Part shown: one piece after another, positions 1-64,000 of the stretch
Position numbering within the stretch: the first letter of the stretch is position 1
Layout of the letters: each line of letters starts with the position of its first letter
Origin: Antedon mediterranea
Lineage: Eukaryota; Echinodermata; Crinoidea; Comatulida; Antedonidae
Direction of reading: 5' to 3'
DNA: 64,000 nt
NCBI RefSeq assembly: GCF_964355755.1
Contig: NC_092671.1
Span: forward strand, 38,891,304-38,955,303
Made by a program: the position numbers and the translations under genes
Notes under the pieces: model-generated
What the model saw: only the letters and a program-made list of their open reading frames with translations
Told to the model about the DNA's origin: nothing
The model's database searches: none

Positions 1-149
1 TTACTCCATAATTTGATAGATAGTTGAGTCATAGATTACTAACTATTACTCCATGGTTGAGTTGATACATCGTAAGTTGTTTATACATAATAGAATGCTA
101 GGTTGGATCATTATATCTTCACAGTAGGTGGATGGACACTCCTTGATTG
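1..149 (-). other. 3' untranslated region of V-ATPase copy 1 (partial)
   Basis: This is the sequence after the TAG stop at 150-152 on the minus strand. No convincing poly(A) signal can be assigned before the window edge. Confidence 0.5.
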
Positions 150-3100
150 CTAGACGTCGTCATCAGTGTTGAGTATTGGTTCAAAAGAGAAAGGACGGAA
201 TGGATGGCCTTCTCCTTTGTAGAATTTGCTCTGGAACTCAACCCTAAAAGAAAAATATTCATTCATATATTGTGTTTTATTTGTGTCTAGAGCAGTGGCA
301 TAACGGCTTTAAGCACTCACTGGCTAAACCCAGGGGCCCGCAGCTTATGGGGGCCCATGAGCAGTGCCCAGAGGGAAAAAAGGCATTAAAACATGTAGAA
401 AAAGGCTAAAAACGCCCCAGGCGCCTCCAGCATTGGGGATTGGGGTGGGGGGGGGGGGGGGGGCTTGGGGTTCCTAATCCAGGGACCTCAGGCCACTGTT
501 TTACAACACTGGTCTAGAACACAATTTATATATTATATGTACTATTATTATTATTATTTGTATGTATAATGGAAATAAATGAAAATAATGTTCTCGACTA
601 AAGTTGTGCAGTTATGTGATGATGTCATGACCCTTTTAGTTGGGATTGTAGTTTAATATTGGAAGTATACAGATTATAAAAGATTATCAAGGATTATTTA
701 AGATTATAAAAAACAATTAAAGATTATACTAAAGCCGATATTCACATTTTATTCCAAAGAAATAAGATAATGTAAAGACTTACCAATGAAGACGAAGAGT
801 ATGCAAGAAGGCAGACAAGCCTTCCATAAATAGTAGAATACCAATGGTAAGCACTGCCCAGAATGCAAACAGCAGGTAAGTGGCAATAGCTCCTATGAAC
901 CCTTCCATTCCAAAGCCCAACGCCAACACCATCGTCCACAGTACCTCTGACAATTCTGTGAAACAAAAATATAGCAATCGGGTTATGATCTGTGATTCGA
1001 AACCTCTACCTAAAAAAAATGGAAGCTCTACTTTTTACCATCACAAAATATTTATTTATGTGGTCAAACATTTTCAGCAGTGGCAAAACTGAGATCCCCG
1101 ATATGTAGGAATACTGGAGGTACTGTAGGATGTGTAAACGATACAGCCATAACGTATTCAATGGTATGGGCTAGGCTAATAACTCATCAGCATGGGCCAT
1201 AGATGTAGATAGGCTGCTGTGTGAGAGATACAACCTAGCTAGGTAATGTACTTGAAAAACCTACCAGCATGAGCAAGGCTGAGAGCCCATAGACGTAGGT
1301 AGGATGCAGTGTGGGAGATGCAGCCTAGACAGTATTCAATGGTGTGGATTCCTTGGTAGATCAAAACCTCGCCAAGTTCAAACTCTTCCTGTTCAGATTC
1401 ATCCGAGCTGGTTGACTGCGATTCATCCAGTTCATCGTGGTGGATTATCTCGGCACTGTCATCGCCGAGTTGCTGCGACTTTGTCATTCTTGCACCCTGG
1501 TATCTTGATGTCTACGGTAAAATGAAGTAATTTATTAATTTAATTTCTATATTTTACATATAGGTGATAGTCTGTACTTACCCACGCAAAGGCACAATGC
1601 TCAGCATCAAACAAAAAAAAATATATAATTGAAGTGCAATACTTTATAAGGCTAGTTAATTTTGAAGTCGCAATACTCACTTGCATTTTTATTCAAAACT
1701 TATTGCCAGGGACACTTAAAGCTCTGTCTACACTATCAAACTTTATGTGACAAAACAATGTGATGTGCCCATATATGATGTCATATCACTACCATATTTG
1801 GGCACATCACCCTTTTTCGTCTAGTTTGATAGTATAGACAGATGAGATAACTTGTTTTGATGGTCACAACATAGACAAATATAAAATTTGGTTGGTAACT
1901 AAAGTTTTTTTACCACAAAATTAATTATCATTATAAGTTTAATTGAAATCTAATGAAACCTTTCCACGAGTCAGTACAGTACATCAATACATTTACAACG
2001 TTTTAAATATATATATATTTAGGCGCAGTGCCAAGAATAGCTATATAAGTTAATTTATTCACCTGTCCAGGTAGCAATCCTGTTCACATACAAACATAAA
2101 TCTACTTGCTATTGTTTCTGGCTTTCACACCAGTCCCACCCTTTCCCACTAATATTCCAAGTTGGACCTGGACTTTCTGCATTTTCACTCTTGAGGACGA
2201 TCAAAGCATATTGATCGAAATGTTGAGAAACTCAACAATTCTATTCAGAACTAATATACGTGGTGTACCGCAAAATTTATATCTACTAACTTACGCAATC
2301 CATCAGCTATACGTCTTTCTTCATTTGTTAATATATTTCTTTAATTTTTATCAATGTAAACTATTCCTCACCTTTACAGGGTGTTTGTAACGCCAATACT
2401 CGACGCCAGGTTTAGCTACTAACAGCCAGGGGACGGCGAGAACGGCTATGACAACCAAGCCGACTTGAACGTAATACTAATGTGACAACAGGGTTAGAAC
2501 AAAGCGTTAGAACACCATGCACTAATATTATTAAAGCAAACAAGTATAGCTATACTACAGTAAAGCTATGCCTACACTTTAAAAAAATGTGACGTGCCCA
2601 TATATGGACATGATGATGTCGTATCACTACCATATTTAGCATATCTCTACCATATTTAGGCACATCACATTTTTTTTGGCAAACTATAGTTTGATAGTGT
2701 AGACAGAGCTTTAGACACAAGATTTTGAAGAGAAACATACACATAAAAAGATCAGCAAATTATACTGCTAGTTCACTACACAAAGAAGAAACAAAAGGCA
2801 ATTTAAAATACAAAAATGATTAGTGTTATTAGTAATATTAGCTGTTTGTTTGTTTGGTTTGTCATCTCATTTTGTTGTTGTGTCGTTCTAAATATAAATT
2901 AGCAAAAGAAGAAATTTTAATTAAAAGTAAACCTGCTAAAGATAGCAGCCAATTAGTTGTATCAAAAACCTACAACAAATATGCAAAGAAAAAGTTTGAT
3001 TATTTCACAATACCCAATGCAAAAAATAGAAAAGTGAAATGTAGTGTGTAGATAAATTCACAACATTCAGTGTGAGGAGTGCATTTTTTTTAGCTTCACA

Positions 3101-6100
3101 ATATACCATGCAACATATAGTAGTGCAAGGAAGTGTTAGATGAAGTGATTCCAATTACCAAAGAAGGTGCAAGCATGCATAATACTGTACCTGTACAAGA
3201 ATGACCTCTGACCCGAGTATACAGCCTCCCTTATTCTTTATTATATGCATGCTTTCTCTAGATAATACTATCTATTAACTTAAGTCTACTACCAGTAGCC
3301 TACCCATTAATTCAACTAAATTCTGCCATTCTACCTCCTGGGTTCAAGTCTTCCACGGTACCAAGACTGTGTCACTACAGAACTTAAAAATCATAACAAA
3401 CCATACACCCCATTGTTTACACTAAATGCTCTCTTATTTCGAATTCGTGGCTTCAAATCTTGCACAATACTGTGCCACTACTTAAGCATCATATTAACTT
3501 AAGTAGCAAGAATCGGTCTCAAGTAAACAAACCACAATTTAAATGATAAATGTGATGAAATGTACCTTCCCGTGAGGTGAGTGATGTTCCCGATATGATA
3601 TAAATGGTTTAGCTAGCAACATCCAGGGCACCGCTAAAACTGCTACGAGAAGAATGAATATTTGAAGACCAAACTGTTCAGGAAAAAAGATTAATAATTA
3701 AATGTTAATCTCTTTGAAATTGTGAAAACTCTTTTTGCACATTTTGGCTCTGACGCTTCACCTGCGGTTAGCTTAGTTTCAGCTGCAAAGGAATGACCGC
3801 ATTAGGTACCAAATGACCGCATTAGGTACCAAATGACTGCATTAGGTACCAAATGACCGCATTAGGTACCAAATGACCGCATTAGGTACCAAATGACCGC
3901 ATTAGGTACCAAATGACCGCATTAGGTACCAAATGACCGCATTAGGTACCAAATGACCGCATTAGGTACCAAATGACCGCATTAGGTACCAAATGACCGC
4001 ATTAGGTACCAAATGACTGAATTAAGTACCAAATGACCGAATTAAGTACCAAGAACTACTATGATGAACTGTAGACAAAATATTATATATTACTTGTCAA
4101 ATAATATATTGGTGAAAATAATTATAATTGCTTTGAAGACTAACCTGTAAAAATATATAATAATTTAAACCAAAACGATACAATAGTTAATCAATATGTC
4201 ACCATTTTGTTTTACTGTAGATAATATAATATTGCATATACCAAATAGAAACACCGGAAATTACATCTTGTAAACACAATTTTAAAAACAAGTTGTGCAC
4301 AGGGTGAAATAAGAAAATTTGGCAAATTTAAATGAATTCTTATAAATATCAAATTTTTTTTACAATAAATTGCTTAAAATAATATATTATAGGTTTTTCA
4401 GTTTTACATTAAATTTAAATTTTATGCAAAATTTATTATTATGATACACAATAACAACTAATTTGTTTTGTATAATAATAAATATTGAGGTATAAGTTTT
4501 AATATGCTTTCTTGGTTCAAATATAAATTATTATCATGTATGGTATGGGATTATACTTAAGCTCTGTCTACACTATCAAACTTTATGTGACTAAAAATGT
4601 GTGGTGCCCATATATGGACATGATGATGTCACATCACTACAATATTTAAGTATATCACTACAATATTTAAGTATATCACTACCATATTTGGGCACATCAC
4701 ACTTTTTTCTTGTCAAACTAGTTTGATAGTGTAAACAGAGCTTTACTCATAAACAGTTTTTAATAACAGCGCCTTACCTGTCCACTGTACATCATGTCTC
4801 CATCTGTCAGTAGGAACATGTTAATCATGGTAATGATTAAGCTGGGAGCCTGTGCAGAGGAATCACCATCATATTTAAACCATTTGAAGATAATGAGAAA
4901 ACACATGTAACCAAAGATAAATGTGAGGAAAATAAACTGTGGGATGAATTCACACCAAATGTTGATGAACTTTCTGAAGTAACTATAAGAGATAAAGAGA
5001 AATAAAACATGTTTTATAATATTAAACAGTTTATTTTTCGTTATGTAGCATAATGAATGTTCACTTTAACTGCTTAAGTAGCATTTGTCATTCGATTGGG
5101 AACTTTTGTAGTCATCATAAAGATTTGTTTTACTTTTTGTTATCAAATGGTAAATTGTAAACAAATTGTGCTCAACAGAAAATCATTTGTATAGAAAACA
5201 TTAACAAAGCAAGCTTTTTCGTTAAGAACAATCTCAACGCTTAAAATACTTGGATAAATAAGTACGCAACGGAAAACTGTACTCAACGGTAATTTACAAA
5301 TCGAATATGACAATTGTTTCAGGGAGTGATGTAAGTTAGATAATTTGCTTTACTTAAAAGAATTGTATTGAATGCTCAGTACATTCAGATCAATAGACTG
5401 GCTTGCGCTGATAGCTAGGGTTAGATATGAGCCCAAGGAATCAGTAAGTACTTCAACAATGCTTGTGAGTTGACCAATCACAAGCGATGGATTATTCAAA
5501 CTCTTGTTTGTCATTGGACAACACGCTTACTTTGCATTTACATCCTTGCGTTGCGTCCTAGTGGGAACCAAGCTTTATGAATCCTTGAGTTGCGTCCTAG
5601 TGGGAACCAAGCTTTATGAATACAAGTGTTTGTATACTTACACATGGTTGAATATACCTAGTATGACACCAAATACCATTTGTGTAACACCAACTATCAC
5701 AGACATCTTCATCTTGTACGAGTTGAGGAAGGTGATCTTATTATTAGATACTTGCCAAATCTAACAAACAAGATATAACATTGAACATAACATAAGTTTT
5801 AATCACCATTGATATTTAATATAAAAACAAAGGTGGACCCATTCAAACAGAGACTCACAAATGATATTTGATTTGTGAGTAAATTGTTGTTTGTGAGCTT
5901 CTTTTTTATTGAAATATTTTATTTATACTGGGCGACCTCTTCAGTCAAAGACTGGTCTCCCAGAGGGCCCAATTATGATCAGTGCCTGTGTGTGTACTAG
6001 TACACTGGGGTAACACACTACTTGTCTCGAATGATGTACTAGGTTCTTTAAAGTGCACAAGAGCCAGATGTGTACAGTTTTTGTACGGTTTATAGTCCTT

Positions 6101-9100
6101 ATCTGAGAAGATTATTTTAAGTTTTTATGTACGTTCTGTTTCTCTACAGGCCTTCTTTAGGATAATGCAGTTAATCAGTATATTAATTTGGAATATATAT
6201 AAATCTCTGTCTACATCATCAAACTAGTTTAAAAAAAAAAAAGTATGATTTGCTCAAATATGGTAGTGATATGCTCAAAGATGGTAGTGATATGACATCA
6301 TCATCTCCATTAATATCACTTTTTTTTGTCATAATAAAGTTTGATAGTGCAGACAGAGCTTTAAAAGTGTCCAATATACTTACTGGATCTAATCCCAAGG
6401 GATAAGGTTCGGCTGAAACGTTCGGATTCAACTGATACATGCCTTCTCCTTTAACGGTTTCATCAAACATGGCCGACACATTCCACTTGGAACCAAATAT
6501 ATTTATAGCTTTTGAAAATATATCATTATAGATGAATCCACAATACATAGCAAAAGCACCCATCAATAAGATGATGTAACGGCCACCAAGAAAAATACCA
6601 AAAACCTGTCAAAGAATAATTAAGAATATTAAAAACCAATGTGTGTTTAGTAGAATCTTACTAGTACAGTAGTACTGAATATCTTTAATTTTTCATTTCT
6701 AGCGAGATTTAGTTTAAATTTTTAATACGGTATATAAAATGTCCAAAACGATAGGACACGCTAAAAATTAAAAATCTATAAAAATACAATTATACAGTAT
6801 ATTACAATTGTTTTCTTAAGTCTTAAAAGTATGAAAATCTTTAATTAAACAGAGAGACACACCATAGGCCCAACACACCAATCTGGGTGAGACATTCAAC
6901 AGTCAAATATTCTCAGACTCAGCCATAGGCAGATCCAAGGTAACCACCCACAAACCAAGGGTTTTTTAGCATTTAATAGGATTTAAACCAAGGGGTATTG
7001 TGAGTAATTACAAATGTTACCTCATCATTTCCGAATGCTTCCTGTAGTTTTCGTTCATTCAACACAAGATACAAGCCAATCAGAAACATGATAAAGCCGT
7101 GACCCAGGTCACCAAACATGACACCAAAAAGGAACGGGAATGTGATGATGGCATATGGAGCTGAGGATAAAGATGAATTTAAATCATAATTATACAAAAG
7201 TATTACCGGCAATTAAAAATGCACAAATTAGAAATGTGATATTCATTTCATTTTACACACATGTTTAAAAGTTTCACAATTTAGAAAAAAACAGATCACA
7301 AAGTAAATGTACAAAAAAAATGGTCCCTGCAGGGACCGTGGTTCTCTTTTATGTGAGGTTTAATCAATACAGGGTTGCCTATTGGTTTTAACATGTTGTT
7401 CTCTTAAAGACACATTAAACCGGAGTGTACAGTACATCTCCCCACCTTCATTTGAATGTGCTCTGTGCATCTCAGTGTTAAACTCTGTCTACACTATCAA
7501 ACTAGTTTGACAAAAAAAGTGTGCGTGTGTCCATATATGGGCATATCACATTTCTTTTGATAGTGTAGACAAGACTTTAGGCTGTTAAAGCCATCTCCAG
7601 ATATATTTATCAGATAGATTTATCTTTGCTAGATAGAATATCAAATCAAACTCCTGCAATTACCTGGATTAACTTCTCTGTAACTTGCAACACCGTATGC
7701 ATCTACTATACTCTGGAATACAGCGGTGAACTTGTTAGTGTTGTTGTAGGTGGGTGGTTGCTCATTAGAGGTCATTTTATTTAGAATCGATGGAACACTG
7801 GAACCACTTTTCTCCTAAAAAAAACAATTTGAAAATCTACGTAAGGAAAAGTGGAGAACATGGTGCCAATCTAATTAAAATTCTATTTTGCGGTTCCCAC
7901 TAGCGACGAAACATAACCTATGAATGTAAGAAAATGTCCTTTCAATAATTGTGTTTGCCTCCGCTTGCGTGAAATCAAACCTGCGATGTTTGCAGCACTG
8001 TTGCGTCGTAGGTTCCCACCTTGCGTCAATACATTGGTACTATAACCACGCTTTAGAGCTACTACGTATAATGTTTTATATTCCAAAAATGGATAACAAA
8101 ACTGAAAATAACACAACACTTACAGTTCCACGTCTTAGAGCAGCTTGTATGTGTTCTAGATCTGCCACGGGACACCAGCACTCGCCAATCAGACACTTCT
8201 GAGTAACATCGAGATTGAACAAGTTAAGGGTGTGGTAGACCGCTTTAAGTTTGCGTACTTTAATGAACCACAGCCGGATGTTACTGGCTGCGGAGTGGAG
8301 TACTCGTTGGCGATGCTCCTCGGTTTGTCCCAATACCTACAAAAGAAAATGTTGATTTGATTGTAGTTTCAACTTTAAGAAATATATGATCATAAAATGT
8401 ACCAAGCACTACACTTCATAGAACTCTGACTGGAGCTACTATATTAAATAATTATACAGTAAACATTTAGGATCCAACAAAGTTTTTAGTGGAGCTGTAG
8501 CTTGGTGGTTAACTAGTTTGCCTTCCAATCCCGAGGTCCAGGGTTCAATCCTGACCTAGTACCAGGGTTGTAATACATGACTCTTTCAACTCCACTCTCT
8601 AAGCCTCAAATGAGACTTAGTTTATAATCATGATAAATTATTAAATAGTTCATCCATCCTGTAGTTGACGAGTTACTGGCTGTTGGATTTGTATGGAATA
8701 AAAAAAAGTGTCTTCTCAATAAGTGTATCCCCTGCATAGGGGTTGGCTGTTAAAACATATATTGCACATTCACAGGAAAGTGTCTCCTTAATAGGGGTGT
8801 CCCAAAAGAGAGGTCCTACTAAAAGACAATTTTGAATAGCTTACTGTGTTAAGATCTTCGATCCTTGTCATAACACCCATTGCCATCTCTCTGCGTTCAC
8901 TTTGCATCTCTGGACATGGGTACAGACTTGCTCGGAATCTAATGCAGAAAATTCAGTGATAGTGTAAATATAATGGTTTTAATGAGTCGCAAAATGTTAT
9001 ATGAGCAACAACCTGACCTCAGTTTAGTATTGTAAAAAACCCTATTAACGGTAACGGTATTAATATTTGTCCTCAAGCTAAACTGGAATCTGAAGAAATT

Positions 9101-12100
9101 CGGATTAGGCCCTCCACGGACCAACAGCAGCCAGCAGTGCAGCGCCTACCAGATCAACACACCGGGAGACGATCCCCTACTCTTTGCAAATAGTGTACCA
9201 AGTTCTTTAATGTGCACTATGTACACGGGACACGGTGGTCTGACAACCACGGTGGCCGTATATAAAAGTAGAAGGGGTTCTACTGAATAGGAGCGTATCC
9301 AAAAAGGCAATAATTACCCTTCACAGATTTTCTTGACTCTGCTCTTGAGCTGTTCACCTTGGAAGAAAATAATGAACACAGATTTGTGCACTTGATCTCC
9401 CTAAAAAAAAAGGAAGAAAAATATTTATTGAAATGTGAAATATTAATTTTTATCTGAAGTCACGACATTTCATGTTGTTTAAAACAACTGTGTTTACAGA
9501 ATTTAAAAACATGTGTCTACTTACCGTAGTTGGATCTTCTAATGGAGCGTCTATTACTGCCTGTCGGAGGAACACGTTACCGTGACATACTCTCCACAAC
9601 ATCTGCTCAAAGGCTGGTATGCGCTCACGGTTGATTACACCTGCCAGGAAGCTACAAATAAAAATATAATTTTGTATTTATTATCTGCATTATTGTGTAT
9701 TTGCATTGCTTAAAAGGTTTCAAATAATTCTTTAAGAACTCCATCTTTTGCAGCGCATGTAATAATAATAATATAATAATAAAATCTTTATTTTAAAATG
9801 GACATTGGTTGTCTTGATCAATTTGTTCGGTTTATTTGGCTTTTTCCTGGTTTATTTAACAATTTAAAACTTTTTTTACACTTGTGTTATACAGCTACAA
9901 CTATTTGCATTTTGTGCTATACAAATTTAAAACCATTAAGCCATTACTCCTAGTGTCAACCATGACACTTGCTCTGCGAAATTTGGAGACACATACTAAT
10001 CATGATTTCAAAGATACAGCCAGCAAACTAATGGCAGCACAAGCATGGAGTTTATCATTCAAAAAAGAATATCATTATTGAGTTAAAATAACGATAGTGA
10101 AACATTTAAGGCAAACTGCCTTAAAATGTGACATGTTTCGAGAAACTTATCATCATCATCAGAACAGAAAACAATGCCTAGAGTACGTATATACCAATAG
10201 GACAGGTTGTATGTAAATGAGGAAGTAATTAGGTCTGCCTATTCATTAAATGTCTCACTATCGTTATTTTAACTCGAAAGTTCGGTGGAATCATTCATGA
10301 TTTATCTAATATCATTATTGTATTACGTATCTGTTGTTAAGTTCTTACCCAAGCCTCATTGGAACACCCTGCCTAGGCCCGTCATCTCCCAGCAGCTTGT
10401 GGTTCTCTTCTTCCCGGTCTGCGTCATGCATCTGCTGGTGATGCAATTCAGCCTAGTAAGTTGAATCGTACATACGAACAACAAATGATCCACAACAACA
10501 GGAGTGCATACCACCACCATGCATGCACGAAACAAATAGGGCGCAAAAAAAGAGATAAAAACACAACACTATTTCATACTACTGTGACAAAAGCAGATGC
10601 AAAAGCTACTACAAATTACGATATTTACATGCAGTGACAACATTCTGGCATGGAACTTGTTTAGTGTTCATTTTAACCAAATTTGTATTTGTTTAGAGCT
10701 CTGTCTACACTATCAAACTAGTTTGACAAAAAAAGTGTGATGTGCCCAAGTATCATAGTGATGACATCATGTCCATATATGGGCACACCCCATTTTGTTG
10801 TCACATAAAGTTTGATAGTGTAGACAGAGCTTAATAATTATGATTATGTTTTTATACAGAACAGTAGCGTAAGTTTTAATGTTCTGCATGTTACAACGGA
10901 CTCAACATTAATTTTAAAACATTGTGTTCTCTTGCCAATATGCCGTCACTGTTTAGCATGATCATGTGACAATATGTAAGGAATTGTGGGATTATATTAC
11001 AATAAAAGTACAGACATTTAGATGAGCTACATTGGTTTAATGATCATAATAATGGGTTACTGTACACTAATAAGGAAATACTACAGTGTAATTACAGCAC
11101 ACTGGAGTGAAGACATAAATTATGAAGAATTAACATTTGACAACATTATGGAGAAATGAAATGATATAAATTCATGGATGGATTCAAGATGGATATTCTG
11201 TATTGAATAATTGATTGATTGATTAATTGATTTGAATGATTGATTTTATTGATTGATTGATGATTGAATGATTTGTTGATTTATTAATTTATTGATTGAT
11301 TGATTTCATTTGAGTGAAGAAAATGCATGGTAGCATTTTTCAGTGGCATAAACATCTTTCTTTATATTCTTTATCAAACTGTTGTCATTAAAATATGTTT
11401 AAAAGAAATGTAAAATAAGTATAAAAAAAACAATAAACAATTAAAATTTTAAACAATAGAAAGTTGGTTGAAACTGCAAAAGTTACATAACAATGTATGA
11501 TTTAGTTAAAAATGTATTTAAAAAATATATCTACATGTAAATATGGTATAATAATAATATAATGTAGATCTATGAAAATAAATTATAATATTAAGTATGA
11601 TAAAGAAGAGGCTACAGTATTAGTCAAATATGAGCAACATAGTGCTACAATATACAGGGAATAGATTATATAACAAGCAAAGTAGAATGTAGTAAGCAAT
11701 GTGTTTCCTATCTGCTAAAAAGTAGATTTTTTTTAATCAAAATTAAATTGGTTTATTTAGTTCTATAAATCTGAGAAAGTGATAAGTTCTTTCTTCGGTT
11801 TTAATCTTTTTTTCAATTATTTCATGTTAATAAATAACTTCATCATTACAGTGAATTTAATATGAAAATATAAATTATAAACTAAAAAGCATGACTTTTA
11901 AAAAATAAAGTAAAACATAGATTTCATGCAAATGATCTGCTTTTTTTTTTTTAGAGATTTTTATAAATTTTAAATATACAAAGTGACAATCATTTTAAAA
12001 TGCGATCACTTTGAAAAATGCTCACTTACATGAACGGACAGAAGGGCTGAGAAGGACGACTAAAGAAGGAAAACGAGGAAGTCTTCAAATGTTATCACTT

Positions 12101-15100
12101 TTTGAAATAATGTGTGTACAATCACAAATATTATAAATTTTAGACAAAAAATAGATTTGTATACAAACACATTAATACTCAAAATTAACATTAAAATTAG
12201 TAGAGTAAGCAAATTATTATATTATATTTTCATAACAATAATTAAAGTGTGATAAATAAATAAATACATAAATATAACTGGTTGATAAAAATAACATAAA
12301 CAGCAACATGCGTAATAACAGGCAAAATATTTGTACTGCCTAAGACTAATTAAAATACACTATTGTATTTTTTGATAATTATACAACTAATTTCTAAATA
12401 TTGCATAGTCATAATTATAATTATTATAACAACAATAAATTTCTAAATATTGTTAGCATGGTGGTGGAAGTTATTGCTTTTCAATTAAATTAAATTAAAT
12501 TTCAATTTCTTTTTATTTCGGAAGTATCCTCCATATTAATAAACTTATAAACAGAAAAAGAAAAATTAAAAACTTAAGTATAAAGAATGCTTCTCCATCT
12601 ACAATACATTTTGGAGTTATGGAGCATGTTTGCAAACACAAGCAACAAGGATGTTACCACTATTCAACATACATTGCATGAAACCATAGGTAGATTTTGT
12701 AATTCAAAAATAAATTTATTTCCAAATGATAGGTTACTGTGTAATCATTTTAGCTACTTAAATTATTTATTACAAATAATTTGCACTGTATACTTCTCAG
12801 TTTTCTTATTTGTCATCTATAAATGTACATTACTGTAAGTGTCAAATTAATTCATATATATGCTGCATACAAAACAAATGGCCTTCAAGCAGTTGTAATT
12901 TATGTGAGATGTCAGATATCATTTATAACAAACATGATGAATTATGTTTAGAGTATGTAGTCTTGTTCATTGCGGTGTTTAGTAGGTTTAAAACATTAAG
13001 TACTACCAGTCATTGTCACTAAAATAGTGGTACTTGATTTAGTCTTCTTAATCTTAGAAGCATTTAGCATTCAATATTTGTTTCATATTGTTTGTTGGGA
13101 ATGTTATTAAAGATGTGTTTTCCCGCGAAAAAATTATTTGTAACAATTTTTTTTTTTTGAATATGTAATTTTAATGTTACATAATAGTTATTCACTTTTA
13201 TAAAAAATTGTATGAAAAAAAAAATATTTACCTTAAAAAACTAAATTTAAAGCAAAAAATAGTCAGATCGGCTGCCAGCCATTGGTTTTTGGTTAAATGT
13301 AACCATTTATTTTGTCTTTTTATAAGTTTATAAGTGAAAACATAATTTTGTGCATTTTTCCCCAGAAAGTGATTAATCTGAATCAAAGCTGCAAAATGGA
13401 CTACTCAAAGTTTATTAATCTTCATTTTTTCATGATTTTGGAGGACAATACATCTTTAACAAAACATATGACTGCATGAGTATGAGATGGAATAACTACA
13501 GGTAGTGCCTTTTGAAAGAAATCTACTAAGTACACAGCAACAAAATCATGTACAGTATGGAACAACAGTGTACAACAAGCATTGCAGCAAAGGACACAAG
13601 TTAGGGGAAATGTGGGTGGCAGAAGGAAAATGGTGTTTTCAAACGTGAAATTTGGGTCGAAGGTCGATTAAAAACTCTAAATAAATATCGATAGATTGAT
13701 AAAATAATAACTAAACAACAATGTTAGCGGAAGGTTTGGAGAAAAAAAGCTTACTATTTAAAAAACTTAAAATGCAAACTTCGGGACGGAAGTAAAATAA
13801 AACTAACTACAGTATTACTAAAATCAAACGCAAGGATTGGAAAAGGAACGAAGGGATTTATTAACTAATAAGGATATGTGAAAAAACAAAAAGGTTTTAA
13901 AATCTATTATAATCCAAAATTTATGTAAGATGTTTATTACCAAGGATATAATTTAAATAAAACTCCAAAAAATGTGGCGTAAATCTTGCCCTCAATTTTT
14001 AAATATCACATGTCCAATGGATTACAATAATTAAAGAAAACCCCATCAAAATTCAACAAACAAAAATATTATTCTTTTTTAAAAAAAACCTTTAGAAACT
14101 TCTAAAAAACCAATAACAATTTAAAATGGTTAAAAAAGATACCAAATAAAATAAATCTAAAGAAAAGGAACGAAATAAACTAAAAACGTAATCATTTAAA
14201 AATACTACCATGAAGCTATGAGCAGTTACAATATCAAACATTAATTGATCTAAGTTGCTCTAAAAACAAATCCAAAATTTATGAGCTATGTATTAGATAA
14301 TGTTGTTAACATCTATTTGGGGGATACAAACAGGACCCAAAAAGTGTCCCTAATAGGAGTGTCCCCTGAATAGGTGTAGTGATGTTGGCTGATTAAGGGT
14401 CGACATTAGAATACATTTAGCACATTGTTTGTTTCACAAGAAACTGTCCCTTTAATAGATGTGTTGCCGGAATAAAGGGTGTGTCTCAAAATTGAGGGGT
14501 TTCTAATGTAAGTATAAAATAACACCTACATGGACTAATTAGAGATGTTTTATCTTTGCATTCATTCCTGTAAATAATTTTAATTACTAACAAAAAATGA
14601 AATTTAAAAAAAATATTTTGATGAAGTTTTCTTTTATAAAATAAATAGCACAATTAGATATAAATAATGTTCACGCACCTCATCAAAGAAATGCTGAGTC
14701 TTGCGCAATATATGCTTCAATTCAGTAAGCTCAAGGAAGTTACGCTTGAGTGCTTCTTGATTCGTGTTCACTTCTTTCATTTCATTCTCAAGTTTCTCAA
14801 AGCATGCCTACAAAATAACATTAATGATGTAATGAATTTTCTAAAAGCTCTGTCTACAATATCAAACTAGTTTGACAAAAAAGTGTAATGTGCCCAAATA
14901 TGGTAGTGATATGCCCAAATGTGGTAGTGATATGACATCATCATGTCCATATATGGGCACATCACATTTTTGTCACATAAAGGCTTTACATTCAACCTTA
15001 TTTTTAATTCAACAGTACTATACTGTTTATGGAGTGCAAATACTATTATGTAAGAATTACTAATTAGTATTTGTCGCATCTCAAGTTCAGATTGGAAATT

Positions 15101-17033
15101 TTAATTGTATTATAAAGTCCACGACTTATTTAATTATCTATCTGTAAGCTGTGTGAGCTACATCTTTTGTAAGTCAAATTACATGCTATAAAAAACTACC
15201 ATGAAATATCATAATTATCATTATCAATGTTGTTACATAATTGTTTAAACGACATTTTTATGGCTTACCTCTAAATCGATCATTTCTCTTGGGATTGGCG
15301 AGTCTGGAACAGAGGGGGGAATGACTATTGGTATACCAGCACGCTGGATTTCCTTTTCAAGGAAACCTGAAAAGATGATATTATATTTAAATTTATAAAT
15401 AATATGTAATGTTAACATCTTTTACATTACAAAAACGTTAAAAAAGAACTTATTATTTATTTCAATTCAATTCATTCTTCATTTTTTACATGAACAATAA
15501 AACATACATAAAATACACATTCCCGGGGAATCCAACAGAGAACTTCTAACTTTGACTTCATTTATTTAAACCATGGATATTAATATTATGAACTTCCCTA
15601 TATCTCTATGTTTGAATTATCATACAAGGCTTATTACTAATATGTATTGTAACAAAATTGTATTAGTCTTGGGAGATATATACTATACACTATTAATTGT
15701 AATTTGCTTTCGGTTGTAACCACATTGATTTATTTCTGATTCATTTCAATTAAATAATCCTCATTATTGCCACCCCTATGAAAGAATGGAATAAGCCCAC
15801 ATTAATATTATGCAAAGCATAGTATTGATTTTGACTTTAAATGCGTGGGATATTAGACAGCAAGGATATATTTCAAGATTATAATTAATACACATTGATA
15901 AAACCAGCATACCTTTACTTGGTAAATCAATTGCATTGAAATTCAAACCTTAAAAGTGTGATTTAAATAAATTATTTATATTTTTATTATATATACTTTA
16001 GTTATATCTGCATACTGTATACAATATGAACTTTGGTCTGATAAACCAATGTTATTCATACAGACACCAGCAAAAATTACAACTGAGTTTGCTGGTATGA
16101 CCTGGTTACAGATAAGATGAATACTTGAATGATACTGATATAAAAGGAAGGCTAGCAAATGCAGATAAGACTAGATTAAATTTGTCAACATTATATACTA
16201 TAGTAGTACTGTATTCTCTAAAGCAGTGCAATAGGTTACAGTACTTTTTACTACATATTTATGAGGAGGCGTGTGGGGTGTTGACAAGGGCTAAAGCTCT
16301 TTCTACACTATCAAACTAGTTTAACAAAAAAGTGTGAAATGCTTAAATATGGTTGTGATCATCATGTCCATATATGGGCACATCACATTTTTTTTCACAT
16401 AAAGTTTGATAGTGTAGACAGAGCTTTAAAGACCCCTACCTTTTTTAGATCTAATTTAAGGTCACAAACTACAATATTATATGGTCGCATTGCGCACGGA
16501 TTGATATTTTTGTTTTTCTTCTGTTATTCACCCACTTTTCGATCGAAGACACAATCTTTGGAAAGAATTTGTAGAATAAAAATAACAATTTTAGTTTGAC
16601 ATACGTAGTTTTCTTTCCATCTCGTCGCATCGTCTAACCTCATTCACAAATTTCCTTTGGAACGCATTTACATCTGGATTAAGCTAGAAGAATAATCAAA
16701 TCAAAAATACTTAAAATATTAATGTTTAATAAATTATATAGTTTTACGCTCAGATTCAAATTGTAAAGTTAGTAATATAAATTCAAACATTTTTCCAAGA
16801 CTTAAATATTTGGGATACATAGAATAATAGAAACAGCACAGAGATAAATTACAAATAAATTATACTTATAGGAAATACAATTTTAAATTAAAATGTGTCT
16901 TTTTGTATTTACTTACATCTCTAAACTGCACCAATCCAAGCTCTCCAAGCTCTGCGACACATGCATAAGCTGCCTCTGATTGGAGGAACAGCTGTGCAAG
17001 GGTCATCTCCTCACTTCTGAACAACGACCCCAT
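150..17033 (-). CDS. ATP6V0A1: V-type H+-ATPase subunit a, copy 1 (spliced)
   Basis: This is the large membrane subunit of the V-ATPase V0 sector, which forms the proton half-channels against the c-ring and tethers the V1 stator. Exons in transcript order (+ coordinates): 16917-17033, 16605-16683, 15269-15366, 14679-14807, 10349-10452, 9525-9651, 9318-9400, 8845-8938, 8124-8336, 7664-7814, 7021-7160, 6384-6605, 5642-5760, 4778-4982, then 3566-3673 or 2378-2476, then 1265-1511, 784-955, 150-243. All junctions are GT-AG and phases agree. The product is 830 or 833 residues, the family's usual length. The N-terminus [20 protein letters not shown], the segment [20 protein letters not shown] and the helix [12 protein letters not shown] are hallmark subunit a motifs. 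Arg in YLRLW (about residue 733) corresponds to the arginine essential for proton transport in yeast Vph1. Relative to copy 2 there are two extra introns (after FRD and after CEG) and one fewer (before FELGE). Confidence 0.95.
1140..1232 (-). pseudogene. Decayed partial copy of the proton-path exon
   Basis: Downstream of the real exon 1265-1511 in transcript direction lies a diverged copy of its last ~75 bases. The sequence for [12 protein letters not shown]-like text is recognisable (ctctcacac, gcctatctac, atctatggcc, catgctg) but with many substitutions. It has no own acceptor and is read as intron. Copy 2 carries a similar, better-preserved array. Confidence 0.65.
1717..1843 (-). mobile_element. 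Palindromic MITE, copy
   Basis: Ends aagctctgtctacactatca and tttgatagtatagacaga. The inner asymmetry shows the reverse orientation. It lies in the V-ATPase copy 1 intron before exon 16. Confidence 0.85.
2378..2476 (-). other. Alternative exon 15b of V-ATPase subunit a copy 1
   Basis: This 99-base exon has both junctions in phase 0. It encodes [20 protein letters not shown] followed by [13 protein letters not shown], covering a late transmembrane helix and the start of the following loop. The exon at 3566-3673 encodes the same segment with different sequence, and a protein with both would carry the helix twice. This version is closer to the single exon used by copy 2 (YEVQVALVVIAVLCIPWMLL). 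The acceptor (ending ttag) and the donor GTAAAG are both acceptable. I infer mutually exclusive use. Confidence 0.85.
2563..2713 (-). mobile_element. Palindromic MITE, copy
   Basis: The left end is altered (agctatgcctacacttt); the right end tttgatagtgtagacagagc is intact. It lies 87 bases from alternative exon 15b. Confidence 0.85.
3566..3673 (-). other. Alternative exon 15a of V-ATPase subunit a copy 1
   Basis: This 108-base exon, phase 0 on both sides, encodes [20 protein letters not shown] followed by [16 protein letters not shown]. It matches the same helix as exon 15b, sharing the core AVLAVPWxLxAKP, but differs in the flanks and loop. The donor is GTACAT. The acceptor follows a short pyrimidine tract interrupted by purines. 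It lies upstream of 15b in the transcript, about 1.1 kb away. Confidence 0.85.
3788..4056. repeat. 20-base minisatellite
   Basis: About 13 head-to-tail units of attaggtaccaaatgaccgc lie between exon 4778-4982 and alternative exon 15a of V-ATPase copy 1. Only the last units vary (actga, attaagtacc), which indicates recent homogenisation. Confidence 0.95.
4558..4744 (-). mobile_element. Palindromic MITE, copy
   Basis: Full copy with three repeats of the inner catatttaagtatatcact type motif. It lies about 34 bases downstream (transcript direction) of exon 4778-4982. Confidence 0.85.
5543..5620. repeat. ~38-base tandem duplication
   Basis: The text gttgcgtcctagtgggaacc and aagctttatgaat occurs twice in a row, ending 20 bases from exon 5642-5760 of V-ATPase copy 1. 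Confidence 0.85.
5925..6110 (+). repeat. Dispersed repeat family A
   Basis: Text such as actggtctcccagag, gtactagtacactggggt and taggttctttaaagtgcac recurs inverted at 31870-32040 and partly at 34045-34105, so this is an interspersed element of unknown class. Confidence 0.6.
6200..6363 (+). mobile_element. Palindromic MITE, copy
   Basis: Ends tctctgtctacatcatcaaa and tttgatagtgcagacagagc. It begins 20 bases from the donor of exon 6384-6605; copy 2 has a MITE in the equivalent intron. Confidence 0.85.
7481..7579 (+). mobile_element. Palindromic MITE, internally deleted copy
   Basis: About 99 bases, with both terminal repeats but most of the centre missing. Confidence 0.8.
8489..8640 (+). mobile_element. 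tRNA-derived SINE, copy 1
   Basis: Box A-like gtagcttggtgg and box B ggttcaatcc are spaced as in a tRNA. The anticodon-arm text tgccttccaa resembles tRNA-Gly(TCC). The body continues with ctagtaccagggttgtaa and ends tcaaatgagacttagttt. It lies in the V-ATPase copy 1 intron between exons 8845-8938 and 8124-8336. Confidence 0.75.
9020..9260. repeat. Dispersed repeat family B
   Basis: Shares ggattaggccctc, gggagacgat and agtgtaccaagttctttaa with 32850-33020. Intronic in V-ATPase copy 1. Confidence 0.6.
10080..10275. mobile_element. 196-bp MITE with ~30-bp terminal inverted repeats
   Basis: The left end GAGTTAAAATAACGATAGTG and the right end CACTATCGTTATTTTAACTC are exact inverses over 20 bases, continuing with one mismatch into ACATTTAA. 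It lies in V-ATPase copy 1 between exons 10349-10452 and 9525-9651. No open frame. Confidence 0.8.
10694..10832 (+). mobile_element. Palindromic MITE, representative full copy
   Basis: Used here as the reference copy: terminal repeat agctctgtctacactatcaa, then actagtttgac and an A-run, gtgtgatgtgcccaa, an inner tatcatagtgatgacatcat, then tccatatatgggcacaccc, a T-rich stretch, cacataaag and tttgatagtgtagacagagc. The two halves are near-complementary, so single-stranded DNA or RNA would fold into a long hairpin. It has no coding capacity, and the flanks suggest a TA or TTAA target. Confidence 0.9.
11205..11310. repeat. TTGA-type simple repeat
   Basis: An impure (ttga)n/(attgattg)n tract inside the largest intron of V-ATPase copy 1. 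Confidence 0.85.
12030..12059 (-). other. Candidate 30-base cassette microexon, V-ATPase copy 1
   Basis: Inside the 4.2-kb intron between exons 14679-14807 and 10349-10452 there is a short open segment encoding [10 protein letters not shown]. It is flanked by a CTTTAG acceptor and a strong GTAAGT donor. It is phase 0 on both sides, as is the host junction, so inclusion would add ten residues without a frameshift after FFDE, in the variable loop of the cytosolic domain. Supporting evidence is only splice-site quality and frame. Confidence 0.4.
14843..14988 (+). mobile_element. Palindromic MITE, right end truncated
   Basis: The left terminal repeat is intact (agctctgtctacaatatcaa); the right end stops at cacataaaggcttta. 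It is in the V-ATPase copy 1 intron equivalent to the copy 2 intron with the MITE at 19272. Confidence 0.8.
16291..16428 (+). mobile_element. Palindromic MITE, copy
   Basis: Full copy in the intron between exons 16605-16683 and 15269-15366 of V-ATPase copy 1. The equivalent copy 2 intron holds the MITE at 18931. Confidence 0.85.
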
Positions 17034-18052
17034 CCTGACTGATTTATAATAGACTTGTTTTCTGTTGGAAAAAACAATAAGTTAAAAGACTCTGATCATT
17101 TTTGTTTCTGGGTAGGGAACACCCAATTTCATGGCACGCCACTAATGTCAAAATTACCATCGTTTATTCTTTGCTGTTCCATGTACAGTATGGCATGTTC
17201 CAATCAGTCTTCTTTATCAATTGTGTCTTGGTTGCGTACTCTACTACATACTATTACTACTACATTGGCCTAGTTTAAGATTTATTTAATGCATTTCTAA
17301 TGAGAATTATAAAATTCTGTCCAGCAGAGAACAGACGATGGCAGATAAAATCGGTCGTACTTTAACTCAGTCGCGATCAAAGTAATTTTCAGTATTCTGT
17401 AAGGAGCGCCACATTGTCTTCATTGCGTTTACAGTACAATTTAGAAACAACGGTTGGGATGCTGTTATCATAATTTTTCCCATCTAGATGGATGTTTTTT
17501 TTAATTTTCTATTCTTAACTCAAACTACAGCACGCCATACAAAATACAGTAACTTTAAGTTGAATGTATCGCAACCAAACAAAATAAAACGCAAATTCCT
17601 GATTTCATCCTAAACTGAAAAGCTTGGTATACACCTCACTACCTAGGCTATGCCTAGCTTATAGGGATAGTCCCTATTATTAAGAATTGACCACTCTCAC
17701 ACACAGTGAAAGTACTTCACACACACAGACACGGACAGTATAAAAATAAGACAGCCAAACATAAAAGTACATCCATAATAGATAGGGCCAGGCCTGGGGC
17801 TGGGCCTAGACATATTCTCATCATTGAAACGACCAAACGACCTATCAAAATAGACTCAAACATTTCTGACAATTACTTCATATATTTATAAAATTCATCA
17901 TTGTTACCTAAGACAATAAACCTCTTTATATTCACAAAAAACGATAAAATTACCTCAACTGTTTTCCTCCTGCTGATTCTGCCACATCAGGAAGGTCCGT
18001 CAATTACCAATTACGACGTGAGATATAGAGGGCGCTACGCCAATATTATTTA

Positions 18053-18060
18053 TCATGTGA
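18053..18060 (+). promoter_or_regulatory. TCATGTGA box (M-box/E-box type)
   Basis: This eight-base sequence matches the M-box preferred by the MITF/TFE bHLH-leucine zipper family. It lies between the two V-ATPase genes beside an inverted CCAAT box. Vertebrate V-ATPase genes are known TFEB/MITF targets; function here is inferred. Confidence 0.45.
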
Positions 18061-18088
18061 TTGGTGATCAATTACCTATACTGTATGA

Positions 18089-18096
18089 TCACATGA
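18089..18096 (-). promoter_or_regulatory. Opposed TCATGTGA box
   Basis: This is an exact reverse complement (TCACATGA on +) of the box at 18053, centred 36 bases away. One box thus points towards each gene of the divergent pair. Confidence 0.45.
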
Positions 18097-18538
18097 TTGA
18101 ACAGTAAGACTTTGCTTCCGGGGTTGCATATTTCATGCAAAGGCGAAAAGGTAGATGTAAAACTTTTTAATTTGATTTGTTTGTTAATTAAGTTCATTCT
18201 CATTCCGTTTTGTGTGTAACCACCAAAGTTATCTTATTCTTCTATCAATTATTTAAATACATGTATAACATGCATGATTGTCATTTTTATTTGAGGTATA
18301 TTCAATGAAATGTACCTCTATCTAGGCTAGTTTATCAAAACTGTAATTGGAACTTCTGTAGGCCTACTCTGGGTGGTATTATAGAGGGCGGGATTAAACC
18401 TAATCTCCAATTTTCCTAATAATTGATATTAAATATATTCCTTGTAATAAATAAGGACGAGACTTAACATTTCAATCTAGCCGTCATTTGATTTTTCAGT
18501 TACAAAAGAAGAGGACATAAAACATTGAAATAAAGAAG

Positions 18539-31381
<12,843 letters not shown>

Positions 31382-31869
31382 AAGGTCAAGTTTACTAGTC
31401 AAGTCTTTCAACAAAATATTGACAATTGGCAGTTGTCTTACAATATTAAAAAATATTTTAATGTATCATTAGTATATTAATATAAGTATATAATAATTAG
31501 CAGTTCTTATATTATAACATTTCAATTAGTCTATTAAATGAATATATTGTGTTATAAATGTTATACATAATAATAGATTATCATTTGTATCTATGTCATA
31601 GAGATATTGTAATGAACTTAATATCTCTATGCTTATATGTGGTTACATGAACATTGATGTGCTAACAATGCTGTGTACACTTTTACATGTTGATGTTAAT
31701 TACTCTGCAATTATGATCTTAATGATTAGTGAGCACTCATTAGCATAGATATTGGCTGTTGTGTCAACATGGGTGTTTTTTAGGGGGGGGGGGGGGGGGG
31801 GCAGAAATAGTACTTAAATTAGTTAAGTCCATGAGGTATATTTCTGTGCCATATTTGTTTTAATTCTTC

Positions 31870-32040
31870 TTGGATAAGGACTATAAACTATAGGTCCAGT
31901 GTACACATCTGGCTTATGTGCACTTTAAAGAACCTAGTACATCTTTCGAGACGTGTAGGGGGTCACCCCGGTGTACTAGTACACACACAGACACTTATCA
32001 TAGCTCATTAAGAGAACCCCTTGATTGTCCGTATACGCTG
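31870..32040 (-). repeat. Dispersed repeat family A, inverted copy
   Basis: It contains gtgcactttaaagaaccta and caccccggtgtactagtaca, the complement of the family seen at 5925-6110. Confidence 0.6.
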
Positions 32041-32528
32041 TTTAGGCTCACCCTCTATAAATAAGGTGAAATGAAAATAAAATATCAAATGCAAGATTAT
32101 TTAAATTTGAAATATTTAAAAATTTAAAAACCAAAAATACATCCGTTTGATGTAGTCATAAATAACCCATAATCTATTTCATATTGTTTAAATACAACAG
32201 CTACTATAATTAAAACAATTCATTTTTGTTTCATTCTTGTGTTTGCAGAAATACCAGGAAAAATTAACAATTTAAATTATAGTGACAAATTGTAGTCACA
32301 AAAGTTTATTTTACAGTACTTAGTTTATGAAGAGAATGAAATGTAGCCTTTGCTCAGTGCCAATCTATATTTTCATAGTTTATTTGACAATATTGAATAA
32401 AAAATTAAAATTTTCTTTGCATGCATGCAAAAATAAGTGTCTGATTTTATTGATGTATTGTTGGATCCAGCTTGCTGAAAGGTGAAAGTTTATGAAAGGA
32501 ATACATTTTATTCAGGCAATTATACAGT

Positions 32529-32695
32529 TAAGCTCTGTTTACACTGTCGAACTAGTTTGACAAAAAAGTGTGATGTACCCAAATATGGTAGTGAAATTCC
32601 AAATATGGTAGTGATATGACATCATCATGTCCATATATGGACACATTACATTTTTTATCATATACAGTAAAGTTTGATAGTGTAGACAGAGCTTT
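32529..32695 (+). mobile_element. Palindromic MITE, copy
   Basis: Full copy in the 3' flank of V-ATPase copy 2, with a small insertion (atacagta) in the right arm. Confidence 0.85.
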
Positions 32696-33064
32696 AGACC
32701 AGCCAGGTACTGAGCAATAACATTTTCTTATTGTAAGCTATAAAGGTATTATCATTCTTGAGCTCAACTGGAAACTGAGGAAAATTGAATTATTATTTTA
32801 AGCTATAAAAGGTATTTTTTATTGTCCTCAAGCTTAACTGGAAATTATGGTCACGAGTACTCAGTTATGAGTAGAACGACAACAGAAGAAGTAACTGGAA
32901 ATTAAATTTGGATAGGCCCTCTATAGACCTATACGGCAAACAGCACCTACTCAAATCAGCATACTGGGAGACGATCTACTCTTTTTGAATAGTGTACCAA
33001 GTTCTTTAACATGCACTTATGTTTTGCGAAGTATAGTAGAATACCTGTTCCTATATCTGGTATC

Positions 33065-33196
33065 TAGAGCTCTGTCTCCACTATCCACTTTATGTGATGT
33101 GCCCATACATGGACATGATGATGTCATATCACTACCATATTTGCGAATAGCACCACCATATTTGTCAAACTAGTTTGATAGTGTAGACAGAGCTAT
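33065..33196 (-). mobile_element. Palindromic MITE, copy
   Basis: Full copy with a small deletion in the left arm, between the convergent 3' ends. Confidence 0.85.
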
Positions 33197-33344
33197 AGCA
33201 CTCGATTCCAGAAAGGAAGTTTTGGGTGTCATGAATGTACTGGAGTCATACATACTTTGTGCGACTGAACTCTTCAAAATCAGTACAGTATAGTAATCGA
33301 CACAAACAACAATATATGACACAATATAAAAATAACACAAACTG

Positions 33345-33350
33345 TTTATT
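33345..33350 (-). terminator. Poly(A) signal candidate for KANSL2
   Basis: AATAAA on the minus strand lies about 75 bases after the KANSL2 stop codon, the first such hexamer downstream. Confidence 0.5.
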
Positions 33351-33423
33351 CTACATCAGTAATACTGTAGCTTAATAAGTGTACAAAATATTTGTCTAAT
33401 TTTTAAAAACTAAACTTAATTAT

Positions 33424-36400
33424 TTAACTTGTTATTTCTTCTTTAACAGACTTGATCTCGCTCTTATCTCGACTCTTATTCCTCTCGGAACTTTTCTTCT
33501 TTTTCTTTGATTTTCGTTTACTGCTTCCGTACGGATTAACGCAACCTTTGCACTTGCACCAATGAGCGCACGGCTCCTGAGCATGATAGCATTTACATCG
33601 ACTTGTGTATTTGCCTTTCTTGTAGGAGCAGCTTTCGGGATTGTCCTGGTTTTGGCCACATTTACAAATGTACTTCTTGACCGGTGGAAGCACTTTGATG
33701 GACGGCATAGATGAAGACGACACCTCATCACTTGAGTCAGTTGAATCAGAATCATCTACACTCATTGCCTCCTGCCGTTTCCACATCTCTTCAAATTTTT
33801 GCTGTTATTTAGGAGAAACAAAAATTTCTATTATCAATGTCATTTTATTGAGGGTTAAAATACAACTGCACTGATTACTACTAGCTGCAAAATTATGGAA
33901 GTATACGCTAATAGCCTCCTGCTGTTTCCACATCTCTTCAAATTTTTGCTGTTAGGAGAAAACAAAACGCGGACAATTTAATATTCTATTATCAATGTGA
34001 ATTTAAAAGATTTTATCATATCACATTTTAATTTGTTATTTATTTATACTGGGTAAACTCTTCAGTCAAAGCCCAGTTATGATCAGTGGCTGTGTGTGTT
34101 TTTATTGAGGGTATAGGTCCAAACACAACTGTGCTGATTGGCTGCAACGTAATGGAAGTATGTTTCCAGACGTGTTTGATCCAAAACATAACCGGGGTAA
34201 TAAGGTGAAGTGATTAGAGGCTTTGTGCATCAAAGAGCTATATAAGATCGACGTATTATTATTATTAAATAGCATGTAGATGGAAATCACTCATTACACC
34301 TCAGTTTCCACAATAGACTCACACAGATTAGCCCTAAATAGGTAAATTCTAATTGGATAACTTGTATATAAACTCATTTATCCACAAACTTTCTCAACTC
34401 TACAAAAATATAATTAATGTTAGCTTACGTCTCTCTGTTCTTCATCCGTTTCAGTCTCCTCATCATCATATTCTTTTAATTTACTAATAGTGTGAGGCTT
34501 TTTACTTGTCTTGCCCTCAGAAGGTGGCTGTTCTGACTTACTGCTTGCTGCTTCAGGCTGGGCTGACTTCTGTCCGTAATCATGATCGTCCATGACAAAT
34601 TTCTGCTTAGCCTGAATTTGAAAACAAACGGTGTACATATTTATATTATTTAGAAATTTTACATCGAACAATTGTTTGACAAAAAAAGTGTGATGTGCCC
34701 AAATATGGTAGTGATATGCCCAAATATGGTAGTGATATGACATCATCATGTCCATGTATGGGCACATTTTCACATAAAGTTTGATAGTGTAGACTTTATA
34801 CTATGTGGCAATCACATACTGCTTTGGTACTGATATTTTATAATTTCACTTACTCTATCGTATTTAGCGATGACAGGCAGGTTACCCTGACTATGCATTA
34901 CAGGCATTAATGCATGGAAGATACATGCAATCTCACCAGACGCTAGCAAGACTGGCCTATCACAGCTCCCATCATCCCCCTCGCATTTCCCATAAAGCAC
35001 TTGGTGACGGTCTTCCAGAATATCTAATTATACTTGTTAAAGAAAGATTTCTAGAGAAAGTTGCTTTATTCAAATTGTTTAGACATTACAATAATATTTC
35101 TAACTTACTGACACACTTTAATTTATAAAACGTAATTAAGTCTATAAAAGGTAAAGATGAGAACATGAGAGATTTCTACATGTATTGGAAGAGTCCAAAT
35201 CTAGACCAGTGGTTTAATCTTAATTAGAGACAACTTTTATGTTTACTTTTTCGTCTTGATTGTTTAGACATTATTTCAGCATTGTTAAGCTCTGTCTACA
35301 CTATCAAACTGGTTTCACATTTTGTATTACTAGTAGAATATGCAAGGTAAGTTAATCAAGATAATGGGGTTTTAACTATAAAGCTCTGTCTACACTATCA
35401 AACTAGTTGACAAAAAAAGTGTGATATGCTCAAATATGGTAGTGATATGCCCAAATATGGTAGTGATATGACATCATCACATCCATTTATTATGGTCACA
35501 TTATGGTTTTTTTGTCACATAAAGTTTGATAGTTTAGACAAGGCATTACTGTGGTTTCTATTTATAGACAAAAGGATACGTTGTTGACAATACGCGATAG
35601 CTGGTAAGCGGTTGTTACAACAGTTCTTTCCGTCAGCTTCGTATTTACATACCATCAGCGGTTGTTCGGGTTTAACGCCTTCTCGCATCGCTGTCACCTG
35701 TATTCGTCTCTTTTTAGATTTGTCCGCAAGCAAGGCTTCGCATCCTCTGCGCTTGCGGTACCGCTTCATAGCTTGAAGTTTCTTTAACTTTTTCTTCTCC
35801 CTAGGATCAGTGACCTTACCAATATTCAAACCTAAAAGGTCAAGGAACCAGAACACTACATTACTATATAACTAGAATTTAATTCGTCACTTTGACAAAT
35901 TATAGGTGATCATTTTTATCATTTTACCAAAATAAACTTTTTTTAAACATGTACGTACGTTAACATACGATCGGAAAATGTTGATGTATGCCATCCTATT
36001 ATATGCTTATAGTGCTGAGTTGTGCATATTATATGCCATACCATACAGTGTAGCATAGGTGAAATTACGGGACACGCATCATTTTCTAATTTTTTGGTAT
36101 GTTGGAATTATCAAAATAAACTCAAAGTTGACAATTTCGAAAGATAATGAATTGAGCAAATAAATATAAGAATTGGAAGAGAATTTGGCACGTAGAAGCG
36201 CAATGCGCGCTCTTTGAAATGTTTATAACTTTGACTTATAATAAAATAATTCTCTTTTCTGTATTACAAATACCATAATACAATACATAGCATATCACAA
36301 ACACAATACAATTGCAGTTTAAATATTTAAAAATTAAGAATTTACCAATCGTCTGCTCCTCAATGCTGCGTTCAGCTAAGTACTTGCGGCGTTTTTCTCG

Positions 36401-38418
36401 CATTACGTGCTGGAGTCGTTTGAACTGGTTTATATAAAGTGACTGCAGTCGAATTAGTTTCTCCTTTGTTGTCAAGGCAACCTCTTCGGCTGTGTACACT
36501 CCTGCATGCCTGCAACAAATATCAAACCATTCATAACATTATCAAGCTCAAACATTGTTGTCATTTACAAGTGTAAAAATGATGTTTAGTAAACAATAAC
36601 AAATTTACCTGAATGTGTGATACTGAAAATTCCATTTATTGTCATTTGCATATAAAATATACATAGAAATTATGCACATATGTTGTGTCAGACACTATAC
36701 GGCGCCCGGAGCCATTATTACAGAAGGTTCTGTCATTTACGGCAATGGTCAGAATGGACACATTCTGTGTTGGTAAGGTGGCTTATTTAATTTATCTGGC
36801 AGATGATGGGTCATTACTTTTAAGGGTCAAGGGTCATCATGTATGACTGGTAGTAAATAAATAGTAATAATATCTATTTGAAACATTGGTTTGGAATTGT
36901 AATGACTAAAGCTCTGTCTACACTATCAAACTAGTTTGACAAAAAAAGTATATGATGTGCCCAAATATGATAGTGATATACTTAAATATGGTAGTGATAT
37001 GACATCATCATGTCCATGGGCACATTGGACACATTTTTTTGTGACCTAAAGTTTGATAGTGTAATCAGAGCTTAATGATGACTTACTTGAGCAAATCCTC
37101 TTGCTCACTGTCCACACTTTCAGCATCACTTTCATTGTCTCCTCTCCATGATTGGTCCACAAGAAGTGGTTCCACATCACTGCTGCTGTCACTACCATAT
37201 TCTACCAAAAGATGCAAATTGTTAAATATTGTTTTCTTTAAATTCAGCATTGTTTGGTGCCATCTGTTGATTTATTATCTACTTTGTGGGTGATCTTCTC
37301 TTTTTGTTTTATTTCATACGCATCCAACAGCAAGTAACTCGCCAATTACATGATGGATAGACTATTTTATAATTTATCGTGCTTAAAACTAAGTCTCATT
37401 TGAGGCTTAGCGAATGGAGTTGAAAGAGTTGTGAGTTACAACCCTGGTACTAGGTCAGAATTAAACCCTGGATCTTGGGATTGGAAGGCAAGCATGTTAA
37501 CCACCAAGCTGCAGCTTCATTCCAAATCTAGAACATTGTTTGACTTGAATTTAATTTAAATAAACGTAAAAAGATTGGAATAAAGTGAATTGAATTCAAT
37601 ACCTAATACTTTAGCAGCTTCTGATGGCAGACTGTCAGGAAGCTGTTTAGAGGAGCTGGCTCTGTACGGATCAAGATCGGCAAGGATTGTCTCTGTGCGA
37701 TTACTCGGACGTCTCTTTAAAATATTTTTATGCCGAAGCATGGCGGTTTTCCTTGAATGTTCAACACAAAATCTGGAAGGAGGAAAACATAGCATTTGCA
37801 TTGAAAATGATTACAAATTTATTGTTTAAATATTAGTAAATTATTTACTTAGAAAAGCTTATTACACCTAACTTAGTCAAGTTACTAGAGTTTTGAAACT
37901 TTTAAATTGACTTCAAAAAGTATGAACAGTTCATCCAACAGAAAGATGAGAGAAAGCCAATGTTAAGATCATCTACACTATCAAACTAGTTTGACAAAAA
38001 AGTGTGATGTGCCTAAATATGGTAGTGATAATATGCCCAAATATGGTAGTGATATGACATCATCAAGTCCATATATGAGCACATCACATTTGTTTGTCAC
38101 ATAAAGTTTGATAGTGTAGATAGAGCTTTAGTGCTAAGTAGGTATGTATGTGGTACTTGTAATAAGGTGTTGACACACAAACAATTCATACCCATCTTTT
38201 TTGTCTGATTTAGGTGCAGGATGAGGACAGCGTTTCCCATTCTTTGTAGATATATAATTGCATTGTTTAAACGGTGCATTCTTATCTTCAAGAATGTGTC
38301 GAATACAGTACTCGTAGCCGTCAAGTCGATTCTGCATACATATACGATGCGAGTAGCTGCAAAACAAACTTTCAGAACGCAATGTTCGTCGACTGCTAGC
38401 ATTGGATCGCCCTTTCAT
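33424..38418 (-). CDS. KANSL2: KANSL2, NSL complex subunit, with C-terminal CXC-like domain
   Basis: This is a subunit of the NSL complex, which directs MOF/KAT8 histone H4 acetylation at promoters. Exons: 38192-38418, 37603-37772, 37087-37201, 36346-36509, 35580-35831, 34854-35023, 34429-34611, 33424-33801. All are GT-AG, in frame, 552 residues (human KANSL2 is about 490). The first zinc-binding module is C20, C27, C38, H41 and C53, C64, C78, H81, with [10 protein letters not shown] and ISTKNGKRC nearly as in human. A conserved helix [12 protein letters not shown] continues into [19 protein letters not shown] second C3H module spans residues ~288-350 ([18 protein letters not shown]). Beyond it come an acidic linker and a cysteine cluster (C473-C514) not found in the vertebrate protein. 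I chose the ATG at 38416-38418 as the first in the exon after a TTTTTTCAG acceptor; upstream exons would be non-coding. Confidence 0.93.
33895..33955 (-). pseudogene. Duplicated 5' end of the last KANSL2 exon
   Basis: About 55 bases of the last exon's start and its acceptor (33765-33812) recur 130 bases upstream in transcript direction. Both read tccacatctct, tcaaatttttgctgtta. The copy lacks the rest of the exon and is read here as intron relic. Confidence 0.6.
34666..34798 (+). mobile_element. Palindromic MITE, left end missing
   Basis: It starts at attgtttgac and ends at tttgatagtgtagac, in a KANSL2 intron. Confidence 0.8.
35287..35320. mobile_element. Solo MITE end
   Basis: Only agctctgtctacactatcaa and a short continuation remain, 60 bases from a full copy. 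Confidence 0.7.
35381..35547 (+). mobile_element. Palindromic MITE, copy
   Basis: Full copy in the KANSL2 intron after exon 35580-35831. Confidence 0.85.
36908..37074 (+). mobile_element. Palindromic MITE, copy
   Basis: Full copy ending 13 bases from the KANSL2 exon 37087-37201. Confidence 0.85.
37383..37525 (-). mobile_element. tRNA-derived SINE, copy 2
   Basis: Same family as 8489-8640, opposite strand: gcagcttggtggttaac, tgccttccaatcccaag and the tail cctcaaatgagacttag. It sits in the KANSL2 intron between exons 37603-37772 and 37087-37201. Confidence 0.75.
37966..38131 (+). mobile_element. Palindromic MITE, copy
   Basis: Full copy with a worn left end, in KANSL2 intron 1. Confidence 0.85.
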
Positions 38419-39506
38419 TTTAATCTGAAAAAATGTAAACATATTTCTTGAAATAAAATACAATAGTATTACAGTAGTTGATAAAGAGAGTAGCGTTAAT
38501 TATTCATATTCATTGGTCATAATGAGTTATCATGCGTATGCCCATGAAACATGATCAATGGCTTAACATCCTATCTGAAGGATCATGGTGATGCAATGAA
38601 ATTAGAACAGCTGCCGAGTGATAGAGGCAACAAATTACATTTGTTTGTTCATACAATTAAATTACACAAAATAGGTATATGGTAGTAATTAAACTTTAGG
38701 TCTACTCATAACCTATAATAATAGTAGTCACGCCTAGACCTCTCTCTAGCTGACTGTATTCTAGGTCACACCAAAGCTAGGCTCGACTACACAATAAAAA
38801 GCTTTTTTTCACACGTACTGCTGGCGGTCACACACAGGTTCAACCACGAGACTCCAACACACAAATACAGCAGTCCTTTCAGATCAAAGACCACATAAAT
38901 TTAACCTTAGATTTTTAGTATATAATTTAGTATGTATATAAAACTAGGATTTGATCATGTTTAAATTCGTCATTAATGTTTCATGGCTTGCAGTTTACAT
39001 TATTAATGAAAGAAAATATAGCAGCCCGCCCGCACATTTCATGAACGAAAGAAGTAAAAACGTGCCCTCTGCCAGCAACGAATCACTCGACGAAAGAAAC
39101 CAGTCGAGGAAGGAACTTAACAGTTCTCTAGAAAAATACAGAGTTTTCGGACATTAATCTTCAGATTTTGTTGATATTTATGTTGCTAACTCGGCCTCAA
39201 CAAATTGATACAATGTTTACCTACAAAATTGATTTGCAAATACTTACGGATTTTTATCGAGAACGGAGAAATTTATTGCTCTACTTGGCGGATTTTGTTA
39301 CAAGATTTCAGGATGGTTAGGCGCCGACCTTTCTGGTTCAGGAACAACAAAGATAGCTTTTGTTGTGCAATCAAGCATTGCAAGCTATCCAATTGCGTCA
39401 TGCAGAAGCTGATATTTCAAGAAAAGCTATCAGTAACCTATGACCCTATTTGTAAAATTGAAAGGAGCATGCGTATACAGCTTGTCTGTTCGTCGTTCCT
39501 GGTCTC
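38419..39506. promoter_or_regulatory. Divergent promoter region of KANSL2 and cyclin T
   Basis: The two start codons are 1.1 kb apart, head to head. The interval has higher CpG content than surrounding introns (for example near 39020-39110 and 39480-39530). It must contain the 5' UTRs of both genes, including at least one non-coding KANSL2 exon. No TATA box was identified. A spurious 202-codon frame crosses the cyclin T start region and is not a gene. Confidence 0.5.
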
Positions 39507-42500
39507 ATGGCGGTACGGTCCGAGAATTTCACAGAAAATTGGTATTATTCTCGGGAACAAATCGAAAATTCTCCATCCCGCAAGTATGGAGTGGACCAGG
39601 AAAAAGAGTTGTCCTACCGTCAACAAGCTGCCAACCTTATTCAAGATATGGGACAACGTCTTACAGTGTATCTTTTTCATGATTCGGATGGCGTCTTTTT
39701 TTCTCCGCCATGTTGACGGGGAATTTTTATTTTATAGTCATTTTTACTCATTAAATCAGGTTGTTTTTCTTATAAAAATAAGTAATGTAGGGTCTACAGT
39801 TTTTAAAATATAATCATTTATATATTTTGTATAATATTATATATTTTTAATCGCAAAATTTACCGTATTTTGAATGATGATTGAATGGGGTTCAAGTAGC
39901 ATGCGTGTGATGGATCGTTAGCCGCCAAATGTCGCAAATGAAGTGATCGTGGTGGGCCTAGCTATCTTAACTTTCTAATAAGTAGGTCACAGTGTACTGT
40001 TATCATATTTTATAATATTATGTACTTTATATTTTTGTAGATACTGTCTTTTTAAATGAAGTTAATTGCATAATAAACATGAAATTCATATCATTATCAC
40101 AAAGTTCATCAGAGAGAGGTCATGCAGCAGTTTTCCTAGAAAGTTGATGAGTCATACTTTGAATATACCTACACTGCAGTGTCAGTACTGTCTGTAATAG
40201 CAAGACTTTTTATATTTTAAAGCTTGCGTACAGTAATTATAGTTAAATTGATTGATTTATTAAATATACATGAATAATAATATGTTAACATAATAGTTAA
40301 TACATTGAAATCATTTAAATTTAATTATTTTGTTTGTCATGTCAAATAATATTAAATATTTGGATAATGGATGGGAAATTTATTTTATTATTATTTATTA
40401 ATATTATACAATACAGTGGTTCCAGTCATCTACCCTAAATTTGGCCCTCAAATTTTTCAAGAAATAATTACGGAGAATGAGATTGACAGTAAATGTAAAT
40501 ATGGTGATATATTTATTTCAACAATATTTTACGAGAGTGGTTCATCCAGCCGAAGCTGATCATTAGGGACCCCCACAAAAATACATCATGCATGACAAGA
40601 CATAAACATGTAACAATAAAAATTAAATTGAAATAAATATAATTTATAAAGATAAAACAAACAAACAACAACTATTTAGAATCATAAATTAAATATAAAA
40701 TAGACATAAATAATAATTTAATAACATAATACATCATTTAAATTTAATTATTTTGTTTGTCATGTCAGTTAATGTTTGAATCATGGTGGCAAATATGTTA
40801 TTTATATTATACGATTTAAAAAAATCCATGTATTTGGCCTAGTCTTACCATTATATCAATGAAAGTATTTTCCATTTTCCTTAATGTTGAATAACAGTAA
40901 CCAACTATGTATCAATACTGCTATAGTATACATGCACAGGTTCTACATGGTCCATTCCTTCACAAAGTTCCATCGCAATGTAAGTCTGATTTTTTTTTTA
41001 TTGACTACTGTATAGATAATTACTTTTTGCAGTGCAGTAGTATAATTGATCTGGTCTTCCTATCATAGTAATTAACTTTATAACACTTCTAGACTTATTG
41101 TGACCACCATCCACATTTATATATATTTAATGATTTATTAAGAAAATAATATGTATTATTTGTGGAAACTAATATTAATAAACCACAATAGCTAACGGAC
41201 ATAGTCCTGATTACTAATATTCGAATGTTTTTATTTTTAGGTAATCGCGCCAGCCTGTTTATTTTTAGGAGCAAAAGTAGAAGAACAACCCCGCAAATTA
41301 GAACACGTAGTTAGATTTGCGTATGCTTGTTTAAATCGTGAATCACAGCAACAACTAAACCCCAAAACTGAGGTACGTTCTATTTTGCACAATGTAGCTT
41401 ATGTTAGAAAACTTAATTTAAATAATTTATTTTATTTATTCGGTATAATAAAAATACATCCAATTACAAAACAACAGTCAAGGACTGAAATGAATTGCAC
41501 TACAAATATATAAAAATAGGATAAAATAGCTATAAAAAAATAAAACCATCCTATTAATATTGAATATCGTACCATGATTAAGAAAACAGACATGAATAAA
41601 AAAACATGCACTACTTAAATATCTTACAACACTGCGGTACCAGATTTCAACAAGGAGATATAATTTACAATATAGTTATCTTAAAATGTTTGAAATTTAA
41701 ATATCTGAAGCTTTTAACCATATTATATCTATTTACAGCTGTATTCGCAGTTAGCCCAAGAACTTGTAATAAACGAAAGCATTATACTACAGACATTAGG
41801 TAAGTGTGACATTTATAATTGTCACTCAATTACTATAAAAGCTGCTTGCCTATTGACTATGCATTGTTTTCATATTTTACTGACAAATTAATGGATTAAT
41901 TGCTGTATTTTTTCCTTATTGTATGTACCTTTGTTTCCGACAAATCAGAAGATTCGGTACTAACATTTTTGTTAGGTTTTGAAATTGCTGTATTTGTTCC
42001 CTATTGAATGTAAATTCTTTCTCCTTTGTTTCTGACCAATCAGAAGATTCGGTACTAACATTTTTGTTAGGTTTTGAAATTGCTGTATTTGTTCCCTATT
42101 GAATGTAATTCTTTCTCCTTTGTTTCTGACCAATCAGAAGATTCAGTACTAACATGTTTGTTAGGTTGAAATTGCTGTATTAGTTCCCTAATTGAATGTA
42201 AATTCTTTCTCCTTTGTTTCTGACCAATCAGAAGATTCAGTACTAACATGTTTGTTAGGTTGAAATTGCTGTATTTGTTCCCTATTGAATGTAAATTCTT
42301 TCTCCTTTGTTTCTGACCAATCAGAAGATTCAGTACTAACATGTTTGTTAGGTTGAAATTGCTGTATTTGTTCCCTATTGAATGTAAATTCTTTCTCCTT
42401 TGTTTCTGACCAATCAGAAGATTCGGTACTAACATTTTTGTTAGGTTGAAAGTGCTATATTTGTTCCCTATTGAATGTAATTCTTTCTCCTTTGTTTCTG

Positions 42501-45500
42501 ACCAATCAGAAGATTTGGTACTAACATGTTTGTTAGGTTGAAATTGCTGTATTTGTTTCCTATTGAATGTAATTCTTTCTCCTTTGTTTCTGACCAATCA
42601 GAAGATTCAGTACTAACATGTTTGTTAGGTTGAAATTGCTGTTATTTGTTTCCTATTGAATGTAATTCTTTCTGACCAATCAGAAGATTCGGTATTGACA
42701 TGCTGGTTATCTTTTGTTAGGTTTTGAAATTGCTGTTGACCATCCTCATACCCATGTTGTTAAGTGTACTCAATTAATACGAGGTAAGTGGCTAATTAAT
42801 TGGTTAATTAGCAAAAAATTAAACATTGTCCCCAAAAAAAATACATTTCATACACTCATTTCCAATATTACCCTTTTTATAATAAAATACATAAAGATAT
42901 CTTTCAATCTGTTGGAAAACCAATCATGCAAAACAAGCATACATTTATTTGAATATTTTATAAGGATATATTGTCCTTTTACGATTGTTTGTTATTAAAT
43001 ATTGATATGTTTAGAATTTGTCTACAGTAGAAATTTTCAATCATACAATTTGTACCGGTCAATATCAAAATAAAAAATAAAGCTGTAGATAATCTGATGT
43101 TTTGATTTGGATTACGTTCATAAAATGTTACATACAGCAATGAAACCTAGTTAAAATTTTTATGAAAATTAACTTTATGCACAAATTGCATTAAGAATTG
43201 AGGCTTTCTACTGTTTGTATAAGGATGTTACATGCATGACAATTTACGGACTTTGTAGCAGTCACAATTGTGTTGAGTGTTGTTTATTCTCCTTGAGGCT
43301 AATTTGCTAATAAGTTACTTTTACTTCACTTCCTTTGGTGACGTTGAAACCTGATTGGCTGACTTACTCGTTGCTGCCTCTTCTCTGTCGGCTTGTCTGT
43401 GTGACCACTTCCAGCCAGCAAGGATCTATCCCAGACCTCGTACTTCATGGCGACCAACAGGTTGGCTGCCCTTTTGTCTTGTCTCTCAATTGGAAAACTC
43501 AAAGCCATGGCATTATTTGCTGATCCAATTTTGGTAGCAAATATTACTAATTTATAATTTTCTTTAATAATACAATAAGTTTCATATTTTGGACAAAGTA
43601 CATTTTGCCATGGTTTACAGTTTCCCTACCAACTGACTACATATTTAAACTGGTTGTAATTTTTTGTGCACATCGTTAAATGGACCGTTGGGGGTTAATA
43701 TCAAAAACTTGGCAAAAGACAATAACCATGGACTATCATGTTTGAAAATGTTCCTGATGTTTACTGATGGCACTATTAGACACTAATAACACCTTTGGTT
43801 AACTAATGATGATGCAACAAAAAGTTACAGCTAGTCAATGTCAGTATTAAATATGAGGACTAGACATAGAGGTCAAAGGTTAGACTCGTAACAGAGATCA
43901 CAGAGGTGGTGACCTTAACGGTCATGAGCTGTACGGGTAAGAAAAAAAAACACACAAATGGTTCGATAATCTATTAAAATAGGCTAAGGCAAGAAAGCCA
44001 CCAAACTAATTTATTATCTTCTTTATTTTTATTAGAATAACTGCAGAATTTATCTAAAATCCAGTTTTTGTAATAAAAACCTTGATGAAATTGTTGGAGA
44101 AATATCCAGAGATGAAGCTTTAAGATTTTTTGTATTATTATGCAATTATGATTCTTAGTGAATAGAGTTCCTAACATTTAAATTTAATTTTAGGTTTGAA
44201 GTATACCCTGTACAGAAAGATACACATATTCAGGAAGTTTAAAGCCTGAATGTTCTATACATTATTTTAAAATTATTAGAAAAATTCAATGCTTAACAAG
44301 GTATACTACAAACGATAACATAATTTTAAATTTTGTAAACAAAGTTTTTTTTTTTTAATTCTTGCCACAAGTAAATAAGTTTGCTATGTTTATATATAGG
44401 ATGTTGTGTTATCATATCTATAAACATACCAACTCCTAGTTTTAAGATATAGAGATATATTATAAGTTCCTGCAATATATTACTAACACTAATAAAAATA
44501 TTATTTATAATTGTTTGTAATCTAGTCTTCATCTGACGACGTTTTGCCTTCGTTATAAACCAACTGCTGTAGCATGTGCTTGTATACATTTGTCTGCAAA
44601 ATGGTCCAAGATGCAGGTAACTATCTTTTATCAAAATGTTCTAATGTAAGGAACAAAGTTGAGCTTTACCTTTGTTGTGTCATAGTTCAATCCTCGCCTT
44701 GTGACCTAGTCTCTGCCCTAAGTAATACTCTTTTTACTAGCAAAATTCTAGGCCTATTTTAAAGGACAAATGACCTGTATAGAGCCAATTGTTATCCCTG
44801 ATTTCAATTCTCTTAACCAAAATTTTTTTTTTATTTCAGATACCCAAGTCAAGTGATGGTAAAAATTTCTGGGAGTATGTGGATAGAAATATAACAGTAT
44901 CAGTTTTAGATGGTAAATTTCTCATCTTTTGTAGTTCCTGCAATTATTTCATTTACCATAACCAGCCCACGAATTTCACGTCGGCAATCGGCAATTGCCG
45001 ACCTTATTGCCGACCTTAAATTGTCAGAGGACGGCAAGAGATTGCCGACCTAGAAACTAGGCTAGATCCCTCCTTTCAAGCCTCCTAGCAACAACATGGT
45101 ACTTTAAGGGATCGTATCATTTAAATTTTAACAGGCATATTCACCACCATGTTGTGTTTAGTTAACAAACCATGGAATTAAGATGATCCCTGAATTCACT
45201 CAACCATTACATCATTTTGTGTGTGAGCTGCATGCTTTCTCCTATCAACCAAGCTGGCTGGGCACAGCGCGGTGCGCGACAGACCTGTGTAGGGGAATAC
45301 CCTGTTATGCCAAGCAAGCAACTATGCTCTGTGTACGGCTAGCTCCAGAACCATGATGTTCAGCAATTAATTATCAAATAGAATTTATCTTGTAGATTTT
45401 AGTGTTAGGTTTTTATATTTTAGTTAATTTTGCTAGTTCTTTTTGCATAACATATAGCTAGGGAGGCTAGGCCTAGCTAGGCCTTTAGGTTAGCAAGAGG

Positions 45501-48500
45501 TTTAGGCCTTGGGGTGAATTTTCTATTTTTAGAACTGCCGAGACTGCCGACCTTGGCGAATTTAAGGTCGGCAATTTTTTGCCGACCTTCTTTTTTCTGA
45601 ATTTCGTGGGCTGCATAACACGGTTCATAAACAATATGCAATTTAATGTTACGTTTATTTATTCGACTAGCATAACATCAATACAATATGAATATATATA
45701 ATATGTATTTTTAAAGAGATAAAAAAATGCTTGGCAGGGTCAGCTTAAGCAAAAAAAATCGCTGTTACTCTACAGTCGCCTACCCCTCATGGTTATTATT
45801 GTAGAACCCCCTAATTAATCACTTTCCTCAAATAGAGGTTGTACTGTTTGTAGCCAGGTGTATTATATGCAGATAAGTGCATGGCGTGTTAATTTCCAAT
45901 TATTAATATTTGGTCACCCTACTTTATTGATTCGTTATAAAAATAATTGCATTGTGTATATTGTAATCTTCTCTCTTTTTTTTTTACAGATATAACTAGG
46001 GAATTTATAAAAATTATAGAAAATAGTCCAAATAGGTTAAAACGGAAGCTGACATTAAAGGTAATTTATTTATTTATCTCTGTCAAAAAGTTGGGCTCAT
46101 CTAAGTTTCAACACCATAGTGTCTATGGCATTCAGCACTTAGTGGATATGTGCGCTGTATATATTTTTATTATCTCTCTTTAATCTCGAATCAATTCTGA
46201 TGCTTCCAACACCATATCTTTCCACTTAACTGTAAACTATTTTGTATTGAATGTACTCGCTATTAATGTTTACATTTTTAAAATTGGTTTTATTGTTTAA
46301 CAGGCGCAAGCTGAAACAGATTCAAAATCAAAAGTAAATGAAAATGCATCAACCAGTAGCAGTAGTACTTCAATATTTGATGTCGATCCTGGAAGCTCTT
46401 TACAAACAGATGCTTTGATGCTGGGTATGAGTGATCACACAGATGGAAAGAACATGCCTCCTGTGGCTCCTTCAAAGTCGACCCTAAATCTGAACGAATA
46501 CAAGATGATGAAAGAAAAAGAAGTGAAACGTGAAAAGGAAAAAGAAAGATCAAGAATAAGAGAAGCTCAAAAACTTGAAGAGCAAAAGCATTTAAATCAC
46601 AAACGATTAATGGAACAGGAAAAACATAAAGAAAGTAATAGTCAAATGCAAAATGCAGCTAAACATGGTGAAAGTAGGTCGCATGAGATGCAGGGTCACA
46701 GTAGCAGTAACAAGGCAATTACTGATCAAGTGAAACATGGAGATCATAAATGGTCTAGTTTGCATACTGACAACCCTGAAAAAGTAATTGATAGGTCCCA
46801 AGGACATGGGGATGCACGTCGAACGCATGACCGACCTCGTTCCCATCATGTGCAAAATCCGCATGCCCCACCTCATAGCGACAAAACGCATAGTGTTAAA
46901 CCAAGCAGTAAAGATGTCAGACCACCAGATCATAAAAAAGATATTCGTAATCGTCACCATCACCAAGAGAAGAGACCAAATGAGAATCACAGACATCAAA
47001 GGCCAGTAGAAGAGCCCCGGTCGCATTCTGACCAGCGGCACAGAACTGACCATAGACATCCTGATGGAAAAGTGGCCATACCTAAACATAAACATTTACA
47101 TGAAAAACCAGTAGACCAAAAATTGCCAGATTTTGAGCAGAGAGAAACATTGTCTATACAAGATAAAACAAAACAAGATTATATACTTATGAAACCAGAA
47201 AGCCTAGTTGAAATGGACATACTTGGAGCGCTAAAAGAGGAGTGTTCTAGTCCATATATACAAAGCTCACAAAAACCAAGTCCTGTACCAACAGCGCAAT
47301 TGGATTATAAGGCTGCCATAGCAAAAGATTCACGAGAGTGGTTTAAGCAGGAAAGAGTTCCTAACCACCAGTCGCTAATTCAAGAGTCGATGCAAGGAAT
47401 AAGTAAAAAAGAATCGGCAACTCAACCAATAGTTTCCAAAGACCGTAGGAAAAAGTCTGCAGAGCACTTAACGGAAGCAAAAACATCCAAGGGGAAACCT
47501 GAAGTTAAGGTTCATCCGGAACAAGTCCATGTGAAGTCTGAACACACTCATGTTAAGTCTGAGCATGTTCCTGTCAAGTCTGAGCATGTTCCTGTCAAGT
47601 CTGAGCATGTTCCTGTCAAGTCTGAGCATGTAATATCAAAACCTGATTCGCCTAGAATAAAAAAAGAATCGGTAAAGATGAATATGGATCCTTTACAAGC
47701 TGAAAAGGCAGTCAAAGTGAGGAGAGATTTTCAACAAGAATCTATGTTATTGAAGCCTGAACACTCTGTTCCAACCATGAAGTCTAGTCCAGTCAAAGTT
47801 AAAAAAGAAGTCAACCATGAGTCTATGAAATTGAAGTCTGAGCATCATGCCAGCCCTGTCAAAAATCGAAAAGGAGTTCTTCAAAGTCCAAACAAAGCAA
47901 AGAAACGTGTTTCTTCCAGGCCAATTAAAATGGCCGAAACCAGTACATTGGATCTCTCCAGTATCGGCATCAGCAGTATATTAACTCGCACGGAGTCGTC
48001 CATTGGAAAAGAACTAAACAGGGAACAGTCCAAAACTACTCCAAATCCAACAACCACAAAAACAAAAGAGGTCAAGAAAGAAACTGCTGTTAAATTAGAT
48101 TTTAATTACTCAAAACCAGTCCTTCAAAAAGGAAAAAGCGAACCAGTTGCACCTCCGAAGAAGCGCATCAAGAACATGATGCAAACTCAATCTCAGCCAT
48201 CTAATTTCGACGCTGAACACTTAAGTGTGCCTCACCATTCATCTCAACATGCGACGCAGCGTACCACTCAAAAAGTACTACCTGAACAAATGCTAGCAAC
48301 AACGGATATGTCAAAATTAGATTCAACAACTACAACGCATTCAATTCAGCAACAGAAGACTCAAGCTTTTGTCCAACATGTGCAGCAACCATCTCGGCAA
48401 CATAAAACCGAATCGGCTTTACCGCAAAAGGTGACGCAACATCAAGCAGTTCATCAACAAGTACCTCAACCAATGTCTACCAGTAATCCAGTGGAACCTT

Positions 48501-49753
48501 GGTCAGACATCATACACCCTGCAGAGATCCTAGATGGGTCAGACTTCATGAATATGAAGCAGGACATGTCACAACTGGATGACTTCTCTACTGGTTTGCT
48601 TCCTGGAAGTTTATTTGATTTTCCAAGTAGTGAAGTTACAAATCCTGTTGGTATGAATGATTCTTCTAATATACTAGAACAGCAACTGGTTGCTTTGACG
48701 CCAACAGTAGACACTTCATATTTAACAAAGGACAAAGCTGTTAAAAAATCTGAAACAAGAGTGAAAAGAAAAGAAACAAGTCCAGTAAAGCAAAGTAATA
48801 AACAACATGCAAGCCCAGTAAAACAAAGTAAACAAAAATCGATTCCTAAAGATGTCCATCCTGCCGAAATATTGGATGATATTCCTGTTAAGAAATCAAA
48901 ACCTGTTAAAAAAGAATTAGCGTCACCAACGAACCAGCTAGATTTTGATCTTCATCCAGCTGAATTGTTAGCGTCTGTTGCTCTGCAGGCTTCGTCACAA
49001 CCGAAAGAACCTTCAGAAGATGGAGAATTAGTTGGTGACGACTCTCTTATACATCACACAGAAATTGAGAATCCTGCTCTTTTACGTGTTAGAAATGAAG
49101 AACTGGTTACGCTGAAGACCTCGGAACCAAAAGAACGAGATCATGAACGCAGATCTTCAGAACATAGGCGGCATTCAAAACACAAGCATTCTAGTGAAAA
49201 GAAAAAGAAAGATAAAGATAGGGATCGACACCGAAGTAAAGATAGGTCGTCAAGTCGCAGCAAGGAAGTCCACCACTCGGAAAGTAAAGAACATTCTAAT
49301 GGCACCGAGGCTGGACCGTCTGTACACGATGAACAGCCAACCAGCGTACTAACAACATCTGGAGGAATTAAACTAAAGATTAAATTTGGCAACTCTTTTG
49401 ACAAACAGGCTTCACCATCTGCAGGTAGCTCACCTCTTAGCATGAAAATTGACCTCAAAAAGATCCATTCATCAAAACATGATCGTGATGGTAAACATGA
49501 GAAGGAACGGAAAAAGGATAAGAGTTCGCGACATCATAAACACAAGTCCCATAAGAGATCTCACAGTCCTCTGGAGAGCTCCGCCGTGGATCCTCCAGCA
49601 TCACCGGCAAAGCGACGAGCTACAAACAGCAGTCATCATAATTCACTGCTCAGTTTACCGATGCCTCCAGCAGATCCAAAAAAGAAAAGTAAGCATTCCT
49701 TAAGTAACAGCAATGGCGACTCGCCTGCAAGTAATGTGTACAATTTTAATTGA
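39507..49753 (+). CDS. CCNT1: Cyclin T (P-TEFb regulatory subunit)
   Basis: Cyclin T binds CDK9 to form P-TEFb, which phosphorylates the RNA polymerase II tail and releases paused polymerase. Exons: 39507-39667, 40898-40979, 41241-41372, 41739-41799, 42721-42783, 43415-43460, 44526-44616, 44840-44912, 45990-46060, 46304-49753. All phases agree, giving 1,409 residues, about twice human CCNT1/CCNT2. The cyclin boxes fill residues ~20-260: [83 protein letters not shown] and NRLKR. The whole tail from residue 261 is one exon and low in complexity. It has Lys/Glu, His-rich and Ser/Lys stretches and ends in an IKLKIKF motif and an HKHK-rich block, as in other cyclins T. The exon 6 donor is GTTGGC, which is weak. 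Confidence 0.95.
39668..40897. other. Intron 1 of cyclin T
   Basis: 1.2 kb, strongly AT-rich. It contains a short direct repeat (catttaaatttaattatttt with gtttgtcatgtcag at about 40311-40345 and 40733-40768). No coding exon was seen. Confidence 0.5.
41930..42715 (+). repeat. Minisatellite (~70-95 bp unit) built on a splice acceptor
   Basis: About nine units lie in intron 4 of cyclin T. Each contains tgaccaatcagaagattc, then ttgttag directly followed by gtt(tt)gaaattgctgt. The last unit runs into the real exon 5 at 42721, which starts with the same GTTTTGAAATTGCTGT. The array therefore repeats the end of the intron, the AG and the first ~14 coding bases. On the minus strand it gives a long repetitive open frame with no coding meaning. 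Confidence 0.85.
42784..44525. other. Introns 5 and 6 of cyclin T around a 46-base exon
   Basis: Apart from exon 43415-43460 ([14 protein letters not shown]) I see no further exon. The acceptor of the following exon (aatctag at 44526) has a poor pyrimidine tract. Confidence 0.55.
44963..45613. mobile_element. 651-bp inverted-repeat transposon, non-autonomous
   Basis: The element lies in intron 8 of cyclin T. Ends are CAGCCCACGAATTTCA and its inverted match TGAATTTCGTGGGCTG. CATAAC flanks both sides (44957-44962 and 45614-45619), a likely target duplication. Just inside both ends lie several copies of GGTCGGCAAT or its complement, a pattern of subterminal transposase binding sites. It has no open frame of note. 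Confidence 0.75.
47525..47632 (+). repeat. In-frame 21-base coding repeat in cyclin T
   Basis: Five consecutive seven-residue units ([14 protein letters not shown], then VPVKSEH three times) cover residues ~668-702. The last three DNA units are nearly identical, pointing to recent expansion. Each unit contains VKSE, which fits the SUMO acceptor consensus (hydrophobic-Lys-x-Glu). Confidence 0.85.
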
Positions 49754-50404
49754 TGTTACAGAATAGAAGTTGCGGCAGTGGCTGCATTTGGGTATACAAC
49801 CATTCCAGAAGACTCTATTGCAATTATAAAAGTGTATTGATACAGTTGACAGTTTATCTATAGAAAACTTTTACCGACAAAATTATCATGGCTTGATATA
49901 AAGAAAGTTACGTACAGATTAATGTACAAAAGAAAATGGAAAAAAAAGAGAATTTTTAATTTTACTTTCTCTTTACAAATTGTAAAAAAAAAAGAATGTT
50001 TTCCTGGTGTATTCAATTTAATTATGGAAAAAAATAAATTTGTATAGTTCTTTTAAAATTACCAATTTAATATGATTTTGGTGACGTGTTTATAACGTAA
50101 AGTAATTTTAATTAAACATTTACCTATGTTTTTGGCTATATATGCTGTATTTCAAAATTGGTAGAAGAATATAAAAAAAATTAATAAAACAAAAAATTTA
50201 TGAAAAATACAGTAATTGATTTATTAGTTTATCATTGTGCATAATTAGAGATAATACCAGCTGTGGTAGCATTCTTGCATTTTGTATTTGCCAAGATAAT
50301 TTGTAAGTTGGTTAATATAAGTGAATTAAACCGATTTATTAAGCTAGTACTGTAAACCAGCTTAATAAATGGTATAGAGAAATAGTCTTTACATATTTCT
50401 CTAT

Positions 50405-50660
50405 GGTTTATTTAAGTTAAGGCTAAGTTAGTAGGCTAACTAAGCTAAGGCTAAGTTAGTAGGTTAACTAAGCTAAGGCTAACTTAGTAGGTTAACTAAG
50501 CTAAGGCTAACTTAGTAAGCTAAGGCAAAGTTAGTATGTTAACTAAGCTAAGGCTAACTTAGTAGGTTAACTAAGCCAAGACTAACTAGGTTAACTAAGC
50601 TAAGGCTAACTTACTAGGTTAACTAAGCTAAGGCTAACTTACTAGGTTAAGTTAAAACTA
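50405..50660. repeat. 28-base minisatellite
   Basis: About nine units of ttagtaggttaactaagcta plus aggctaac lie 0.65 kb after the cyclin T stop codon, within or just past its 3' UTR. Confidence 0.9.
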
Positions 50661-51512
50661 ACCTAGTAAGCTCGGTTTAAATTTACTTGTAAGAAAAAAC
50701 GTTCTGTACAGTATCAAACATTAACTGTTGTGCATGAGTCGTTTATAGTGTAGTAGAAAACAGATTGATATAAACACAAGAACCTCGGCTTGATTGCAAC
50801 ATGATTTCAAACAAATTACTTTCTACTTTGTATAAATACATAGATATATAATATTATATTGCCATTCATTTTGAAGTCTTGGACATACATGAGTATTCGT
50901 TCAAGCTTTTATTCTTTAGTAATAGTTAATATACACTACAATCAATGCCTTAAGAAAAAATGGAAAATTTTTAGATAAATTTACTGTTAAATATTGTTTA
51001 TTTTCATATTTAGTTTTATTAATAACTGCCAGATCAGATATGAAGGTTTTGAGTACAGTGAAATTAAAACTGTACAATGGGTTTAAAATTTTAAAGTTTG
51101 AGTAACATTTCAGGAATATATACTACTTTTGTCGTCGACCTAAACGAATAGATTAATAATTTTTTTTGCAATTTATTGTATTCAGTTTCTTCATAATTTA
51201 AATATAGTTTTGTATTTTTCAGTGAAAGCTTTGATATGAAAGAAATTAATGTTCCAAACACGTTTTTATCAAAGTAAATTATAATCATTATTTTGTTGAA
51301 AATGATTCTTATTCAATGGTGAACTACTACTGTATTAAGATATTGCTAAGAAATTAGAAAACTTTTCTTTTTTTATGGATTATTTAAAGACTGAGAAGTT
51401 GCTGCTCAGAATGTGTAGCGTGTAACAATAAAACTTGATATATTGACAATTTGTACATTTGCTTTTACGACATGGTTCATTTCTGTATTTATATTCAGTA
51501 CTCCCTTCAGTC

Positions 51513-51674
51513 TGAAGTTCTGTCTACACTATCAAACTTTATGCGATAAAAACAATGTGATGTTCCCATATATGGACATGATGAGGTCATATCACTACCA
51601 TATATGGGCATATCACTACCATATTTGGGTATATCACTGCCATATTTAGGCATGTCATATTTAGACAGAGGTTA
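51513..51674 (-). mobile_element. Palindromic MITE, right end truncated
   Basis: The inner catatttgggtatatcact motif is present several times. The right arm is reduced to tttagacagagg. Confidence 0.8.
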
Positions 51675-51733
51675 AGACAATTTCAAGACCTGGAATCAAT
51701 GATGTGCTTTATTTACAGTTGTTGACGTGGTTC

Positions 51734-51900
51734 TTCCACAACGGAGTGGAGTTGTGGCTTGGTGGTTATGATGCTTGGCTACCACTCCAATGGTCCAGGG
51801 TTGAAGTCCCGTCACATGTCTGGATTTTTTCTAAGGACCAAATTACTACTCAACTCCCAAAGACTTGTAATAAGACTTTGTTTATGTAGAGCATCTTGTG
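51734..51900 (+). mobile_element. tRNA-derived SINE, related subfamily
   Basis: It has gttgtggcttggtggttatg (box A region) and ggtccagggttgaagtcc (box B region) but a different body from the other two copies. It lies in the 3' flank of cyclin T. Confidence 0.6.
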
Positions 51901-52673
51901 TATGTTTGTCTTGTGAACATCTGAGGGTCCCTAATGATCAGCAATAGCTGTATGGATCACCCTCATTGAATATGGTTTTTAAAAAAAACCTTTGGAACTG
52001 CATTTTAATTTTTCTTTTTTCACCCAGAAACGACCACATTAAACAGAATGGCTCTGCATTTCATTGGCTTATTAGACATGAACACTCTGTGAACAATTCA
52101 TCCTTTACTGCTGATAAGATCTAAATATATATACAGTCAACTCACCAAATACCGGACACCTTTGGGCTGGCATAATGTAACTGTTACTGTACAACTCTCC
52201 CAATATCGAACATCTTAGTGCTGGCCTAATATGCCTGGTTTTCCAAAAATGTCAGGTACTGTATTCAGGATGTGTGTTTAATGGTAAAAATGAATTTAGA
52301 ACCGTTGACAACCAGACGCTCTCCCAAAACCAGACTTTTCTTGAGGTCCAGATTCCAGTATTGGGAGAGTTGGGAAATGAGAATTTAAATTGGAATAAGT
52401 GGTGTAAGAGAGCAAAGTACTGCAGGAGGATGACTAAATACAGGCTCCTTATTTGGGCATTAAAAATACTGGCTTGTCATATCTTGTCTCTTGATGAGAA
52501 AAACATTATTTCTTCAAATATGTTAAAATGAATGAAGATTACAAATACTAAATATTTTATCTTTCTACTTTATTCATTAATTTCATTCAAAATATTAGTT
52601 ATACAAACCGAGTTTCCATAATATATACATATCTGTATTACATTTGCAATGTTCTCCATGTTTATACAAAATA

Positions 52674-52775
52674 AATACTATTTTCAATAAACAAATAGGA
52701 CTTATAATGTGTCTGGATGTCAATAAACAAATAGGACTTATAATGTGTCTGGATGTCAATAAACAAATAGGACTC
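52674..52775. repeat. 35-base triplication
   Basis: Three units of caataaacaaataggactta plus taatgtgtctggatgt. Confidence 0.85.
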
Positions 52776-53918
52776 CATATTGTGTCTGTATTCAACTGGA
52801 AAGGTACATATCACCACCAACATATACATGGATCTACAACCCACACAATCAGATTTCTATCGCAAAATTGTATACGGTACCTGAATTATAAGAGGACTTC
52901 TTACAATATGCTTTTGCATAGAATAAAACAATAAATTTTACATATATTCCATATATTATTCTAATATTTCGTACATCTGTTTTGGACGGAATAATAAAAT
53001 ACTAAAAAAAAATTTTTTACAGTTAAAATAAAACTGTTTTATATCAAAACAGCGTGGGTCATTTGTGTGTTTTGTATTGCAATAAGCTGCCAAGTTGAAA
53101 TATACAAAATAAATAATATATCTATTACAACATTTAAACATTTCAAGGTGATAAATATATCTCAAACATTATATAACAATCTCCATTTATTGTTAGTCAT
53201 AATTGATAGAGTTGAAGCTAAAGGCAAGTTGTTATCCCTTATACCCCAACGCTATTATTACTAACAACTACACATTTCATTTCAGTATATGAGGCATATT
53301 CTACTCAGTTTTTAAATCAGTGGGTGGCTAGGCCCTACTTTGATACTGAAACTCTTAAAGACAGAAATAAAACAAATATTTGTTTGACAGAAATACCAAA
53401 TGTAATGATTAAACTAATGTCCTATCATGTCTATTGAATTTCTAAAGATTCAACCAATCAGAGCACATGCATTTTTCAAAACTGTGTTGCAAGATCATGG
53501 AGTATGACAGTTCATACAATGATAATTTTTAAGTCATTACTGGTATAAAATACTTGTTTTTGGAATGTGAAATGACCAAACCACAAAAACAAAGAACCAA
53601 AGGCCACAACCAGGCAGTCAATTTCTGGCAAACAGGGAGCAGGAGGTATGTTTATAAAGCTAGGCCTATCTCAAATTGATCTGTATCAGGGGGCCTAGCT
53701 AGAATAATGAATGGGACTTGGGATGCCATAGACCTACCAGATGAATGTAAGCAATAAAATGTATTTAATTCACAACATTTCAAGAGGGTGTACCAATAAT
53801 CAACATGAGCTGATTTATGATAGATTATATAACATTTATTATTAATATTATTACTAATATTTTATTGTTCACTGCTAGCCATATTCGTTAACACAAACTA
53901 TGCACCTCACTTTTTCTT

Positions 53919-54046
53919 AAGATCTGTCTACACTATCACACTAGTTTGACAAAAAAAGTGTGATGTGAATATGGTAGTGATATGACATCATCATGCCCAT
54001 CACATTTTTTGGTAACATAAAGTTTGATAGTGTGGACAGAGCTTTA
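53919..54046 (+). mobile_element. Palindromic MITE, copy
   Basis: Shortened copy in the DYNC2I1 3' flank. Confidence 0.85.
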
Positions 54047-54200
54047 ATATGTTTCCTTGTTTAGTTCTAAGCTAGAAGGCACTGTATGCGGAAACAATCT
54101 AATGATTCCTTCATTTTAAGTTCTAGAAGGTGAATCATTTAATTTGTGTCCACATGGCTTGGGGTTATGGCACATGTGAGTTTCAGTTTAAAATTCACAT

Positions 54201-57200
54201 TCACATCAATGCTTGCAGGAATTCCTTACACTGAGTTAGCTCATCCTGTTCTGCCCGTGAAAACTGTTCATTTAGCCGATGAATTTCTACGGTTCCTTTT
54301 TCATTTGATACAGCCTGAGAAGAACATTCAAAATGTTAAGCTCTGTCTACACTATCAAACTTTATGTTACAAAAAAATGTGTTGTGCCCATATATGGACA
54401 CGATGATGTCAGATCACTACCATATTTAAGCATATCCCCACCATATTTGGGCACATCACACTTTTTTTGTCAAGTTTGATAGTATAGACAGAGTTTTAAA
54501 GTATTCTTGTATTATAAACATTAACGTACATTTATTTACTTTTAAATTCGTAAGAATGTAACTTACCAGCTCAGGTTCTCTCTCAGACCTTGCCCTCCTG
54601 GTGGCGCTGTGATCATTTGACAATGATAAACATTTTAACCTATAATCACAACAACAACAAATAATGGTGATTCCAACTTAAATAATTCATTCTAAGTGGG
54701 ACAAGCTTCGCGGTTTTCGTTTGTCTGTGTAAATTGGCCTTTATTACTTAAATAATATTATCACCTTTTATTATTAAACTGTTCAGTTCGTATAGGGTTG
54801 CTGTCACTCTTTAATAAATCCCATATAAACATTTTTGCTGTGACGTCAACAGAGAAGAAAACAGCTGGTCGACTACGAGACCATGCTAAAGACACCAGGT
54901 CCATCCCATTGGTTGAATTTGACCATGTGACTACAGGGAACTCTGTAAAATAAACAAAACAATGATTTATGCCTACTTTCATAGGACAACTATTGTTACT
55001 GTGGATTAAGGGATGAGATTATATGATCTATACTGTAATTCTGAAATACTAAGTGAAAAGCATATTTTTATGATTCAATCATGAAAAATATACATAAATA
55101 AAAGCTATTCAGCAAGCTCTGTCTACACTATCAAACTAGTTTGACAAAAAGAGTGTGATATGCCCAAATATGGTAGTGATATTCCCAACTACAGGTAGTA
55201 CTATGACATCTTCACATTTTGTCACGTCAAATTTGATAGTGTAGACAGAGCTTTAGACAATGCATTGTACACTTACCAGATTTAGTGTGATGTAGACGAA
55301 TGCATCCATCTCTACACCCAACCTTAAAACAACATTAACATTTACTATTACTAGTAAAAAAGAAAAGGGACAACACAACAAAATATCCAATTCTCATATA
55401 ATATCTTTCATTGAATATTTAAAATTATAACTTACCAGGAAAAAGGGTAAACCAAACGGATGAAAATCCACTGCCAGGATATCTACTGGAAAATCTGAAA
55501 TAAGAAGATCCATTTTTCAGTGAATAAAATCAAAGATGACAAAATGTTTCTTAAAGTTTCTCTAGTTTCAGTTGGGTTTTATCTGCTTTAGACAAATAGA
55601 ATTAGCATCATTAAAAATGTTTGTTTTATTGTATGAGAATAACCATGAGAATCGTATTGTCACATCATTTAAAGTAAATTATATGTATAAATTACCTATT
55701 TGTGTATGGTATAACCTGGGCATATCAGCTGTGCCATTGCGTGTACAGTGCATAATGTATCCCTGTAAAAATGAAGAGAGAAAACACATTAAGTTTAACG
55801 ATATTATGCGATTCCAAAATATGACTTATACAATACGGTATTCTATTTATTTAGTCAACTTTGTTTTACAAAAGGGTAGCTCTAACAGCTGTACTACAAC
55901 AGTACGCGTAATTTTTTTTTCCAGGACGAACGTGGGCAGAAATCATGAATAATTCATGAATAATTATGACATAATAGGGAACATTATAGAGGGCGCTATA
56001 TAAGCATGCAGAGAGATTAAATAATTAGTGTAAACAGCGTTTGCCAACCGAAATGTTTAGTCTAGTGGTAAAGGCTTTAACCTATTACACTGGAGCTCTC
56101 GGTTCGAGGTCTTTCATGAACATGTTTTTTTTTTATAGTTGAGAGAGATTATTTAGAGGGTTAGGTTTAGTATATTTAGGGAGTAGATCAGCTATCTCGC
56201 AATTCTTTATAATAGAAAATAATTAAGGTAATGAATTATTCATGATTTCTGCCCACGTTCGTCCTGGAAAAAAAAAACACGCCAACAGTACAGCTGACTT
56301 GAAGAGGCCCTCTAAATCTATTTATCTTATTACAAAAAGCTTTTTGTATTGATACAATTAAAATAAATTTATATATTCGAACATTTATAATAATATGACA
56401 ATATAAATAATACAAAATGATAAGTAACTCACTGCATCGGTGGCAACATAAAAATGATTAGCGTCTGTTTGAGAGAAATGTAAATGACGTACAGAAAGAT
56501 GGCTCACATCTCTAAAGGTTAAAAAAAAGGCAGTTTTTTTAAATTTTTATTTTATTTGATTGACATGCAGTAGCTATTTAATGTCAGATAAAATAAATTA
56601 TCTTACCTGCGTGGGTCTTTGAGACATATAGATGAGCTCTTCATTAATTTGATTTTACCTCCTGGAACTAGGCCTAAGAAACAGAGATATAATATGTTAT
56701 TTTCATTTCTGTGATTTTTATATATTTTTTGTTTCTTTTGTCCGTTTTGTTAGGGCGTCCCTGACACAAGCGTTTGCTTTCTTGGTGACGCCACCATTAT
56801 TTGGAAATAAATGTTATTTTGATTTGATATGTACTGTATTATTTTTATCAGAAAAATGAAACGCATACAAAAATTATAATTCTAGAATTCTAATTCAATA
56901 AGTGAATTTCACAAACCGACCTAGATCAGATTGAGATCCTGCAATGTCCACTTTGTCTACCTCAATCACAACCTACAAAAAATCAAATGTAGAACATGTA
57001 CTAATTCAGAATCGTTTATTTGTTCTACTTTGGGACTTTCCTGTGAAATAAACGAGGGGAATATAATATGTTTAAAATTCAATTCAAATAATCTTTAAAA
57101 GCTCTGTCTACACTATCAAACTTTATATTACAAAAAAATGTGATGTGCCCATAATATGAACATGATGATGTCATATCACTACCATATTTGGGCATATCAC

Positions 57201-60200
57201 TACAATATTTGGGCTCATCAATAGCATATTTGGGCACATCAAACTAGTTTGATAGTGTAGAATTGAGCTTAACACTACTGCACATATTATTAAGTGGACT
57301 ATTTGTCCTAAAAGTGCCCCCTTAATAGGGGTTTCAACTGTAGTATAAATGTACAGTTTATTCACCCAGAAAACAACTTGTCCCCTCTGTTCCATGGAGG
57401 CTAGCTGGAATGCTACACCTTCATCCTTAGTAGACTGAACGCTGTCTGTTATGGAGACTACTGGCTGGATTGAGACTACTGTACTATGATGATTATCTTC
57501 ATTAGATATTCCATCTGTGCTGTATGTTGGTGGCTGAATATCAACAATACTTGCTTTTGTACTAAGATGGAATGTTGAGTGCATTGTGGAAGGTTCCCTC
57601 AAATCCCATGCAACTACTGAGCCATCAACCTGAAGAAAATACATGTTTTTTTCTTTGAAAGCCTACTAAATCATTGACATTGACAAAGTTTTGCATATCA
57701 AGAAGATTAAAGACTCTTACAACCAAACACCCTTAAGCTCTGTCTACACTATCAAACTTTATGTGATATGCCCATATACGGATATGATGATGTCATTATC
57801 ACTACCATATTTGGTCATATCACTACTATACTTGGGCACATCACATAATTGTTGTCAAACTAGTTTGATAGTGTAGACAGAGCTTTAGACTGGCTTAATA
57901 ATCTGCTTTTCTAGAAAGGCTGGCATTTCTTTTGGATCTCAAGAAAAACCTGGTCTCTTGGAGAGTTTTTAGTTATATACAAATAATACAAATTGACTCA
58001 CTGTTCCAGCAAACACAGAAGACGTTTTAGTCGGGCTAAAACAGCAGCAAGTAATTGATGATTGACATGAAAGCACTCTGAAAATAGGATATAATATATA
58101 TACAATACTTGATTTTCATTAGATCTATAATCGTAGTCAATAGTAACTATGATTTAAATATAAGAATGTTACAAAATAAAAACCAAAATGATCTCATACC
58201 TTTGGGGTTTATTTGGTATATTCAGATTCCATAAACATATAAGACCAGCTCCATTAAGGTTATGTTTTAAATTTGACTACAAAAAAAAAATTTAAAAAAT
58301 TGATGATTTCACTATATTGTTATATAGTAATGCTAATAAACAATAATAATTAAAACACAGCAAAAATACAATTTTAAGAGCGAAAAATGTAAAATTAAAA
58401 GATTACTGCTTTAAAGGTAGCCTGTTTAGCAAGTCTATATAATAAGCACAAGGTTAAAGACAATATTGATTAGAATATCAATAAAACATCAAATATAACT
58501 GAAAAAAAACAACAATTGAAATTCAATATTATTAATATACTATAAAGCAGCAAGCACTAGACATACACAATGTTAAAATGGGTTTTATGAGCATCAATTT
58601 ACAGTATTTATAACACTTTGGATAATATTACACTATTACAATATATGCAGTATATATTAATTAAATTCAACAGTGTACCTTTTTTAATTTGTTATCCTCC
58701 TCCTTCAAAATTAAACAGAGGTTTCACAGAGGGTTAAAAATGATTAAAATCACATGAGGAAATTGATTGTAACAAAGAATAGAGCGTGTTTATATAAATA
58801 TTATTGTCATCATTTTGATTTATTATTATTATTATTTTATTGTATATTGTTGTACTATTGCTCTCATTTTAAGTTTTACTTACAAGTCTAGGTAAAGTAT
58901 GAGCTGTCAGCAATAGACTGGTTTGTACTGGATGAAACTGCACTTGTAACACATCACGACCTAAACAATTACACAAAAACGATAAGAAAATTACAAAAGC
59001 ACTTTAAAAACTTGCATGTGACAAGCAAAGATGGACAATGTTTTTAATTTTAATAATACAAGGGAATATACATATTCTGTGCCTGTGATGTTTATATAGA
59101 GAACTATATATTGATATGTAAAAATGTGTACAGCAAAATGAAACAAAAGTGGGACGACCCCATAGAAGACACAACCAGAAACCCTTTCAAAATGTAATTT
59201 TTTCTTCTTCTGCAGGCGAGATGCTATGGATTTGGATACCACACAATTGAGCTGAGGTCTATTTCTCGATCATTAACACTTCATAGTGTAAATGGAACTG
59301 TAAGTATGAATTCTGTTCATTCATCAGAAGTTGATTTATTTAACTATTTTTTAGCACTTCCCTTCATATATTATCTTTTATATATGTTACAATGTTTATA
59401 TTTGTGGGTAAATAAAAGAAAAGAAGTGAGTAATTTATGGATTTGTTCTATGCTCCCAAGATAACCTTTAACCTACCCATACCTTCAAGAAAAGGATGTT
59501 GCATATTTAAATGAGTGAATCCCTGACTGAAGCAGAAGTTACTTGACTGCAGGCTACTAAGGTGATTGGCTGCTTCTTCCTCCTCCAAGAGTGTACACAC
59601 TACACGTGATGCTTTCTCTAAGAAGTGTGCGAGGCGCATGGAATCTTCTCCTTTAAATATCGACCTCTCATCTTCATTTAACGTCTCTCCTAAAATATAT
59701 TTTTCATACATGTTTGATTGACAACAAAAAGATTAAAACAAGATTTCACACATTAACAAATTTATCATCTAAAGCTCTGTCTACACTAGCAAACTTTATG
59801 TGACATAAAAATGTGATGTGCCCATATATGGACATGATGATGGCACATCACTACAATATTTGGGCATATGACACTTTTTTGTCAAACTAGTTTGATGGTG
59901 TAGACATGATAGAGGTTAATAATCTAGAAATAAGACTTCCAATTTTTTAGTTTAAAGTCAATCATATTCAACAAAACAAAGTTGCTTATTTTACCGCCAC
60001 AGCCCTTTGAATCATTGGCAGGATGCTGCGTCCATTTTGTTTCCATTTCAATGTCATCAGTCTGGATTTCACGTTCTAAATTATCTTCGTTACATTGTGC
60101 ATAAGCCTAAAAAAATAGTATAACAAATATTTAAATATATTTCAGAGTGTTACATAATTCAATTCCAATTCTTTATTCATCCTGTGTGGGGAAATCACAC

Positions 60201-62656
60201 ATCTTAAATCTATAAGATCCATATTCAACCTTTACATAATTCATAATATGGCCTTTGAAAAAAATTTATTTTGAACTTTTATTTAACAGTTTAATACTAG
60301 TTGCAACACAAGAATTTAGTTTTAGAAAATGTAAAGAAAATAATTAATTAACAAATTATAAAACAAAACCATTATCTTAATATCTGTATATGAATTATGA
60401 ATTAAATTTCTATTTCAATTTAACATAAAGTTGCACTACTTTCTCTGACACTGACAACAACATATTATCTTATTGGACTACCCAGCACTTACCTGTTTTG
60501 TATTGGACTGTCCAAAGCTTCTAATATAAAGATCATACTCATTGACCGGTGCCATGTCCAGTACATCAAAGCCAACTGCATCTAGGTCAAGCAAAGCCAT
60601 AAGCTCCTGACCACGTTTACGAGTTTTCTGAGAAACTTTATCGCTAATCTGACGTTGTTTTGCAGCAACAAAATTAACAAATGTACGACCAGATGATCTA
60701 GATGTTGTAGGTCGTGCTTTAAAAAGTGAATTTAATAAAAATTATTTAAAATTGTGAATTTTGTGTTGTTAGTACCATCAACAAAACACAACTTGACAAC
60801 CAAGAGATTATTAAGCAACAACTTATTTCAAACTTAACTTACATGATGGTGATGATGATACCGATGGCTCCTAAAAGAAATAATTTCATTATGTAAAATT
60901 AATTTAAGATCTAAAAATCGATAAATAGCATCTAGCTCTTTGAATAATATACACTGTCTGTCTACACTATCAAACTAGTTTGACAAGAAAAGTGTTTAGT
61001 GCCCAAATATGGTAGTGATATAACATCATCGTGTCCATATATGGGCACATAACATTTTTTTGTCACATAAAATTTGATAGTGTAGACAGAGCTTTATGTC
61101 GGCTGAAATCATCTACAAGAGCTCTTTACAGTCCTGATCATCATACATTTAAAAGCTTACTATATTATTTTACTGCAATTTATAACTTACCAGGCTCCTT
61201 CTAAGTGATGCTTCATTTTCTTCAGCTATTGCTCTACGTAGATCATCATACTCAGAGCTCTGAAAGAATAAATAACAAATATATTATCAAAAAGCTAAAA
61301 ATATTTGAGCACCACCTCTCAGTACTTGAAAACAAAATAGATACTCTTAAGTCTTAAGTCCTGTCTACACTATCAAACTTTTGTGAGAAAAAAAGGGGTT
61401 GTGCCCATATAATATATTAAGAACTTAGGTGGTCTGTGTTGGCTTATTTAAATTACTTACTGTAGCTGTAGTTTTTTCAGAATCATCATTATCCTCATCT
61501 TCAAAATCATCATCATCATAATCCTGAAAAATGACAACAAATATGATAAATCATAATTTGATAAAAGAAATTATAGCAAGATGTGTCATCCTATAATTTA
61601 AAATTAATCTATGAAAACAATTAAAATTACCTCAAAATCATCATCCTCATAATTATCTTTATCTACATGATTATTTGTTGCTTTTGAATTTTCAGTTTTC
61701 TTTTCAGTTTCTTTCTCAACTTTGATATCATCCTAGTTACGCAAAAAGTGAAAATAAATTAATTCAACAATGGAGAGTGAAACAACTTTGACATCACTCA
61801 ATCACCTCAACAAATAAGTGGAGAGTTACCAAGTACCTTTAAAAGACACCCAATCACCTCAACAAATGAATGTGAGTTTATAAAACAACTTTGACATCAC
61901 TCAATCACCTCAACAAATAAGTGGAGAGTTACCAAGTACCTTTAAAAGACACCCAATCACCTCAACAAATGAATGTGAGTTTATAAAAGATCACCTCCCA
62001 AGTGAGCGTAACTCGGTTATCTATCAAACAAACCTTTTAAATAGCACCCAATCACCTTATTGCATTAGTATTATAATTGAGGAAAAATAAAGAAAACTGT
62101 TTATTGGCAAGTTCCAAATTTGATAAATTAAGATGATTTGATGATGTGAAAATTGGAGAATGTAAGGTAAAAAGAGGAGAAGGTAAACTTTGGAAAAACA
62201 GGACAATTTAATTGTCTGTATCAAAAAATATAGCTGGCATAAATAGAATATTTTTCTCATGAACAACAATAGCATATTGACATAAGAAAAACAATATTTT
62301 TAGTTATATACATGTACATAGAAGCAAAGCTAATTATTTCATGATTTTGCTTAAGAAAAACAAACAGAAATCAAACAAAATAAAGCAAATTTTACGGGGG
62401 ATTGCTGAATGATGAATGTTTGTCCAAAGATCTCATGGTCATCGGAATTCTCGCCTATTCTGCTAACTTCCTTACATTCAATATTCTGTTTCAAATTTGA
62501 TAATAAAAAAATAAATTATATATTTTTTTTAAAGTGGATTTCTCATTTATTTTGGTATAATTTTAATCCATTCAGAACTACATCAACTGCGAAAAAGAAT
62601 ATGTAAACACTGGTCACAGGTAAACATGTGTAAATAATTATGTTTTATGTGTACAC

Positions 62657-62693
<37 letters not shown>

Positions 62694-63917
62694 AAAATGT
62701 TTTAGATTTTGTTAAAGATGTTGTCACTCAATTCCCAGATGTTTACCTCTTTTCTTTTCCTATTTGTATCCGAATGTTCTCTTTCTTCTTTATTTTTCTT
62801 ACGTTCTTTATCATCTTCATGTTCTCTCCGTCTATGTTTTTCATCTCGTTTTCTTTCATCTCGTTCTCTACTACCGTTCTCACCGATGTCTTTCTCCTTC
62901 CTCTCATATCTTCTCCTATCTTTATTTTTGTCTTTGTCTTCTTTATTTTTACTAGGTTCTCTATCATCCTCATTCTCTTTAAGCCTTCTATGCTTTTCAT
63001 CAGTGTTTTCATGTTTTTCTTGTTCATCTTTACGTTTTCTTTCATCTCGCTTTCTTTCTTCTCGATCCCTGCTACTGCCCTCCTCATGATTTTTATTCCG
63101 TCTCTCAGATCTTCTTTTACCTTTATCACTGCTACCATTTTCTACAGCTTCCTGTGTATACATATGACATATTCACAAGCATAAGCACAAAAATAACAAC
63201 AAAAACATTGCAATAATAGCTCTATAAACCTCTGTCCCAGCAATGTACTTCAGAAATATCATTAACAATGTTCTGAGCCTCAGCAGGGAATAATCTCCAT
63301 CACCATGTTTAGTATGGCTTTCAGCGATTTCACTTAGAACAATCACATAATTTTAAAGCATAATATTTAAAATCTGATATTAAAGTACACAAGTACAGTA
63401 AACATAATCCATCTGACATTTAAACAGCCTAAGCATTACTTACCCTATCTCTATGCCTCTTTTCACGCTCTTTTTCTTTTCGCTTTCTTCTTTCTTCCTC
63501 AGTCTGTAAATAAATTATAGTACGTTTATTTAAATAAACATTTTTATTGGATAATTTAAATATCTGCTGTTCATGACAGTTAGATGATAGCCCTGATTCC
63601 ATAAAATTTAATTAGACACAATAAGGCCATTTTACCCCACTGTGAATTTAACCAGACTACTGTAGGTCAGGCCCATGGGACAAAGTCTGGCAAGCAAAAT
63701 CACATACTTCATCACGATGCCTTCTTTCTTTTTTCCTGTCCGAAGTCCCTACTTCATCCTCATTATCTGCATGTTTTGATCTTTCTTTATCTTCTTTTTT
63801 CTTCCTATCATCAGAAGGATTTCCTGATTTTGTTCGTTCTTCTTCCTTTCTCCTTTCATTCCGTCGTCTTCGTTCTTCATCATCGTCATCTTTAGGTTTT
63901 CTTCGGTCTTTAATATC
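54201..63917 (-). CDS. DYNC2I1: DYNC2I1 (WDR60), dynein-2 intermediate chain, 5' end outside window
   Basis: This is an intermediate chain of cytoplasmic dynein-2, the motor for retrograde intraflagellar transport in cilia. Exons in transcript order: 63708-63917, 63444-63503, 62747-63151, 61631-61732, 61461-61523, 61191-61259, 60843-60870, 60493-60716, 59995-60106, 59483-59689, 58884-58960, 58200-58276, 58002-58077, 57366-57629, 56921-56972, 56607-56673, 56433-56511, 55696-55762, 55436-55494, 55277-55322, 54765-54942, 54567-54639, 54201-54314. These 23 exons give 902 residues plus stop, all in frame. The N-terminal part is Lys/Glu/Arg-rich, then an acidic patch (NYEDDDFEDYDDDDF). The family signature follows (MAPVNEYDLYIRSFGQ, SNTKQAYAQCNEDN, EREIQTDDIEMETKWTQHP), then WD repeats (VVAWDLRE, CLWNLN, GLVPGGKIKL, RPAVFF, FIWDLLKSD). 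The first exon found starts at an AG acceptor, so more 5' exons lie beyond 64000. Confidence 0.95.
54337..54500 (-). mobile_element. Palindromic MITE, copy
   Basis: Full copy in the last intron of DYNC2I1, 22 bases from the acceptor of the final exon. Confidence 0.85.
55113..55254 (+). mobile_element. Palindromic MITE, copy
   Basis: Full-length ends with a shortened right arm, 22 bases from exon 55277-55322 of DYNC2I1. Confidence 0.85.
55878..56297. mobile_element. ~420-bp inverted-repeat element with tRNA-like core
   Basis: The element lies in a DYNC2I1 intron (55763-56432). Long imperfect inverted ends contain ccaggacgaacgtgggcaga and the matching tctgcccacgttcgtcctgg, each preceded or followed by a T/A run and a cagctgtact motif. 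Inside at 56050-56110 lies a tRNA-like stretch with tagtctagtgg (box A-like) and GGTTCGAGG (box B-like). Confidence 0.65.
57098..57271 (-). mobile_element. Palindromic MITE, copy
   Basis: Full copy in the DYNC2I1 intron between exons 57366-57629 and 56921-56972. Confidence 0.85.
57733..57888 (-). mobile_element. Palindromic MITE, copy
   Basis: Full copy in the DYNC2I1 intron before exon 57366-57629. Confidence 0.85.
59770..59912 (-). mobile_element. Palindromic MITE, copy
   Basis: The left end is intact; the right terminal repeat is worn (gtgtagacatgatag). DYNC2I1 intron. Confidence 0.85.
60951..61095 (+). mobile_element. Palindromic MITE, copy
   Basis: Full copy in the DYNC2I1 intron between exons 61191-61259 and 60843-60870. 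Confidence 0.85.
61349..61411 (-). mobile_element. MITE fragment
   Basis: Only the left end (cctgtctacactatcaaac) through gttgtgcccata remains. Confidence 0.7.
61793..62055. repeat. ~115-bp tandem duplication in a DYNC2I1 intron
   Basis: A block with caatcacctcaacaaata, gtggagagttaccaagtacc and tttaaaagacacccaatc occurs twice in direct repeat, with a partial third copy at the end. It is intronic, with no coding potential. Confidence 0.75.
62661..62690. repeat. (TA)n microsatellite
   Basis: About 15 TA units in a DYNC2I1 intron. Confidence 0.9.
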
Positions 63918-64000
63918 CTAAAAAATCATAGAATATTGTATTTAAAAATATGCTATCATGTACACAGTAACAGTAAACTTTATTTCTCGGGAAATATGAA

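Follow-up and report, generated by a model that had tools for sequence, protein, structure and literature searches.

The first of two neighbouring V-ATPase subunit a genes in the crinoid Antedon mediterranea (copy 1) contains two homologous exons, A and B, which encode the same part of the protein, helix 6 of its eight membrane helices. We consider it highly likely that A and B form a tandem-duplicated, mutually exclusive pair, of which one member is used in each copy 1 transcript. Each transcript would then join the exon that ends at 4778 through A or B to the one that starts at 1511, and the result would be two full-length isoforms differing in helix 6 and in the first 12-13 residues of the cytosolic loop between helices 6 and 7. 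Both exons, on the minus strand, and both flanking junctions had been proposed in an earlier note on this DNA and were recovered here. Positions are those of the window, i.e., the whole stretch of 64,000 nucleotides that was analysed (contig NC_092671.1, 38,891,304 to 38,955,303, assembly GCF_964355755.1), and the features are listed in Table 1. Several observations weigh against the mutually exclusive reading and are given below with the evidence to which they belong: a reading frame that also allows double inclusion and double skipping, the poor acceptor of B and the weak donor of A, a Pfam search that returned A without B, codon agreement between A and B that is higher at third than at first positions, and an excess of UGCAUG motifs that is modest.

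Table 1. Features of the two subunit a genes and of the helix 6 exon pair (positions within the window)
Feature	Position	Strand	Description
Copy 1, V-ATPase subunit a gene	150..17033	-	First ATG to stop; ends by eye; some N-terminal exons unmodelled
Copy 2, head-to-head paralogue of copy 1	18539..31381	+	First ATG to stop; ends by eye
Exon upstream of the pair	4778..4982	-	Helix 5 and lumenal loop; ends ...GDMMYSGQ
Exon A, upstream alternative	3566..3673	-	108 nt, 36 aa, phase 0; helix 6 and start of the cytosolic 6-7 loop; homologous region in human a1
A-B intron	2477..3565	-	1089 nt; holds the sole UGCAUG motifs among the three introns around the pair
Exon B, downstream alternative	2372..2476	-	105 nt, 35 aa, phase 0; 99 nt if the donor at 2378 is used
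Exon downstream of the pair	1265..1511	-	Acidic cytosolic 6-7 loop and start of helix 7; starts TSRYQGAR...
Single helix 6 exon of the paralogue (copy 2)	26873..26992	+	120 nt

Copy 1 is a member of the V-ATPase subunit a family: matches to PF01496 above the cut-off run along the gene, eight membrane helices were counted by eye when the exon translations were set against the accessible portion of PMC10352029, and helix 7 carries the conserved arginine in a 15-residue segment aligned to human a1. A Pfam search of the 354 Mb genome, in which 55 of 62 candidates were scored and which works on single exons and may overlook weak matches, gave 26 PF01496 exon matches for the two genes (23 above the curated cut-off), all within the window, and these two are the only subunit a genes found in the genome. 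Exon A appeared in this exon-by-exon search with 28.4 bits, below the cut-off, and neither exon B nor the helix 6 exon of the paralogue was in its output.

The two gene copies are far apart at the nucleotide level, with 33 of 129 fourfold sites identical in ten exon pairs (the helix 7 pair omitted), which is near saturation. An early N-terminal segment (16606-16683 in copy 1, 18656-18733 in copy 2) encodes 26 of 26 identical residues while only one of its seven fourfold sites is the same, so that selection, not recent conversion, appears to account for its conservation. By contrast with those ten exon pairs, the helix 7 segment (1263-1337 and 29884-29958) is the same in both copies at 72 of 75 nt and at 15 of 17 fourfold sites (Fisher 8e-7), and this near-identity suggests a recent gene conversion at the helix 7 exon. 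In copy 2, the 3' part of that exon and its donor are tandemly repeated (29887-30354; 4.8 copies of 97 nt, 90% match), which provides a row of preformed donors after the genuine one. The next intron of copy 1 holds what appears by eye to be a degenerate repeat of the helix 7 segment (1162-1236). When 17 exons of copy 1 were queried in the right frame (some N-terminal ones omitted), no second copy of any of the others was found except these helix 7 repeats.

The resemblance of A and B is well beyond that expected by chance. All open AG...GT stretches in the window within 6 aa of the length of A were scored for their similarity to it, expressed as a fraction of the self-score, giving 681 candidates with A included (plus strand, 383; minus strand, 298). 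Exon B reached 0.398 (0.377 with its shorter end) and the exon of the paralogue 0.319, and the next, unrelated candidate reached only 0.037. In 200 first-order Markov simulations of the three introns, the best resemblance to A was 0.073, and tblastn of A against B returned an E-value of 8e-8. Each of the two exons has a single DNA match in the genome. The two peptides have in common the core AVLAVPWxLxAKP, and the mean hydrophobicity of their helices over 19 residues (2.55 and 2.53) is close to that of human a1 (2.56). The same candidate scoring in the window, together with tblastn, revealed no second version of helix 6 in the paralogue beyond 26873-26992, in line with the single version that had been ascribed to it.

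These features are those by which mutually exclusive exons have been predicted elsewhere. The WebScipio procedure, according to the accessible part of PMC3228551, allows a length difference of up to 20 aa, applied a score limit of 0.15 in its scan, and asks for the same frame and splice type; there, among 16,180 neighbouring exons outside the mutually exclusive class, just 90 showed the same features. Exons A and B differ by 1 aa in length, score 0.40 (with gap penalties of our own), and have the same frame and splice type, so that they agree with exons of this class in length, frame, splice type and homology, with exclusivity in the present case being predicted. A third alternative exon was considered in the A-B intron, where an open stretch of 35 aa (2862-2969) follows a strong acceptor (10.3 on an older matrix, since replaced). 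This stretch is partly hydrophobic, to a lesser degree than the pair (1.63), and ends in TGA. No likeness to A or B was visible by eye, the genome contains a single DNA match to it, and we took it for a chance occurrence, the other reading being an alternative terminal exon.

Both exons are in phase 0 at each end, as the earlier note had stated, and are bounded by GT-AG introns. Its start for exon B, at 2476, was confirmed; its end, at 2378, gives way to 2372, where the donor AAG|GTGAGG scores 7.4 vs 5.7 for CCT|GTAAAG at 2378. Because both ends keep the frame, a 6-nt tandem donor in exon B is possible. The translations with A, with B, with the short form of B, with A and B together and with neither are all free of stops and in frame. 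Thus, the shared phase, which had been put forward together with the expectation of one exon per transcript, carries no weight for that expectation, since double inclusion and double skipping would stay in frame as well.

The splice sites were scored with a matrix derived from the two genes themselves (28 donors and 30 acceptors, one ambiguous donor at 14670 being left out). Exon A has a fair acceptor, at 4.8, with five of the 30 acceptors scoring lower. Its donor is weak, at 3.4: two of the 28 donors score lower, and 15% of the GTs in the window reach that score. In exon B it is the donor that is good, at 7.4 (above 12 of the 28), and the acceptor that is very weak, at -6.3: one of the 30 lies below it, and 67% of the AGs in the window are at least equal. 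An alternative hypothesis is that one of the two exons, more probably B, is a decaying or rarely used remnant of an old duplication, with the other being constitutive. The poor acceptor of B would fit such a remnant, as would its absence from the Pfam output and the lower score of isoform B against solved structures (see below). However, exon B is free of stops and in frame, has a good donor, and keeps its helix and the VPW/KP core intact. Its protein sequence also seems to have been kept while the codons changed: within the first 24 residues, B is identical to the exon of the paralogue at 16 positions (to A at 12), and ten of those 16 residues use different codons. In addition, the only helix 6 exon of the paralogue has an acceptor even poorer than that of B (-7.2; 0 of 30 lower). 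Decay of one exon is thus unlikely on our assessment, and we retain the mutually exclusive pair as the preferred explanation.

Alignment to solved structures places both exons at the same site of the protein. The query containing A aligns to residues 627-749 of human a1 (ATP6V0A1; PDB 6wlw chain R), the query containing B does likewise, and the helix is ungapped in the printed alignments; the helix 6 region itself corresponds to chain residues 633-662, over 30 residues of which A has 15 identities to human a1, B 14 and the exon of the paralogue 13. At E <= 0.001, the two isoforms retrieve an identical set of 23 sequences from solved structures, many of them being one protein deposited repeatedly; 21 of the 23 are long enough to include helix 6. 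Isoform A outscores isoform B against each of these 21 (125.2 vs 115.4 bits for human a1). From the order of the exons and a count by eye, the A/B segment is the sixth of eight helices and leads into the long acidic cytosolic 6-7 loop. Helix 6 runs here from the lumen to the cytosol.

The number of helices bears directly on whether A and B could be spliced in series. In the portion of PMC10352029 available to us, subunit a is described as having eight helices, with the essential arginines on helices 7 and 8. Two helix 6 segments in series would, on topological grounds, invert helices 7 and 8, which makes double inclusion implausible, and it is mainly because a second helix would turn these two the wrong way round that one exon per transcript is expected. 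The structural logic of the earlier note is therefore upheld. A transcript containing both exons, which would be open and in frame, would give nine membrane segments or a longer re-entrant region. We regard this as very improbable, as the extra helix would be predicted to reverse the helices that bear the essential arginines, the isoforms with a single exon align to human a1 without a gap inside the helix, and a product including both unc-32 exons 7a and 7b was not detected in C. elegans, according to the accessible text of PMC3585155.

The same structural work affects what the exon choice may do. As described in the accessible portion of PMC10352029, helices 3-6 form a central layer, and the hemichannels are built from helices 4, 5, 7 and 8 together with loops of helices 3, 4, 7 and 8. 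Helix 6 is not counted among the walls of the proton path in that portion, so that the suggestion that the splice choice would retune a loop next to the path of the c-ring is weaker than it had been put. Exchanging A and B would more plausibly act on the packing of helices, contact with partners, assembly or sorting than on the path of the protons.

Concentrating on how the choice between the exons may be made, three possible causes of exclusivity can be set aside. Steric hindrance is ruled out by the length of the A-B intron; U2/U12 incompatibility is ruled out by the ordinary GT-AG sites, among which no U12-like donor was seen by eye; and decay of frame-shifted transcripts is ruled out as an enforcer by the open frames of all four combinations (A, B, both and neither). 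Exclusivity must consequently come from regulated splicing. Trans-acting splicing regulators would enforce the use of one exon per transcript, their choice lying between exon A, whose acceptor is fair and donor weak, and exon B, whose acceptor is weak and donor good.

Pairing between intron RNAs was also weighed as an enforcer. A palindromic, short transposon-like element with arms AAGCTCTGTCTACACTATCAAACT is abundant here, with 64 arm-like matches (at most 3 errors) in 64 kb, and copies lie, for example, at 4559-4743, 2559-2713 and 1717-1842. One copy in each intron could allow competing RNA pairings, and one arm of the middle copy (2672-2714) could indeed pair over 42 nt, at 83% complementarity, with arms on either side: 4556-4597, upstream of A, and 1717-1758, downstream of B. 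However, when 3,321 nt were folded with a partition function, the six examined arm stretches formed local hairpins, with 0.0 expected pairs (to one decimal) between copies, and the element is so common in the window that one copy per intron is unremarkable. Such a switch is not supported, the local hairpins winning in the folding, and we hold it to be very unlikely. As a separate observation, the intron that immediately precedes the helix 6 exon carries short tandem arrays in each gene copy, with differing units, by eye at about 3795-4035 (unit about GGTACCTAATGCGGTCATTT) and about 26210-26630 (unit about AATCCCATAACCGAGTGT).

For the regulated use of A and B, the A-B intron offers one candidate signal. 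It contains three UGCAUG motifs (first bases 3179, 3112 and 2521), one of them 45 nt upstream of B, and none occurs in the two outer introns around the pair. The excess is modest (P 0.022 in simulations and 0.009 from the rate in the window), as at least three occur in 2.1% of 1089-nt windows here, UGCAUG ranks eighth among hexamers occurring at least three times, and four lie in a 4.2-kb span elsewhere in copy 1 (14669-10453). The motifs are thus a weak hint, drawn from the intron sequence, of a regulatory signal. An RBFOX-like RRM is encoded in the genome, split over two exons on C1 (identity to the query sequence: 96% in 24 residues, 69% in 42). Speculatively, an RBFOX-type factor acting on UGCAUG in the A-B intron might favour A and hold back B, by analogy with RBFOX and UNC-75, which favour unc-32 exon 7a in worm neurons.

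Precedents exist for the predicted arrangement of A and B, in other genes as well as in a V-ATPase gene of a worm. According to the accessible text of PMC3585155, the neuronal choice of exon 7a in C. elegans unc-32 depends on UGCAUG, which lies in intron 7b, and on UNC-75 sites, which lie in intron 7a, and a later RNA-seq study (PMC12084633, likewise available in part) agrees that the upstream exon is the neuronal one. As far as those texts describe it, unc-32 resembles copy 1 in the protein family, in the presence of two exons with one per transcript (predicted in the crinoid), in a UGCAUG in a neighbouring intron, and in the favouring of the upstream exon by RBFOX and UNC-75, where the same preference is guessed here. 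The position of UGCAUG differs, being downstream of 7b in the worm and between A and B here, with none after B. The unc-32-type layout, with UGCAUG after the second exon and a UUGUUGUG-type element between the exons, is accordingly not that of the crinoid gene. The full UNC-75-type element, TTGTTGTG, does not occur in the three introns around the pair; shorter pieces of it are present (TGTTGTG at 3065 and 1871, TTGTTGT at 2978).

In human a1, we know of no second version of helix 6. The cassette exon of a1 has 172 nt and is not described as a duplicated exon in the available part of PMC2941758. Among the titles and beginnings of abstracts covered, which included few subscription papers, none was found that named a duplicated subunit a exon other than that of unc-32.

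The divergence of the two peptides suggests that the A/B pair is old. Of eight fourfold sites compared between A and B, four are identical, and the number of sites is too small for dating. Across the 24 leading codons, the agreement between A and B is 0.58 at third and 0.50 at first positions, a pattern at odds with plain purifying selection in this small sample. Among 30 aligned residues, counted by eye, B and the paralogue alone agree at seven, A and B alone at four, and A and the paralogue alone at three. These informative residues form a mosaic, with those uniting B and the paralogue grouped near the start and those uniting A and B further on, and are compatible with either order of the exon duplication and the gene duplication. 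A bolder hypothesis is that A and B are the same ancient helix 6 pair as unc-32 7a and 7b, which split before the two gene copies diverged and was later lost from copy 2; the bilaterian ancestor would then already have had a neuronal isoform of the V-ATPase membrane arm under RBFOX control. We consider this history rather unlikely.

If the exons are transcribed as predicted, A. mediterranea would obtain three versions of subunit a from two genes, since only two subunit a genes were found and splicing would add the third. Helix 6 would then represent a natural swap experiment in a proton pump, in which a central helix and the start of the following loop are exchanged while the rest of the subunit is unchanged. 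The pair would also provide a further case for comparison with unc-32, whose exon choice is strongly tissue-specific.
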